A stretch of 64,000 bases of DNA, from positions 5,191,501-5,255,500 of the forward strand of contig CP033464.1 in NCBI GenBank assembly GCA_007833815.1, written 5' to 3'. Source of the DNA: Brevibacillus laterosporus (GTDB lineage: Bacteria > Bacillota > Bacilli > Brevibacillales > Brevibacillaceae). Numbering within the stretch: position 1 is the stretch's first letter; each line of letters begins with the position of its first letter. A program made the translations under genes and the position numbers. Positions 1 to 64,000 of this stretch are shown in pieces. The notes under the pieces were generated by a model that saw nothing but the letters and a program-made list of their open reading frames with translations, was not told the origin of the DNA and ran no database searches.

Positions 1-269
1 TGCATGTGAACAATATACTCATCTAATCGTTGACTCATCTCTAGCACTGCAAGGCTTGAAAAGGTACCTTCTTTGCAAACCAACTCTACCAATTTTTTTC
101 TGAGAATCTCTGTATCCGTATGTAGATCATTCTCATCTTGGCAACTTTGGATGCGTTTTGCTGATAAGGGACTAATTGATTTGATGGGGGCTGAGTATTT
201 TACTCCTGTTCTTGGCGTTCTTTTCCTATGGTAGAGTAGAACGTCCTCAACCTTTTTTAAATCCTTAAT
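1..269 (-). CDS. Spo0E-like aspartyl-phosphate phosphatase, 3' end outside window
   Basis: This small protein runs off the left edge. Its C-terminal part has the Spo0E signature: a basic helix, then KEGTFSS, then SQRLDEYIV. Spo0E-family proteins are short helical hairpins that dephosphorylate Spo0A~P and so delay sporulation; SQxLD is the active motif. No ATG, GTG or TTG lies in frame near a ribosome binding site. A very strong site (AAAGGAGGAGG, 285-275) sits 5 bases before an in-frame ATT at 269-267, which I take as the start. An N-terminal indel is the alternative. It lies on the same strand, just downstream of the receptor/peptide pair at 504-1989, an order repeated twice more in the window. 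Confidence 0.7.
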   Translation of the reverse strand, partial: MKDLKKVEDVLLYHRKRTPRTGVKYSAPIKSISPLSAKRIQSCQDENDLHTDTEILRKKLVELVCKEGTFSSLAVLEMSQRLDEYIVHM

Positions 270-355
270 ATCAACCTCCTCCTTTATGTATAAAATGTAT
301 TACTTACACTATATCTCATTATCCCAAAAAAACCATTTTGAGAAAAACTGTAAAA

Positions 356-396
356 ATCATCTATTTTAACCAAATTTTAACATTAAAATAGATGAT
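356..396. repeat. Perfect 14-bp inverted repeat
   Basis: ATCATCTATTTTAA (356-369) and its exact complement (383-396) flank a 13-base AT-rich loop. It lies between the terminator of the receptor/peptide unit and the Spo0E-like gene. There is no T-run on either side, so an operator or an mRNA structure is as likely as a terminator. Confidence 0.5.
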
Positions 397-442
397 CATT
401 GTCTTCCTCTCATTATCCACATTATCTCATTCTTTCAACCAC

Positions 443-475
443 AAAAAAAAGCACCCTTCTTTTAGAAGGTGTGCT
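443..475 (-). terminator. Rho-independent terminator of the receptor/peptide unit
   Basis: On the minus strand AGCACACCTTCT pairs with AGAAGGGTGCT around a short A-rich loop, followed directly by a run of T. It sits about 30 bases after the signal-peptide gene stop. Confidence 0.85.
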
Positions 476-503
476 CTGTAGCATTAAGGAAATGATTATT
501 TAT

Positions 504-626
504 TTAGCCACCAATCCCATGATCGTATTGAATCACTCTGTCCTTTGCCATTGCCACTTCAAAATCCATCACCTGACTACACAACCCAAAGATCATTACC
601 AGCGAAAGCAAAAAGACTTTCATCAT
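504..626 (-). CDS. Phr-like secreted signal peptide precursor, 40 aa
   Basis: This short gene starts inside the 3' end of the receptor gene (receptor stop at 577) and reads another frame, as phr genes do behind rap genes. A good binding site (GGAGG, 6-10 bases upstream) precedes an ATG ATG start. The product opens with MMKVFLLSLVMIFGLCSQV, a basic residue plus a hydrophobic stretch that fits a Sec signal. It ends in a short polar tail rich in glycine and acidic or basic residues (...RVIQYDHGIGG). In RRNPP systems the secreted tail is cut to 5-10 residues and re-imported to bind the TPR receptor. The mature peptide cannot be read off the sequence. A terminator follows at once. Confidence 0.75.
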   Translation of the reverse strand: MMKVFLLSLVMIFGLCSQVMDFEVAMAKDRVIQYDHGIGG

Positions 627-1989
627 TCCTTACCTCCTCCATTATTTTTTTATAATCCTGTTTCTGTTGCAGTGTTGCGTGGTATCTATGTGCTTCAAAA
701 AGTGTTACGCATCGTATGAAATTCTTTTGATCATTCATAGCTGTAGATAAAGCTAGGCATCGTAGAATATCGACTATCCCATTATGAAAACGTTCATTTT
801 GGAACTGATAAATAGCTAACTGATACCTAAACCGAAGATGGCGTTCTACATTAATAGTATCTTGGTATTGATCAAAGCAACGTATCTCTTCTGAAAATCT
901 CTCTAATAGGTTGTCTATCGAAAAGTCATATTTATTGGCTGATTCTACAATGGTCACTAGACCAGCAAGAATCTCCTTTGGATGTTCATCAAGGAAAGCG
1001 ATATAATCTGGAAGAATATCTGTAAGTCCCAGTAGCAAATCGAACGTATATCTATTGGCTTGGGCCCATAATCGGAATTTCTGAACCTCTTTTTGTCCTA
1101 CATCATCAAGATTTTCAAACCATCCTAAATCAGCGTAACCAGCAGCATACTCGTTTGCCTCTCTATACAAGCCTTGCTTTTCCAATGATTCCGATTTCAA
1201 TAAATAGGCCTGTCCATAATAGACAACCAAATGGCGTTCCGTTTTGAGAGGTTCACCTTTTCTATTACTTTTTTGTCTATTTTGTTCATTATCGTATACC
1301 AAAGTAACCAATTCTCTTAACTCGTCTGCGTATTTCTCTACCTCTTTCCACTTATGCAAAGTAAAGCTCACATTTGCTAGCTGTAATAATGCATCCAATT
1401 GGTAATTCTCAGAGAGTCTTTTTCGAAAAGGTTCGAATCGAATAACAGCTTTACCATTTTCCTCTGCATTGGTTCCCAGTAGTGATCGAAATAAACGATA
1501 TTGACTCATTACAGCTCGTTCTGAGTGGCTATTTCTTTCATTATCAATCACCAATTGGTAAAAATAAGCTGATTCCTTCTGTTTTCCCTTATAAAATAGC
1601 TGTTCAGCTACAGCAAAAAGAACTTCGATGTTTTTAGGATCCTCTAACAACTGAGAGATTACCAACTGAATACAGTCATGTCTACCTATTTCGGCACACT
1701 GAACAAGATACGGTCTAACTCTTCTCTTAGATACTTTTCCTCTTTGAAAGCATTCCTCTACATATAAATCATACAGCCACCCAGTAGGCTCTCCAAATGC
1801 TCGTCCAATAGCATTTAATTGATGGACAGTTAATGCTCGGATAGGATTCCCCTTCAAGAATCCGCTCAAGTGCCCGGCATTGATATTAGTCAATTCACTG
1901 AGTTTACTTAAGGTGTAGTTATATGATTTGATGCGATATTCAATTTCCGACCGTATCGATCGCACCATCACATGATTACTTCCGACCAT
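577..1989 (-). CDS. RRNPP-type peptide receptor: XRE helix-turn-helix plus TPR repeats
   Basis: Of 470 residues, the first 80 or so form a Cro/C1-like helix-turn-helix (SELTNINAGHLSGFLKG). The rest is a helical TPR array with a Rap/NprR/PlcR-like look. Such proteins bind a re-imported oligopeptide and change DNA binding or a protein partner. AAAAAGGAGTG lies five bases before the ATG. The overlapping gene at 504-626 encodes the likely cognate peptide. Just upstream, at 1990-2100, is very AT-rich DNA with repeated TGTAAAAT-like motifs that could hold the promoter and operator. A Spo0E-like gene follows downstream. Close relatives in this window are at 42751-44049 (intact) and near 51 kb (broken). 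The regulon is unknown. Confidence 0.8.
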   Translation of the reverse strand: MVGSNHVMVRSIRSEIEYRIKSYNYTLSKLSELTNINAGHLSGFLKGNPIRALTVHQLNAIGRAFGEPTGWLYDLYVEECFQRGKVSKRRVRPYLVQCAEIGRHDCIQLVISQLLEDPKNIEVLFAVAEQLFYKGKQKESAYFYQLVIDNERNSHSERAVMSQYRLFRSLLGTNAEENGKAVIRFEPFRKRLSENYQLDALLQLANVSFTLHKWKEVEKYADELRELVTLVYDNEQNRQKSNRKGEPLKTERHLVVYYGQAYLLKSESLEKQGLYREANEYAAGYADLGWFENLDDVGQKEVQKFRLWAQANRYTFDLLLGLTDILPDYIAFLDEHPKEILAGLVTIVESANKYDFSIDNLLERFSEEIRCFDQYQDTINVERHLRFRYQLAIYQFQNERFHNGIVDILRCLALSTAMNDQKNFIRCVTLFEAHRYHATLQQKQDYKKIMEEVRNDESLFAFAGNDLWVV

Positions 1990-2106
1990 ATAAACACTCC
2001 TTTTTAACGAAATATCAATATTTTACTATATTTTACAATTTTTTCGGAGAATCCGCTACTAAAATCTCAAAAAATGTAAAATTTTATATTTTTCGACACA
2101 AAAAAA

Positions 2107-2157
2107 AGAAGCTTCCTTCCGTGGATCCATAGATCAGCACAGATAAGGACGCTTCTT
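2107..2157 (-). terminator. Terminator of ppaC
   Basis: On the minus strand AGAAGCGTCCTT pairs with AAGGAAGCTTCT, followed by seven T. It lies about 30 bases after the ppaC stop. Confidence 0.8.
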
Positions 2158-2184
2158 TTTTCTTGAATCAATGAGGTTTATTCC

Positions 2185-3117
2185 TTACAGCTTGCTAAAG
2201 GCTTCTGTTAATACCGGTACAATTTGTTTCTTACGAGAGACAACGCCTTTTAGAAGCACTTTGTTATCAACCAATGACACGTTATATGCCAACTCCACAG
2301 CTTTAGCTGCACGACCTACTGCCAAGCCAACGGAATCATTGTTTAGAATATCGGTTACGACAAATAGGAACAAATCTAACCCTTTTTCTTCAATAATAGC
2401 AGCTAGATGAGCTTCGATTTCAGCTTGGCTATCTAAAACATCGTTCACATCAACTGCGTTTACTTGAGCAATTTCAACTTTGGAGTTACCCATTGCAAAC
2501 TCTTTAGAATCAAGAGAAATCAATTGGCTAATCGTTTTGTCGCTGAGGTCTGCACCAGCTTTTAACATCTCCAAGCCATAGCTTTGCAAATCAACGCCAG
2601 CAATCGCTGCTAGTTCATGAGCCGCTTTCACGTCTTGCTCCGTGCATGTTGGAGATTTTAATAAGAGCGTGTCAGAGATGATCGCAGACAGCATAAGACC
2701 AGCAATTGTTTTCGTTACCTCGACACCGTTCTCTTTGTACATTTTATTTAAAATCGTAGTCGTACACCCAACTGGCTCTGCACGGAAGTACAACGGGTGA
2801 TTTGTCTCAAAGTTAGCAATACGGTGATGATCAATAACTTCAACCACGCGTACCTGGTCGATGTCGTTCGCACTTTGCTGGCGCTCGTTGTGGTCTACTA
2901 GGATAACATCTTGAGCTTCTGTCGCTACGGTTTCTACCAAGCGTGGAGCCTCTACATTGAAGTATGTAAGCACAAATTCTGTTTCTCCGTTCATGTTGCC
3001 TAGACGAACAGGCTCCACGTTTGCACCCAATTTTGTTTTTAAATCAGCATAAATAAGTGCGGAACAAATCGTATCTGTGTCTGGGTTTTTATGTCCAAAA
3101 ATTAGTGTTTTTTCCAT
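2185..3117 (-). CDS. ppaC: Manganese-dependent inorganic pyrophosphatase
   Basis: This 310-residue family II (DHH) pyrophosphatase hydrolyses cytosolic PPi to phosphate, pulling biosynthetic reactions forward. The signature blocks are visible: [13 protein letters not shown] near the N-terminus and VDHNE and EVIDHHR around residues 75-100, which supply the Mn ligands. [10 protein letters not shown] near the C-terminus belongs to the substrate-binding DHHA2 domain. The start is MEKTLIF, preceded by AAGGAGAACG; a longer reading frame adds 12 residues with no binding site. Length is normal for the family. It is a single-gene unit with its own terminator, apparently unlinked to its neighbours. Confidence 0.95.
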
Positions 3118-3241
3118 AATCGTTCTCCTTATTCCTGTTTTAGAGATAAACATATAATATCATAGGAGTTATGATACTCTCCATGCTCATTATAAATTTA
3201 AAATCCATGTTTTTAAATCCTTCTGCAAAACTTTACACGTT

Positions 3242-4576
3242 CTATACCAATATTTTTTGTGTGATAGGTATTTTCCCAAGCCCATCCACAATCTGAATTT
3301 CCGTTCCATACGGTCTTGACAGCTCTGCTACTCGCTTTAAAATATCGTCATTTCTACTGAGCTGTGGAAAACCGTTCTGATGCCGTTTTTTTCCACACCC
3401 TAGCTCGATGGGGTGCAATGTAATCTCTTTTACTTGTCCATTCTCCATACTCCATGAGGCGATGACAGACTCCATGACCTCCGGAATCGTAAGCAAGCCT
3501 TTTGTCCCTTTATCTGTTTTCGAGTCCATGGCCTGCATAATGGTCATATCATGTGGGAATGAATTGGCGTCATAAAATTCCTGTGGTAATACTTCCAACG
3601 TTTCATCCTGAAAAATAAAATTACTCAAGCTATAAAAAATCGGGCGATTCTGATAAATCTCGATACCACGTAGCGTATGTGGACCATGCCCCACCACCGC
3701 ATGGGCACCAGCATCGATAAATCTGCGAGAAGCTATCTCTACAAAATCAGCAGGAATCTGCTTATTTGCCCCTTTCATTTCATGAGCATGAAAGCTCACG
3801 ACAACATAATCTGCTTGGCGAGAAGCGTCATCAATGCTAGCTTCTAAACGTTTCATATCCAGCTCATGTGGCATTGTGACTAGTTTCTCTTTCTCACCCC
3901 CATAAAAAATAGCAGGATACCCATACAAGTCATAACCAAACGGTAGTACTCCTTCTGGCAACGGGGACAGAAAGGACTCTTCCACCAGCATCTCATATAG
4001 AGCATTTACTTCTGTTTGACTAGCGATGCGCTTCATCACCTCAAAATCAGCTTGTGACACTAGATGTTTTTTCACATGCCTCAGCCCATTCACACCTGGA
4101 CGACCTTTCCCATCACGCCGCTGTTCGGAAGCCAGATGTGTTTGATGAAAAGAGGAGGTCACAGAAAGTAACGCCACTCGTCCAGCTGGCGTATCCAAAT
4201 AAACAGGGCGACCTGCTTCAAACAGATTTTTTCCCATCCCTGTGTGTAATAGACCTGCTTCCCGCAAATACTTGTTGGTTAGTAACAAACCATCGTGGCT
4301 GAAGTCCATCGAATGGTTATTGGCTGTTCCCACTAAATTAAATCCATATTCCTTCAAATCCTCTAGCCGATCAGGAGTCGTTTGCACATGAGTACCACCA
4401 GAAATAGCATTTGGTGTACCTTCATTGTAAGAAACATGCATTTCCAAATTAGTAAGGCTCGCATCTGCCTGACGAATAAGCTTTGCTACCTCTTGAAAGC
4501 TAGGCTCCTGATAACTGGGCACACGCCTGGTTTGCAGATAGTCTCCTGTGGCTACGAATGTCATAATTGAATTCAC
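3242..4576 (-). CDS. CapA-like (poly-gamma-glutamate synthesis family) metallophosphatase
   Basis: This 444-residue protein has the CapA fold of calcineurin-like hydrolases. Visible motifs are ATGDYLQ at the N-terminus, NLEMHV, GTANNHSMDFSHDG (metal and active-site block), VVSFHAHE, and VVGHGPHTLRGIEIY followed by SLSNFIF. Many members are membrane-anchored, but no signal peptide or membrane segment is seen here, so it probably works in the cytosol. Its ATG overlaps the MFS gene stop (ATGA), so the two are translationally coupled. With the M20 hydrolase upstream, the operon suggests import and breakdown of an acylated or gamma-linked amino acid compound. No capsule synthesis genes (CapB or CapC) are present, so a role in polyglutamate synthesis is unlikely. 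Confidence 0.8.
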   Translation of the reverse strand: MNSIMTFVATGDYLQTRRVPSYQEPSFQEVAKLIRQADASLTNLEMHVSYNEGTPNAISGGTHVQTTPDRLEDLKEYGFNLVGTANNHSMDFSHDGLLLTNKYLREAGLLHTGMGKNLFEAGRPVYLDTPAGRVALLSVTSSFHQTHLASEQRRDGKGRPGVNGLRHVKKHLVSQADFEVMKRIASQTEVNALYEMLVEESFLSPLPEGVLPFGYDLYGYPAIFYGGEKEKLVTMPHELDMKRLEASIDDASRQADYVVVSFHAHEMKGANKQIPADFVEIASRRFIDAGAHAVVGHGPHTLRGIEIYQNRPIFYSLSNFIFQDETLEVLPQEFYDANSFPHDMTIMQAMDSKTDKGTKGLLTIPEVMESVIASWSMENGQVKEITLHPIELGCGKKRHQNGFPQLSRNDDILKRVAELSRPYGTEIQIVDGLGKIPITQKILV

Positions 4577-5880
4577 GATTGCACTCCCTCCAAATCAGTG
4601 GTATAAGATGGTTTGACTTGCTCCTTGCGTTTTACAAACAGTAGGAATAAACAACCACTAGCGACATAAATAAAGGCATTCAGAAGTAGTGCCTGATTAA
4701 ACCCTGCGGTCAGATTAGCACCAGCAGCTTGTACGATCGCTCCCGTCACAAGTGGTGAAATCATTCCAGCCAAAGTTACTAGTCCAGACATAACCCCCAT
4801 AATCAGACCTGTTCGTTCAGGTAATAACGTACTACCAATAACAGAAGCTAAGCTACCTGCTGTTGTCGTTAATCCTAACCCAAAGCAAAATAGGGTAATA
4901 AGTATGGCTGTAGATTGAAACAATGGAACCAAACTAAACAAAATACCACCTGTCATAACAGCAATACCACCGACTACTACATAAGATTTACGTACCAATC
5001 TCGTTTTTTTAAACAAACGGTCTGCTAACATACATGTTAGTAATGTGATTAATCCAGCGGTAATACCAATAATAGCGATAGATGTACTCATTTGATTAGA
5101 ACTTAGCTTCAAAACTTTCACCAGATACGTTGGCAACCAGACCAATACGAAGGTCACACCCCACATCTGAGCAAAGTAAAGTAGAAAAGGGAATAGAAAA
5201 TCCTTTGATGTCAATGTATGGCAAACATCAGACCAATTCAACGATGATGACTTACTTACAGACTTATTTGAGTGAAGTTGTACCGATTGACTCTTTGTTG
5301 ACAAATGAGTCGCAGACACACCTTTACTGTCTGGACGATCTGATCCTCCCAAAAGCCATAGAATCACCCAGACTAAGCTTACCGTGCCTAACGCTGCCCA
5401 AGCCCATCTCCAGCCCCAGTGTTCAATAGAAGATACCAGAACAGGAGTAAACGAACTAGAACCAATGGACGCGCCAAAAGTCAACAAGGCAAAAATAAAG
5501 CCACGACGCTCTTCTGGAAACCATTTGCTAAGGTGACTAACAATGACAGGCCATGTAGGTCCTTCTCCGATCCCTAACAAAATCCTCGCAACAATTAATA
5601 CAGGTAAGCTCGTAATCACAAGCGAGCCAAATTGCACAACAGTCCAGCAAATCGCCATAATCGTAATCACTTTTTTGGTACCAATCTTATCGGATAACCC
5701 CGCTCCAATGACACCAGCAATTGCAAAAAACCAGAAAAAACTGCTCCCTACCAATCCCCATTGTGTTGGACTAAGCGCCATCTCCTGCATAATTTGGGCA
5801 GCGGAATATCCGGCAATCGATTTATCAAGATAGTTAATCAGGTAAAAGACAAATAGAAACACTACCGTTACCCACGCCAT
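4573..5880 (-). CDS. MFS transporter, anion:cation symporter type
   Basis: This 435-residue protein has about 12 hydrophobic helices and a central hydrophilic loop around residue 195. LSDKIGTKKV fits the MFS loop 2-3 motif, and ARILLGIGEGPTWPV resembles the glucarate/phthalate (ACS) branch, which imports organic anions with H+ or Na+. The start MAWVTVV follows AGGGGGAGT. It lies 67 bases after the M20 hydrolase gene and overlaps the CapA-like gene by four bases, so all three are probably co-transcribed. The substrate cannot be told from sequence; an organic acid or acyl-amino acid would fit the neighbours. Confidence 0.85.
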   Translation of the reverse strand: MAWVTVVFLFVFYLINYLDKSIAGYSAAQIMQEMALSPTQWGLVGSSFFWFFAIAGVIGAGLSDKIGTKKVITIMAICWTVVQFGSLVITSLPVLIVARILLGIGEGPTWPVIVSHLSKWFPEERRGFIFALLTFGASIGSSSFTPVLVSSIEHWGWRWAWAALGTVSLVWVILWLLGGSDRPDSKGVSATHLSTKSQSVQLHSNKSVSKSSSLNWSDVCHTLTSKDFLFPFLLYFAQMWGVTFVLVWLPTYLVKVLKLSSNQMSTSIAIIGITAGLITLLTCMLADRLFKKTRLVRKSYVVVGGIAVMTGGILFSLVPLFQSTAILITLFCFGLGLTTTAGSLASVIGSTLLPERTGLIMGVMSGLVTLAGMISPLVTGAIVQAAGANLTAGFNQALLLNAFIYVASGCLFLLFVKRKEQVKPSYTTDLEGVQS

Positions 5881-5947
5881 GAGAGACTCCCCCTACACAT
5901 TTTCCCTGATCCATTCTTTCTCATGATTTTGTTTTTTGCTGTTCGTC

Positions 5948-7150
5948 TCAAGATTCAGATAGACATAAATGCTCAGCTACCAACGACACAAATAACTTTC
6001 CTATTTGTAACATTGAGCGTTCATCCACATCGAACATCGGATGGTGATGCGGATATGTTGCATTTATTTCACTGTTCCCACCCCCTATTCCCACAAAATT
6101 TCCTGGTATCCTTTGCAAATAATAGGCAAAATCCTCTCCCCCCATCTGTGGCGGAACCCGAACAACTCGTTCATTTCCTACCAGCTGGTTCGCAATTGTT
6201 TCCACCCTTTTTGTCTCCGCAGGATCATTCCAGACAGACGGATAACCTCTGCGATACGTAAACTGAACAGTAGCTCCAGCGCCTTCAACCGTATGCTGAA
6301 TCATTTGTTGCATAGCTTGTTCGATGTCAGTACGTGTTTCTTCACTGAACGTGCGCACTGTGCCCAAAATCTGTGCGGTATCTGGAATCACATTGTAAGT
6401 AGATCCACTTTGAAAGGAGCCTATCGTTAACACGGCTGGTTGCAAAGGATCTACGCGTCTGCTGACAATTTGTTGTAAATTCAAGATTAGTTGACTTCCT
6501 ATCACTACTGGATCAATGGACTCATGAGGACTTGCCCCATGCCCACCTTTCCCTTGAATTTCAATTTGAAATTCATCAGAAGCAGCCATCATATACCCTT
6601 CCTGAACACCAATCATTCCCAGCGGAAGTCCAGAAAACACATGCGTTCCATAAATAACATCCACTCCATCGAGACAACCATCCTCTACCATCGAGATCGC
6701 TCCACCAGGATGTAATTCTTCCGCATGCTGAAAGAGAAGTACCACCGTTCCGCTTAGTTCATGCTCGAACTCTTTCAAAATCTTAGCTGTTCCCAATAAA
6801 GCTGCTGTGTGGATATCATGACCACACGCATGCATGACCCCAGGAATTCTTGACTTATAATCTACCTGTTTCTCGTCCTGGATAGGAAGCGCATCAAAAT
6901 CAGCTCGTAGCGCCACCGTTTTGCCTGTTTTCCCTGTTTTTTCCTGTTTTTTTCCGTAGATCGTAGCTACGATGCCACGACCTCCAACCCCTTCTCGTAC
7001 TTCAATACCAAGCTTTTTCAAATAAGCAGCAATTTTATTGGGCGTCTCTACCTCTTGGAAAGATAACTCTGGATACATATGAAAATCTCGTCGCAAGGCC
7101 ACCATTTCAGGGTACAGTGCTTCTAATTTGATACTTGCCTGGTTTAACAT
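5948..7150 (-). CDS. M20-family amidohydrolase (N-acyl-amino acid or hippurate hydrolase type)
   Basis: This 400-residue protein has the M20D layout: a catalytic domain broken by a dimerisation insert. The metal block HACGHDIHTAALLG is near residue 103, EELHPGGA supplies the general base and a ligand near residue 140, and GGEDFAYYL and HHHPMFDVDE near the C-terminus complete the site. Such enzymes remove acyl groups from amino acids or open amide bonds. A strong AAGGAGG precedes the ATG. It is the first gene of the operon with the MFS and CapA-like genes, and the reaction may act on the transported substrate. The exact substrate is unknown. Confidence 0.88.
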   Translation of the reverse strand: MLNQASIKLEALYPEMVALRRDFHMYPELSFQEVETPNKIAAYLKKLGIEVREGVGGRGIVATIYGKKQEKTGKTGKTVALRADFDALPIQDEKQVDYKSRIPGVMHACGHDIHTAALLGTAKILKEFEHELSGTVVLLFQHAEELHPGGAISMVEDGCLDGVDVIYGTHVFSGLPLGMIGVQEGYMMAASDEFQIEIQGKGGHGASPHESIDPVVIGSQLILNLQQIVSRRVDPLQPAVLTIGSFQSGSTYNVIPDTAQILGTVRTFSEETRTDIEQAMQQMIQHTVEGAGATVQFTYRRGYPSVWNDPAETKRVETIANQLVGNERVVRVPPQMGGEDFAYYLQRIPGNFVGIGGGNSEINATYPHHHPMFDVDERSMLQIGKLFVSLVAEHLCLSES

Positions 7151-7407
7151 CGCTCTTCCTCCTTTTTCTTCATAACTCTCTTCTTGTTAGCTTTCCTAGC
7201 GCCACTCCCTTTACCGATTATTCTCCCATTTTTTATCAGAATTATCAGTTATTAACCATTCTACTTTCTGAATGAATTCATAGCAAGTTAATAATAAAAA
7301 TGAAGTTTATGCTCCAAAACGAAGGAAATAACGCTCTTTATTATTGTTTATTCCTAAAATTTGCGATAGTCTTTAAAAGGACAGCTACTAAACTAGGAGG
7401 TACATCT

Positions 7408-7995
7408 ATGAAAAAAATCGTAATAGCATTGTTTGCCCTCATGCTTCTTTTAACAGCTTGTGATCCCCTCCGTTTTACCGAGAAAAATCCCATTGACCAA
7501 CAAGACATGATTTCCCTTTTACAACCTAAACTGGAAAAAGCCCCTACCTATGAAAAATTCACTCATGTCTATGCTAAAGAAGCGGTAGGAGGCGAAAGGA
7601 TCGCAACCATCACTAAAGATGGTGTAGAAACAGAAAATACCGCAGTTGCCAAGGATATGCTCGTTAAAAACCAGACCGAAGCAAATGAAATGTATATCTT
7701 AAAACCAGACAAGTTCTCCAAACGATACAAACAAATCGGCGAAGCAAAAGATGGATTTAAAGAGTATCAAGCGGTCGGTGAAATTAAAGCAATTGAAGTG
7801 ACCCCTGACTTGCTAAAAGAAGCTAAGGTCACTGCACAGGAATTTTACTTTATAGCAGCCTGGGGTGAGAAAATGGTCGTTAAAGAAGGCGATTATTTAG
7901 TATCACCACTGGACTACTCCGAAGTGTATCGCATCGCCCACAAGGAGTTTTTTGAGACATATCGCTTGAAGGAAAAGGAGCCCGATCGGTCTTGA
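7408..7995 (+). CDS. Predicted lipoprotein, unknown function
   Basis: This 195-residue product starts at MKKIVIALF, with TAGGAGG seven bases upstream; the reading frame is open 36 codons further without a binding site. Residues 1-17 are a lipoprotein signal ending in the lipobox LLTAC, so Cys18 should be lipidated and the protein held on the outer face of the membrane. The rest is soluble, lysine-rich and without a motif I recognise. It is one of few plus-strand genes here and stands alone, convergent with glpD. Confidence 0.8.
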   Translation: MKKIVIALFALMLLLTACDPLRFTEKNPIDQQDMISLLQPKLEKAPTYEKFTHVYAKEAVGGERIATITKDGVETENTAVAKDMLVKNQTEANEMYILKPDKFSKRYKQIGEAKDGFKEYQAVGEIKAIEVTPDLLKEAKVTAQEFYFIAAWGEKMVVKEGDYLVSPLDYSEVYRIAHKEFFETYRLKEKEPDRS

Positions 7996-8018
7996 TCAGG
8001 CAATGTAAAAATAGCAAT

Positions 8019-8059
8019 CTCTGGTGCACTCCCCAACTGGTGACGAGTCTGCACCAGAG
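8019..8059 (-). terminator. Hairpin between convergent lipoprotein gene and glpD
   Basis: CTCTGGTGCA and TGCACCAGAG form a perfect 10-bp stem around a 21-base loop. On the minus strand an ATTGCTATTTTTA stretch follows, so it most likely ends glpD transcripts. The T-run is weak. Confidence 0.5.
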
Positions 8060-8117
8060 CCTTAGGTTCCACGTATATAGCGTATATCCAAGCTTATTTC
8101 TTTTGCAGAGCTTTCCA

Positions 8118-9782
8118 TCATTCTTGGATAGGTATAGCGGCATCATACATGAATTGCTCTAGACGTTTCTGATGATTCATCCTTTCTTCTACGTTCCAGT
8201 CCAGCTTCTGAGCCATATAGGCGATAACGGGCTCTTTCCATTCTCTAACTCCCTGCATATTAAAGTACAGAGCGCCCGTACGACGAACAAAGAAATCCTC
8301 TGGAGTCGTTGCCATTTCCTCTTCTATCGCATACAAAAGCGGGCCAAAAACTTGTTTGGGTAACCCCGTTTCAGTCATTTCTGCATCATGTTCACTTATT
8401 CGTGAAAAAATGCGAGATACATTCGAACCATAACGAAGGACCAACTGTTTCGCTTCCTGCTCAGATAAACCGAGCATGACGCCTTCTTTCACTTTTTCTT
8501 TCTTGAAAGTCCCAAACTTTTCTGCTCCGCCTACATCACCACCAGATAAGCGAATGTGATCCGTTGTACAACGTGGGTAAGTGCCTCGGCCTTCCGCTTT
8601 GAATTGCTCAGCTAGTAGATCAACAATTCTCTCAGCCATTTTGCGGTACCCAGTCAGTTTTCCTCCCGCAATGGTTAAGAGACCTGATTCTGAAATAAAA
8701 ATCTCATCTTTACGCGAAAGCTCAGACGGAGACTTTCCTTCCTCATGAATTAAAGGACGTAAACCTGCCCAGCTTGATTCGACGTCTTTTCCTGTCAATT
8801 CAAGTGTTGGAAACATAAAATTAGCGGCACGAAGAATATAGTCCCGATCCTCTACAGTCATTTTTGGGTTTGCGATATCACCCTGATAGTTGGTATCCGT
8901 TGTTCCGACATACGTCTTACCATCGCGTGGAATGGCAAACACCATGCGCCCATCAGGTGTATCAAAATAAACGGATTGTTTCAGCGGAAATCTCTTTCCA
9001 TCAATGACTAGATGAATCCCTTTTGTTACATGCAATCTCTTGCCTTTTTTAGAGCCATCAATTTCTCGTATCGTATCTACCCATGGACCTGCCGCATTAA
9101 TAATTTTCTTGGCACGGATCGTTATTTTCTCCCCGCTAATTTGGTCAATGGCTACAACTCCTGTTATCTTATTATTTTCATACAACAATTCTTCTGCTTT
9201 CACATAATTACTAGCTACTGCTCCCCGTCGTACCGCTTCCTTCATCACTTCCATTGTTAGACGAGCATCGTCAGTCCGATATTCTACATAATAGCCGCCA
9301 CCTTTTAGCTTTTCCTTTGCTAATAGGGGCTCTTTTGCTAGCGTTTGCTCCTTGTTCAGCATGATACGACGCTCATTTTTCTTAACCCCGGCTAATGCGT
9401 CATACACTCGTAAGCCTATCGAAGTAGCAAATTTACCATACGTTCCTCCTTCTATCATGGGAAGAAGCATCCACTCTGGCGTAGTGACATGGGGAGCATT
9501 TTCATATACGATGGCCCGTTCCCGTCCTACCTCCGCAACCAGCTTAAATTCCAGCTGTTTTAAATAGCGCAAACCTCCATGCACTAGTTTTGTCGAGCGA
9601 CTAGAGGTCCCGGCAGCAAAATCCTGCATTTCAATCAAAGCCGTATTTATCCCACGTACTTGTGCATCCAGTGCTATTCCCGCCCCAGTGATTCCGCCTC
9701 CAATCACCAGCAGATCATATTCCTGTATCTCCATATCACGCAATAATTGTCCGCGATATAAGCTTGAAAATGGCTTTGTCAT
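8118..9782 (-). CDS. glpD: Aerobic glycerol-3-phosphate dehydrogenase
   Basis: This 554-residue FAD enzyme oxidises sn-glycerol 3-phosphate to dihydroxyacetone phosphate at the membrane and passes electrons to the quinone pool. The N-terminal dinucleotide fold is seen in LLVIGGGITGAGIALDAQ, and SSRSTKLVHGGLRYL is the family signature. The start MTKPFSS has AGGAGAG upstream; an earlier ATG 33 bases away lacks one. It is the last gene of the glycerol cluster but has its own promoter and an antiterminator leader that matches the one before glpF. Confidence 0.95.
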   Translation of the reverse strand: MTKPFSSLYRGQLLRDMEIQEYDLLVIGGGITGAGIALDAQVRGINTALIEMQDFAAGTSSRSTKLVHGGLRYLKQLEFKLVAEVGRERAIVYENAPHVTTPEWMLLPMIEGGTYGKFATSIGLRVYDALAGVKKNERRIMLNKEQTLAKEPLLAKEKLKGGGYYVEYRTDDARLTMEVMKEAVRRGAVASNYVKAEELLYENNKITGVVAIDQISGEKITIRAKKIINAAGPWVDTIREIDGSKKGKRLHVTKGIHLVIDGKRFPLKQSVYFDTPDGRMVFAIPRDGKTYVGTTDTNYQGDIANPKMTVEDRDYILRAANFMFPTLELTGKDVESSWAGLRPLIHEEGKSPSELSRKDEIFISESGLLTIAGGKLTGYRKMAERIVDLLAEQFKAEGRGTYPRCTTDHIRLSGGDVGGAEKFGTFKKEKVKEGVMLGLSEQEAKQLVLRYGSNVSRIFSRISEHDAEMTETGLPKQVFGPLLYAIEEEMATTPEDFFVRRTGALYFNMQGVREWKEPVIAYMAQKLDWNVEERMNHQKRLEQFMYDAAIPIQE

Positions 9783-9834
9783 CTCACTCACTCTCCTGTA
9801 CATAATAACGAACACAATTCTTCGTCAGGTGAAT

Positions 9835-11468
<1,634 letters not shown>

Positions 11469-11511
11469 TCACTCATCCCTTTTCCCTGTTATTCAGTATT
11501 TTCTCTCTAGT

Positions 11512-12222
11512 CTAAGCAAGAAATACGATTTTATAGAATAGGGCTGCCAATACCCCTCCAACAATTGGTCCCACAACCGGAATCCAAGCATAACTCCAGT
11601 TCGACGTTCCTTTTCCAGCGATCGGGAGCAGAAAGTGGGCGAGACGTGGTCCTAAATCTCTCGCTGGATTAATCGCATATCCTGTCGTGCCACCTAGGGA
11701 TACCCCAATGCTAACGATTAAAAGTCCTACGACAAACGGATTTAATCCATCTACAAATTTATTCGCTCCAATCGCGAGAATACCAAAAACCAGAATAAAA
11801 GTACCAATAATTTCACTTAAAAGATTACCTAGTGTGTTAGGAATGGCAGGATCAGTTGCAAAAACAGCCAATTTCGCCCCTTTATCCTCTGTTTGTTTCC
11901 AGTGAGGTAGATAGTGTAGCCAAACAATTACAGCGCCCAAAAAAGCTCCCAACATCTGTGCCACGATATACAACGGTACGTCCGTCCAAGCAAACCTATC
12001 GATGGTAGCTAACGCAATCGTAAGGGCTGGATTTAGATGAGCGCCACTTATCCCGCCCACAGCATAAGCTCCCATGGTAACGGCCAACCCCCAGCCAATC
12101 GTAATGACAATCCACCCTGAATTCTGCGCTTTTGATTTATGGAGGACAACCCCTCCTACTACGCCGCCCCCCAAAATAATTAAAAGCATGGTACCAACCA
12201 ATTCTCCTACAAATGGTGACAT
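11512..12222 (-). CDS. glpF: Glycerol uptake facilitator (aquaglyceroporin)
   Basis: This 236-residue MIP-family channel lets glycerol diffuse across the membrane. Both pore motifs are present: HLNPALT (first NPA) and AINPARDLGPR (second NPA followed by the D characteristic of glyceroporins). Six hydrophobic helices plus two half-helices are visible. AAAGGGGGATA precedes the ATG. It is the first gene behind the GlpP-type leader and lies just upstream of glpK. Confidence 0.95.
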   Translation of the reverse strand: MSPFVGELVGTMLLIILGGGVVGGVVLHKSKAQNSGWIVITIGWGLAVTMGAYAVGGISGAHLNPALTIALATIDRFAWTDVPLYIVAQMLGAFLGAVIVWLHYLPHWKQTEDKGAKLAVFATDPAIPNTLGNLLSEIIGTFILVFGILAIGANKFVDGLNPFVVGLLIVSIGVSLGGTTGYAINPARDLGPRLAHFLLPIAGKGTSNWSYAWIPVVGPIVGGVLAALFYKIVFLA

Positions 12223-12255
12223 CTTCTGTATCCCCCTTTATGCTTGACTGACAAC

Positions 12256-12374
12256 AAAAAACCCACAGGAAACAATCCCTATAATACCATAGGGAAGCCT
12301 CTGTGGGTCTCCGATTCTCCGTCACCTGATTAACTTTATATCCCATTTAAACAAACAAAAGATAATTCTGTCAA
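12256..12374 (-). promoter_or_regulatory. glpFK promoter and GlpP-type antitermination leader
   Basis: On the minus strand TTGACA (12374-12369), 17 bases, then TTTAAA (12351-12346) give a plausible promoter. The leader carries CGGAGAATCGGAG (12321-12309) just before a terminator hairpin: ACCCACAGAGGCTTCCCTA pairs with TAGGGATTGTTTCCTGTGGGT, then a T-run. Box and arrangement match the glpD leader. Confidence 0.85.
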
Positions 12375-12403
12375 CAATGAATTATCAGGGAATCCAAAAA
12401 GTT

Positions 12404-12964
12404 TTATTTATTCTCATAATGGTTCCAAATCTCTCTACGCGATGTTGTTACCGCAACGGCCCCACCACTAAAGGCACACTCGGCATCCTCCACCGTTCTG
12501 ATTAAACCACCTGCAAGCACAGGAATCTTCACACGTTCATATACTTCGGCAATAATATGCGGCATAATTCCTGGTAATACCTCGATATAATCTGGCTGCG
12601 TTTGTTCTAAAAGACGGTAACTGGTTTCAAGCGCCGTAGTGTCCAGCAGAAATAATCGTTGAATCGCTAAGACTTTATTTTTCTTTGCGGTTAGTACGGC
12701 ACTTTTCCGCGTGGAAATTACACCTGCTGGTCGAATTTCTTGACATAAAAATTCGGTTGCATATTCATCATTTCGTAAGCCATTAATGAGATCAGCATGC
12801 ACAAGCATTTTTTTATTATGCTTTTTCGACATTTGGACAATATGCTTTAATTGTCCCACATGGCTATCCAACAAGACTAAATATTCAAAACGACTTTTAA
12901 GCAATGCCTCGAAATCCTTCATCTGTCTGACTGCTGGTAATACTTTCTGCTGTAAAAAATCCAT
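12404..12964 (-). CDS. glpP: Glycerol-3-phosphate-responsive transcription antiterminator
   Basis: This protein of about 186 residues matches GlpP: LPAVRQMKDFEALL at the start, YLVLLDSHVGQL, KMLVHADLINGL, PAGVISTRKSAVLTAKK and IPVLAGGLIRTVEDAE, which together form a small TIM-like barrel. GlpP senses glycerol 3-phosphate and binds the leader mRNA of glp genes to prevent termination. The two matching leaders in front of glpF and glpD are the obvious targets. I favour the ATG giving MDFLQQK; a TTG eight codons earlier is also open and neither has a strong binding site. Confidence 0.93.
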   Translation of the reverse strand: MDFLQQKVLPAVRQMKDFEALLKSRFEYLVLLDSHVGQLKHIVQMSKKHNKKMLVHADLINGLRNDEYATEFLCQEIRPAGVISTRKSAVLTAKKNKVLAIQRLFLLDTTALETSYRLLEQTQPDYIEVLPGIMPHIIAEVYERVKIPVLAGGLIRTVEDAECAFSGGAVAVTTSRREIWNHYENK

Positions 12965-13212
12965 GCAACACTTCACATCCTGTAACAAAAACGTTCATGC
13001 ATCATTGTAGCAGGATTTTTCGATGATGCAACTAGTACCTTTTTTAACAGTAGCAATTCGGATTCCTTTACTAAACTGTTAATAAAACCTTTAGCAGTTG
13101 CTAGTATTCCTTGGTAGGTTTCTGGAGAGAGATTTTTTACTACCCCGTAGCATGTAAAAGTGTCTTCAAGAAGGCTTCTTTCACGTTCGATTGTATAAAA
13201 TTGGGTAAGGAT

Positions 13213-13605
13213 TTACGGAACAAAGTTGAAAACTACAAATTCTTTTTTTGTCTCAACAGATTTATGTACTTGTACGTCTACAATTCCAAATAGCTTAGAA
13301 TTTATCTCATGAATTGAAAACGAAAAGCGCTCATTATCAAGAGGTAATTTACGTAAATGGTATTGTTTACGTGAGAAAAATGCTTCTTTTTCCATTACAA
13401 CAGTCGTGTTCTGAGAAGAACTTTGAATAGACAATTGGAGAGCAGCTTTTAAAATGATACGTTTAGCGTTAACTTTTAGTCTTTTAAATTCAAGACTATC
13501 GAAAAAGAAAAACGGTTTACAATAACGATCCCCGCGTTCCCATTCAAGGTTATCGCTTGCCAGCTCGAATCGGACTAAATCCGGATTATTAGGATGGCAA
13601 GACAT
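13213..13605 (-). CDS. Hypothetical protein, doubtful gene
   Basis: A 130-residue open frame with a basic, beta-rich composition and no motif I recognise. Its first codons overlap the degraded end of the ABC transporter in another frame, and there is no clear ribosome binding site. It may be a remnant rather than a working gene. No membrane segment or signal peptide is seen. Confidence 0.3.
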   Translation of the reverse strand: MSCHPNNPDLVRFELASDNLEWERGDRYCKPFFFFDSLEFKRLKVNAKRIILKAALQLSIQSSSQNTTVVMEKEAFFSRKQYHLRKLPLDNERFSFSIHEINSKLFGIVDVQVHKSVETKKEFVVFNFVP

Positions 13606-13607
13606 TT

Positions 13608-14452
13608 ATCTAAAACCAATACCTCGTCGGCCTCTTTAATCGTTGAGAGGCGATGAGCAACAACGAGAACCGAACGATTTCTCATCATCTGTTCGAGTAG
13701 CAGGATAGGTGCATCTTTTAAGATAGCACGAGTACATACCAGGGGCAGTCATCCATGCTCGCTTCTTTTCTACCAAAATTCCTTTTTGCAAAAAGATAGC
13801 CATAGTAGATGAATATTTCTCAAATAACACATCCTTTAGATTGAAAGCTTTTACCATATGTATACCTGAAACAGTATCCTGGGCTATTGAATTAGCTTTT
13901 CCTAAATGCTTTTGTAGTTCTTCTGTATATTTTCGTAAAGGTTTACTCAAAACGCCCATAATCAGTATGGCTACTGGCAAAATTGAGATACTTAATACAA
14001 CTAACTTCCAATTGGTAGAAACTAGCAAACAAAGGGCTCCAACAAAAATAACCGGCATATAAAAAATTTGATAGAAATGTTGTTGCAAAAAATTCTGTAA
14101 TAACGTGGCATCGTTTGTTAAACGCGAGGTAATATCTCCTGTATGATATTTTTCAATGGCGGAAATAGGCATTTTTTCTATATGATAGGTAACATTATTT
14201 TTTATAATTTTACAGCAGAATATTTTATGAAATATTTTGAAATAAAGCCGACAATCGTTAATCCTAAAATCAAGGTAGCGAAGCTTACTAGCTTTTGATA
14301 GTCATTTGTATATCCAAATTTCGATTGTCGCTACGATAAGAGAAGTAACGATACAGAGAAAAACCCAAAAACGATATGGTCTTACATGTGTTAATACCCA
14401 ACTGGAATACAGGTTTTTTGAGGGGTGTTTGCTCTTGTTTTTGAAAATTCAT
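13608..14452 (-). pseudogene. Decayed ABC exporter (fused permease/ATPase)
   Basis: A good binding site (GAGGAGCAG) and ATG at 14452 open a protein that soon shifts frame. Pieces of one ABC exporter follow in order: an N-terminal cytosolic stretch, a membrane helix near 14330, then a long transmembrane block (13740-14172) containing YHTGDITSRLTND and FVGALCLLVSTNWKL. A scrap of the nucleotide-binding domain follows at 13620-13740: AILKDAPILLLEQ joined directly to RSVLVVAHRLSTIKEADEVLVLDK. Walker A and most of the ATPase are deleted. It lies right after an NRPS gene on the same strand, so it was probably the exporter of that peptide. Confidence 0.8.
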
Positions 14453-14549
14453 CTGCTGCTCCTCTCGAAAAGATAAATAGTGATTTCCCCTACAAACAAG
14501 AATCTTTATAGGGGAAATCACGGAAACTAAACTTTCATCGGTACAACAT

Positions 14550-17500
14550 TTACTTCAGGACAAAAAACTCTTGGAGAATCTCTTTGAGTATGGAGCCATT
14601 TTTAGTAACTTGTTCTCCGCTAAGCATCCTCGAATGATCTCCATAGCCACGATAGTTTATAAATCGTTCAGATGCTCGTGCCCACACTTCCTCATTCCAT
14701 TTTTCAGCCTCATAGGCTGTTACGTTTCCTTGCTCGCATTCTGCTTGGATGAGATGAATAGCGGCCTTTGTATTACCTTTATTTACCAATTGATTATGGA
14801 ACATCAGATAACTGAACATGTTTTGAAAAAAACCTTGTTTGATAAAATCGTTAGTTATGAACTGCTCTAGATCCTCTTTTGTCATATTAAACAGCTCGTT
14901 ATTTTCTGCTATTTTTTTAAAATAGGCTCCAATTTCTTTTCTTGCTTCAGTAGCCGTTTGTTCAATTGCTTTATCCTTCCAATAGGAGTCAAATAAAATA
15001 ATGCTGGACACCTGTCTTCCTTGGTTTTCCAATACTTTTGCTACTTCAAAAGCTAAATTACCGCCAGAGGAATACCCCATCAAAGTATACGGCCCCTCAG
15101 AATCGATCTGAGTAATTGCATTGACGTACTGCTCAATGCGATTGTCTTCTTCTATGAAGTCAAAGCTATATAAAGAAATGTCGTGGACTTCTTCAGCAAG
15201 CTTTTGATAGAAGGTACTGTGGGCTGCAATCGGTGTAAAGCTAAATACAGGTCGATTTGTTTCTTTATTTAGTAGAATCGGGTGACCCGCGTTTTGCTCG
15301 TACTGCTTATGCAAAATAAACTCTGCCATTTTTTCAATCGTTGGATGCTGGAATACAAGATGTAGAGGCAACTCTTCCTGCATGTACTCATACACCTTTG
15401 ATATGAGAAGCATCGCTTTTAAGGAATGTCCCCCGATTTCAAAGAAATGATCAGTGATGCCAATTTTCTCTACTGCTAATACTTCTTTCCAAATAGTAGC
15501 CAATTGTTCCTCTACCATGTTTCTAGGGGCAATATATTCTTTTGCTGCAACGCCGACGTTCTGAGGCTTTGGCAATGCTCTCTTATCTACTTTTCCGTTA
15601 GCAGTAGTAGGTAGTTCTAAAAGCTGTACGAAGTAAGTAGGAACCATGTAGGCTGGGAGTTCCTTGGAAACAAATTTTCTCAGATCAGCCAGTACAACTT
15701 CCTTTTCAGCTACAAAGTAAGCACATAAATATTGCTGTGCATGTTGATCCTCTTGAGCAGTAACCACTACCTCCTTAACACCATGATACTGAAGAATGGT
15801 AGATTCGATCTCTCCTATCTCAATTCGGAAACCTCGTACTTTGACCTGCTCATCTACCCGACCAACGTATTCTATCGTGCCATCTGGACGCCACTTGGCC
15901 AAATCACCCGTTTTATACATGCGCTCCCCAGGTACAAATGGATTAGCAACGAACTTCTCTTCTGTTAATTCTGGTCGATTTAAATAACCTCTACCCAGTC
16001 CACGACCTGCTATGCATAACTCCCCTACTACTCCTATAGGCTGTAAATGATGCTCATTATTAACAATATAGACAACTACATTGGCTAGCGGTCGACCAAT
16101 TGTAATCTCTTGATCTACTCCAATTGCTCTTTGGATAGTCGTAACTACACTATTCTCCGTAGGTCCATACTCATTGTTAATCTCAATAGCAGGATTTTTT
16201 TGTTTAATCTTTTGGACAATTTGTGGTGATAATTTTTCTCCTCCAAGAGTGACACAACGTAATTGGTGTAAATCCTCTGCTGTAGCGCTATCCACAATGG
16301 CATTAAACAGACTTGGAACACCATAGTAATGAGTGATTGATTCAGAGGCGATCAATTTTCGTAGTGCAAATGGATCTTTTGCCTCTTCTTCCCTTGGCAA
16401 GATCGAAGTGGCCCCTCCAAGCATAGGAGCAAACAAACTAGCTACAAATCCATCAAAAGCAAATGAGAAAATCTGCAGAGCTTTATCCTTTGGATTAAAT
16501 GCATACTCGTCTCTTCTCCATTGCAGGCAGTTCACGATGGAATGATGTTCAATCATGACACCTTTTGGTTTACCAGTTGTACCTGAAGTATAGATGACAT
16601 ATGCCAAGTCAGTTGGTTGGTTCACAACTGTGAGATTGGTTCCATCAACTACATAATTTTGCTCCTCATCTAAATCTAGCCTCACCATATTAACTGCTAA
16701 TCCATTGAACAAATGCGACTGGGTCAGTAAAAGAACAGCACCACTATCTTCTAAGACATATTCAATACGTTCAGTAGGATAAGCTGGATCAATAGGGACA
16801 TAGGCTGCTCCTGCTTTCAAGATACCCATGATACCAACAATCATCTCTACGGAACGATCTACCATAATAGCTACTAGTTGATTGGGAACGATTCCTTTAT
16901 TACGTAACGTACGAGCTAATTGGTTGGCTCTTTCATTTAGCTCTTGATAAGTCAGCTCCTTCTTGTTCCAGATAAGTGCTACCTGATCTGGTGTTTTTCT
17001 TACCTGTTCTTCAAAAAGCTGATGAATCGTTGTATCCTGCTGATAGTTTCTTTCTGTGTTAGTAAACTCTTGTAAAAGCTGATTTTTTTCTGCATTCGTC
17101 AGTATTTCGATAGTAGCTAGCTTCACTTCAGGATTATCTACGATCGCTTTTATAATCTGAAGGTAATTTGTCGTCAAGCGTTCTATTGTTTCCTGACGGT
17201 ACAATTTGGTGCAGTATTCCACACCAATTATGATTTGATCTCTTTCTTCTGTAGCGATAAAGGTGATATCGAATTTAGAGTGTTTCCATTTATTTTCCCA
17301 TTCATAGGCAATAAACCGTAGCTCATCTAATTCAATAGAATCTTCCCCTCTGTTTTGGAGAGTAAACATGGTATCAAACATTGGATTTCTGCTTACATCG
17401 CTTTGTAGCTCCAGTTTCTCCACTAGCTCTTCAAATGGATAATCCTGATTCTCATAAGCTTGTAATGCATTTTGTTTTACTTCTATTAAAAACTCTCTAA

Positions 17501-20500
17501 ATGATTTTGATCTAGCTGGTTTATTTCGCATGGCCAATGTATTGACAAACATCCCAACAGTGCTCTGTAAATCAACATGCGATCGACCTGTAACCGGTGT
17601 ACCCACAATCAGATCTTCTTGACCAGAATATTTGGAAAGAAGTACATTATATGTCGCTAACAAGACCATATAGAGAGTAGTACCTGTGTCTGTAGCTATC
17701 TTATACAAGCCTTCCATAAGCTCTTTGCCAGTTCCTCTTGTGATTACATCTCCGTCAAAGCTTTGTGTATTTGGTCTCGGAAAATCTGTCGGTAGATTTA
17801 ACACAGGAATTTCATCTGCAAATGTTTGAACCCAGTGGTCTTCCTGTTTTCTATACAGATCCGTCTGAGACTGTTCATGTTGCCATTCAGAAAAATCCTT
17901 ATATTGAATCGTAAGCTCTGGTAACGTATTCCCTTGATACAATTCCACCAATTCGCTGATGATGATCCCAGATGATACTCCATCAGAAATAATGTGATGC
18001 GTATCTACTAGTAACAAATAACGATCCAATCGGGTTTGAACAAGCTTGACGCGAAGCAATGGTGCCATATTTAACTGGAATGGTTTGATAAACTCATCAA
18101 TGATTTCTTCCAGCTCTTCTTCAACAGTTACCTGATAATCGACTGCAAAATCAACTACTGAATGGATTTTCTGTACAGGAGAACCATTTACTAACTCGAA
18201 GGATGTACGCAAGCTCTCATGTCGGTTGATTAAACCTTTAAAAGCGGTTTCTAGTTTTACCAGATCAAGTTTTCCTTCCAGTAGCATGATAGAAGGCATG
18301 TTATAGCTGATATCTATCCCATCAAACTGGTTAAGAATAAACATTCTTCGTTGTGCTGCTGAAACCGGATAGTAATCTTGCTTTGTAGCAGGTCGGATAG
18401 ATATGATCTGCTTCATGCGCTCGCTCTCCAAGTATTGGGCTATTTCTTCGATCGTTGGTTTTTCAAATAGGAAACGTAAAGGAATATCCATTTGATACTC
18501 TTTGTGCATTTGAGTTATAACCATCATAGCACGTAAGGAATGACCACCTAATGCGAAGAAATCGTCCTTACATCCAACTCGATCAATACCTAAAACTTGT
18601 TGCCAGACAGTAGCAAGTTGTACTTCCAATTGTGTTCGAGGAGCCACATATTCTGTGTTAAGCAAAGAATTGTCTGGATCTGGTAACGATCGCTTGTCAA
18701 TTTTTCCATTTGCAGTTAATGGCATCGCCTCAAGTGAAATAAACGTAGAAGGAATCATCGCGATCGGTAGCTGAGTTGTTAAATGGGCACGTATTTCTGC
18801 TGTACTTACCTCTCTATCCGTAACCATATATGCGCAGAGGAATTTTTCCTTCGCTTGATCTTCCTTCGCTACAACGACTACTTCTCTTAGACCATCAAGC
18901 TTACGCATTTGTGACTCAATCTCACCAAGTTCGATCCTAACCCCACGGATTTTTACTTGATCATCAATTCGGCCCAAATATTCAATATTTCCATCTGGTA
19001 GCCACCTTGCTAAGTCCCCTGTTCTATACATTCGTTCTCCCGCGACAAACGGATTTTTCACAAATTTCTCTTCCGTAAGCTCCGGTCGATTCAAGTACCC
19101 TCTTGCTGTACCAACACCAGCAATGCATAACTCACCTGCTATCCCAATTGGTTGAAGGTTCTCAGAATCAGCCTGGACGATGTATAGTTGAGTATTATAT
19201 ATAGGTTTACCAATCGGAATTGCAGCTAGTTCCTCATCTGTATCACAATCAAAATACGTAACATCGACAGTAGCTTCCGTTGGTCCGTATAAATTGATTA
19301 ATCTAGCTTCACACACTGAGGAAACTGCTCGACGGAATCTATCAACATGCTGTGGTGGCAATGCTTCACCACTTGCAAAAACCTGCCGTAAAGACTGGAG
19401 TTTTTCCTCTACCAACTCACTTGGCTGTTGTTCAACATAATCCAGAAAAGCGTGCAGCATCGCAGGAACAAAATGCATTGTTGTAATGCGATGTTCGGCT
19501 ATTGTCTCTAAGATTTGCTCAGGGTTCTTTTCTCCTCCTACAGATAATAGGCACATTTTGGAGCCCACCATCGACCACCAGAATAGCTCCCATACTGATA
19601 CGTCAAACGTAATCGCTGTTTTTTGCATAATGGTGTCAGCGGATGAAATAGGGTATTTTGCATGCATCCACATCAGTCGATTTATAACTGAATGATGTTC
19701 AATCATAACTCCTTTAGGCTTCCCTGTAGATCCTGATGTATAAATAACATAGGCTAAGTGATTTGGACCATTTATCGCTTCCAAATTCGAACCATCTTGG
19801 TGATAGCTTTGAGCGTCATTTATATCTACTATCTTCCCAGCAAAAATCACTCGCTCCAACAAATAGGGCTGGGCCAAGAGTAGTTTTGCTTTTGAATCTT
19901 CTAGCATATAGCGGATTCTTTCCTCTGGAAATTCCGGGTCAATCGGCATATATGCACCGCCAGCTTTTAAAATCCCAAAAATTCCAATAATCATCTCTAA
20001 TGAACGTTCTGCCATGATTCCAACTAATTGATCAGCTACTACTCCTTCAGAACGTAGCTTTCGCGCTAACTGATTCGCTCTTTCATTCAGTTCCCGGTAA
20101 GAAAGCTGTTCCCCCTCGCAAATGACAGCTATCTGATCTGGTATACGTGCTGCTTGTTCTTCAAATAGCTGATGAATCAGCTTTTCGCGCGGATATTCCA
20201 TTACCGTATTATTAAATTCAGATATAATCATATTTTTCTCTTCTTCTCGAAGCAGGGATATGTCCGCTATTTTTGATGTAGGATGATGAATGATTGTTTC
20301 AATAATGGTAAAGAACTGTTGAATTAGTTGTTCCATCTCCATTTCTGTAAACAACTGTGCTCGATAATTTAGTTGAAACAGAATTTTTTGATTATCTAAT
20401 TCAATCACATTCATTTCAAAATCATTAATGACGTCTCCACAAAAATTCTCATCAACTTCAATTTCAACATTTTCATACTGCGAATAATTCATAGCACGGT

Positions 20501-21560
20501 ACTGTACAGAAACACCAAAGAGACGTTGAAGGTCCTTATGCTGATGTGCTTCTCGTAAATCTTCCATCATTTGATTGTACGGGAATCTTTGATGGCGTAG
20601 GATCGAAACCTGCTCTTTTGATACGACTTGCAATAATGAAAGCAAATCCATCTCAGGATCAACGAATACCCGTGTTGGCACTGTACTAACGAACATTCCT
20701 AACATTTCTTTTTCCTTTTTGGTTGTTCTGTTCGCGTAGTATGTACCAATTGAAACATCGTTCTGTGTTGTCTTTTTATGCAAGTAGATGTACAACGCAG
20801 TCATAAAGACTGTTAACATACTACTGTTTGTTTGTTTGCAAAACTCATACAGGTTATAATACAAACGCTCTTCTAAGATAATATTTTTTCTTTTTCCAGC
20901 AGTAGAGGTAAGAGGATTATATGATTTAAACCCTATCACTTCGGGTAAGGTGCTAAATTTATCTACCCAATACGATTTATCCTTTTGATAGCGATCCGAT
21001 TTTTCATAGTCCTGCTCCGTTTGTATAAAGTCGAAATAAGTATGATTCTCTGTTATTTCTGGAAGCTCATCATTTGCAATCTGAGAATAGTATTCGTTCG
21101 CTTGATTGACGAACATTCTTGCAGAGATTCCGTCGCAGACAATATGATGAATTTTGACATTGTACCAATATTCTTGGTCACTAATCTTGCAAATGATAAA
21201 TTGATACAATTTTGAATGTAGAAGTTCAAATGGTGTACGATTGTGCTGGTCCAGCCACTTTAATGCCTGAGCTTCTCCATCAACACCTGAAAAATCGAAA
21301 CATTCGAACGATTTTTCGCTATATTCCTCCACATATTGCTGAGGATAGCCATTTTGAGCTGTCAATTTAATCCGAAAGGCATCGTGCCGGAAAATAATCA
21401 TATTTAGAGCTTGTTGCAAGGCACCTAGACTTATATTACCTTTCATTTTAATTGTCAATGAAATCGACGATACACCCGTATTTGGATAAAGTAATTCGGA
21501 GTACCAAATCCTTTGTTGAGGATGAGTCAACGAAAATAATTGAAGCAAATCCTTATTCAT
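14550..21560 (-). CDS. Dimodular NRPS, C-A(Ser)-T-C-A(Leu)-T-TE
   Basis: This 2336-residue synthetase has the order: condensation (1-440, HHIVCDG near 138; N-terminus LTHPQQRIWYSE as in starter C domains), adenylation (450-970), carrier (GGHSLR near 1005), condensation (HHIISDG near 1188), adenylation (1500-2000), carrier (GGHSLK near 2042) and type I thioesterase (GYSSGG near 2158). Read against GrsA, the first A domain gives DVWHFSLVDK, the classic serine code. The second gives DGAYTGEVVK, which I recall as a leucine code. The starter-like C domain suggests an acylated dipeptide core or uptake of an acyl donor. It lies 535 bases from the preceding gene fragment, so it probably has its own promoter. 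No epimerase or methyltransferase domain is seen. Confidence 0.9.
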   Translation of the reverse strand: MNKDLLQLFSLTHPQQRIWYSELLYPNTGVSSISLTIKMKGNISLGALQQALNMIIFRHDAFRIKLTAQNGYPQQYVEEYSEKSFECFDFSGVDGEAQALKWLDQHNRTPFELLHSKLYQFIICKISDQEYWYNVKIHHIVCDGISARMFVNQANEYYSQIANDELPEITENHTYFDFIQTEQDYEKSDRYQKDKSYWVDKFSTLPEVIGFKSYNPLTSTAGKRKNIILEERLYYNLYEFCKQTNSSMLTVFMTALYIYLHKKTTQNDVSIGTYYANRTTKKEKEMLGMFVSTVPTRVFVDPEMDLLSLLQVVSKEQVSILRHQRFPYNQMMEDLREAHQHKDLQRLFGVSVQYRAMNYSQYENVEIEVDENFCGDVINDFEMNVIELDNQKILFQLNYRAQLFTEMEMEQLIQQFFTIIETIIHHPTSKIADISLLREEEKNMIISEFNNTVMEYPREKLIHQLFEEQAARIPDQIAVICEGEQLSYRELNERANQLARKLRSEGVVADQLVGIMAERSLEMIIGIFGILKAGGAYMPIDPEFPEERIRYMLEDSKAKLLLAQPYLLERVIFAGKIVDINDAQSYHQDGSNLEAINGPNHLAYVIYTSGSTGKPKGVMIEHHSVINRLMWMHAKYPISSADTIMQKTAITFDVSVWELFWWSMVGSKMCLLSVGGEKNPEQILETIAEHRITTMHFVPAMLHAFLDYVEQQPSELVEEKLQSLRQVFASGEALPPQHVDRFRRAVSSVCEARLINLYGPTEATVDVTYFDCDTDEELAAIPIGKPIYNTQLYIVQADSENLQPIGIAGELCIAGVGTARGYLNRPELTEEKFVKNPFVAGERMYRTGDLARWLPDGNIEYLGRIDDQVKIRGVRIELGEIESQMRKLDGLREVVVVAKEDQAKEKFLCAYMVTDREVSTAEIRAHLTTQLPIAMIPSTFISLEAMPLTANGKIDKRSLPDPDNSLLNTEYVAPRTQLEVQLATVWQQVLGIDRVGCKDDFFALGGHSLRAMMVITQMHKEYQMDIPLRFLFEKPTIEEIAQYLESERMKQIISIRPATKQDYYPVSAAQRRMFILNQFDGIDISYNMPSIMLLEGKLDLVKLETAFKGLINRHESLRTSFELVNGSPVQKIHSVVDFAVDYQVTVEEELEEIIDEFIKPFQLNMAPLLRVKLVQTRLDRYLLLVDTHHIISDGVSSGIIISELVELYQGNTLPELTIQYKDFSEWQHEQSQTDLYRKQEDHWVQTFADEIPVLNLPTDFPRPNTQSFDGDVITRGTGKELMEGLYKIATDTGTTLYMVLLATYNVLLSKYSGQEDLIVGTPVTGRSHVDLQSTVGMFVNTLAMRNKPARSKSFREFLIEVKQNALQAYENQDYPFEELVEKLELQSDVSRNPMFDTMFTLQNRGEDSIELDELRFIAYEWENKWKHSKFDITFIATEERDQIIIGVEYCTKLYRQETIERLTTNYLQIIKAIVDNPEVKLATIEILTNAEKNQLLQEFTNTERNYQQDTTIHQLFEEQVRKTPDQVALIWNKKELTYQELNERANQLARTLRNKGIVPNQLVAIMVDRSVEMIVGIMGILKAGAAYVPIDPAYPTERIEYVLEDSGAVLLLTQSHLFNGLAVNMVRLDLDEEQNYVVDGTNLTVVNQPTDLAYVIYTSGTTGKPKGVMIEHHSIVNCLQWRRDEYAFNPKDKALQIFSFAFDGFVASLFAPMLGGATSILPREEEAKDPFALRKLIASESITHYYGVPSLFNAIVDSATAEDLHQLRCVTLGGEKLSPQIVQKIKQKNPAIEINNEYGPTENSVVTTIQRAIGVDQEITIGRPLANVVVYIVNNEHHLQPIGVVGELCIAGRGLGRGYLNRPELTEEKFVANPFVPGERMYKTGDLAKWRPDGTIEYVGRVDEQVKVRGFRIEIGEIESTILQYHGVKEVVVTAQEDQHAQQYLCAYFVAEKEVVLADLRKFVSKELPAYMVPTYFVQLLELPTTANGKVDKRALPKPQNVGVAAKEYIAPRNMVEEQLATIWKEVLAVEKIGITDHFFEIGGHSLKAMLLISKVYEYMQEELPLHLVFQHPTIEKMAEFILHKQYEQNAGHPILLNKETNRPVFSFTPIAAHSTFYQKLAEEVHDISLYSFDFIEEDNRIEQYVNAITQIDSEGPYTLMGYSSGGNLAFEVAKVLENQGRQVSSIILFDSYWKDKAIEQTATEARKEIGAYFKKIAENNELFNMTKEDLEQFITNDFIKQGFFQNMFSYLMFHNQLVNKGNTKAAIHLIQAECEQGNVTAYEAEKWNEEVWARASERFINYRGYGDHSRMLSGEQVTKNGSILKEILQEFFVLK

Positions 21561-22095
21561 ATTGCTGCACCTCTTGTTAGAAATTATAGTTTATATAAAA
21601 AAATACTATGATTGCTTACTATGTGGATGCTATCGGCATGTTGCAAGGTTTGACTGTATGTTAGGATAGATCACGTTAATCTAAGATTTATGAGAGTTAT
21701 GTCTAGAGATGTAGGGAGTCGCTTGAGGAAAGACGGTACTTTATGCAGAGGAATCATCATGATGTGAGAAAAGATTTTTTGTCTATGAATCTATCAAATA
21801 TTTTACCATCACCTCTTTTACTCAAGGATAATTGAAGCGGTTGTATGCGATCATACTTGGCCTCCTTTTCGATGTGAGTGACATATTGTTGCAGCAAAAA
21901 ACCTTTGACCTCACTGTAAAAGCTAAATCGCATATTCCACAAAAATATATTTTATGAAAAAATAAACATTTGCGACTCACCATAACATATTAGCATTATT
22001 CTTCCATTTAAGTGTTTGTAAATTTTGTGAACTTTTATATGTATTTCTGTAAATTTCATGCTGAAAAAGTCCAAGATGCTATTGACCGTACTATA
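21561..22095. other. Intergenic stretch between NRPS gene and ABC fragment
   Basis: About 535 AT-rich bases. A minus-strand open frame of 61 codons (21757-21942) lacks a clear binding site and any motif I know; I do not call it. The NRPS start itself has AGAGGTGCAGC before its ATG. A promoter must lie here if the NRPS gene is expressed separately, but I cannot pick one with confidence. Confidence 0.4.
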
Positions 22096-22349
22096 CTAAT
22101 GAATAGAGATTGCTTTGTCAGAAGTGGTTTCCCCTGCAAATAAACGCAGGTAAGGTCCCTCTTTCACTTTCATCTCATCAGGTGTCCCATGATCCACGAT
22201 AGAACCCTGCTCCATCACGAAAATGACATTTGCTATCTCTGCTGTTTGCATTTGATGCGTTACGATCATGACGGTACGTTGATCCTTTAATGAGCGGATC
22301 ACGTCACGAACACATGATTCGCTTTGTTTTCAGAGGATACTCTTTCTCT
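22096..22349 (-). pseudogene. C-terminal fragment of an ABC transporter ATPase
   Basis: Only the last part of a nucleotide-binding domain is left: SLKDQRTVMIVTHQMQTAE (H-loop region), then VIFVMEQGSIVDHGTPDEM, the typical end of an ABC exporter or amino-acid transporter ATPase. Walker A, signature and Walker B are absent. It lies 50 bases after the acetyltransferase gene. It is a second exporter remnant in the NRPS island and does not continue the one at 13.6-14.4 kb. Confidence 0.75.
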
Positions 22350-22910
22350 CTAGTTGCCTTTTACAGATTTAGCGATAAAAATAGTATCTACATATGTACC
22401 GTCAGGATATTTGACCTCTGCGATCTTCCTTCCCTCTTCTACAAACCCAAAGCTCTTCAATAAGCGAAGGGACCTTTCATTATGAGCAAATGCCTCGCCT
22501 GATAGCTTCTCAATGACAGGATGTGCCTCTGCCCACTCTAGCATGACTTCAAAAAAGAGACTTCCCATTCTTTGACCGCGCCACTCTTCTTTAATTGTTA
22601 AAGCGATCATACCTACATGCTGTACTCTCTTTGTTTCTCTTGGCGTAACGGTCATAATTCCGATTAATTCATTCTCGTATTCCGCGATAAACGCCACTTT
22701 ATTGGGATCATTCCAAAAGGTATCAATACCGGCTGCGACTTGCACATCATTTGCGATAAATTCTTCTCCAGAAGTGAGCATGAAGGAATTATCGTGAAAT
22801 ACTCGTTCGTAATGCTTCCGAATGATCGAAGCGTCCTTTGCTGTCGGTGAACGAAATGAAATGATGCGATCCGATTTGTTTTGTTTCAACACAGGTACGA
22901 TCTGAGCCAT
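22350..22910 (-). CDS. GNAT-family N-acetyltransferase
   Basis: This 186-residue protein follows the GNAT plan: a central strand ending VGMIALTIKEEWRGQRMGSLF (with the acetyl-CoA pyrophosphate loop RGQRMG), then KLSGEAFAHNERSLRLLKSFGF, the usual motif B. It starts with AGGAAGG upstream of the ATG, six bases after the NRPS gene stop, so it is translated from the NRPS message. It could acetylate the peptide, either as tailoring or for self-protection, or an unrelated amine. Confidence 0.85.
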   Translation of the reverse strand: MAQIVPVLKQNKSDRIISFRSPTAKDASIIRKHYERVFHDNSFMLTSGEEFIANDVQVAAGIDTFWNDPNKVAFIAEYENELIGIMTVTPRETKRVQHVGMIALTIKEEWRGQRMGSLFFEVMLEWAEAHPVIEKLSGEAFAHNERSLRLLKSFGFVEEGRKIAEVKYPDGTYVDTIFIAKSVKGN

Positions 22911-22916
22911 AGTTAT

Positions 22917-25900
22917 CTATCCTTCCTTTTTAATCTTCTGTAAAATACGTTGAACCATTTTGGCATTCCTTTGTAAAAAATGACCATTAAACATACTGTA
23001 ATGCATGCCTGCACCTTGATATTCTCTATAGGTTCCTTTTGTAAATTTACCCCACATTTGCAAATCGGCGGGCTGCGCAATATTGGCCTCATCTGGTTCT
23101 GCTTGTACAAAGTGAATGGAAGCATGTACTTGACCCACATGAGCCAACTGAAGGAAGAAAGCAACATACGCTCTGGTTTTCTTCAGAACCTGCTCTTTCA
23201 CAACCTCATCACCATGGCTAAAGTCTAAGATTTCTCTGATATTTTCTAGTTGCAAGAAGCGCTCAATCTCATCTTCTAGCTCCTCTGGAGTCATTTTCAT
23301 CTGCTCTGTTTTCATGTAGGTGTCAAACATAATGATGTCAGATACAGTGTGTCCCTTCTCTTCCATTGCTTTTGCCACTTCGAATGCTAGATTTCCACCA
23401 GCTGAATAACCTAGAAAAATGTAGGGTCCTTCTGGCTCCGCATCCAAAATCTGTTGAGTATATAGCTCTATGCGATTTTCCTCATCCAAATATTCAAATC
23501 CATAAAACGTAGCTTCCTGATCTAATAATTCCGCAATTCGTTTGTAGATAAAGATAAAACCATTTATCGGAGGAAAACAAATCACTTTGATATCGCCAGC
23601 TCGGTTTAATAGCGTCATATGGTTGTTACTCTCCTCCATATAAAAAGCAAAGGCCCGTTCTGCCATATATTCTATCGTTGGGTTTTCATACAGTAATTTT
23701 AATGGAATCTCTACGTTTAATTCTTGTGCCACTAGATTAATTATCTTCAGCATTTTTAGTGAGTATCCACCCAGCTCGAAGAAATTGTCCTTAATTCCGA
23801 TCGGTTTTATTTCCAGTACATCCTCCCAGATGCTCACTAGATTAGCCTCAAGGGATGTTCTGGGCGCCACATACTCTTGCTTTGAGCGCAGGCTGTTCTC
23901 TGGCTTTGGCAAGGCTTTTCGATCGATTTTCCCATTAGGGGTTAGCGGCATTTTCTCTATCTGTATCACGTACGTAGGGAGCATATAGTCAGGCAAAGAA
24001 ACAGAAAGGGCTTTTCTTACATCTATGTTTCCTATGTCTTCTGTAGCCACCAAATAGGCGCATAGCTCATTGATTCCATCCTTGTTTTGTCTAGCTATAA
24101 CTACTGCTTCCTGCACAAAGCTACGTAACAGCAACTGCTCCTCAATCTCACCCAATTCAATGCGATGACCTCTAATTTTCACTTGGTGGTCTAGTCGTCC
24201 CATATATTCGAGGGTGCCGTCTGCCAGCCATCTAGCCAAGTCCCCTGTCTTATACATACGTTCTCCAGCGATATAAGGGTTGTCGATAAAGCGTTCCTGC
24301 GTTAGCTCCTGTCTGTTTAGATAGCCCCTCGCTACGCCTGCTCCCGATACATACATCTCGCCTGGGACACCGATTGGTAACAGCTTTCTCTCCTGATCCA
24401 AAACATAGATAGACAGCGTCGGAATCGGCTTTCCTATGTTGCTTGCGTGCTGATGAAAATCCTCTTCTATCAGCTCACGGAAGGTAGCATGGACCGTGAT
24501 TTCGGTTATGCCATACATATTGATCAGTTTGGTCTGAGGATATTTTGCTTTCCATGGCTGTAGCTGTCTTGGTGTTAAGGCTTCACCGCCAAAAATGACG
24601 TACCTCATATTCAGATTTTGATCAGTGGATTTTACCTCTTCATTTATGATCTGATAAAATGCGGTAGGTGTTTGATTGAGTACCGTTACTTGCTCACTCT
24701 GTAGTAATTGTAAGAAGACTTTGGTATCTTGTGCCACCAGCTTAGGAACCACTACCAGCTTTCCGCCAAACAGTAATGCTCCGAAAATTTCCCATACGGA
24801 AAAATCGAAGCTAAAGGAATGAAACAGCGTCCAAACATCTTGATGGGTAAATGAAAATAAGGGGGTGTCTGGAAAGAATAAACGCACGACATGTCTGTGT
24901 TCAATCATGACACCCTTGGGATGTCCAGTCGTCCCTGAAGTATAGATGATGTACGCTAAGGATTGCGGTGAAATCGCGACAGACAGATTTTCACTAGCGT
25001 ACTTCTCTAGGTTTTCATCACGTAAATGAATGATTGTTCCCGGATAAGTGGAAACCTTTCCTTCAGGTCTATCGGTAAGCAGAAGCTTCGCCCCGCTATC
25101 TTCTAGCATATAATGGATTCGATCCTGTGGATAAATCGGATCGATGGGAAGGTAGGCTGCACCTGCTTTTACAATGCCAAGTATTCCCACAATCATCTCC
25201 AAGGAACGCTCAACCATGATCCCTACGATATCGTTAGGTTCAATTCCACGCTCTGTAAGTGACCTTGCTACTTGATTAGCACGTCTATTCAATTCTTCAT
25301 ACGTCATACGTTGATCATCACATACCAAGGCTTCTCGATCCGAATGCTTCTTTGCCTGCTCCTCGAATAGTTGTACAATTGTTTTGTCCTGCGGATAACT
25401 GGACTGTGTCTGATTAAAGCCGAATATGAGCTGATTTTTTTCCTGTTCAGACAAGATCTCGATCTCCCGACTAGGTTGTTTCGGGTTGGACAAAGCTTGC
25501 TGTAGTAGTCGCAGAGCATGCTGAACAATGCGCTGTATCGTCTCCTCCTGATAACATTCTGAATCGTAATGCAGCTCTATTTCCAGGCTATTTCCCACAG
25601 CTCGAAATAGGAAGAGTGTTTTACTCTCTATGTTATCGATTTCTCCCACGTCATCATGTACGCTATCGAGCAGAACAACCGTCTGCATATTTATCTGTGA
25701 TGGATCATTTATCTCTGGGTGTAGCATCCGTACAGCTTCTGCAAAAGACAGATTGGGATGCTGATCTGCCTCCATGACGGTTTGTTTGATTTTTCCCGCC
25801 CATTCGGCAAAGCTATCATTCTTCGTTCTAAATGTTCGCAGAGCAAGAAGATGGTTGGCTGTGTCCTCACTCCTTTTCATCTGAAAAGGGGGCATACCGA

Positions 25901-26192
25901 CTAGAATATCCTCACTCCCTGTATAATGGCTAAGCAACAGCTTCACACCCGTAACTAGCAAAACGTACATACCAAACGCCGATCCATTGCTGGTTGCTAT
26001 TACTTTTTCGGACAGCTCGGCAGGAAAGACCGCTTTATATACAGACCTAGTGCTCTCTTTGCGTGTTCTGGTAAAATCCTCTGGGAATCCACTCGCGACT
26101 ACATTTCCTTGTAATTTGCCTAACCAGTATTGCTGTTCCTCTTGCCACTTTCCAGTCGTCATTGTACTTGATTGACTCAATGTGTCACGCAT
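22917..26192 (-). CDS. NRPS module with half C domain: C(lobe)-A(Thr)-T-TE
   Basis: This 1091-residue synthetase begins with only the second lobe of a condensation domain (EEQQYWLGKL onward, residues 15-235). The HHxxxDG catalytic lobe is missing. The start is well supported by AAGGAGAG upstream of the ATG, so this is not a missed start. An adenylation domain (240-770) follows with code DFWNIGMVHK, the threonine code known from DhbF. Then come a carrier (ELGGYSLKML near 805) and a thioesterase (GYSAGG near 928). The upstream gene ends in a complete C domain, 75 bases away, so the two genes most likely form one line ending in Thr and TE release. Confidence 0.9.
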   Translation of the reverse strand: MRDTLSQSSTMTTGKWQEEQQYWLGKLQGNVVASGFPEDFTRTRKESTRSVYKAVFPAELSEKVIATSNGSAFGMYVLLVTGVKLLLSHYTGSEDILVGMPPFQMKRSEDTANHLLALRTFRTKNDSFAEWAGKIKQTVMEADQHPNLSFAEAVRMLHPEINDPSQINMQTVVLLDSVHDDVGEIDNIESKTLFLFRAVGNSLEIELHYDSECYQEETIQRIVQHALRLLQQALSNPKQPSREIEILSEQEKNQLIFGFNQTQSSYPQDKTIVQLFEEQAKKHSDREALVCDDQRMTYEELNRRANQVARSLTERGIEPNDIVGIMVERSLEMIVGILGIVKAGAAYLPIDPIYPQDRIHYMLEDSGAKLLLTDRPEGKVSTYPGTIIHLRDENLEKYASENLSVAISPQSLAYIIYTSGTTGHPKGVMIEHRHVVRLFFPDTPLFSFTHQDVWTLFHSFSFDFSVWEIFGALLFGGKLVVVPKLVAQDTKVFLQLLQSEQVTVLNQTPTAFYQIINEEVKSTDQNLNMRYVIFGGEALTPRQLQPWKAKYPQTKLINMYGITEITVHATFRELIEEDFHQHASNIGKPIPTLSIYVLDQERKLLPIGVPGEMYVSGAGVARGYLNRQELTQERFIDNPYIAGERMYKTGDLARWLADGTLEYMGRLDHQVKIRGHRIELGEIEEQLLLRSFVQEAVVIARQNKDGINELCAYLVATEDIGNIDVRKALSVSLPDYMLPTYVIQIEKMPLTPNGKIDRKALPKPENSLRSKQEYVAPRTSLEANLVSIWEDVLEIKPIGIKDNFFELGGYSLKMLKIINLVAQELNVEIPLKLLYENPTIEYMAERAFAFYMEESNNHMTLLNRAGDIKVICFPPINGFIFIYKRIAELLDQEATFYGFEYLDEENRIELYTQQILDAEPEGPYIFLGYSAGGNLAFEVAKAMEEKGHTVSDIIMFDTYMKTEQMKMTPEELEDEIERFLQLENIREILDFSHGDEVVKEQVLKKTRAYVAFFLQLAHVGQVHASIHFVQAEPDEANIAQPADLQMWGKFTKGTYREYQGAGMHYSMFNGHFLQRNAKMVQRILQKIKKEG

Positions 26193-26267
26193 CCTTTTTC
26201 TCTCCTTATCAGATCGTGTAGGGAGAGAATGCCCCTCCCTTTTTTACCAGAGAAAAACCCTTACCTG

Positions 26268-29200
26268 TTAAAATGTAAACGTGAAGTCTTCCGTTATGGC
26301 ACTCTCCATTTTTTTCGTTCGCAAAAAGGGAATCTCGTTTATGAGCATATCCTTGTTCGCTGTAACCATCCGGAGAAGCTCCACATAGTTCTGTCCCATC
26401 TGCTCAATGGTGTCGCGTTTAAATAACGCTGTGCGATACTCCCATGTGAAATGGAACCTGTCTCCTTGCTCCATTGCCTGCAAAGTAAGGTCGAATTTTG
26501 CAGTTTGATGCGTGTACGGATAGGGTATTAACGTTAGTCCATTTACTTGGCTTGTTTGCCAATCTGTATTTTGGAGTACAAATACTACATCAAAAAGAGG
26601 GTTGCGATTAGGAGTTCGCTCAGCCTTCACCTTTTCGATTAGCTCCTCAAATTGATAGTCTTGGTTCTCAAAAGCCTTTAACGAAGTCAATTTAGCCTCA
26701 TCTAAATAAGCTGCAAACGATTTACTACCCTCTGGATGCATTCGAAGTACCAATGTATTCACAAACATACCGACGATCCGTTGAATATCATCATCTCTCC
26801 TGCCTGCAATCGGTGACCCAATCATGATTTCGTCCTGACCACTATATTGAGCCAGTAGCAGACCGAACGTTGAAAGTAAGATCATAAAGGGGGTTGTTCC
26901 TGTTTCCTCTGCTATTTGATGCACGAGGTGGGTTGTTTCCTGATCAAGAGTAATCGATAACTGATCTCCTGCAAACGTGAGAGCCTCCGGACGCTGGTAA
27001 TCAAGTGGGAGTTGCAGAACAGGAAGCTCTCCGGCTAACTGTTGCAGCCAATATTCTTCTTGTTTCAAATAGGGGGCGGTTTGTTTCCAGAATTGCTGCC
27101 ATACGGCATAATCCTTATATTGCAGTCGTAGTGCAGGTAGCTCTTCCCCTTGATAAAGTCGTACAAATTCATCCGTAAAGGTAGCCATGGAGACGGCATC
27201 TGAAATAATGTGATGAATGTCTACTAGTAAAAGATGACGGTCTGCCGCAAGCTCAATGAGACCAACTCGAAGTAAAGGCGGTGTCTCCAGATCAAAAGGC
27301 TGAATACATGCTTGGATCAATGCGTGGATATCTTCCTCAGCTACATGGTTGTTCCTCATATCTTCATATTGAATCGTAAAATCTGCCTTATCATGTACGC
27401 GTTGCATCGGTTCCCCGTGCACCATTTCAAAGGACGTTCGCAATGTAGCATGCCTTTGAATCAAGTGTTGAAAAGCTATTTCCATGCGTTCTCGATCTAC
27501 AGCTCCCTCCAGCATTATCACAGCCAAAATATTGTAACTCACGGTAGCTCCGTCTAATTGATGAAGCAGGAAAAGTCGTTTTTGTGCAGAAGAAAGCGGA
27601 TAGTATTCGCTCTCCTGTGCAGGCTGGATACCCTTGTGCACGCTTTTCTCCATTTCTGGAAGTAGTTTTGCCAACGATGCTATGGTGGGATATTGGAAGA
27701 CTTTTTCAATTGGCAGTTGAACATGCCATTCTTTATGGACCTTAGCAACAAACATCATCACTTTTAAAGAATGTCCACCCAATTCAAAAAAATCATCGTA
27801 GATACTAATCGGATTGATTCCTAATAAGTCCTGCCACAGCATTGCCATGCGAGCTTCCAACAGAGTGCGTGGAGCTACATACTCTTGATTTCTAACCGCA
27901 TTCCTTTCAGAGATGGATAATGTTTTTCGGTCAACCTTTCCATTGGGTGTAAGCGGAATCTGATCGATCTGGTACATATGAGTGGGGATCATATATCCTG
28001 GTAAAAAGATTGCTAGATCATCCTTTACCTTGGCAAAGGATAAAGCTTCCTCCGATACGAGATGAGCGCATAGTTCATGTTCGCCTAGAGAGCTCGTCCA
28101 CACCGAAACCACGGCTTCCTTAACATATCCAAGCTCCCTGATTTTGGCCTCTATCTCCCCTGTTTCGATACGATATCCACGCACCTTTACCTGATGATCC
28201 ATACGACCTAAAAACTCTACATTTCCATCTGGTAGCCACCTAGCTACATCTCCCGTTTTATACATCCGTTCACCTGATACATACGGGTTTGGGATGAATT
28301 TTTGCAGAGTCAATTCCTCCTGCTTGTAATAGCCACGCGCTACACCAGCCCCTCCTATGCACAATTCCCCCGGAATTCCTACAGGCAACAACTGATTCTG
28401 TTGATTGACGATATAGTAGCTCGTATTGGGTAATGGCTTTCCAATTGGGACATGGCTTTGCCCATTCAACCAACCAGCTTCCTCTTCAAAATAGCTAGAC
28501 TCAATGCTAGCCTCCGTTACCCCGTAGGTATTTAAAATACGTATTGCTTGTCCAAACTTCTGTAATAAATAAGTGAAATCTTTGATCGATACGGTATCGG
28601 CTCCAAGCAGAATTAGCTTCAGATCGGGTAGCTCCAAGCCCTCTTCTGCAACATACTGCATAATGGGTACAAATAAAGCTGGAGTCGTATCAACCATGCT
28701 AATTTGATGCTTACGCATGAATTCATATAAAGCGGGGGGATGAATCCGAATGTCTTCTGGACAAATAATGAGCTGACCACCTGTAAGGAGCGCTTTTGCC
28801 ATATCCCCAGCAAATACGTCAAATGAAAAGCTAGCCATTTGCAATAACTGACAAGGAGTTTGCTTCAGCTCGTACTCCTGCATCCAGGCATAGGCCGCAT
28901 TCACATAGCCACGGTGTTCAATCATTACTCCTTTGGGATTTCCCGTTGATCCTGATGTGTAAATCAGGTATGCCATGTTTTCGGGTTTCGTAACACCAAC
29001 CAAATTAGAGCCATCTGGGTGGTAATTCAATTCATCCTCGACATACAGGATTTCTTTCGTATATTCTCCTTTATTTATCTGAAGATGAGCCTCTGTCGCT
29101 CTCGTTGTAAATAACATCATCGAATCGCTATCCGTAAGCAAGTAGTAAATACGCTCGCTGGGATAATGGGGATCGATTGGTACATAGGCTCCACCTGCTT

Positions 29201-32200
29201 TTAATACCGCAAGTACGCTAATGAACATTTCGATAGAACGATCCATGAGAATACCTACAATACGCTCTGCCAGTACACCTTTTTCTCGTAGCGTTCTTGC
29301 CAGTTGGTTCGCTCTCTTATTCAAATCCCAATAGCAAATCGTTTGATCTCCCCACACGATCGCACTCTTATTAGGTGTAGCGATCACCTGCTCTTCGAAC
29401 AACTGCGTAAATGTTTTGTCTTTTGGGAACTTCACCTTTGAATCATTAAAGCGTTCCAGTATTACACGTTTGTCTTTTGTCGAGGTCAATTCTAGCTGAT
29501 CTATCAGTTGATTTGGGTTCTCGACAATTCCATGTAACAGCGTAATAAAATGCTCCATCAGACATTTCACGTACTTCTCATCATAGCGTTTTCTATTGTA
29601 AATAAAGTGGAACTGTAAGGAATCCTCTGGTGTCACCTTTACTGTAAAGTCATAGTGAGTCTGCTCAAAATAAGCATACAAATCCATTGTGTATCCCAAG
29701 GACTGGGTAGTTTGAGCAAGCCCCTCCACATCCAATGGATAGTTTTGATAAATAAACAGATGGTCAATTAGCCCCTGCTTGACTGGACTTAGCGCTTGAA
29801 TCTCCGAGAAGGAACAATATTCATAGGGCTTGGCTTCTACAGCCTGCTTACTGACTCTTTTCAACAGCTCCAAAAACGTACTCTGATCATCCCAGCTTAC
29901 CCGTAATGGATTGGTATTGATGAACAAGCCCATGATCCTTTCTACACCATCAACCTCAGACGGTCTTCCAGAAACGGTCCTTCCAAATACAGCGTCTCGC
30001 TTGCCGTTGTATTTGCCCAAAAGAACCCCCCATGCTGTTTGAAGCAGAGTTCCCGTAGTTGAGTGATATTCCTTTGCCATTCGTTGCAGCTGTGATGTGA
30101 GATTTTTCTCTATATACAAGGTGGTCTCTTCTTGTTCGTACTCCATACTCTCGTGTCCGTGCTCAATCCCTCGCTGTACATCCATCTCTTCCTTCTGTGA
30201 TCCAGCACTCATCATTTTAGGTAGAGCGGTAGCCTCCTCGTACCCTTGGAGATAATGCTTCCAGAATCGTAGCGATTCTTCCTGATTTTGCTGTTCGATC
30301 CACCTCATATATGTATGGAACGGTACACCCTCATCTAATTCAGCCGATGTCTTTTGCTTAGCAGCACGATAAAACTCCAGCCACTCTTGTAAAATGATCT
30401 GCAAGGACCAGCCATCTATTTGAATGTGATGTGTACTTAACATGATGTGATAACAGTCGTTAGATAATGTTGAAATAACCAAACGCATCACATCTTGAGT
30501 AGGATCATAACCACGCTCTCGATCAGCGATCCGCTGGTTTTGTAAGTAATGGTGTTGCTCCTGTTCGTTCAAGTGAGATACATCTGCTTGCACAATCGGA
30601 ATAACCCGATTTTTCAGAACAACCTGAACCAGTTTTTCACTTTTCGTATAGCGATACACCGTACGCAGAGTATCGTGGCGCTCCACTACGCGCTGTAGGC
30701 TTGACGCTAGCAAATCAACGTCTACCTGCCCTTTTAATCTCAACTCCAGTTGAATCAAAAAGGAGGAGGAATGGGATTTCAAAGAGCTGTGTACATACAT
30801 CCATTCTTGAGATGGAGTTACCGAGTAGGCCTGCTGGATGTCACAGATTGGAATATCTGCTTCTACTTCCCTTTGCAATAGAGTAAGCTCCTCCAACGGA
30901 ATCGTGATCAGTGGAGCCGTAGCTTTTGGCAGTTGAGCTTCTACCTTTTGTTCCATCAAAGACATTTCTCTAGCGGCATCTGCCAGAATAGGGAACTGGA
31001 ATAAGCGCTTCATTTCTAAAGACATGCCTTTTGCCCGAAGTCGAGCCATCACTTGTATGGCCTTTATAGAATCTCCACCCAAATAGAAGAAATGATCACG
31101 GGCTCCGACCTTCTTCAGTCGCAACACGTCTTGCCATATCCCAGCCAGAATCCACTCTCTTTCATTTCTCGGCTCTACATAGACCTCACCTGTGAGAAGT
31201 GTATCTCCATCTAGTGTGGGTAATGGTAGACTTTTACGATCAACCTTACCATTTTGTGTCACCGGTATGCTCTTCACATACATAAAATACGTGGGAATCA
31301 TATACATCGGCAGTGTTTTTGCTAATTCCTCTCTCAATACTCCAATGCTATGTTCTCGCTCTGACACAATGTACGCACACAGCTCTTGTCCTCCTTGTTC
31401 ATTCTCGACAGCCAACACCACTGCTTCTTTCAAACCATCAATTTTGACCAACTGTGTTTCTATTTCTCCAGACTCGATACGATACCCTCGAATCTTCACC
31501 TGGTGGTCCATGCGTCCCAGATACTCCAATTGTCCATCAGGCAACCACCTAGCATAGTCTCCCGTTTTGTACATCAGCTCGCCTTTGTTTGTAAATGGAT
31601 TCGGGACAAAACGATTTGCTGTAATCTCTGGGAGATTGAGATACCCTCTTGCCAAGCCAACACCAGACACACATAGCTCACCTGTCACTCCCACCGGTTG
31701 TAGTTTACCATGTGGCCCAACAATATATATTTGGATATTGTCGATAGGTCGACCAATCGGAACCAATGCCAAGGTATCTGTATCACAGTCATAGTAGGTC
31801 ACTTCAATGGTCGTCTCCGTTGGCCCGTATAAATTATGTAGAGTAATGCCATACGGTTGCAAAAGCTCATGGAACTTGGCGACATGTTGGACCTTGAGCG
31901 CTTCCCCGCTAGCAAATACAAGCCGAAGATTTTTTACCTGCTCTTCTATCCCTGTTTCCGTGAGATAGTTGAGAAAAATATGTAGCATAGATGGTACAAA
32001 ATGAATCACTGAAATGTTTTGTTGTTGGATAGTCTGAACAATCGTATCTGGGTCTTTTTCTCCTCCTGGGTGTAAAAAGCATACCTTTGCCCCTACAAAT
32101 GACCAGCCAAACAATTCATAGACGGAAACATCAAATGTGTACGGTGTTTTTTGCAAAATCGTATCTTGCTCCGTAAGCGGGTACTTTTTCTGAGTCCAGT

Positions 32201-34103
32201 AGTTGCGATATATTACCGACTGATGTTCGATCATTACCCCTTTTGGATTTCCAGTCGAGCCGGAAGTATAAATCACATAAATAAGATGTTGAGCTTGTGC
32301 CCGTGGTTCCAGGTTTGTCCCATCCTCATTCGCATAGAGATCGGATTGTATGACGAGCTCCTCTCCCTCAAACAAGAAATGCTCGGCAAAAACAGGATGC
32401 ACAAGCAATAGAGACGTTCCACTATCCTCTAACATGTACTGAATTCGTTCCTTGGGGGATTCGGGATCGATGGGCAAGTAAGCTCCACCCGCTTTAATAA
32501 TGGCGAAAATACCTATTAGCATTTCTAAAGATCGCTCCGTCATAATGGCAACAATCTGATCAGGCTGCACTCCTTTCTTTCTGAGCCTTCTTGCCAGACG
32601 GTTGGCCTGTTCATTTAACTCGCGATAGGTGAGCTGTTTGTTTTCAAAGACCACCGCTACATGATCAGGTGTTTTTTCAACCTGTTCTTCAAACATTTGG
32701 TGAACCGTTTTGTCCAAAGGAATATCTACCTCTGTTTCATTAAAAGACCTGAGTAACTGCTTTTCCATCTCAGATAAGAGTTGTAGATTACCAACCTTTT
32801 TACTGGGTTCCTCTACGCCATCTTGCAACAGGATTAGAAGCTGTTCTACCATTCGTATAATTTCTGACTTATCAAACATTTCGATCTGATAATCTAGAGT
32901 GAGCATAATATGTCCGTTATCGATATTCTCTTTTACATGCACATTCAACGGATAGCCTACATGACCAGTAAAGAGCCATTCCATGCTATATGTAAGCTGA
33001 CCCTTTTGCCCCCACTTCATGGGTTGGTACTCCATCACAATGGTAAAGAGTTCGTCCATTTCTCGATGCTTGGTTCGTAATTCTTGAATCAGCAAATTAT
33101 AGGGGTATTTCTGATGTCGCAGAATGGAAACTTGTTTTTGGGTGATTTGGCGGACATAAGAGGCAAAGTCTATCTCATCATTCACTTGTGTACGAAACGG
33201 CTGGGTACTTACAAACATACCAAACATGCTCGCATCCGTTCGATTGGTCCGATTACCATAGAGTGTACCAATGGCAACATCATCGGATAATGAAAGCTTG
33301 TGCAAATAAATAGAGAGAGTGGCCAAAAATAGGGCATTCACACTAACCTGATGTTCTTTACAAAAGTCATGCATCAATGTCTGAAGTCGCTGTGGAATAG
33401 GAAAAGACTCTCTCTTTGCCACTGAACTTGACTGAAAAGAAAGGACTTGTTTTACTCCATTTACTTCAGGAAGACTGGAAAAAGCCTCATGCCAAAAACT
33501 CTCATCCTTCTGAAAGCGTCCGGAATTCTCATATTCCTTTTCGCTATCTAAATAAGAGAGATAGGAAGGTTGGACTTCCAACACTATCGGCTCGCCTGCA
33601 AGAAGCTGCACATAGTTATCCATAAAATGATTACAGAACAAATCTATGGACACACCATCGGTAATAAGATGATGAAATCGGCAATAAACCCACATTTCCT
33701 CGCCATGAATCTTATGAAGGGAAATCTCGTACAAATCAGAATAAAATAGCTCCATAGGAGTCTTCGCCCGAGTCTTGGCCCATTCTTCGAGTTCATTTAT
33801 AGTTGACACTTCTTCAAGCTTATGAAACTCTAGCTTTTGGCTGTAGTCTATGAAAGGAAATTGCTGCTCCTCATAGTCTGCTAGATATTGCCTTGGTTCT
33901 GCTTGCTCTTTGTCCGTTAAACGAATGCGAAAGGCATCATGTGCGTAAATGGCTGCGTTTATAGCTTGGCAAAGTTTCGAATAATCAGACTCCCCTGTGA
34001 TTTTTATAAACCCCGCCATGATGTTTACAGCAGTATCAGGATGCATCATCTCCGTGTACCAAATTCTTTTTTGGGGATGCGATAGCGCATAGGTTTTTTG
34101 CAT
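26268..34103 (-). CDS. NRPS, C-A(Ser-like)-T-C-A(basic)-T-C
   Basis: This 2611-residue synthetase opens with a C domain (HHLITDG at 144-150) whose N-terminus, LSHPQKRIWYTEMMHP, resembles starter C domains of lipopeptides. Next come A1 (450-970), a carrier with GGDSIK near 1008, C (HHIQIDGWS near 1224), A2 (FDVFAGD near 1762), a carrier (GGHSLK near 2107) and a final C domain near 2155-2600. That last C has HHIISDAV, so the glycine of HHxxxDG is alanine. Codes read against GrsA: A1 DVYHFSLIEK (serine code with W239Y and D331E; substrate uncertain), A2 DVGDLGTIEK (close to ornithine/diaminobutyrate codes, so probably a basic amino acid). There is no TE; the next gene supplies it. A GGGTGAG site precedes the ATG. 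Confidence 0.9.
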   Translation of the reverse strand: MQKTYALSHPQKRIWYTEMMHPDTAVNIMAGFIKITGESDYSKLCQAINAAIYAHDAFRIRLTDKEQAEPRQYLADYEEQQFPFIDYSQKLEFHKLEEVSTINELEEWAKTRAKTPMELFYSDLYEISLHKIHGEEMWVYCRFHHLITDGVSIDLFCNHFMDNYVQLLAGEPIVLEVQPSYLSYLDSEKEYENSGRFQKDESFWHEAFSSLPEVNGVKQVLSFQSSSVAKRESFPIPQRLQTLMHDFCKEHQVSVNALFLATLSIYLHKLSLSDDVAIGTLYGNRTNRTDASMFGMFVSTQPFRTQVNDEIDFASYVRQITQKQVSILRHQKYPYNLLIQELRTKHREMDELFTIVMEYQPMKWGQKGQLTYSMEWLFTGHVGYPLNVHVKENIDNGHIMLTLDYQIEMFDKSEIIRMVEQLLILLQDGVEEPSKKVGNLQLLSEMEKQLLRSFNETEVDIPLDKTVHQMFEEQVEKTPDHVAVVFENKQLTYRELNEQANRLARRLRKKGVQPDQIVAIMTERSLEMLIGIFAIIKAGGAYLPIDPESPKERIQYMLEDSGTSLLLVHPVFAEHFLFEGEELVIQSDLYANEDGTNLEPRAQAQHLIYVIYTSGSTGNPKGVMIEHQSVIYRNYWTQKKYPLTEQDTILQKTPYTFDVSVYELFGWSFVGAKVCFLHPGGEKDPDTIVQTIQQQNISVIHFVPSMLHIFLNYLTETGIEEQVKNLRLVFASGEALKVQHVAKFHELLQPYGITLHNLYGPTETTIEVTYYDCDTDTLALVPIGRPIDNIQIYIVGPHGKLQPVGVTGELCVSGVGLARGYLNLPEITANRFVPNPFTNKGELMYKTGDYARWLPDGQLEYLGRMDHQVKIRGYRIESGEIETQLVKIDGLKEAVVLAVENEQGGQELCAYIVSEREHSIGVLREELAKTLPMYMIPTYFMYVKSIPVTQNGKVDRKSLPLPTLDGDTLLTGEVYVEPRNEREWILAGIWQDVLRLKKVGARDHFFYLGGDSIKAIQVMARLRAKGMSLEMKRLFQFPILADAAREMSLMEQKVEAQLPKATAPLITIPLEELTLLQREVEADIPICDIQQAYSVTPSQEWMYVHSSLKSHSSSFLIQLELRLKGQVDVDLLASSLQRVVERHDTLRTVYRYTKSEKLVQVVLKNRVIPIVQADVSHLNEQEQHHYLQNQRIADRERGYDPTQDVMRLVISTLSNDCYHIMLSTHHIQIDGWSLQIILQEWLEFYRAAKQKTSAELDEGVPFHTYMRWIEQQNQEESLRFWKHYLQGYEEATALPKMMSAGSQKEEMDVQRGIEHGHESMEYEQEETTLYIEKNLTSQLQRMAKEYHSTTGTLLQTAWGVLLGKYNGKRDAVFGRTVSGRPSEVDGVERIMGLFINTNPLRVSWDDQSTFLELLKRVSKQAVEAKPYEYCSFSEIQALSPVKQGLIDHLFIYQNYPLDVEGLAQTTQSLGYTMDLYAYFEQTHYDFTVKVTPEDSLQFHFIYNRKRYDEKYVKCLMEHFITLLHGIVENPNQLIDQLELTSTKDKRVILERFNDSKVKFPKDKTFTQLFEEQVIATPNKSAIVWGDQTICYWDLNKRANQLARTLREKGVLAERIVGILMDRSIEMFISVLAVLKAGGAYVPIDPHYPSERIYYLLTDSDSMMLFTTRATEAHLQINKGEYTKEILYVEDELNYHPDGSNLVGVTKPENMAYLIYTSGSTGNPKGVMIEHRGYVNAAYAWMQEYELKQTPCQLLQMASFSFDVFAGDMAKALLTGGQLIICPEDIRIHPPALYEFMRKHQISMVDTTPALFVPIMQYVAEEGLELPDLKLILLGADTVSIKDFTYLLQKFGQAIRILNTYGVTEASIESSYFEEEAGWLNGQSHVPIGKPLPNTSYYIVNQQNQLLPVGIPGELCIGGAGVARGYYKQEELTLQKFIPNPYVSGERMYKTGDVARWLPDGNVEFLGRMDHQVKVRGYRIETGEIEAKIRELGYVKEAVVSVWTSSLGEHELCAHLVSEEALSFAKVKDDLAIFLPGYMIPTHMYQIDQIPLTPNGKVDRKTLSISERNAVRNQEYVAPRTLLEARMAMLWQDLLGINPISIYDDFFELGGHSLKVMMFVAKVHKEWHVQLPIEKVFQYPTIASLAKLLPEMEKSVHKGIQPAQESEYYPLSSAQKRLFLLHQLDGATVSYNILAVIMLEGAVDRERMEIAFQHLIQRHATLRTSFEMVHGEPMQRVHDKADFTIQYEDMRNNHVAEEDIHALIQACIQPFDLETPPLLRVGLIELAADRHLLLVDIHHIISDAVSMATFTDEFVRLYQGEELPALRLQYKDYAVWQQFWKQTAPYLKQEEYWLQQLAGELPVLQLPLDYQRPEALTFAGDQLSITLDQETTHLVHQIAEETGTTPFMILLSTFGLLLAQYSGQDEIMIGSPIAGRRDDDIQRIVGMFVNTLVLRMHPEGSKSFAAYLDEAKLTSLKAFENQDYQFEELIEKVKAERTPNRNPLFDVVFVLQNTDWQTSQVNGLTLIPYPYTHQTAKFDLTLQAMEQGDRFHFTWEYRTALFKRDTIEQMGQNYVELLRMVTANKDMLINEIPFLRTKKMESAITEDFTFTF

Positions 34104-34330
34104 CAGGTCTCACCCTTTTTTTAGGTTGGATGTTTTTTTATGATTTTTTCATTTTAGATTTTGGATTGGGCATACTGTTCATTTATAAATAAACATATTT
34201 TACCTGTATAATTATAACAAATTAAGAAGAAGGTACTCTATTAAAATATATTTTTACAGTGGGGTTGTTTGTTTCGGGGTTCACCGTACCGTATCTACAC
34301 GCATAGATAGTTGTGAGGAGGCTAAACAAA

Positions 34331-34357
34331 AAAACGCCCAAATTTTAGGGATTCGGA
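34331..34357 (-). terminator. Terminator of the frameshifted secreted-protein gene
   Basis: On the minus strand GTCCGAA pairs with TTTGGGC across an A-rich loop, followed by seven T. The sequence is a decayed copy of the ACGTCCGAAT-type terminator found at 40942, 48846 and 53652. Confidence 0.6.
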
Positions 34358-34376
34358 CCTAACCTTTCAAAAATGT

Positions 34377-34894
34377 TTACTTCTCAAAAATATCTTTATA
34401 TTTCTCTTCAACTTCATCTTTTAGTTTTTGATAGTGTCTGTTTTCTGATGCAAAGCCTTTTTCCTTGCTATCAGACCCGTTAATATTAAACTTACCTTGG
34501 TATACCCCTAACAGACTATAGCTTTGACCGTCATGAGCTTTTTTTAAGAACAGAAGGTACTCTTTTCCTTTTTCCATAGGTGTAAAGCCCTCTATTGTTT
34601 CTAGATCGTCTTGATATTTAGAAGAGCTTTCTACATAGACAGCATCTTGAAGTACAGGAATAACCTTTGTATCAGTTTCTAAGTATAGGTAAAAGTTGGC
34701 TCATATTCTGAAAAATCCTTTTCAAGGTATCCCACTACAATATACTCTGCTTCATTTTCTAATGCTTCCACATTTTCATATCCTACTACTTTTGCTTCTA
34801 TCTTTACTACTTTTGCTGGTGTCAAAAAATAAAACCCACTTGTTACTAATGCAACCGAACAAATAATAGTTCCAGCTAGCTTTTTCATGTTCAT
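34377..34894 (-). pseudogene. Small secreted protein, frameshifted
   Basis: The 5' part (34679-34894) encodes MKKLAGTIICSVALVTSGF, a good signal peptide, then about 50 residues up to a stop. The next frame goes on without a gap through LETDTKVIPVLQDAVYVESS to a lysine- and glutamate-rich C-terminus ending at 34377. One indel near 34680 therefore splits a secreted protein of about 170 residues. GGGGG lies nine bases before the ATG. Function unknown; it is one of several small secreted proteins in the accessory DNA. A sequencing error is possible. Confidence 0.65.
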
Positions 34895-35093
34895 GAATTA
34901 TTTCCCCCATTTCAATTTCAAATTCTTTTCATCATCTATCTGAATATCTGTACTTAGATGAACCGAATGCCTTAATCAAATCCGATTCTGTGTCATTACT
35001 ATAAGGTGGACTTCTGAAATGGTTCGGCGCCATATTAATATGTGAACATGTTGAGTTCCATGAGCTATATTATTTATCGTGAAAACTAAAAAC

Positions 35094-35150
35094 CATCCAT
35101 TAAGGACAGCTTACTTAATAAACAAGTTATCAACTGCTCTTTGTCAAATG
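35094..35150 (-). pseudogene. Last codons of a tyrosine recombinase plus terminator
   Basis: The minus strand reads RAVDNLFIK then stop, almost the same as the end of the recombinase at 52411 (RAVENLFIK). The following terminator-like bases also match (AAGCTGTCC...GGATGG). Only this end of the gene remains here, a scar of a lost or duplicated element. Confidence 0.6.
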
Positions 35151-35152
35151 AG

Positions 35153-35196
35153 AAAGACAGTCCAAAACTTTTTGAAGGAAGTTTCGGACTGTCTTT
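35153..35196 (-). terminator. Terminator of hcp
   Basis: AAAGACAGTCCAAAACTT and AAGTTTCGGACTGTCTTT form an 18-bp stem with one mismatch and an 8-base loop, about 20 bases after the hcp stop. Confidence 0.75.
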
Positions 35197-35217
35197 GTGG
35201 TTTGTAGAAAAGTTTTT

Positions 35218-36513
35218 TTATTGGGTAATCTCCATCATCTGCTTCATGTCCTCCTGCGCATGTCCGATCAGCTTTACGTTAAACAAATCCTGCAGGACCG
35301 TGAGCACGCCTGGCTGAATAAATTCAGGCAGCTTTGGACCAATCCGGATATCCTTGATTCCCATGCTGAACAACCCGAGCAGGATAGCCACTGCTTTTTG
35401 CTCAAACCATGAAAGCACGATGCTTACCGGCAAATCGTTTACCTCGCAGCCAAACGCCTCTGCCAGAGCCGCTGCGATCTTGATTGTAGATACAGAGTTG
35501 TTGCACTGCCCCAAATCAATATAGCGGGGAATATCGGTTCCTGGCACTGTTCCAAAGTCCACATCATTAAAACGGAACTTTCCACAGGACGTGGTAAGAA
35601 TAACCGTTTCCTTTGGTAAAGAAGTGGCCAATTCCCGGTAGTACTCGCCGCCTTTCCCCGGTGCGTCACACCCTGCAATCACGAAGAAGCGTTTGATCTT
35701 GCCTGCTTTTACAGCATCGATAATTTCCGGCGCTAACCCCAAAACCGTCTCGTGATGATATCCGGTGATTAAAGTTTGATCGGATTCGATTTTTGCTTCT
35801 GGCAAGGAGAGTGCTTTTTCGATCAGTGGAGAAAAATCGTCGTTTTCAATCTTAGTTACTCCCTCCAGCCCGGCGACATCATAGGAGTAAAATCTGTCAG
35901 CATAACTGCCTTTAATCGGCATGACACAGTTTGTTGTCGCAAGAATTGCCCCCGGAAACTCCTCGAACAGTCGTCGTTGGTCGTACCATGCTTTGCCGAT
36001 GTTTCCTTTCAAATGTGGGTACTTTTTCAAGGCAGGATATCCGTGGGCAGGAAGCATCTCGGAATGAGTGAAAATGTTTATGCCCTTCCCCTCTGTCTGT
36101 TTCAGCAATTCCTCCAGCGCGAACAGATTGTGTCCAGTAACCACAATGCATTTGCCGTCGATTTTATTTTGCGATACGGTTACAGGCTGGGGAATGCCGA
36201 AGTGCTCGGTATGGGCTTTGTCCAATAGCTCCATCACCTTGATCGCGGCCTGCCCTACCTTCATCGCCATTTTTAGATGTTCGTCCAGATTAAAGTTAAC
36301 ATTAGTCAAGGTAAAATATAGCGCTTCCTGGGTGATGCCATCCACTTCGGAGTCGATATAACCCAGTTGGCGAGCATGCGTGGCATACGCCGCAATCCCT
36401 TTTAACGCGAAAATGATCGTGTCTTGAATGCTGGCCAATTCCTCTGTTTTCCCGCAGACACCGATCACCTTGCAACCGCCGCTTGGGGTTTGTTCGCACT
36501 GGTAACAGAACAT
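35218..36513 (-). CDS. hcp: Hybrid-cluster protein / hydroxylamine reductase
   Basis: This 431-residue enzyme belongs to the short class of hybrid-cluster proteins. It reduces hydroxylamine or nitric oxide in low oxygen and helps with nitrosative stress. The N-terminal cluster motif is CYQCEQTPSGGCKVIGVCG. Hybrid-cluster ligands are seen in FTHSEMLPAHGYP, ATTNC, IAGCDAPG, LTTSCGKFR and DLGQCNNSVS. The start chosen is the ATG with AAGGAGAG seven bases upstream; a GTG one codon earlier is open too. The gene stands alone behind an Fnr-type site placed for activation. No hcr reductase follows. Confidence 0.95.
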   Translation of the reverse strand: MFCYQCEQTPSGGCKVIGVCGKTEELASIQDTIIFALKGIAAYATHARQLGYIDSEVDGITQEALYFTLTNVNFNLDEHLKMAMKVGQAAIKVMELLDKAHTEHFGIPQPVTVSQNKIDGKCIVVTGHNLFALEELLKQTEGKGINIFTHSEMLPAHGYPALKKYPHLKGNIGKAWYDQRRLFEEFPGAILATTNCVMPIKGSYADRFYSYDVAGLEGVTKIENDDFSPLIEKALSLPEAKIESDQTLITGYHHETVLGLAPEIIDAVKAGKIKRFFVIAGCDAPGKGGEYYRELATSLPKETVILTTSCGKFRFNDVDFGTVPGTDIPRYIDLGQCNNSVSTIKIAAALAEAFGCEVNDLPVSIVLSWFEQKAVAILLGLFSMGIKDIRIGPKLPEFIQPGVLTVLQDLFNVKLIGHAQEDMKQMMEITQ

Positions 36514-36550
36514 CACGATCTCTCCTTTTTCTTCTGCTCTTTATGAGTTG

Positions 36551-36593
36551 ATTATAAAGATCGGCCATCATATTCGATGTGATACGGCTCACA
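36551..36593 (-). promoter_or_regulatory. Fnr/Crp-type site and -10 box of hcp promoter
   Basis: TGTGATACGGCTCACA (36578-36593) fits the TGTGA-N6-TCACA Fnr site of Bacillus exactly. On the minus strand TATAAT lies at 36556-36551. Taking the transcription start seven bases beyond the -10 box puts it at about 36544, which places the centre of the site at -41.5, the standard spacing for a class II activator. No -35 box is needed. Confidence 0.8.
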
Positions 36594-36599
36594 AAAAGG

Positions 36600-37085
36600 G
36601 TGGCGAAACAGTGACAAGCGAGTGGGTTCTAAAAAAACTAACCATTCGTGGAGTGGTCCCCCCTTGCTTATCTCAAACCTGACTGAATTATTTTTCCGTA
36701 TGAAATTATATTGATGATATAGATTTAGATAATAACCACAATATGTTCCCTTGACTGACTGTGCTTTTTTATCAATGCAAAAATCCCCTTCTGCACCTAT
36801 CGCAGAAGGGGTTAGTTAGTGAAAAGGGGTATCCCTTATTTCATTAAAATTCAATGCTTTTGATCTTTCTTTTGTCGTTCCTTCTTTCTATTCGAAGGGT
36901 TTGGTTATGTTTTATTTTCAATGATATTCTATGGTTTACTCAATTCTTTATGAAATTTTTTATTTTATCTCTGTTTTTTTCAATCATTGCCTTTTCAATC
37001 TCTTCATCATAGAAACAATTGTCCATTAATGAAAAATGTTGCTTACATTTTTTCTTTAAATACCTTTGTTTCTAGATCCAAAGAA
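36600..37085. other. Intergenic stretch between hcp and mqo
   Basis: It holds a clear minus-strand terminator (36785-36811, CCCCTTCTGC/GCAGAAGGGG with a T-run) that may end mqo transcripts. On the minus strand 36940-37070 an open frame reads MDNCFYDEEIEKAMIEKN and ends within about ten codons, without a binding site. It could be the tail of a small protein but I cannot support it as a gene. The remaining AT-rich DNA shows nothing I recognise. Confidence 0.5.
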
Positions 37086-38588
37086 TTAACTATAGACGGG
37101 TTGTTTTTCGCTTAGACCAAGCGTCTGCGCTGTTGAAGTATGAATTTCCTGGAAATGCTCTGGGTTTTTCACTAGTGACACGCCATAAGAAGGAACCATT
37201 TCTTTTATTTTCGGTTCCCAATCTTTCATATGTTGTGGGAAGCATTTTTCTAATACTTCAAACATAACGTGAACGGCAGTAGAAGCACCCGGAGAAGCCC
37301 CAAGCAATGCAGCTATCGAGCCATCAGCGGCACTAACAACTTCCGTACCAAATTGAAGTGTTCCCCTGCCGCCGGCCTCAGTATCTTTGATAACTTGCAC
37401 ACGTTGGCCCGCTACCACTATATCCCAATCCTCGCTTTTGGCGTTCGGAATAAACTCGCGTACTTCTTCCATGCGCTTTTCATTCGATAACATAACTTGC
37501 TGGATCAGGTATTTTGTCAATGCCATCTCTTTTGCGCCTGCCGCCAACATAGTGAAGACATTATTCGGTTTTACGGAACCTATCAAATCAAAATTTGAAC
37601 CAGTTTTTAAGAACTTTGGTGAGAAGCCGGCAAACGGTCCAAACAGCAATGATTTTTTGTTGTCGATATATCTTGTATCAAGATGCGGAACAGACATTGG
37701 AGGAGCACCAACCTTAGCTTTACCGTATACTTTTGCATGATGCTGCTCTACAACTTCCGGATTTTTACATACCATAAATAGTCCGCTTACCGGGAATCCT
37801 CCAATATGTTTTGATTCAGGAATACCGGTTTTTTGTAGTAAAGGCAGACTTCCGCCCCCACCGCCGATAAAGACGAATTTTGCAGTATGGTATTCGATTT
37901 TACCGCTATCGATATCAAGCACTTTTACTTCCCACGAGCCGTCGCTAGTACGTTTCATATCCTTAACACTATGCTTGTAGTTTATCTCGACGTTTTTACT
38001 CTTTAAGTGGTCAAACAATATGCGTGTTAAAGCACCAAAGTTGACATCCGTTCCAGAGTCGATTTTTGTTGCCGCTATCGGTTCATTCGATGTACGGCCT
38101 TCCATGATAAGCGGAAGCCATTCCTTCAGTTTTTCAGCATCATCGGAAAATTCCATCCCTTGAAACAGGGGATTGTTTGACAGCGCTTCAAAACGTTTTT
38201 TCAAAAACGTTACATTTTTTTCCCCTTGTACTAAACTCATATGAGGTATTGGCATGATAAAGTCCTGCGGATTACCAATCAAATTGCTGTTTACAAGATA
38301 AGACCAAAACTGTCTGGAAAGCTGAAACTGTTCATTAATTTTTATAGCTTTGCTAATATCTATAGATCCGTCAGATTTTTCGGATGTATAGTTAAGCTCG
38401 CACAGTGCAGAATGGCCCGTACCCGCATTATTCCATTCGTTAGAGCTTTCTTCTCCTGCATTTGGGAGTTTCTCAAACACTTTGATTTCCCATTCCGGTG
38501 CTAACTCTTTCAGTAATGATCCCAAAGTCGCGCTCATGACTCCGGCACCTATTAAGATAACGTCTGTTTTTTTCTGTATGCTACTCAT
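37086..38588 (-). CDS. mqo: Malate:quinone oxidoreductase
   Basis: This 500-residue FAD enzyme oxidises malate to oxaloacetate at the membrane and reduces quinone, bypassing NAD-dependent malate dehydrogenase in the citric acid cycle. The N-terminal FAD fold is [20 protein letters not shown]. Family motifs [21 protein letters not shown] and [17 protein letters not shown] are complete. The ATG follows AAGGAAGG. Length is normal. It stands alone; the 280 bases upstream hold its promoter, which I cannot define. Confidence 0.96.
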
Positions 38589-38823
38589 TATAACCTTCCT
38601 TATCCCCTATATTGGCAAAAAAGAGAGGTAGGCGCTCCTGCTTAGGTGTCACAAAAAGCCAGGGGCTACCTAGGAACACACCTTTTCTGTCTCAATTATA
38701 ACCATACCATAGTCTATTATAATTATTTATAGATTAAAATATCTACTGTTATCTGATGATTATAAACTATTTAAAGCTGGTAAAAAAGTGAGAACTCCGT
38801 CCACAAGGCCCTAGGAACACACA

Positions 38824-38872
38824 AAAACCAAAGCCTTAACCCAGCTTCTTGCAAGGGTTGAGGCTTTGGTTT
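38824..38872 (-). terminator. Strong hairpin terminator without an obvious gene
   Basis: AAACCAAAGCCTTAACCC pairs with GGGTTGAGGCTTTGGTTT; on the minus strand TTTTTGT follows. Any minus-strand gene it served is lost; the serpin fragment next to it reads the other way. Confidence 0.6.
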
Positions 38873-39101
38873 GCCGTTATTAGTGAACCGACACCCTCTA
38901 ATTTTCGCCGTTACTTGTGGTATGGCTCTGCGCTGGTTACGTAAAGGAACACCGTTTCACAGTGATTTCATGAAAACCATTCAGGCGTTTTACCACGCCA
39001 AAGTAACCGAACTCGATTTCAACAATCCCAAAGCTCCCGATAAGATTAATGATTGGGTAAACAAGAATACAAACGAAGTGTCTGTTTTTCTTGATAATTA
39101 A
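38872..39101 (+). pseudogene. Serpin fragment
   Basis: The plus strand encodes LRKGTPFHSDFMKTIQAFYH followed by AKVTELDFNNP, KINDWVNKNTN and a stop soon after. This is a middle piece of a serpin (serine protease inhibitor), around helices D to F. The reactive-centre loop and most of the fold are absent, so it cannot work. Confidence 0.7.
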
Positions 39102-39314
39102 GGTATTTACTCAACTAACGGGATTCAATAGTTTAGTAAAAAGAGGTATTCAGGAACGTATTTTTCGTTCCTGAATCCTTGCGAATGGCTATTCTATTCG
39201 CAAGAAATCCGACACGAGGATATGCTGATTTAAAAAGATATATCCTCTCTTTGGTAAACAAATAGGCAACCATCCAAGCAATCATCTATGCATAGGAATA
39301 GTGTGAATATATCT

Positions 39315-39743
39315 ATGGTTTTGGAGGTGATCATCATACCCGATTATGTAGCCAATTTGCGGGGAGAAAAAGGGGTTCCACCTGTACGAACAATGGCATT
39401 TGGGCAGGCTACTTTTAGGATTAGTGCGGATCAGCATAGAATCCCTTATCAGTTAAGCGTTTACGATATCCAAAATATGACGCAAGCTCATATCCATCTA
39501 GGAGGACCGCGAGAGAATGGACCGGTCGTTGTATTTCTGTATGGCAAGACACAAGGGATTAGCGTCGATCGGGGAACGGTGCAAGGAACGATCATGGCAA
39601 GCAATTTAGTGGGTCCGTTAGCGGGCAGACCATTGTCCGATTTGATTCAACAGATAAATGCCGGAAACACCTACGTCAATGTTCATACCGAGCGGCACCC
39701 CGATGGGGAAATACGCGGACAAGTGCGGGTGGTCATGCGGTAA
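39315..39743 (+). CDS. CHRD-domain protein
   Basis: About 140 residues carry one CHRD domain, named after chordin: VPPVRTMAFGQATFRIS, then MTQAHIHLGGPRENGPVVVFL and TYVNVHTERHPDGEIRGQV at the end. Bacterial CHRD proteins have no settled function. No signal peptide is visible. The start is odd: the ATG at 39315 lacks a binding site, while a perfect GGAGGTGAT lies downstream of it. From that site the first in-frame codons are ATC, ATC, ATA, CCC. Translation may therefore begin at a rare start codon. A strong hairpin follows the stop. Confidence 0.8.
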   Translation: MVLEVIIIPDYVANLRGEKGVPPVRTMAFGQATFRISADQHRIPYQLSVYDIQNMTQAHIHLGGPRENGPVVVFLYGKTQGISVDRGTVQGTIMASNLVGPLAGRPLSDLIQQINAGNTYVNVHTERHPDGEIRGQVRVVMR

Positions 39744-39750
39744 TAAGAGT

Positions 39751-39780
39751 AAACGGCGCAGCATACAAGCTGCGCCGTTT
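39751..39780 (+). terminator. Hairpin after the CHRD gene
   Basis: AAACGGCGCAGC and GCTGCGCCGTTT make a perfect 12-bp GC-rich stem with a 6-base loop eight bases after the stop. The T-run is short. Confidence 0.75.
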
Positions 39781-40200
39781 GATCGAGAGGCTTTTGCTTT
39801 TAGTTTCTTTGCCTGATATTTTGAATATCTTCGTACATTGTCTGGCGACACAATAATGGTTCTATAACTGAGCACTCAAACCTTAACCTTTAAGGGTTTT
39901 TATTTTTAAGAACCAAGTTTGTGTCGCAAATAAAACGACACAAACATTATACTTTAAGAGCAATAACGCTTCCGCTAGGTACGGTTTTATGAATTAGCCG
40001 AGAACACTCGTCATTTTAATCATGAGATGAAACGGCTTCGGAGAAAGCGTGTCTTCTGACACGTTAATTGTCCGACTACTTCTTTGAATAACTAACAAGA
40101 ACAGGTATACTAATCTTGTATAGATTGCTCATTGAAAACTGAATGTATGGGGTTGCCATAAGGAATGCTTTGTGACGTAAAACATTCAAGCACCTTCGTC

Positions 40201-40362
40201 CTCTCTGACCGAAAAGCGAAAACCAAGCAGTAGGTCAGAGAGAAGAGTCCAACGTACACTTTTTTTCAATAACCGTAGGGACTACGGGGATAGCCTGCTA
40301 ATTCTCACTTCGTTGGATGTGATAGCGCAGGAATCTCGTGGCTTTAGCCATGAGAGGTTCAA
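40201..40362 (+). ncRNA. Structured segment like an IS605 right end (omega-RNA-like), no tnpB
   Basis: Several hairpins follow each other: CTCTCTGACC/GGTCAGAGAG, CCGTAG/CTACGG, CCTGC/GCAGG and CTCGTGGC-TTTA-GCCATGAG, then GGTTCAA. The last part (ATCTCGTGGCTTTAGCCATGAG...TTCAA, given here in pieces) is the look I know from right ends of Firmicute IS200/IS605 elements, which make the guide RNA of TnpB. No TnpB frame is next to it, so this would be an orphan end. The assignment is from memory of such ends. Confidence 0.5.
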
Positions 40363-40467
40363 GGAGACATGTCATCACGACAAACGCATTAAGCTAACGG
40401 ATCAAGTCCGTGGGTTGATAATGTCCGTTTCGTAAAAGAAGAAAAGATAAGTGATACCGAGGCCTAA

Positions 40468-40641
40468 TTTACAATAGAATACGAATTACTAACTTCTGAA
40501 GGAAACTACGGTAAAGGCCAAAAAGTAGTTACGGTAAAAAAGAACCCAGAACCATATAGAAAGAACTGGTTTATAACTGAAATTACTACATATTATAATG
40601 AATATGAGGCGTTTACTCCTGCCGAAACAGTTATTAGATAA
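40468..40641 (+). pseudogene. C-terminal fragment of an unknown protein
   Basis: A 57-codon plus-strand frame without start or binding site ends in a stop at 40641 (GKGQKVVTVKKNPEPYRKNW, then an aromatic-rich stretch). It looks like the tail of a small extracellular or lipoprotein-like product. The family is unknown. Confidence 0.4.
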
Positions 40642-40745
40642 AAATCAATGGGCCTTGGATCATATCTATTTAAGCATTGATCTAACGGGGATCGTTGGTT
40701 CAACAAAAACAGCGGCGAACAAAGGCTTTATTTTATAGTCTTTGT

Positions 40746-40973
40746 TCGCCGTACCGTATCTAAGAACATAGTTTGTTATGAGCAGAAGGTAGTTTATTAC
40801 TGTTTGAAACTTTAACCCATGAATCCTCTATATTTCAAGAATCATGGGTATTTTTTTTAGTTACTAGTCCTCTATTAATGAAGAGGCTACACTTTGTTGG
40901 TTAATCTTACAACTAACACACAGAGCTTATTTAACACAAGTAAAAACGTCCGAGTTTTGGGGATTCGGACGTT
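40746..40973. repeat. Repeat copy A, 3' region with two terminators
   Basis: About 230 bases are largely repeated at 48657-48874 (copy B), and the first part recurs near 34275. The unit holds a plus-strand terminator (CCCATGA...TCATGGG then T8) and a minus-strand terminator (AACGTCCGA/TCGGACGTT at 40942-40973). Each copy lies downstream of a minus-strand gene or remnant for a secreted protein. Confidence 0.75.
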
Positions 40974-41025
40974 AAGTTTACTCATATGAATTATCAGGAA
41001 CCATCTATAGAGACTTCATTTTATT

Positions 41026-41733
41026 CTATAGCTCTTGCCAACCACCAACATAAGTACCATCACCACGAACTAGTAATTCTCCTTTAAGGCTTATATTTTG
41101 CAAATTAATTATGTCTCTAATTCCCCAACTTAATTTAGCATTAACTATCGCTCTTACGTTTTTGCCCTCTGGGTCATTATAATAGTTTTCGTGATCAAGA
41201 TGCCAAGCATTTAAAATATTACTCGTTTTCCACTTTGTATAAGGATTTTTTTCGTACCATGTAACTTTTTCTTTTTTGATTTTTACTTTTTGATAAAGTG
41301 TATAAGTCCACAACTCAACCCCAATTGCGCTTTCTAATGTATAGGTCGTGTAACCGGTAACTTTTTCCTCCTTCTCCTCTTTTGCTTGTGTACTAATTCC
41401 TCTATTTGAGCTTGGTTCAGTAGTCATATGAGTAGTCACTCTGATTTTACTTCCATCCTCAAACTCATGAACTTTTATAGCTTTTTCTCCATCAATCTTT
41501 CCTGATGTTTTTAGTTCCCCTTCTGCAAGAGCTTTTTTAATCTCTTCAGCTCTTAATGCTTGTACTACTGTTCCATCTCTGTTTAGCGCACCAGATTCCA
41601 TTAAAAAGGATAATTCTTTTGTATTTTGAGGAATGGTTTGTTTTGTTTCATTCTCTGTTGCAAAAGTCGGTTGAACTAAACCAGTAACTAACACAGCAGA
41701 CATTACAATAGAACTAATCAATGATTTTTCCAT
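41026..41733 (-). CDS. Secreted protein, unknown function
   Basis: This 235-residue product begins MEKSLISSIVMSAVLVTGLV and is predicted to be cut after PTFA. The mature part is charged and beta-rich with many Lys-Glu pairs, and ends GDGTYVGGWQEL. I do not recognise a family. TAGGAGTG lies eight bases before the ATG. A terminator follows at 40942. A diverging small membrane-protein gene starts 72 bases upstream. A decayed gene near 49 kb lies in front of the same 3' repeat, which suggests that gene and repeat moved or were copied together. Confidence 0.75.
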   Translation of the reverse strand: MEKSLISSIVMSAVLVTGLVQPTFATENETKQTIPQNTKELSFLMESGALNRDGTVVQALRAEEIKKALAEGELKTSGKIDGEKAIKVHEFEDGSKIRVTTHMTTEPSSNRGISTQAKEEKEEKVTGYTTYTLESAIGVELWTYTLYQKVKIKKEKVTWYEKNPYTKWKTSNILNAWHLDHENYYNDPEGKNVRAIVNAKLSWGIRDIINLQNISLKGELLVRGDGTYVGGWQEL

Positions 41734-41804
41734 TAAAATACACTCCTAATTTTTTATTGTTTATTTGGAACAAAGTGGTAAAATGTTTTTGAGGTGATGT
41801 TAAC

Positions 41805-41978
41805 GTGAAAGCATTTTTTTTTAGACCAAGCGTTTTAGTTTTTTTAATAATTCTAGTTATAGGAATTATTAATATCGCTCCAACAGATTTTTGGATGGCT
41901 TTTTTCAAATTACTTATTTTTTCAACTGTAATTGCTCTAGTTATTGAGTGGATAAGCTCATTCTTTAATAAAAGGTAA
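41805..41978 (+). CDS. Small membrane protein, 57 aa
   Basis: A plus-strand frame with GTG start and a GAGGTGATG binding site five bases upstream. The product has two hydrophobic helices: LVFLIILVIGIINIA and LLIFSTVIALVIEW, ending SSFFNKR. It diverges from the secreted-protein gene at 41733. The binding site and composition support a real gene; function unknown. Confidence 0.6.
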   Translation: MKAFFFRPSVLVFLIILVIGIINIAPTDFWMAFFKLLIFSTVIALVIEWISSFFNKR

Positions 41979-42156
41979 GACTCTTAAAACCTTCATTTCT
42001 GTACATCTATAATGTCATCCTCGATAAATGAATCACCCCATATTAACATGTTGTAAACCTCCTAGAGGTCTTTAGTGAATAGCTGAACCACGGCTAATTA
42101 ACTTATCCCAACAGGGTTTCGTAAAGTTTTCCGTACTGCCTATTCATATCGACCAA

Positions 42157-42332
42157 CTAGCATCTAATCTTCTGAAACATAACGATGTACTCATCTAGTT
42201 GTTGGCTCATTTGTATTACGGTTGGGTGTAAAAATGAACCTTTTAATTGAATACAACTGTGCTAATTCTTGGCGTAGGACTTCAATAAGCTTCTGTAAAA
42301 TCATGTTCTAGTTGGGAATTTTCTGTTTTCAT
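42157..42332 (-). pseudogene. Spo0E-like protein, frameshifted
   Basis: An ATG at 42332 (MKTENSQLEHDF) soon runs into a stop. A shifted frame reads LIEVLRQELAQLY, and a further shift gives KGSF, then PTVIQMSQQLDEYIV. Together these make one Spo0E-like protein, as at 50459 and at the left edge, with two indels. It lies downstream of the second receptor/peptide unit on the same strand, with the double-hairpin leader between. Confidence 0.75.
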
Positions 42333-42358
42333 ATTCTGTAAGTGAGTGTTAAAATGGT

Positions 42359-42426
42359 CTTGAGTAACAACCTTTGTTGCTCAAGGTGGGGGTGTTCCCG
42401 TAAGTTTAGCGACAGTGGGAACGCCC
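42359..42426 (-). promoter_or_regulatory. Double-hairpin leader before a Spo0E-like gene, copy 1
   Basis: Two hairpins follow each other on the minus strand: GGGCGTTCCC/GGGAACACCC (42426-42388), then CTTGAGCAACA/TGTTACTCAAG (42385-42359). The same pair, with changed loops and paired base changes, lies before the Spo0E-like gene at 50459. An open leader frame ending GTPPP-stop is conserved in both. Confidence 0.65.
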
Positions 42427-42571
42427 TTTTGTATCATCATAAAGCAAAAGCTAATAGCAACCACCTCCCTTTTTCCTCTTATGTATTATTTTACCATTAG
42501 TTGCAGGGACTACCTTTATTTTTTTCTCGAAGAAACGCCTTTACATTTTGTTAAGAAATGCAAATTTTCAT

Positions 42572-42598
42572 AAAAAAAAGACGCTATTATGAGCGTCT
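42572..42598 (-). terminator. Terminator of the second receptor/peptide unit
   Basis: On the minus strand AGACGCT pairs with AGCGTCT, followed by eight T, 15 bases after the peptide gene stop. Confidence 0.85.
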
Positions 42599-42613
42599 GA
42601 AAGTTTCAAATAA

Positions 42614-42751
42614 TTAATGACCGGGGTCTCCTGTATATACTTTGATGTGTCCTGAAACTACTTGATTCTCGGTTTGCCTTTCTATTGAAAATAAAAACGC
42701 CAATGACAATGAGGCTAAAATTACGGATGTTGCTACTACTATCTTTTTCAT
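42614..42751 (-). CDS. Phr-like secreted signal peptide precursor, 45 aa
   Basis: The ATG overlaps the receptor stop (TAATG), so the two are translationally coupled. The product starts MKKIVVATSVILASLSLAFL, a clear Sec signal, continues with ERQTENQV and ends SGHIKVYTGDPGH. Size, layout and place behind a TPR receptor are those of Phr-type precursors. Like the first peptide (504-626) it ends in a Tyr- and Gly-containing tail. The mature form cannot be deduced. A terminator follows. Confidence 0.8.
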   Translation of the reverse strand: MKKIVVATSVILASLSLAFLFSIERQTENQVVSGHIKVYTGDPGH

Positions 42752-44049
42752 TACACTACCACCTTTTTATCATTAGACTTCTTGTTGATGACATTATAAA
42801 CCTCAACCAGCTTCCCTAAAAGGTCTAAATCAATTGGTTTTTGATATAAATAATGTATTGATAAAATTTCACCTATAGCATGATGAATATCTTCATTAGA
42901 GTTAATTTGCTCATAAGATACCACACTCCTTAAATAAGAAGATATTGCATCATTATACTTACCGATTTCGACTTGCCAAGCGCTTTTTAGTTTAAAAAAT
43001 CTTCCTATTTCTCGATGTTTATGAGGTGTATTCACACCCAAACAGATTGACTTTTCTTCTGTAGCTAATAATGTCTGTATTGATTCTAACTCTCCCAACT
43101 TAAAAAATGATTCCATCAAGTCATTTAAGATATGAACACGAGTATCATCTGTAGCCTCTAATAAACACTCTTGAAGAATTGGAATTGACTTCCCATACTC
43201 ACCTTTTCCAAAATATATGTTAGCTCTTATGAATTTAGAACGCTCCTCAATGAATGTATAGTTTAAACTTTCTGACACTTCTAAATGCTGCTCTGCGGAC
43301 TGAAAATCTCCAGTATGAATAAAAGAGTTGATCATTGCATAAATTACTCTTTGCTTAAGCGTACTTGTCCCTAAATCTGAATTGTATCCTGTTCGACCAA
43401 GTTCAATGCACCTGTCATATTTTTTTATATTATGAGCATGTAACGACATTCTAAAATAGAATGTTATCTTTTCTTCTTGGGAAAGAAAATCAACATAGTG
43501 CAGAACTTCTTCTCCTACTTTAAACGATTCTTCCAAACGTTTTAAATCTTCTCTCTCAATTAAGTATTTTTGATACAACCCTTTGGCTATGTAATAGGGT
43601 AGTCCATGCACTCTGGCGTACGCAACAATAATGGTATAAAGAGTTACCTTTGCATCGTTGTTTGTACTAGTGTTTGCAAGTGTATACAAATGGTCTAACG
43701 ATGAGCATGTTTCTTTCCTAATGTTTTCTAGGAATTTGATTGCTACTTTATTAATCAAAGAAGGATTGGAAATTTCAATAGCCTCTGATAAAAAGTCATC
43801 ATATAATCCATAACGGCGTTCTATCTGGATGCTATATTCAATTATGTCTTCATAGGGAATTTTTAAAACATCTGCGATAGGTTTCAAAGTCCTCAACTCT
43901 GGACTTTTTGTTTCACCACTTTCTATTTTAGAAATAACCCCTTTACTGATCCCAGTTATTCTGGACACTTCTGACAAACTGATGCCTATTTCCACTCTTT
44001 TTCTCTTTATCAGTTCCCCCAACGTTGTGAAAGTTAAACTTACACTCAT
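42751..44049 (-). CDS. RRNPP-type peptide receptor: XRE helix-turn-helix plus TPR repeats
   Basis: Of 432 residues, the first 70 are a clear XRE domain (LGELIKRKRVEIGISLSEVS, then GISKGVISKIESGETKSPEL). The rest is a TPR array including FYFRMSLHAHNIKKYDRCIE. Peptide-bound receptors of this kind (PlcR, NprR, AimR) switch transcription. GGAAGGGGATT precedes the ATG. The cognate peptide gene overlaps the stop, and a broken Spo0E-like gene lies beyond the terminator. The receptor remnant at 50880-51545 is a close relative: HAHNIKKY is the same in both. Confidence 0.85.
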   Translation of the reverse strand: MSVSLTFTTLGELIKRKRVEIGISLSEVSRITGISKGVISKIESGETKSPELRTLKPIADVLKIPYEDIIEYSIQIERRYGLYDDFLSEAIEISNPSLINKVAIKFLENIRKETCSSLDHLYTLANTSTNNDAKVTLYTIIVAYARVHGLPYYIAKGLYQKYLIEREDLKRLEESFKVGEEVLHYVDFLSQEEKITFYFRMSLHAHNIKKYDRCIELGRTGYNSDLGTSTLKQRVIYAMINSFIHTGDFQSAEQHLEVSESLNYTFIEERSKFIRANIYFGKGEYGKSIPILQECLLEATDDTRVHILNDLMESFFKLGELESIQTLLATEEKSICLGVNTPHKHREIGRFFKLKSAWQVEIGKYNDAISSYLRSVVSYEQINSNEDIHHAIGEILSIHYLYQKPIDLDLLGKLVEVYNVINKKSNDKKVVV

Positions 44050-44237
44050 GTTAATCCCCTTCCATAATTTATAAACCTATTGATTCCTTTATCAATCTTA
44101 ACTTGATTCTGACTTTATTGTATATATTTGTAAATAACAACAAAAAATAATAGATTGATTTACTTTCTTTTATAAAAGGGATATTAAAAGTCGAGGATTA
44201 TTAATATCTCTAATAAAATATTTCTTTCATTAAAGGG

Positions 44238-45104
44238 TACCAAAAAAGAGGAGTACGGACTATATTAGGTAAAAATCTAAATCCAATTTATGTAAATGGT
44301 GAGCATGAACCAATTATAGACCTCGATACATGGCACAAAGTGCAAAAGAGAATGGAACAAACTGTTGGAAAATCATCGAAAGTATTTACAGGTCATTTCC
44401 CCCTGACTGGATTGTTACGTTGCCCCATGTGTAGTCATGCAATGATTTCACATAAGGTCAAAAAGTCCAAGTCAGATACATACTACATTCGATATTATCA
44501 GCAATTTTCACGCTAAAGGATCAGCAATTTGTAAATCAAACTTAATCAACGTTGATTATGCAGAAGAGACAGTGTTTAAAAAACTTGAGGAAATAACAAC
44601 TAATAAAACTCTACTGGATGGTATTATACAAAAGGTTAACTATAAAATTTCAAGAACCACTAGTCCAACAACTTTCTTATACAGACCAACAGATAAGTAA
44701 AGTAGAGGCTAACATTCAAAAATATTTCATGCTCTTTGAGAGAGACAAGGTTTCTTCTTATATCGTTAAAGAGAAGCTTGAGCTGTATGAGAAGGAACTT
44801 GCAACCCTCAAAAAAACAAAGGAAACCATGAATTATCCAAACCTATGATAAAAGAAGTTTCGGTAGATCAGATACAAAACATTCTTACTAATTTCTCACA
44901 GGTACTTTTTACGTGTCACCTGAGAAACAAAAAGATTTACTGCACTCGATTATCAATCGTATTACAATAAAATTTTCTAACAACATTAAAGAGCGTTGTA
45001 TCGAGAACATTGTGTTGTTCTTCGATACATCTCTCCCTATAAACATTGTGCCTATTTATGGTACGGTTTACCTTACCATCTCATCCTATTTCCAAAACCT
45101 GTAA
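44238..45104 (+). pseudogene. Large serine recombinase, decayed
   Basis: The plus strand keeps the middle and C-terminal parts of a serine integrase or transposon resolvase: PIYVNGEHEPIIDLDTWHKV (recombinase domain), LLRCPMCSHAMISHK (half of a zinc ribbon), then in shifted frames a coiled-coil region and a C-terminal tail. At least three frame changes and the missing N-terminal catalytic domain (no catalytic Ser) make it dead. It marks a former mobile element insertion. Confidence 0.8.
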
Positions 45105-45260
45105 CTGACCCTTACTGGAAAGGGAAAAATCATAAACTAAAATAATGCTACCTCAAGAAATGGGTAGCATTATTTTGTACTACTAGTAAACCATGACAAA
45201 GCGTCAACTTGATTGAGAAAAGCAGAAAGAACCGTTCCAAATTTCTCTAATGCTTATATA

Positions 45261-46724
45261 TCAAGTACCGCAAAAGGTTCGGTAAGGTGTTGTTGACGTA
45301 GGCAGTGTGGAGTATTCAGCCTGTTCGGTGGAGTGCGCGTAAGGGTTTGAAAGAACATCCAAAAGCCGTTCCATCACGCTGTAGTCTCCTTGTTCCACTG
45401 CGGCTTCTAGTGCCTCTTCTACCCGGTGGTTCCGTGGGATTAGCGCAGGATTGCTGTCCCGCATCAACTGATTCGAGGAGTCTTTCGATTCCTGCTGTCT
45501 GCCTAATCTCGCCTGCCATAGCTCATGCCACTGAGCGAATTCTGGGGTCTCAAATAGGACCGTATCCTCCGGCGTATCAAAAATTAATGCGCGGAAGGTA
45601 TTGGTATAGTCCGCACGATGCTTCTTCATCATACTGAGAAGGTCATTAATAAGGGATTCATCCTGTGTCTCTTCGTTAAAAATCCCCAGTTTTGCTCTCA
45701 TTCCCGCGAGCCAATTAGAGTGATACAACTCAGTAAAATCTGAAATCTTATCCTGGGCCAGTTTGACAGCCTGCTCCTGATTATCATGCAACAGTGGCAA
45801 TAGGGTTTCAGCAAATCGCGTAAGATTCCATCCAGCAATAAATGGCTGATTGCCATAGGCATAGCGTCCTTGAATGTCAATGGAACTAAATACCGTTTCC
45901 AGATCATAGGCATCCATGAAGGCGCAAGGACCATAATCGATGGTTTCTCCGCTAATGGTCATGTTGTCGGTGTTCATCACCCCATGAATAAAGCCAACCA
46001 GTTGCCATTTGGCAATAAGCTCAGCCTGACGCTTGATCACTTCCTGAAGTAGCGAAAGATATCTGCTCTCATCAGCTTCAACGTCTGGAAAATGACGCTT
46101 TAGTGTATAGTCAGCCAGTATCCGGAGTTCCTCAACTGTGCCCCATTTTGCAACGTATTGAAAGGTACCGACGCGCAGATGACTGGCAGCCACACGGGTC
46201 AGAATTGCACTAGGTAGCTCGGTTTCGCGGATTACTGACTCACCAGTTGTCACCACCGCTAGACTACGGGTGGTAGGAATACCAAGCGCATGCATGGCTT
46301 CGCTGATGATGTATTCGCGTAGCATCGGTCCAAGTGCCGCTTGACCATCACCCCCGCGGGAATATGGAGTCCTACCTGAACCCTTAAGCGAAATATCAAC
46401 CCTTTCACCTTGGAGCGGGATCTGCTCTCCTAGCAGCACAGCTCGGCCGTCCCCTAACATGTTAAAATGCCCGAATTGATGCCCGGCGTAAGCTTGAGCA
46501 AGAGGCGAAGCACCTTCGGGAATCTGGTTTCCAGCAAGCACCGCTACGCCATCTTCGCTTTGCAGCGCCTGAACGTTCAAACCCAGGGATGTTGCCAACT
46601 GATTATTTAGAATGATCAACTTCGGTGAGCGTACAGGAGTTGGGTTAATGCTGGAAAAAAATGATTTTGGCAGTCGGGCATAACTGTTGTCTAAGTTCCA
46701 TCCTGTTTCTTTACTCTTTGTCAT
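45261..46724 (-). CDS. selO: SelO/YdiU-family protein adenylyltransferase
   Basis: This 487-residue pseudokinase-fold enzyme transfers AMP from ATP to protein hydroxyl groups and is linked to redox stress. Motifs: [59 protein letters not shown] (catalytic-loop Asn/Asp) and [11 protein letters not shown] (metal-binding DYG). The C-terminus reads YRTFCGT, so the cysteine usual at this place is kept and not read as selenocysteine. AAAAGGAGAAAC precedes the ATG of MTKSKE; the longer frame adds 20 residues without a site. It is a core gene within an accessory region. Confidence 0.93.
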
Positions 46725-46918
46725 AGTTTCTCCTTTTCTTCTTTTGTCTTTTTGTATAATAGTTTTTTCTCTCATATGAAACAAAAATCATAAGCATTTT
46801 ATGTTATTTTAGTTATCTACATTCTATAAAACTCAATGCAGCCCCTTTTTAATGTCTACTTCTACCAATTTATTATACCGTTTCCACACAAAGATAAGCA
46901 CCTTTAAGTAAAGTTGAT

Positions 46919-46978
46919 TGCCTGTCACTGCCCGGGATTTGACGAAAACATCGGCATACTCCCGGATGGTGACAGGCA
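46919..46978. repeat. Palindromic repeat with TGCCTGTCAC ends
   Basis: TGCCTGTCAC and GTGACAGGCA are perfect 10-bp arms. Inside, CCCGGGA and TCCCGG can pair further. The unit lies between selO and the insertion sequence. Repeats with these arms are common between genes in bacilli; I know no function. Confidence 0.6.
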
Positions 46979-47048
46979 CCATTATATCTTCGCACGGCCC
47001 CTAGATTTGAATTGAAGCAGATACCCTTAATGGGATCATTTTATTATG

Positions 47049-48608
47049 TGAATCAATTTCATAAATCAGAGCCCTACGGGCCCAAGAGTTTTTGAGCATA
47101 GAAAAAGGAGTACCTCCCCAAATCTCTAATAAGTTAAGTGCGACCCAAACTTAAGAGGTGGTGGTGACTCCCAATGTCTATTATAAAACAAGGAAGCCTA
47201 TTTGATATACAGGAATTATTCGACTTAGAACCTCCCAAACGTTTTGAGGCTATTTTCTCCACTCTTGACATTGAACCGCTTCTTTTCTCTATTTCCAAAA
47301 AGTCGATCTATGGTGCTCCTACCGAGTTGAATTATGCTGCCATGCTATATTCTCTGGTCGCTCGAATCGTAGAACGAATTCCCACTGTGAAAGATTTACG
47401 AAAACGACTAAAACATGACTTTATCTTTCGAATGGAATGCGGTTTTCTGTTTTCTGACAATCTTCCTTCCGAGGCATCGTACTCTCGTCTCGTTCAGAAG
47501 CTTTCTGAAACAGCACACCTCAATAAAGTCCAAGACAAGTTACTGTTGCAAGCGATACAGGAAGGGTTCATAGGCGATGAAGCAATTGCCATCGATGCAA
47601 CCCATTTTGAATCCCGTGATCGAGGTGTGGCAAAAGAAAAAAAGACGAAACCAGAATTGAAAAAACGTGGACGTAAATCAAAAGCAGAAAAAGATATCTA
47701 CGACAAGCAAAAGCAAGAAAAGGAAGCCCAGAAGTCCTTATATGAAAAAACCATTGCAGCTCAACTGGATGTGACGTTGGAGGACCTACGGTACCAAGTT
47801 CCTATCAAACCTGCTTGGGGAATAAAGAAAAATAGTGATGGAAAGAACATGTTTTGGTTTGGATACAAAGCTCATCTTGCAGTCAGTACGAAAAGTCAAT
47901 ATATTCTTTGCTCCCTCATGTCCTCTGGAAGTATGAACGATGGGAAAGCAGCGATTCCTTTGTTGAAAGGAATTCAAACTGTCCTGCCCAATCACATGCG
48001 ATATGCAATCATGGATGCGGGATATGACTATGTCCCGATCTATCAACAAATCGGACGAATGAACGCACAAGCGATTATTGCTTACAACAAGCGGAATGAA
48101 GGAGAAATGGTTGGATTCGATTCACATTTTGCGCCAACTTGTGTCCGAGAATGCTCTTATCGTTACGACAGTTATGATAAGAAGTACAAAACGTTGAAAT
48201 TTGTACGGCCAAAAGAATGTAAAGACTGTCCATTGAATCAGGATTCTCTCTGTCAAAAAGTCTATAAAATTAAGGCTGAAACCGATCTTCGAAAGTACAC
48301 CGCGCCAGCCAGAGGAACAAAAACGTGGGAAGAACTATATGACCAGAGAACAGCCGTAGAGCGAGTACATGCTTATTTGAAGGAGTTCTTTCAGCTAAAC
48401 AATGTCCGATATCGCACAGGAAAGAGGGCAAAAGTCCATTTTGACTTGGTTACTCTTGTTTATAATGCATCCAAGTTAGCAGTGGATCGAATTCGTAGGA
48501 ACTGGCAAGTAGGATGAAAGTAGCAGCTTAATTTTTTCAAAAAAACAGCATTAATCCCGTAGGGATAGTCTAATTATTTTTGGAAAAAGCCTTTATGAAA
48601 TTGATTCA
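47049..48608 (+). mobile_element. Insertion sequence with perfect 17-bp terminal inverted repeats
   Basis: TGAATCAATTTCATAAA (47049-47065) recurs as its exact complement at 48592-48608. The single transposase gene inside is intact. A clear target-site duplication is not evident from the flanks. The element separates selO from the 3' repeat copy B. Confidence 0.8.
47174..48517 (+). CDS. DDE transposase (IS1182-like)
   Basis: This 447-residue transposase is full length and uninterrupted. An N-terminal helical domain is followed by the DDE/RNase H catalytic core: the first Asp is in AIDATHFESRD, a second in AIMDAGYDYVP and the Glu in RTAVERVHAYLKE. A Lys-rich insert follows the first Asp. CKDCPLNQDSLC is a zinc-finger-like Cys cluster. 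AGAGGTGGTGG lies ahead of the ATG. Assignment to IS1182 rather than a related DDE family is from general appearance. This is the only transposase in the window that looks active. Confidence 0.85.
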   Translation: MSIIKQGSLFDIQELFDLEPPKRFEAIFSTLDIEPLLFSISKKSIYGAPTELNYAAMLYSLVARIVERIPTVKDLRKRLKHDFIFRMECGFLFSDNLPSEASYSRLVQKLSETAHLNKVQDKLLLQAIQEGFIGDEAIAIDATHFESRDRGVAKEKKTKPELKKRGRKSKAEKDIYDKQKQEKEAQKSLYEKTIAAQLDVTLEDLRYQVPIKPAWGIKKNSDGKNMFWFGYKAHLAVSTKSQYILCSLMSSGSMNDGKAAIPLLKGIQTVLPNHMRYAIMDAGYDYVPIYQQIGRMNAQAIIAYNKRNEGEMVGFDSHFAPTCVRECSYRYDSYDKKYKTLKFVRPKECKDCPLNQDSLCQKVYKIKAETDLRKYTAPARGTKTWEELYDQRTAVERVHAYLKEFFQLNNVRYRTGKRAKVHFDLVTLVYNASKLAVDRIRRNWQVG

Positions 48609-48656
48609 TGTATCAAATTAAATGAAATAATTTACTTACTACTCCACTTGTGATAT

Positions 48657-48874
48657 GGTTCACCGTACTGTATCTAAGAACATAGTTGGTTATGATCAGA
48701 AGGTAGTTATTACTGTTTGAAACTTTAATACTAATGAAGAATACCCATGAATCCTCTATATTTCAAGAATCATGGGCATTCTTATTAGTAACTAGTCCTC
48801 TATTAATCTTACAACTAACACACAGAGCTTATTTAACACAATAAAAACGTCTGAATTATGGGGATTCGGACGTT
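48657..48874. repeat. Repeat copy B
   Basis: This is the second copy of the unit at 40746-40973, with small indels. It keeps the plus-strand hairpin (CCCATGAATCC...TCATGGG) and the minus-strand terminator (AACGTCTGA/TCGGACGTT, 48846-48874). It is followed, as copy A is, by a minus-strand gene for a secreted-type product, here decayed. Confidence 0.75.
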
Positions 48875-48960
48875 ACAACGTTAAGTTTACACATATGAAA
48901 TTATTGGGAACCCTTGTGTATTACTTTGTTTTCGTGACTACCAATTTCCAAATGTTAAAC

Positions 48961-49240
48961 CTAGTCTTGTAATTCTTCTAGTGTATTACCGATACGAACT
49001 GATAGACTGCCAGACATTTTATCTTGACCCGAAGTAAAGCTCCAAGGTTTCTTAATCTATTTCGCTTTTGTTTTCTGCAATTTTTACTGATACTTTACCA
49101 GACATATTTTCAACTGATGTAACCGAAACTGTATACAGATCAGTTCCCCAAGCAGAACTACTTTTCTCATCAAAAACTTTGTTAGGTTTTACCATTCCAC
49201 TCATAACCTCTTTATAAGTATAAGATAAATTTTTCCAGTT
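48961..49240 (-). pseudogene. Remnant of a secreted protein with two similar beta segments
   Basis: Two overlapping frames read DLYTVSVTSVENMSGKVSVK and WSFTSGQDKMSGSLSVRIGN, which resemble each other (MSG.[VL]SV[KR]I). A frame change separates them and no signal peptide or start is left. It is followed by repeat copy B. Family unknown. Confidence 0.5.
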
Positions 49241-49248
49241 GTAAGTTA

Positions 49249-49692
49249 TTATGATATTATTTTATTTTTCAAGTAATTATAGAGTTCATCGTATCTTATT
49301 AACAAAGCGTAAATTAACGCAAATGCTACAATTCCCATTGGTGAAATAGAAATTCCTGAATACATAGCTTCTAAAAAAGATACTGAAAAGTAGTAAAGCA
49401 CGAAAGATACTACAGTTTCTAGAAGTCTTAATTTTATGCCACTTACAGCTAATTTTGTATTGATCACGGAAGTGATAAAACTGGACAAAAAAGATGGTAT
49501 TATCAGTAGATACACGCTTACCGAAAAAGAAATCACAGAAAAAAAGGACTCTATTCTTATGTCAAATATTAGAGACATTAAACAGAAAAATACAGCATGG
49601 ATTAAAGTGCCAACTGCGACACCAGCTACGACTATTCCAAGAATGTAAAAGAAAACAGAAGCATTTAACCAAGGATATCTCTTCATTTTCAT
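49249..49692 (-). CDS. Integral membrane protein, unknown (possible immunity protein)
   Basis: This 147-residue product has about four hydrophobic helices, with a short basic N-terminus (MKMKRYPW) and a charged C-terminus (YNYLKNKIIS). GGAAGG lies four bases before the chosen ATG; the frame is open eight codons further from a TTG without a binding site. It starts 29 bases after the gene at 49722 and should be co-transcribed. A small secreted helical protein followed by a small multi-helix membrane protein is a usual layout for a bacteriocin and its immunity protein, which is only inferred. A YrvL-type regulator is another option. Confidence 0.65.
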   Translation of the reverse strand: MKMKRYPWLNASVFFYILGIVVAGVAVGTLIHAVFFCLMSLIFDIRIESFFSVISFSVSVYLLIIPSFLSSFITSVINTKLAVSGIKLRLLETVVSFVLYYFSVSFLEAMYSGISISPMGIVAFALIYALLIRYDELYNYLKNKIIS

Positions 49693-49721
49693 CTCACCTT
49701 CCTTGTTATGATTCAATTAAA

Positions 49722-50186
49722 TTATATGAACCAGAAAATGATATCAGTAATATCCTTTGCTACATCCTCTGGTACGTTAAATCTCTTTAATGCTTTTATC
49801 ATAGCCTTCTTAGTGCCAGCTTCCACCATTTCGCAAGCATCTGCAATTTCTCTTGAGTACTTCCTTACTAAATCCGCCTTAGATTTGCTCCATAAGCCTA
49901 TGGTCTTCTCAAGCACCCATCCACCAGCTCTTACGATTTTACCGAAACCTTTAATAGCTTTAAGAGTGGCGCTGACAACCTTTTGTTCTTCGATAATACC
50001 TTTGTGTGTTTCTAATGGGACGATCTTCTTGGTTTTTAAGTCTAAATAGACATCTGCTTCAATTATGACAAGTCTAAAGTTTATCGGGTCATAAACTGTC
50101 CTTCCAGCAGAATCAACATACCAGCCTGTTTTTTCATCAAACTGCATATTATGTTGACTTGGATCAAAATATTCTGTATCTTGCAC
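49722..50186 (-). CDS. Unknown protein, possibly secreted, start uncertain
   Basis: From a GTG the product has 154 residues: WYVDSAGRTVYDPINF near the N-terminus, then an amphipathic, Lys-rich helical half with Gly/Trp (VRAGGWVLEKTIGLWSKSK). The open frame goes on upstream through LSLTFTSVVTASS, which looks like the end of a signal peptide, but no start codon with a binding site is found there. So the 5' end is probably damaged, or a rare start is used. With the membrane protein downstream it may be a toxin/immunity pair. No known family. Confidence 0.5.
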   Translation of the reverse strand: MQDTEYFDPSQHNMQFDEKTGWYVDSAGRTVYDPINFRLVIIEADVYLDLKTKKIVPLETHKGIIEEQKVVSATLKAIKGFGKIVRAGGWVLEKTIGLWSKSKADLVRKYSREIADACEMVEAGTKKAMIKALKRFNVPEDVAKDITDIIFWFI

Positions 50187-50458
50187 TACATTTGTACTAG
50201 TAGATGATGCGGTAACAACGGAAGTAAAAGTTAAAGATAAGCATGGGCTGAACTTTTCGTTCTCCCCATTCTTGACTCTTCTTTTCTTTCAACAACTTTT
50301 TCTTTTCCAAATCCCACAAATTCATAAATAACACTTCACATTAGGTGTAATATCATACTGGCTTTGATACCTTCATGAATAGCTGAAAAACGGCTCATTT
50401 TATCCCAAAGGATTCCGCAGGTTTCCGTACAGTCTATTCTCATATCCGACAAACCTGT

Positions 50459-50686
50459 TTAATGTTTTGTAAGCTTTTGAAAGGCAACAATAGACTCATC
50501 TAGTTGTTGACTCATCTGTAATACTGTTGGACTTGAAAACGAACCTTCTTTACAATACAACTGCTCTAATTCTTGACGGAGGCGTTTAATAATCTTCTTA
50601 AATCGTTTGTTAATCTGAAACTTTCTACTTTCTTCACTTGTAAGTGAGTGGTAAATTAAACTTGAGAAACATTTTTTGTTCCTCAA
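50459..50686 (-). CDS. Spo0E-like aspartyl-phosphate phosphatase
   Basis: The 75-codon frame contains the full Spo0E hairpin: KIIKRLRQELEQLYCKEGSF, then PTVLQMSQQLDESIVAFQKL with the SQxLD motif. The family hydrolyses Spo0A~P. The only start codon at the frame end is a TTG in the second leader hairpin, overlapping the stop of the conserved leader frame (TTGA). The Spo0E core begins about 25 residues later without a better start. It follows the broken receptor at 50880-51545 on the same strand, as the other two Spo0E-like genes follow receptor/peptide units. Confidence 0.75.
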   Translation of the reverse strand: MRNKKCFSSLIYHSLTSEESRKFQINKRFKKIIKRLRQELEQLYCKEGSFSSPTVLQMSQQLDESIVAFQKLTKH

Positions 50687-50728
50687 GGTGGGGGCGTTCC
50701 GATGGTGTGCAAACTAATGGGAACGCTC
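50661..50728 (-). promoter_or_regulatory. Double-hairpin leader before a Spo0E-like gene, copy 2
   Basis: Hairpin one pairs GAGCGTTCC with GGAACGCCC (50728-50690); hairpin two pairs CTTGAGGAACA with TGTTTCTCAAG (50687-50661). A short leader frame ends in GTPPP-stop as in copy 1. Upstream, TGGTAAAATATTACATAGGAGG also matches copy 1 (TGGTAAAATAATACATAAGAGG in part). Confidence 0.65.
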
Positions 50729-50879
50729 CTTTTAGTTAACAAATCATATAATCCGAAGATGATACCCCGTCCCTTCCTCCTATGTAATATTTTACCAATC
50801 GTATTGTTTTTTTCTGCAAAATAAAAAAAATCGAAACGTTCAACAAAATTTTACAAATTATTACATAATCCGCACTTTG

Positions 50880-51545
50880 TTATAAATAAAAAGGACACCA
50901 CTCTTTTAAAAAGTGTGGCGTCCACTGAAAAATTCCAGATGAAATGAAAAATTCCAGATGAAATGAAAAATGGTTTTCCTCAGACTGTATTATTTCTCTG
51001 ATTAGTTCGATATTTCTTGCTTTAGATAGAGCTTCTAACAGCCTGTTTAATCGATACAAGCGTCTAATGCCTTTAACCTCTTCTAAACATACCTGCAACA
51101 AAGGAATGGCTTTTTCATAATCACCTCTTTGTGAAAGAATAATCGCTCGATAATAATTTATACATTCAATAATAAAACGATATTCCTTTTTTTCACATTC
51201 ATCTAAATGTGAACGCAGACTAATATGGTCTTCAAGTTCTGCGTAAGAGTTACACATTGCCAATGCTACACTTTCTTTAAGATCATTATTTTCGTTTTAT
51301 CCTCATTCATCCCCGTTTGACCTAATTTAATACACTTTTCATACTTTTTAATATTATGTGCGTGAAGTGCCATGCGATAATAAAAAGTTATCTGTTCTTC
51401 GAGGGATAAAAAGTCAACATAGTAGGCTATTTCTTCTCCGTCTCTCAAAAGATGATGGCATCTATTATCGTAACGTAAAATTCTTCATCTATGGCGGAGC
51501 TATTGAAGTGTTCAGCCTCGGATAGATATTTGAGGGTAGGGTGTG
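50880..51545 (-). pseudogene. RRNPP-type receptor, broken (no helix-turn-helix, frameshifts)
   Basis: Pieces in three frames match the TPR part of the intact receptor at 42751: LKYLSEAEHFNSSAIDEEFY, then YYVDFLSLEEQITFYYRMAL and HAHNIKKYEKCIKLGQTG, then YEKAIPLLQVCLEEVKG. The DNA-binding domain is missing and a short direct duplication (TCATTTCATCTGGAATTTT, about 50941-50975) damages the 3' end. No peptide gene remains. A Spo0E-like gene lies downstream. Confidence 0.8.
50884..50923 (-). terminator. Terminator at the end of the broken receptor
   Basis: On the minus strand GGACGCCACACTT pairs with AGAGTGGTGTCC, followed by TTTTTATTT. It lies where a peptide gene would be expected, so the 3' end of this unit has been lost. 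Confidence 0.75.
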
Positions 51546-51591
51546 AATGTAAAATATTCCCCCTCCTTTAGTCAATGGGTTCAACTAAAGC

Positions 51592-51619
51592 AAAAAAAGC
51601 CATCCTTTCAGGACAGCTT
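51592..51619 (-). terminator. Terminator of the small secreted protein gene
   Basis: On the minus strand AAGCTGTCC pairs with GGATGGCTT, followed by seven T, 25 bases after the stop at 51644. Nearly the same terminator follows the recombinase at 52411 and its scar at 35094. Confidence 0.75.
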
Positions 51620-51643
51620 ATCTCATAACAATTCTAAATTGCT

Positions 51644-52048
51644 CTACTTTTTATTAATCACTTGCATCATTTGCTTTTGTTCCCATTGTTGAATTAATTG
51701 ATAAATGGGTGATTTTTTTTGTTCTGCTTGTTTTTTAGCCATTTCTGCTTGTGTCATAATTTGATTAGGTTTATTTACATTAAGTTGATAATATTTTGTA
51801 TAATATTTCATTAATTCATCCAAGGTAATTCCTAGTTGTTTAGCTTTCTCAGCAGTAGATATCTCAGACACAGCTACAGTTGCACCAAAGTTAGCTACAT
51901 TTGAGTTAACTGCATTTGAGATACTTACATTTGATGGAGTACCTACATTTGTTTTGATTTGACCAGTTACACCTTGAGATGCAAAAGCAGAGCTTGCCAT
52001 AGCGCATAGAGCAAAAACCATTGTAGCTGCCATTAGTTTCTTTTTCAT
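51644..52048 (-). CDS. Small secreted protein, unknown function
   Basis: This 134-residue product begins MKKKLMAATMVFALCAMASS and should be cut after AFA. The mature part has an Asn/Val-rich stretch, then EKAKQLGITLDELMKYYTKY and a Gln/Lys-rich helical tail. I recognise no family; similar KAxxLGI segments occur in secreted proteins of bacilli. TAGGAGGAG lies seven bases before the ATG and a terminator follows, so it looks like a working gene. It sits between two receptor remnants. Confidence 0.75.
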   Translation of the reverse strand: MKKKLMAATMVFALCAMASSAFASQGVTGQIKTNVGTPSNVSISNAVNSNVANFGATVAVSEISTAEKAKQLGITLDELMKYYTKYYQLNVNKPNQIMTQAEMAKKQAEQKKSPIYQLIQQWEQKQMMQVINKK

Positions 52049-52251
52049 TGAGAAACTCCTCCTAAATGTTTGGTGTTTTTGAAGGTATATAAAGTGAATT
52101 TCATATGTTCATGTCCTTCGTTGTTTATAATGTATCAGTTCATTCTGGAGTTTATCTGTAGTTAAAATGGAGTCTAGATGAACTTAATAGTTAGAAATAA
52201 AAACGAAGCAGAGGAGCTATTCAATGAGAAGAGGGATGAAGAAGACATTAT

Positions 52252-52321
52252 GATGGTGTCTATTAGTCGAATCGTAAATTCTTCATCTAGGGTGGAGCTA
52301 TGGAAGTGTTCAGCCCCATAT
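52252..52321 (-). pseudogene. Fragment of a fourth RRNPP-type receptor
   Basis: The minus strand reads GAEHFHSSTLDEEFTIRLID, matching SEAEHFNSSAIDEEFYVTII in the broken receptor near 51.5 kb. DNA identity extends over about 100 bases (51456-51560 against 52254-52365). No more of the gene is left. Confidence 0.55.
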
Positions 52322-52385
52322 TGGACATGCAGAATGGATGTAAACTATCCCCCTTCCAAGAACTATATCCAGTCATCATGAAACA

Positions 52386-52412
52386 GAAAAAGCCATCCAT
52401 GTAGGATAGCTT
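52386..52412 (-). terminator. Terminator of the recombinase remnant
   Basis: On the minus strand AAGCTATCC pairs with GGATGGCT followed by TTTTCTGTTT, directly at the recombinase stop. Confidence 0.65.
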
Positions 52413-52860
52413 ACTTTATAAACAAATTCTCAACCGCTCTTTTTCTGTCTTCTTCTGTTGGCTTGCTATAGCGTAACACCATATCCGCTGACTTATGACC
52501 GCTCAATGATTTAATAACATCTATATCCTGATTGTCTCTTATCAATGCTGTAAAAATACGTTGTTGTCGATTACTTAGAAATAATGCATCGTTACTGTCA
52601 GATCGTTCCTCTACGTATCTATTTATTGCCCTTCTTACTTCTGCATTCAGCGGAATTGCTCTTTCTTTGTTGCCCTTCCCTGTTCTTACCGTTCGTTCTC
52701 CTTTACGTTCACTACTTTCAACGTCTGATTGATCAAGATTGACAAGTTCACTTACTCGTAATCCTGTGTACAGCAGAGTTACCACAATTGCAAAATCCCG
52801 CTTGTTTCCTGTCCTTTCTATTTCTCTCATTAACTTATTGTATTCGTTCCTATCCAATGC
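52411..52860 (-). pseudogene. Tyrosine recombinase, N-terminally truncated with internal deletion
   Basis: The catalytic domain keeps the first Arg (TLLYTGLRVSELVNL), the Lys (TGKGNKERAIPL) and the late motif SLSGHKSADMVLRYSKP with the final Tyr. The HxxR box that should lie after LFLSNRQQR is missing, as LFLSNRQQR runs straight into FTALIRDNQDI. The N-terminal DNA-binding domain is cut to a few residues (ALDRNEYNKL). It cannot be catalytic. XerC/D- or phage-integrase-like; it probably once mobilised this island. Confidence 0.75.
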
Positions 52861-52902
52861 TTTAGGAGCTTGTAGTAAAGCACCCTTCCGCTAATTAAAT
52901 CT

Positions 52903-53040
52903 CTATTTTTTATCTCTTATTTCTTCTAAAATTTCTATTACACGATCGTTTTGTTTTTCAATTGACTTTAATCTTTTTTCGATTATGCTTGAAGAAAAAA
53001 ATACAATAAGTACAATAGCTATTCCAGCAAATAATCCCAA
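52903..53040 (-). CDS. Small membrane protein, 45 aa
   Basis: A TTG start stands nine bases after GGGAGGAG. The product is one membrane helix (GLFAGIAIVLIVFFSSSII) followed by a charged helix EKRLKSIEKQNDRVIEIL. Single-pass proteins with such a coiled tail are frequent in bacilli. Function unknown. The strong binding site argues for a real gene. Confidence 0.6.
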   Translation of the reverse strand: MGLFAGIAIVLIVFFSSSIIEKRLKSIEKQNDRVIEILEEIRDKK

Positions 53041-53280
53041 TGCTTTTCTCCTCCCATAAAATGGTCTCTTTTTATTATCAGCTTACTACATTATCTTGTT
53101 CAACTAATCCTGCCACGTTAGTTCAATGATAGGGTAAACAACCGCTAAAGTAAAAGTTAATTCGCTTAGAATCGCCCTCACAGACACTATGAAACCCAAA
53201 AAGGTTTGAAATTTTTCTCGTAAGCACCAGACAGCCACATATTTCCAATTCGTGCCATAGGGTACGATGAACCACAGTAA

Positions 53281-53493
53281 AGCATTACTGTTCGACATGG
53301 TAGAGATTTCCCATATAGTATCCAAGTTAATTCAGGATTCTTGAATGCAGAAATTAAGGTCAGAGGATTCCATGATACTACACTCCCAACTAGTATTACG
53401 GTGCGAGTAAGAAGAATTAGTGATATGCATGATAGGGTTACGGTGAGGAATCCGCAATATGAAGCAGATGCTGGCTATGTATTTATTTCGTAG
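53281..53493 (+). pseudogene. C-terminal fragment of an unknown protein, plus strand
   Basis: A 70-codon frame without start reads DFPYSIQVNSGFLNAEIKVR and ends YEADAGYVFIS-stop. It is beta-rich, like a secreted or surface protein end. Further scraps (TTAKVKVNSLRIALTDTMKP) precede it in another frame at 53140-53220. Family unknown. Confidence 0.45.
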
Positions 53494-53651
53494 GACATAT
53501 TGAGGTTTAGTAAGCAAAAGAAATAGACCTCCTTGAACTTAGCAGGCTGAGAGATCAATCTCACTTTTGATACTTAAGTCGCCTCTTTGAATGGACAATT
53601 TTTTGTATGACTTATTATAACAAAAATAGGTTTCGTAGCAGTTCAGGAAGA

Positions 53652-53673
53652 AAAACGTCCGAATTTTGGACGG
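53652..53673 (-). terminator. ACGTCCGAAT-type terminator, fourth copy
   Basis: On the minus strand CCGTCC, short loop, GGACG, then TTTTT. It lies just after the remnant ending at 53694 and has the same core as the terminators at 34331, 40942 and 48846. Confidence 0.6.
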
Positions 53674-53693
53674 TAAATTAATTTTACAAGTTT

Positions 53694-53830
53694 TCACTTT
53701 ATATACTGACCGTGAATATAATAATTTTCAGTGGTGGTAAACCGTAATCTTATATGACCTGCATAGTTCCCTTTCACATTAATGAAATTATAATTAGAAC
53801 CAAGCCCAAACAGCATCTTTTTTATCATTC
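53694..53830 (-). pseudogene. C-terminal fragment of a secreted-type protein
   Basis: The minus strand reads GSNYNFINVKGNYAGHIRLR then FTTTENYYIHGQYIK-stop. There is no start codon or signal. Its place before an ACGTCCGAAT-type terminator matches the other small secreted genes of the region. Confidence 0.45.
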
Positions 53831-53835
53831 ATCCA

Positions 53836-54108
53836 CTATAAACTATTCCTATAGATCAAGAATAGAATTAGTCCGATAATATTGAATGAAACACCACCAA
53901 TAAATAATTTGTTAGATTTCACCTTTACTACTTCATAATAAGTAAACAGAAGAGAAATAAAGTAAACCATTATCAAAAAATTAAAAACTAATCCCCACTG
54001 TAACCAGTAGACACTGCGATACCAAGGGAAAAATCTACTACTATCAACAAAATAAATCCTAAATTTGCTATTATAGATAGAACAAAAAGAAGTATTACAA
54101 TTTTTCAT
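53836..54108 (-). CDS. Small membrane protein, 90 aa
   Basis: The product has a Cys/Tyr-rich start (MKNCNTSFCSIYNSKF) and two or three hydrophobic helices (WGLVFNFLIMVYFISLLF; LFIGGVSFNIIGLILFLIY). AGGGG lies eleven bases before the ATG, a bit far. Function unknown; it may be a small immunity or accessory membrane protein next to the secreted-protein remnants. Confidence 0.5.
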   Translation of the reverse strand: MKNCNTSFCSIYNSKFRIYFVDSSRFFPWYRSVYWLQWGLVFNFLIMVYFISLLFTYYEVVKVKSNKLFIGGVSFNIIGLILFLIYRNSL

Positions 54109-54127
54109 AACAACAGTTCCCCTTTTA

Positions 54128-54161
54128 GAAACCCTACCCCCTAGGAGGTAAGGTTTCTCAC
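54128..54161 (-). terminator. Hairpin terminator
   Basis: AGAAACCCTACC pairs with GGTAAGGTTTCT around a short loop; it follows the remnant ending at 54165 on the minus strand. Confidence 0.6.
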
Positions 54162-54164
54162 ATA

Positions 54165-54275
54165 TTAATTGGATATATTAAATGTCCAGTTTGGATAAAT
54201 TCCCCACAGATATTTAAATCCTTGATTTTTCATGTAAGTAACGGTGCTAAAATCCCTACTATCAACGGTTCCAAA
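54165..54275 (-). pseudogene. C-terminal fragment of a protein cut by the IS21 element
   Basis: The minus strand reads RDFSTVTYMKNQGFKYLWGI then YPNWTFNISN-stop, with a terminator behind. The frame is lost at about 54280, where the IS21 element should begin, so the element may have cut this gene. Family unknown. Confidence 0.45.
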
Positions 54276-54332
54276 TTACCTATAAATAACGGACAATAGC
54301 TATAAAAACTTTCACTGTGGAGTAGAGAAGCT

Positions 54333-55546
<1,214 letters not shown>

Positions 55547-55550
<4 letters not shown>

Positions 55551-56329
55551 CCACTCGCCTACTTATTGATTGATTAAAAAGAGTTGGTTGGCAATATACT
55601 GCTGACCAACTAGATGGTCTCCTAGAAGATGCATCTAAATATAATGTAACATATTCAGAGTTTCTTGACACCCTTCTTCAACACGAACTAGAAGCAAGAG
55701 ATTTTGTTTCTCTGCAAAGAAGATTACTTAAAGCAAAGCTTCCTTTTACAAAAACAATTCATGATTTTGATTTTTCTTTTCAGCCAAGTATCAACGAAAA
55801 ACGAGTAAAAGAAGCCTTCACTTGCCGCTTCATCACGAGTGGAGAGAATATTTTGCTCTTGGGACCTCCGGGTGTAGGGAAGACACATCTTGCCGTAGCT
55901 CTCGCTACGGAAGCTATTGCAAAAGGATACTCAGCTCTTTTTATCCGTGCAGATGATTTTATGTCAGAATGCCGAAAGGCAGAGAAAAAAGGACAGCTTG
56001 ACCGTGTTATCAATAGATGGGTTCGCAGAGACCTTTTGTTAATTGATGAAGTAGGTTATTTTCCTTTTAATGAACTCAGTGCGAATACCTTTTTTCAAGT
56101 CATTTCTAAGCGATATCAACATGGATCTCTTATTCTAACTTCTAATAAATCTTACATGGAATGGGGAAAACTTTTCGGAGATGACATTCTGGCAACAGCT
56201 ATTCTTGATAGATTATTGCATGAATCAATGACATTTAATATAAAGGGAGACTCTTATAGACTTAGGGAAAAACAAAAAGCAGGAATCCATCCTTATACAA
56301 TTTGTTTAAAAGACTTTCATTTGACATAG
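55547..56329 (+). pseudogene. istB: IS21-family ATPase IstB, internal stop
   Basis: The ATG overlaps the istA stop (ATGA). After eight codons a TGA interrupts (TTRLLID-stop-LKRVGWQ). The rest is a full IstB helper ATPase: LLLGPPGVGKTHLAVALATE (Walker A), DLLLIDEVGYFPF (Walker B), SLILTSNKSYMEWG (sensor 1) and ATAILDRLLH (arginine region). An internal ATG at 55853 could give a shorter ATPase without the N-terminal IstA-binding part. Confidence 0.85.
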
Positions 56330-56677
56330 CACTATATTTATTATGAAGGGCTATGACTCAATGATACAAAATTTAACATCTTTGTTATAATGAGCAATAA
56401 AAAAGGAAGCGTTCCCGCTTCCAAACTTGCTAATGAGCGATCTCCAACATCGCTTCAAACTGTAATTAATAGGATATATTATATAAATAATTTTACATTC
56501 CCAGTAAGATCTACATTTCTTACTTGCTAGTGACACTTTTGCTTTCCCGAATGTTGTCCATAACTTCTCGACTCAGAACTGAAAGTTTTTAAAGCTAATG
56601 ACCATTATTAATTGTTGGTTTAATGGCATTGAAACTAAAATTTTAACACCGTCACTTACTCCAATATGATTCATTAT
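56330..56677. other. Stretch between IS21 and the methyltransferase gene
   Basis: It probably holds the right end of IS21, which I cannot place. A hairpin GGAAGCG/CGCTTCC at about 56405-56422 with a T-rich flank on the minus strand may end the methyltransferase message. No gene is seen. Confidence 0.4.
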
Positions 56678-57883
56678 TTACAATGTTACATACTCTTTTT
56701 TGTTTTCTTTTAGCAACTCTAATTCTGTGTATATGGCTTCTATGAAAGAATGAGCTAACAATACAGGAAACGCATTTCCTATTTGCGTTGCAATTTTATC
56801 TTTTGAACCCTTATACTCAATTCCCTCAAGATTTCCGGTAAATTTATAACTCTTTGGAAAGGTTTGAATAAGAGCTGCTTCTCTTAAACTTATTGCTCTA
56901 TCTTCAATAGGATGCCCAAAACGACCTTTAGAATATTTTGTACAACCACAAGTGATAGTTGGGGCATAGCTATTAAAATCCATTCTACCGTATACATCAC
57001 CAAAACTAACGTTTTTCTTTTTATGACATTCTAGTACTAGTTCTTTATTCTGCCAATCACTACGACTACCACCGTTTTTAGGTGTTTCTTGTATTCTCAA
57101 TAAATTCTTTGGAGACAAACGGCAAGCTGTATGCAACGGATCATGGATATCCGTTTCACCAGCTTTAATATTATTTAAATTAAAGTTTTTCAAGTAATCG
57201 CCCAGTTTAGGAGCAGGGTTCTTCTTTGGCCAAATATTAAGTTCAATTAATGCCACGGGTGTTGATTTTTGTGATTTTGTCAGAATAGCGAATGTTGCTG
57301 GGAAAATATCTATTCTTTTAGCCATTAAAATCAGTCGTTTACGTTTTTGTGGTACTCCATAGTCTAAAGCATCAACTTTTTCATACCTAATATGATATGA
57401 GGGCAAGTTAGGATTAATTGGATATCCATGTTGATTAATATTTGCAAGTTGATAAATAAAACTATGAAAAACACCAAAATTTAAGATATTATTAACATTT
57501 TCAAACAAAATGAATTTAGGGTGAAAAATATTAGAAACTCTAATAATCTCAAAGATTAGATTGTTTCTGTCATCATTATTCTCTGATGTCTTCTTTCTTG
57601 AATGTTTTGAGAAACCTTGACAGGGTGGTGTTCCAACTAATAAATCTAACTCTCCTTTTTTTATATTCACCAATTCATTCCATTTACCCTCAGAAAGGGT
57701 TCTAATATCACAAATTTGCAAGTGGGCAGCTCCATGATTTATTTCATATGATTTAGCAATAATAGGATCAAATTCAACAGCAGAAAGAATATCAAAGTGT
57801 ACTTTTAGAGCCTCCGATACCCCGCCAACCCCACAAAATAAATCTATAGCGGTAAACGGTTTTTTCACTCTCTTAGCCTCCAT
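56678..57883 (-). CDS. DNA (cytosine-5-)-methyltransferase
   Basis: About 401 residues with the C5-methyltransferase motifs in order: AIDLFCGVGGVSEAL (SAM binding), VGTPPCQGFSKHSRKK (catalytic Cys), FILFENVNNILNF (ENV), DYGVPQKRKRLILMAKR, a variable target-recognition stretch, then LREAALIQTFP and QIGNAFPVLLAHSF. It should methylate cytosine in a sequence not deducible here. The ATG of MEAKRVKK is chosen; neither it nor a TTG three codons before has a clear binding site. It lies 215 bases after an ATPase/TOPRIM gene on the same strand; no classic restriction enzyme is adjacent. Confidence 0.93.
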   Translation of the reverse strand: MEAKRVKKPFTAIDLFCGVGGVSEALKVHFDILSAVEFDPIIAKSYEINHGAAHLQICDIRTLSEGKWNELVNIKKGELDLLVGTPPCQGFSKHSRKKTSENNDDRNNLIFEIIRVSNIFHPKFILFENVNNILNFGVFHSFIYQLANINQHGYPINPNLPSYHIRYEKVDALDYGVPQKRKRLILMAKRIDIFPATFAILTKSQKSTPVALIELNIWPKKNPAPKLGDYLKNFNLNNIKAGETDIHDPLHTACRLSPKNLLRIQETPKNGGSRSDWQNKELVLECHKKKNVSFGDVYGRMDFNSYAPTITCGCTKYSKGRFGHPIEDRAISLREAALIQTFPKSYKFTGNLEGIEYKGSKDKIATQIGNAFPVLLAHSFIEAIYTELELLKENKKEYVTL

Positions 57884-58098
57884 GTTATGCAAATAAGGTT
57901 AATTGTAATATATCAGTTGAAATTTAATGAAACCCGTTATTTATTAACAACAATCTATAAATTCCTATTTTTTCACAATATATATTGTGGTAGCCAGAGA
58001 GATAAGAGTGAATATAAATATTATAATCACATATACAATAAGGCCTATTTGTTTTATAAAAAATATTTTAAAGAATAACTAGTATTTTTTTCAAATAA

Positions 58099-59940
58099 CT
58101 AGCTTAGAGCTGTTAAAACCAGTCTTTCCTTTTTCTCTAACATATTAATAAGATTTTTTGAAATTTGCTCCTTCTCCTTACTATTAATTTGAATCCAACG
58201 AGTTAACAGCAAACTTGAAAGAGAGTTAACTGAATCAACCATGTTTTTAAAAATTGCATCACTTGCTATTTTCATTTTTTCTTTAAAATTATTAGCACTA
58301 CTTATGTTATAAATGATTTCTTTATTAAATTGCAATAAATCATTTATAACATCATCGTTCCAAATAATTTCTTCTGGGGTTTGACAAGGTAAATAATAAA
58401 TATTGGATGCATAGAATTTAATATATTTTTCTTGTGCCTGAAGTAACTGATCAATACGTACACCAGAGATATTATTACCGTCAATATCAAATTCTATATT
58501 TGAAATACCAGTAATTTTCTTTATATGGTCACCCAAGAAATCAGTATTATAGTTAATTTTAGGGAGTTGTTCAATATCTAAAATATTAATTTTTGGAGTT
58601 TGATCCCCATCAAATAATATGAAGGCATTTGACACTTCATCATTAGAGTAGTGTTTTACTAAACTTTTTTTTATAGTTTGTGCACCACCTGGATAAAAAT
58701 TAATATTAAAAAGTGATGCTTTCTCATCTCCTAAAGTAGAAAGAACCGCAGTAACTATATTACGCGCAAGATCATCTTCAACAATAATGTTAACCTTATC
58801 TTTATCAGACGTAGTTTGTCCCAAAGTATAAAACGCCTCATTAGAGTAACAATCTTCAACAACTTTTACTTTGGTAGAGTCTAGTCCACTGGTAAACAGT
58901 TTTATTGCTTCTTTTGGTAGACCCTCAACGAAATTAGGAGAATGAGTGGATATAATAATTTGGTGCTTCTTTTTTAATAACAATTCCATTAAGAATATTT
59001 TTAGTCTTTTTTGTGCACCTGGATGCAGAGAAACTTCAGGTTCGTCTAACAGTATTAAACTATTTTCTTCTGCATTAAGTAATTTGTGGATAAGTTTTAC
59101 TATTGCTATTTCACCACTCCCTGCATGTGCTTCAGAATATTTAAAAGAATGGTGTTCTAAAATAACCGAAGTACCCCAGGTGCTAAAAAATTTATGTTTA
59201 ATAATTTTTCCAGAAGTATAATCTTTTCCGAGAATATACGAAATAATTTTTAATTCATTCTCATTTAACTCACTTACTAATTCATTTTGTTTCGCGCCTT
59301 TTAAACTATATATCTTATCCAATTCAATTGCAGATTTAAGCTTTTTTGATTGAATACGTATATAATCTTGTTTAGTCTTTGAGCTAATATATTTGTCTAG
59401 TGCACCAAAATAAAAATATTGATCAAATGCACTCAATTCTGATCTAAAATCCATATAAATAACCTTTTTTTGCAGAGGTCGGTCACGCTTATTAGGGTCT
59501 AGTCCATATTTTTTTAGAGGTCTACTTGGTTCCCAGTAGTCGGGATCTTCTCGATGAGTATCCGAACCTTTACGTGTGACTCTAGTCTTCAGGACGACTT
59601 TCTTATCTCTATCCTCTTGGTATTGGTAAAAATAACAATTCGGACTATTCCCTGTTTCAAGTATGGGATCAAGGTGTGTTGAAAACCAAAAATTACCTGT
59701 CGAATAACCTCGCGGACACCCATATAGAGCATGCAATGTTGAACTTTTTCCAGAGCCATTTTTTCCTACTAAAACAGTAAAAGGAAATGTAAAGTTAATT
59801 GTAGTAAATGATTGAAGGTTCTTGTAATATGGAAAGGTGATATATTCTATGTAGTTATTCTTAAATGCACCATTTTGATAGGCTTGTTTAATATTTCCTA
59901 AAAGAATAGCATAGTTATTTTCATCATATTTTAAAACCAT
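58099..59940 (-). CDS. AAA/ABC-type ATPase with TOPRIM-like C-terminus (OLD-like)
   Basis: About 613 residues. An N-terminal SMC/RecF-like ATPase holds TVLVGKNGSGKSSTLHALYG (Walker A), SEAHAGSGEIAIVKLIHKL (signature helix), SLILLDEPEVSLHPGAQ (Walker B) and IIISTHSPNFVEGLP (H-loop). The C-terminal third has VNIIVEDDLARNIVTAVL and NAFILFDGDQTPKI, acidic pairs spaced as in TOPRIM nucleases. This plan fits OLD-family nucleases and PARIS-like defence proteins. I start at MVLKYDENN (weak GAAGAGGG upstream); the frame is open 36 codons further to a TTG without a site. With the cytosine methyltransferase it may form a restriction-like unit. Both are AT-rich compared with neighbouring core genes, a hint of transfer. 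Confidence 0.8.
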   Translation of the reverse strand: MVLKYDENNYAILLGNIKQAYQNGAFKNNYIEYITFPYYKNLQSFTTINFTFPFTVLVGKNGSGKSSTLHALYGCPRGYSTGNFWFSTHLDPILETGNSPNCYFYQYQEDRDKKVVLKTRVTRKGSDTHREDPDYWEPSRPLKKYGLDPNKRDRPLQKKVIYMDFRSELSAFDQYFYFGALDKYISSKTKQDYIRIQSKKLKSAIELDKIYSLKGAKQNELVSELNENELKIISYILGKDYTSGKIIKHKFFSTWGTSVILEHHSFKYSEAHAGSGEIAIVKLIHKLLNAEENSLILLDEPEVSLHPGAQKRLKIFLMELLLKKKHQIIISTHSPNFVEGLPKEAIKLFTSGLDSTKVKVVEDCYSNEAFYTLGQTTSDKDKVNIIVEDDLARNIVTAVLSTLGDEKASLFNINFYPGGAQTIKKSLVKHYSNDEVSNAFILFDGDQTPKINILDIEQLPKINYNTDFLGDHIKKITGISNIEFDIDGNNISGVRIDQLLQAQEKYIKFYASNIYYLPCQTPEEIIWNDDVINDLLQFNKEIIYNISSANNFKEKMKIASDAIFKNMVDSVNSLSSLLLTRWIQINSKEKEQISKNLINMLEKKERLVLTALS

Positions 59941-60048
59941 AGTATACCCTCTTCTTTTTTTAGTAGAACTTACAAAATTCAATATATCAGATTTAGTTGA
60001 ATAAAACGTATTAGATTTGAATGAATAAGTTATATTATTAAAATTCAA

Positions 60049-60579
60049 TGATTGATGCGCTTAAGACTGCCATCTATTTATTCTTTTTTAATTATGATTC
60101 TCCATTTAGAATCCTTGCTTTCGATACACGCTTTGATGTACATCTACTAAATAGGACAGCTCGATAAAATAGGTAATCACTCTCACATTGAAACCGCTTA
60201 ACTAAATGCTTGTTTTTTACTTCTCAAAAAACAAGCATACTTTATTCAGTTTAAAACAGAGAATGAATTATATCAAGCAATGACCACCTCCATTTGTTTT
60301 TAGAATAACGAAGGTTAAACCAGTGCCCTCCTATAGAATACAGGAGTACACTGGTAGCTTTAGTTTTTTATAGATTTTTTTATTAACAGGGATAAGTCTA
60401 ACAACAGATTTTATTGGTGCCCTTTTAGTCCATTTAAAGTTCATCATTTGTCCTTAAAATATCTGCAAGTAGCCAAACATAAAATCTCTTTCTCTTTCAC
60501 CTACCATGGTATTCTAAACGGAGCTACTGCCTAAGCAACATCCATCCCTCAAAAAATACCAACTTTAACCCCACCCCTT
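60049..60579. other. Intergenic stretch with two hairpins
   Basis: About 530 bases without a gene. ATGCTTGTTTTTT/AAAAAACAAGCAT (60206-60238) is a perfect 13-bp stem with a 7-base loop and may terminate in either direction. ACCAGTG...CACTGGT (60319-60355) holds an inner CTCCT/AGGAG pair and is followed by TTTAGTTTTTTA on the plus strand, but no plus-strand gene lies before it. The promoter of the ATPase gene must lie near 59960-60100. Confidence 0.5.
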
Positions 60580-61209
60580 CTACATCCCCTTATAATAAGG
60601 CCCCATCTGCTTCTTCGAAAAGCTATAACGCGACTGCTTATCTTTCAACCACATATTCCCCTTAATGATAAGAACATACACAGCGATGATAAAATAGATC
60701 GTTCCAATAACCCAATCAGTTGTAGTCGCTAATTTGTGAGTAATGATGTGATAGATATACCATCCACCCACTGGAATATGAAGAGACACAACGGCAAACA
60801 AGCCGGGGTTATACAGTGTTTTTGCTTTTATATTGGCAAATATTCCGTGCCAGATTAATTGAAAGAAGCCCATCAGGATAGGAGCAAGACCGAGCCAGAT
60901 TATATCTGGGAAAATAACGGGAAGCAGATAAAACACATAGGCGATCACAATATTTATGATCATAGCCGATTGAGGATTTAATGGGTACCTTTGCGGATAC
61001 TCACTTTTAAAAATAAGCACATTAAACAATCCCCCGAAGTAGCCTGGCCAACGATATTCTTCAAATTGATGGAATAGAATGGCCACAAAACTAAGCCATA
61101 AAATGGCACGTATTTCTGAGATAGCCTGCCAATCCATATACAAATATATTCCTACTACTAAAGCTACTACTACGCCTACATCCTGCCAATATTTTCGTAT
61201 AAAGTCCAT
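60580..61209 (-). CDS. HXXEE-domain membrane protein
   Basis: This 209-residue protein has six or seven hydrophobic segments and the HXXEE motif in FVAILFHQFEEYRWPGYFGG near residue 50, plus LIWHGIFANIKAK and SLHIPVGGWYIYH further on. The family function is unknown. The ATG chosen has AGGGGAG eight bases upstream; a GTG two codons before is too close to it. It lies 21 bases after a TetR gene and is probably its regulated partner. Confidence 0.8.
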   Translation of the reverse strand: MDFIRKYWQDVGVVVALVVGIYLYMDWQAISEIRAILWLSFVAILFHQFEEYRWPGYFGGLFNVLIFKSEYPQRYPLNPQSAMIINIVIAYVFYLLPVIFPDIIWLGLAPILMGFFQLIWHGIFANIKAKTLYNPGLFAVVSLHIPVGGWYIYHIITHKLATTTDWVIGTIYFIIAVYVLIIKGNMWLKDKQSRYSFSKKQMGPYYKGM

Positions 61210-61230
61210 GTCCACTTCTCCCCTATCCTC

Positions 61231-61821
61231 TTATTTGCAAGGAAAATAGTGATCAAACAGGAAGTTCACTTGCTCTTCTAATGGGGCAACTTTTACTCCT
61301 GCCCCTGATTCGAGTATTGGCTTCATTAATGCTGGCAAAAAGATTGCACCAAATATTTGCGTAATCATCATCATTAATTTGTTAGGATCGCTCTCATGCG
61401 TGATTTCTTGTACCGTAACCTGCACTTTGTGAAATCCCATCGTTTGGAGAAATTCCCCATATTCTTGTTGAGATGCGAATGGTGCAGTACCCATGGCGAT
61501 AATTCTTGATACTAGCTCTGGGTATTGCAAAATCACTTGTACATAATGAATTAAGAACGATTGTAATCTTTCCCTTGGTGATAAGGTGAGATTGTCTAAA
61601 ATGGTAAAGGTATCCTGAAAGCTGTGTAGTAAAACTTTAATGGTTTCACTTATCAGTTTTTCTTTGGACCCAAAATAGTAATTAATAAGCGCGATATTCG
61701 TCTCGGACTTGGACGCAATTTTCCTTATTGTGACGCTTTCAAACCCTTCTTTTTTAATCAAATCCAAAGTAGTTTCGAGAATTTTTTCTTTAGTTGCCTG
61801 ATTCTTTTCAGAATGGGTCAT
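61231..61821 (-). CDS. TetR-family transcriptional regulator
   Basis: This 196-residue protein has an N-terminal TetR helix-turn-helix (ILETTLDLIKKEGFESVTIR, then KSETNIALINYYFGSKEKLI) and a variable helical ligand domain. AAGGAGGAAG precedes the ATG. An imperfect palindrome lies 20-54 bases upstream of the start and could be its own operator. It most likely represses itself and the HXXEE gene behind it. Ligand unknown. Confidence 0.9.
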   Translation of the reverse strand: MTHSEKNQATKEKILETTLDLIKKEGFESVTIRKIASKSETNIALINYYFGSKEKLISETIKVLLHSFQDTFTILDNLTLSPRERLQSFLIHYVQVILQYPELVSRIIAMGTAPFASQQEYGEFLQTMGFHKVQVTVQEITHESDPNKLMMMITQIFGAIFLPALMKPILESGAGVKVAPLEEQVNFLFDHYFPCK

Positions 61822-61841
61822 AGTCTTCCTCCTTACCCAGG

Positions 61842-61875
61842 AACAAGCTTTTAAACAGTGTTTTAAACTTTGTTT
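61842..61875. promoter_or_regulatory. Probable TetR operator
   Basis: AACAAGCTTTTAAACA and TGTTTTAAACTTTGTT form an imperfect palindrome centred near 61858, just upstream of the regulator gene. Length and place fit a TetR-type autoregulatory site. Confidence 0.55.
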
Positions 61876-61931
61876 AATTACATAATAGCAGTGTTACCTC
61901 AGCAAATCAATTTGTTTTTTTCCATTGTTTA

Positions 61932-61960
61932 CAAAAAAAACCCCGACGGTTGTCGGGGCT
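61932..61960 (-). terminator. Terminator of the NRPS gene at the right edge
   Basis: On the minus strand AGCCCCGACA pairs with CGTCGGGGT, followed by eight T, about 35 bases after the NRPS stop. Confidence 0.85.
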
Positions 61961-61993
61961 ATCCACTTGAAACCTATTCGTCAGCTAAAGTAG

Positions 61994-64000
61994 TTAAACC
62001 GTGAATTGGTTCTCATGTTTTCGGGAACGGATTTTTTGCAAAATCACATCAATACTTTCCATATTTTTCGAAATATACGGTTCGTCCATCATATCCATAT
62101 GCGATCCGTGTCCTTTATATTCTGTAAAGCTAACAGTCGTTGTATCTTTCCACGAAGCTTGTTCAAACCATAATTCGACCTGTTCGGATTGTTGAGCGCG
62201 AATGAAATGAATATCTGCATGTATACATTCCGTGTTCGTTAATAGATTAAAATATTTTCTATAGGACTTGTATCTTTGACCAGCTTTATCTTTTAATAAC
62301 GTAACGTCCAATTTCTGTTTGACAGCGAATTCGTCAATTACTTGTTGAACTTCTCTATCGATCTCATCATCTGCTTGAATCATGATCTCGTCTTTTCTAA
62401 TAGAATCTATCAAAATAAGATCCGAGACTTCATGATCTAAATTCTCCAAGGCTTTCGCCACTTCAAAGGCAACATTCCCTCCCGCCGAGTATCCTACAAG
62501 AACAAACGGACCTTCCGGCTGAATTTCCAATATGTGATTGATATAGTGCTCAATCAGGTTTTCCTCATGGACAAAATTAAATGAATATACCGTTGCTTGT
62601 TCATTTAATAATTCCGCTATTCTTTTATAAATATAGCCTAATCCAATAATCGGTGGGAAACAGAAGAGATTTGTATGTCCTTCCTGATTCATGACTGTTA
62701 CGGATTTTTCAAAATTAGCATTCGTTTCCGATACTAACATTTGTTTGGCCATATCTTTGATCGTTTGGGCTTCAAAAACAAATGGGATTTCGATCGACAA
62801 TTCCGCGTAAATTTTACTAATGACTTGAATCATGCGCAGAGAATGTCCGCCGATTTCGTAAAAATTATCGTGAATCCCTACATGCTCCAGACCCAGAACA
62901 TCTTGCCAAATGCGTACAAGCTCTGCTTCCATCCTTGTCATCGGAGTCACAATCTCCCTGCCTGTGTCCAAGAGGTTGTCCATCTCCAGTAGCTTTCTGT
63001 AATTCACCTTCCTATTGGATGTAAGCGGCATTTCATCCAAACGAACAAAGTACGAAGGCATCATATAACTTGGTAAATTTTTCGCTAACGCACTCCTTAT
63101 ATCCGTCACGGTCAGCCCATTTTCGATGATAACATAGGCGTAAAGCTCCTTTTGTCCCTCTAGGTTATCCCGGACGACCACCGCCGCTTGCTTCACTCCC
63201 GGATCTTTAAGCAGCTGAGACACAATTTCTCCGGTTTCAATCCGGTGTCCCCTTACTTTCACCTGATTATCGGCCCGGCCCAAATATTCGATGGTCCCAT
63301 CTGGAAGCCATCTCGCAAAATCACCTGTTTTGAACATCCGTTTTCCCAAAGCAAACGAGTTAGCCACGAATTTTTCTGCTGTCAGTTCCGACCGGTTCAA
63401 ATACCCTCTGGCCAGACTGTCGCCTGCGATAAACAGCTCTCCGACTACGCCCACAGGCTGGAGTTGTCTATGTTTGTTCAGGATATACACTGCCGTATTG
63501 GAGATGGGCTTTCCTAAAGATACCCGGGTATGCTCTTCACATTCGCCAGCGATAACTTCGATGGTCGTTTCCGTAGGACCGTAATGATTGTGAAGCTCGT
63601 ATCCTTTTCTCACTATTTTATCTTTTAACGAATCATCGAGCTGTTCGCCCCCGCAAATCAGGATGTTTAAGCAAGCGATTTTATCTTCGTCCGCCAGCAA
63701 CTCTTGCATCAGCACCGGGGAAATATTCAAAACGTTGATTTCGTTTGCAGTGATATAGTCCAACAAATATTGTTTATTCCATATCGTATCTTTCCTGATG
63801 CAGTGCAATGTAGCGCCGTTAAGCAGCGTGCCGAAAATTTGCTCCACACTGGGATCGAACGTATATTCTGCCATCAATATCATTTTATGATTCATTCGTT
63901 CAAAAAACTTGTCGCTGAACCAGCAAACGATATTGACCACGCTTTGGTGTTCGATCATAACCCCTTTAGGCTGACCCGTCGTGCCCGAGGTATATAGGAT
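61994..64000 (-). CDS. NRPS, 3' part: A-T-TE (5' end outside window)
   Basis: The frame is open to the right edge, where the adenylation core YTSGTTGQPKGVMIEH is met. Order seen: adenylation (FDPSVEQIFG), carrier (YEIGGHSLRMIQV), type I thioesterase (VGYSAGGNVAFEVAKALE). Read against GrsA the code is DPENIGHIEK, which I do not recognise. Core A10 is NRKVNYRKL instead of NGKVDRKAL; the catalytic Lys remains. The thioesterase resembles those of the NRPS genes at 14.5 and 22.9 kb. An ATG at 63958 lies inside the adenylation domain and is not the start. Its codons are richer in GC than the flanking DNA. Confidence 0.88.
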   Translation of the reverse strand: MLYTSGTTGQPKGVMIEHQSVVNIVCWFSDKFFERMNHKMILMAEYTFDPSVEQIFGTLLNGATLHCIRKDTIWNKQYLLDYITANEINVLNISPVLMQELLADEDKIACLNILICGGEQLDDSLKDKIVRKGYELHNHYGPTETTIEVIAGECEEHTRVSLGKPISNTAVYILNKHRQLQPVGVVGELFIAGDSLARGYLNRSELTAEKFVANSFALGKRMFKTGDFARWLPDGTIEYLGRADNQVKVRGHRIETGEIVSQLLKDPGVKQAAVVVRDNLEGQKELYAYVIIENGLTVTDIRSALAKNLPSYMMPSYFVRLDEMPLTSNRKVNYRKLLEMDNLLDTGREIVTPMTRMEAELVRIWQDVLGLEHVGIHDNFYEIGGHSLRMIQVISKIYAELSIEIPFVFEAQTIKDMAKQMLVSETNANFEKSVTVMNQEGHTNLFCFPPIIGLGYIYKRIAELLNEQATVYSFNFVHEENLIEHYINHILEIQPEGPFVLVGYSAGGNVAFEVAKALENLDHEVSDLILIDSIRKDEIMIQADDEIDREVQQVIDEFAVKQKLDVTLLKDKAGQRYKSYRKYFNLLTNTECIHADIHFIRAQQSEQVELWFEQASWKDTTTVSFTEYKGHGSHMDMMDEPYISKNMESIDVILQKIRSRKHENQFTV

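Follow-up and report, generated by a model that had tools for sequence, protein, structure and literature searches.

The window, by which we mean the whole 64,000-nucleotide stretch of contig CP033464.1 (here C4) of Brevibacillus laterosporus that was analysed, opens with three genes in a row on the minus strand, an arrangement read at 1-1989 in the original prediction and confirmed by open reading frames and PF09388: a receptor gene (577-1989), a pro-peptide gene overlapping it (504-626) and a Spo0E-family gene that runs from 269 to beyond position 1. The 470-residue receptor, assigned to a family A of AloR13-like proteins from its ORF, homology and AlphaFold model, is modelled as all helical (mean pLDDT 87.5), with an N-terminal helical bundle of the size of a helix-turn-helix (HTH) domain and a C-terminal TPR-like superhelix. 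Its Pfam HTH_3 score is 15.0 bits, under the curated cut-off of 23, no Pfam TPR model matched it above its own cut-off, and a sequence search of the PDB returned nothing credible (best E 0.048, a nuclease). The AloP-like pro-peptide of 40 residues has a hydrophobic N-terminus and ends in YDHGIGG, a C-terminus that is identical in the relatives G003, G004 and G005, and a terminator-like hairpin with a T-run, recognized by eye, follows its gene (443-475, minus strand). The PF09388 match of the third gene (C4:5191497-5191610; 33.7 bits, cut-off 23) corresponds to window positions 110 to -3, so that this gene (1-269, minus strand) runs past the left end of the window, ending near -27. Spo0E-like phosphatases carry the signature S-x-x-L-D, which reads SQRLD in this protein and SQQLD in many other copies; with both the domain and the signature present, the protein is a predicted Spo0A~P phosphatase. 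Its gene is preceded by a strong Shine-Dalgarno sequence, AAGGAGGAGG (275-284, minus strand; anti-Shine-Dalgarno duplex -13.1 kcal/mol), and the in-frame codon reading gives a putative ATT start codon at 267-269 on the same strand.

AloR-AloP systems with spo0E downstream have been described in PMC7425212 (2020), which names Brevibacillus among the carriers. It has been demonstrated there, by RNA-seq, RT-qPCR and a GFP reporter of the spo0E promoter in B. subtilis, that AloR13 activates and AloP13 (SHGRGG) represses spo0E, and peptide secretion, processing and the change in transcription were shown for P. polymyxa (PMC7425212). The receptor-peptide-spo0E idea is already in print, and the original prediction overlooked this work when it stated that studies of RRNPP receptors usually consider only the receptor and its peptide. 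Cassette 1 and the Paenibacillus Alo13 system share an HTH-TPR receptor, a secreted pro-peptide ending in H-G-x-G-G whose gene overlaps or adjoins that of the receptor, and a spo0E gene directly downstream, and many paralogous receptors per genome are found in Alo systems (PMC7425212) as in this genome. The receptor is homologous to AloR, with 46% identity over 420 residues (residues 45-463, E 1e-138) to the AloR13-like receptor of P. brasilensis, which is accompanied by an SHGRGG peptide and whose ORF, as cut for the comparison, lacked its N-terminal part; the HTH and TPR-like layout is seen in the model, the Pfam scores being below their cut-offs. A short ORF with a hydrophobic N-terminus, as is typical immediately downstream of Alo receptors, overlaps the receptor end. 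Unlike Alo13, however, spo0E here encodes an N-terminal extension of about 55 residues and possesses a leader dyad, and a clear canonical start is missing from many copies, whereas the Alo13-type spo0E genes of P. ottowii and P. brasilensis start with GTG right after the Shine-Dalgarno sequence and have no leader. The claim that a peptide-controlled receptor sets spo0E expression stands for AloR13/AloP13, the closest characterized relative (46% identity, same peptide end, spo0E downstream). In the Rap-Phr systems of Bacillus (summarized in PMC7425212) a secreted peptide also tunes the flow to Spo0A, but Rap is itself a phosphatase, while the receptor here is predicted to bind DNA and regulate the gene of a phosphatase.

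The same gene order was predicted to recur at 42157-44049 and 50459-51545, which proved correct, including the broken Spo0E of the former and the broken receptor and lost peptide of the latter; nevertheless, cassettes 1, 2 and 3 are not copies of one repeated unit, since the receptor of cassette 1 belongs to family A and those of cassettes 2 and 3 to a family B. Cassette 2, on the minus strand, consists of a receptor of 432 residues with an XRE HTH and a TPR-like part (42751-44049; AlphaFold mean pLDDT 83.5), a 45-residue pro-peptide ending in TGDPGH (42614-42751) and a frame-shifted spo0E (42157-42310) whose N- and C-terminal halves lie in different frames and which matches PF09388 at profile positions 15-42 only. 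In cassette 3, also on the minus strand, the family B receptor is reduced to two remnants (51281-51463 and 50967-51290, together spanning 50967-51463), a Spo0E-like ORF (50459-50686) scores 42.1 bits, and the two small hydrophobic ORFs (24 and 36 residues) 3' of the receptor fragments do not resemble other peptides, so that a peptide gene of the usual type looks lost. The two receptor families are weakly related to each other, and family B is not filed as AloR because its similarity to the AloR13-like receptor amounts to 23% over 83 residues (E 0.079). It probably corresponds to RRNPP 'cluster 8' of RRNPP_detector (PMC10075063), which like family B occurs in Paenibacillaceae on chromosomes, plasmids and phages; the plasmid of strain LMG 15441 that is reported there to carry a single system of each kind, AloR and cluster 8, fits pBRLA33. 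What is added here to cluster 8 is a count of the link between family B and spo0E and a description of the leader.

This genome has 24 Spo0E-like matches, 16 of which lie 368-1107 bp downstream of a receptor match on the same strand (12 with family B, three with family A and one with a divergent third family). Related genomes were expected to carry spo0E downstream of receptor genes, and they do: across 40 genomes of the family, 55 of 150 Spo0E matches, among the matches listed, are found within 1200 bp downstream of a receptor on the same strand against about 0.1 expected, using 178 receptors (76 A and 102 B, weaker rows left out), while the controls gave none on the opposite strand and 10 (A) and one (B) on the upstream side. 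Given these figures, the pairing of receptor and spo0E is not due to chance. Still, spo0E need not be the sole receptor target, as three family A matches (C4:5172974, C4:280273 and C4:1257746) and six stop-free family B ORFs of 404-489 residues (C4:2092689, C1:40485, C4:868766, C4:5174793, C4:5088235 and C2:1241) have no Spo0E downstream.

It is conceivable, though we consider it a minority possibility, that the receptors control other genes and that spo0E is cargo of mobile cassettes which spread by delaying sporulation of their host, a form of phage- or plasmid-borne hijacking. Receptor-spo0E cassettes are indeed found on the phages Sundance and SecTim467, on the plasmids pBRLA07, pAZOBL1 and CP139434 and in six of the seven IMG/VR loci found (one of them, L253, being Sundance itself), their copy number varies strongly among relatives, and this genome contains several broken cassettes. 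RRNPP systems that neighbour spo0E or abrB on phages have also been reported (PMC10075063), and these share the receptor-peptide-spo0E order on phages and prophages, whereas most copies here are chromosomal and numerous. On the other hand, the spacing between receptor and spo0E is kept in both receptor families, the leader dyad is kept in many copies, and an upstream motif of family B matches spo0E promoters only (six of six places, control 0), with the proviso that it was derived from those same copies; an upstream operator with other targets was accordingly rejected. Moreover, the cargo explanation bears on who benefits more than on the mechanics of the switch.

At the window's own locus, the receptor-peptide-spo0E neighbourhood is kept in only one of three close relatives; in G003 and G004 the receptor and peptide remain and a transposase-like ORF takes the place of spo0E.

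In cassette 1 the reading frame upstream of the Spo0E core contains no ATG, GTG or TTG as far back as the preceding stop. Many spo0E copies, cassette 1 included, have ATT, ATC or ATA at the expected start site, and this holds across several lineages, with ATG in L188, the Shine-Dalgarno sites of several loci having been assigned partly by eye. Initiation at AUU following a Shine-Dalgarno sequence is the infC type, which the spo0E leader resembles in having AUU, AUA or AUC where AUG would be expected, here in a quorum-controlled gene family and not in an initiation factor. On balance, ATT appears to be the start of cassette 1 spo0E. A GTG that overlaps or abuts the Shine-Dalgarno sequence may serve as an alternative in 16 of 22 AT-H leaders; the IMG/VR copy L249 has GCG at that site and keeps ATA. 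It could also be argued that cassette 1 spo0E and the start-less family B copies are decaying genes and that only the receptor-peptide pair functions, a view favoured by the lack of a canonical in-frame start, by the absence of spo0E at two of three orthologous loci, by the visible damage to cassettes 2 and 3 and by an in-frame TAG in C4:1972419, one of six family B spo0E copies in this genome without any usual start codon. We regard decay as unlikely, because divergence from the G005 ortholog is biased to third codon positions (4/8/24 differences by position in the first 57 codons and 4/1/16 in the rest), ATA, ATT or ATC occupies the start site in several lineages with ATG in L188, and the start-less family B form is also present in IMG/VR contig L254. 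Two observations count against our overall explanation: codon 23 of the G005 ortholog is a GTG in frame, before which the differences by codon position are 3, 1 and 7 (a small sample), and the third-position bias is weak when the family A groups are pooled.

A feature new here is the spo0E leader with a GGGCGTTCC-N19-GGAACGCCC dyad, common to cassettes of both receptor families. All three window copies are on the minus strand: in cassette 1 it is weak (213-246, located by pair count; arms 238-246 and 213-221, 16-nt loop, seven of nine paired), in cassette 2 it reads GGGCGTTCC-N19-GGAACACCC (42390-42426) and in cassette 3 (50692-50728, C4:5242192-5242228) it has one mismatch. Among 40 copies in which 8-9 of nine positions pair, 34 have a spacer of exactly 19; three rows judged misassigned were left out of this figure. 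In the arm-pair counting the arms of L195, L197, L198, L199 and L201 were misplaced; L195, L197, L198 and L201 scored under seven of nine and were excluded, whereas L199, L129, L159, L160 and C4:1255510 passed but are probably not leader dyads, so that up to five of the 23 arm pairs are doubtful. The AimR operator has a long spacer, and the dyad could by analogy be a DNA operator of the receptor and not an RNA hairpin, as the constancy of the spacer would suggest. We find this improbable, since the dyad is common to families A and B despite their weak relationship, it sits about 40 nt 3' of the Shine-Dalgarno sequence in a leader that is transcribed and mostly open, and six spacers deviate (16 in four, off by one codon; 20 in C1:44297; 18 in L182, where the leader frame is broken). 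Both the weakness of the cassette 1 dyad and the folding of its leader, which has no clear advantage over shuffles (z -1.24), count against our overall explanation. No known RNA family was matched at gathering threshold over the whole window, and a search of five loci gave two unrelated weak matches only. For family A in other species, folds of L156 and L249 show an outer stem enclosing the start codon, but by eye this stem is mismatched in L169-L171 and is not claimed.

Most family B leaders terminate at a stop codon immediately 5' of Spo0E. Programmed UGA readthrough or selenocysteine insertion was rejected as a general rule for this family, the stop being TAA in phage Sundance and L199, and these stops, together with the frame offsets between leader and Spo0E in Sundance, L182 and L183, favour reading the leader as a separate small ORF. 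Conservation of such an ORF in every copy was also rejected, as stops occur within it in L183 and L182 and it is shifted in L186 and L195; pooled differences by codon position are only 1327/1224/1510.

Taken together, the best explanation, to which we assign a probability of roughly 0.7, is that a peptide-based quorum-sensing cassette of the Alo13 type has a Spo0A~P phosphatase gene as its output. The cassette with promoter control is very likely, the promoter control being argued here from homology and gene order and, for Alo13 elsewhere, from experiment. In such a switch the peptide-free receptor would activate a promoter located in the aloP-spo0E interval, leading to Spo0E production and a low level of Spo0A~P; the pro-peptide, once exported, would be trimmed to a short C-terminal fragment with an H-G-I-G-G end, which on accumulation would be re-imported and bind the TPR-like domain; and the peptide-bound receptor would cease to activate spo0E, Spo0E would drop and the block on Spo0A would be lifted at high density. 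The sporulation outcome is what we infer from this switch, here and for Alo13. A second layer may reside in the spo0E mRNA, in which a strong Shine-Dalgarno sequence, a near-cognate start (ATT in cassette 1) and a downstream hairpin would give a low yield per copy, an effect that would be of consequence where a single genome has 24 Spo0E-like matches; that the leader acts as such a translation throttle is put forward tentatively. Equally speculative is the fuller reading of a portable leader in which Spo0E translation begins at AUU, AUC or AUA after the Shine-Dalgarno sequence and proceeds through a conserved hairpin, and in which the family B leader is an upstream ORF, often ending in Pro-Pro-Pro and a stop, that in several copies is in frame with a start-less Spo0E.

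If this two-gate reading is true, the peptide switch would be complemented by a second gate at the level of translation that determines the Spo0E dose, for which initiator-codon discrimination, proline stalling, reinitiation or stop readthrough are candidates. A leader working in this way would represent a rare family-wide use of AUU, AUC and AUA starts and would explain the discordant annotated starts of these small genes. With about 16 receptor-spo0E cassettes, several of them broken, and three receptor types in one genome, Brevibacillus is well suited to exploring how many peptide signals act in parallel on a single decision, the entry into sporulation.

The idea that a secreted peptide sets the expression of the adjacent phosphatase gene, central to the original prediction, is already published, because PMC7425212 reported spo0E downstream of Alo systems, which are Paenibacillus receptor/peptide pairs, under AloR13/AloP13 control. 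In that paper, Alo receptors are found in the Paenibacillaceae, Brevibacillus included, six P. polymyxa and 12 P. terrae Alo systems carry spo0E directly downstream, spo0E mRNA is down 4.5-fold under the AloP13 peptide, and the authors describe the phenotype as still to be elucidated. Excerpts of PMC10075063 and PMC4909266 furthermore describe phage RRNPP systems adjoining spo0E or abrB and a Spo0E in phage SecTim467, respectively, while Spo0E is unmentioned in the excerpt of PMC9765709. Searches of an open-licence library listed no paper that deals with a leader of spo0E or with spo0E starts other than AUG.

The window covers C4:5191501-5255500 of a genome measuring 5.76 Mb. At cassette 1 the order first noted is present on the minus strand, with the receptor gene at 577-1989, the pro-peptide gene at 504-626, overlapping the end of the receptor gene, and the Spo0E-like gene running from 269 to past the left window edge. 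A search with the Spo0E domain profile PF09388 gave 24 matches in the window genome, every one above the cut-off, 16 of which lie downstream of a receptor match on the same strand: 12 after family B receptors (the type of cassettes 2 and 3) at 368-502 bp, three after family A receptors (the type of cassette 1) at 415, 470 and 1107 bp, and one at 983 bp from the match of a divergent receptor. Inspected by eye, the remaining eight include two with cassette-type leaders and displaced receptors (C1:44297 and C4:283203), two fragments or fusions, and four that resemble stand-alone chromosomal genes. Across 40 family genomes, Spo0E lies within 1200 bp downstream of at least 31 of 76 family A and at least 24 of 102 family B receptors, both lower bounds drawn from the 150 Spo0E matches listed and leaving aside weaker receptor matches; among the Spo0E matches listed, the opposite-strand control gave none and the upstream side 10 (family A) and one (family B). 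The same neighbourhood in related genomes, proposed earlier as a test of the cassette, is thus seen at 55 or more receptors against about 0.1 expected, and this gene order is not due to chance. Nor is the link universal, several window-genome receptors of both families having a peptide gene and no Spo0E. A family B and then a family A receptor, on one strand, both accompanied by a peptide gene of their own and without Spo0E, occupy C4:5172974-5176037 of the window genome, and the same pair is found on pBRLA33, a plasmid of B. laterosporus LMG 15441.

By eye, all three close relatives compared (G003, which is LMG 15441, G004 and G005) carry the cassette 1 receptor together with a peptide whose end is YDHGIGG; spo0E is kept at this locus in G005, and a transposase-like ORF 3' of the peptide gene replaces it in G003 and G004 (L204, L205). 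Plasmid matches of G003 share their coordinates with NZ_CP007807 and NZ_CP007808, hence its strain name, and it belongs to the same genus as the window genome. Near the second and third cassettes, a transposase-like ORF (47174-48517) and a tyrosine-integrase-like ORF (52411-52857) were likewise recognized by eye.

Two Paenibacillus loci were reached via a DNA pattern from primers in PMC7425212. The peptide preceding the primer-pattern site ends SHGRGG, which is the mature AloP13 peptide, in P. brasilensis (L209), and HGNGH in P. ottowii (L208). The family A receptor of cassette 1 is 46% identical to that of L209 over 420 residues, the L209 ORF as cut being without its N-terminal part, and peptides beside close family A paralogs end HGIGG or HGVGG (n=4). 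Family B receptors showed no BLASTP similarity to the L209 receptor (E 0.079), and their peptides end mostly DPGH or DPGY; profile comparison of the two families gave a probability of 84 at 16% identity. As pBRLA33 has one receptor per family, matching the LMG 15441 plasmid for which PMC10075063 gives one system each of the AloR and 'cluster 8' kinds, family B is probably RRNPP 'cluster 8'. AlphaFold models of both receptors (mean pLDDT 87.5 for family A and 83.5 for family B) consist of helices throughout and show an HTH-sized helical bundle at the N-terminus as well as a superhelix of TPR-like form. VIA-align rows for them include NprR, RapI and AimR; since LGN and other TPR proteins rank above these, the predicted fold agrees with RRNPP membership, short of proof.

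In many cassettes, the leader, which extends from the peptide terminator to the Spo0E core, contains a Shine-Dalgarno sequence followed, in most cases after 33-44 nt, by a dyad with 9-bp arms GGGCGTTCC and GGAACGCCC. Forty copies pair at 8-9 of 9 positions (three misassigned rows excluded); the spacer measures 19 nt in 34 of them, 16 nt in four, 20 nt in one and 18 nt in one. Among 23 distinct arm pairs (at least 7 of 9 paired), up to five of which may be misassigned and in which A-C mismatches also occur, two or three kinds of pair are found at several positions, including CG and TA at position 4 and GC, AT and GT at position 5. Allowing up to three mismatches, 12 places in the window genome carry the dyad, all upstream of a Spo0E match (control: 0), the weaker dyad of cassette 1 being absent from these; allowing up to two, it is found in 21 of the 40 family genomes, the reversed control giving single matches in eight. 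Three of five leaders folded better than their shuffles (z -4.41, -3.63 and -3.95), the two window leaders did not clearly do so (z -1.24 and -1.52), and no Rfam family matches the leader. The dyad is present in L188, which follows a family B receptor; its absence from the family A groups L152 and L172 and, at a pairing of 4-7 of 9, from L187 and L189-L193, which are six cassettes of family B in other genera, counts against a universal leader.

Forty family A type leaders, including L188 and the C1:44297 copy, which has no family A receptor upstream, were read by eye for the codon at the expected start: ATA, ATT or ATC in 22, TTG in 10, GTG in one, ATG there or nearby in three, and unplaced in four, the leaders being non-independent and the ATA copies forming about three related groups. 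A GGAGG core precedes 16 of the 22 ATA/ATT/ATC codons and a weaker core the other six. An in-frame GTG, unlikely to be the true start, overlaps or abuts the Shine-Dalgarno sequence in 16 of these 22 leaders. Where it is missing, the copies at C3 and C4:1255510 offer an in-frame canonical codon ahead of the Shine-Dalgarno sequence, L131 and L122 have ATG or GTG further in, and the window copy and L133 (annotated start ATA, versus the ATC proposed here) have no canonical codon ahead of the Spo0E core. The Shine-Dalgarno sequence and ATT are kept in both the window spo0E and its G005 ortholog, whose differences fall chiefly on third positions: by codon position, 4, 8 and 24 over the first 57 codons (p=4e-5) and 4, 1 and 16 over the remainder. 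In the ortholog a single GTG stands at codon 23, and the differences ahead of it number 3, 1 and 7. Third-position bias in the N-terminal region is weak in three family A groups (139/152/170, 65/80/92 and 99/76/125), the TTG group alone having it (39/90/141); this weakness, with the GTG start of Paenibacillus Alo13-type spo0E, weighs against non-canonical starts.

The family B leader ORF typically reads ISVC...GVPxVAKLTGTPPP and is for the most part closed by a stop ahead of Spo0E; this stop is TGA in 18 of 19 copies compared and TAA in phage Sundance, of the same set, and in L199. By eye, the leader peptide finishes with PPP in 13 of the 19, its final three residues varying in the rest, and a second hairpin, TGAGNAAC...GTTNCTCA, starts at the stop and also shows paired changes. 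Beyond the stop, an ATG or GTG belonging to Spo0E itself is found in Sundance and in six of seven G003/G004 copies (L179-L183 and L185, with L184 shifted). At that position five copies of the window genome have AAG and a sixth has GGG, while a seventh has lost the codon by deletion; the IMG/VR contig L254 has the AAG form. Between the preceding in-frame stop and the Spo0E domain, six of the seven window-genome copies have no canonical codon, and the AAG copy C4:434453 has TTG; in six, no stop interrupts the frame as far back as the TGA, and C4:1972419 has a TAG on the way. Readthrough, reinitiation, an internal near-cognate start or loss of function may each explain these copies. Motif TATTTTGTCGNAATTTGNANAACGTTTC, from family B cassettes, lies at C4:292370-292397 and five other places, upstream of an extended -10-like TGGTAAAAT; it was found nowhere else in the window genome at up to three mismatches and is a candidate receptor operator.

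A third, divergent receptor, whose gene overlaps that of a long pro-peptide (with NGAKP following the signal and CDNGARP close to the end) and has Spo0E downstream of it, occurs at L087 (around C4:2100304-2102095), L255, L256 and L257, that is, in all four genomes checked, the window-genome copy lying outside the dyad places. Two further receptors of this type, at C4:1605468 and C4:1880141, lack a nearby Spo0E, and their peptides terminate in SVGEGW and SFGEGW; DNA resembling the stretch 3' of spo0E is seen again 1.1-1.3 kb past both matches on the downstream side. Receptors of both families are also carried by phages and IMG/VR contigs (L128, L129, L248-L254), with Spo0E within 1 kb in six of seven IMG/VR loci (L253 is Sundance; L248 is without), and in SecTim467 the Spo0E gene is followed by a family A receptor and, by eye, preceded by an apparent family B receptor. 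Brevibacillus-type receptors or Spo0E occur on the plasmids CP062263.1 and CP062264.1 (L133), filed under 'Brevibacterium sp. JNUCC-42' (Actinomycetota), probably a misnamed organism; CP062263 falls in the same replicon cluster as B. laterosporus pBRLA07.

Of the proposed control of sporulation entry, receptor activation and peptide shut-off are known for Alo13 elsewhere, a GFP reporter being on with AloR13 and shut off by the AloP13 peptide in PMC7425212, and the rise in Spo0A~P is the conjectural step. By analogy, the receptor without peptide would activate spo0E, the peptide would turn it off, and falling Spo0E would let Spo0A~P rise, while the leader suggests a second brake, which would act on Spo0E translation.
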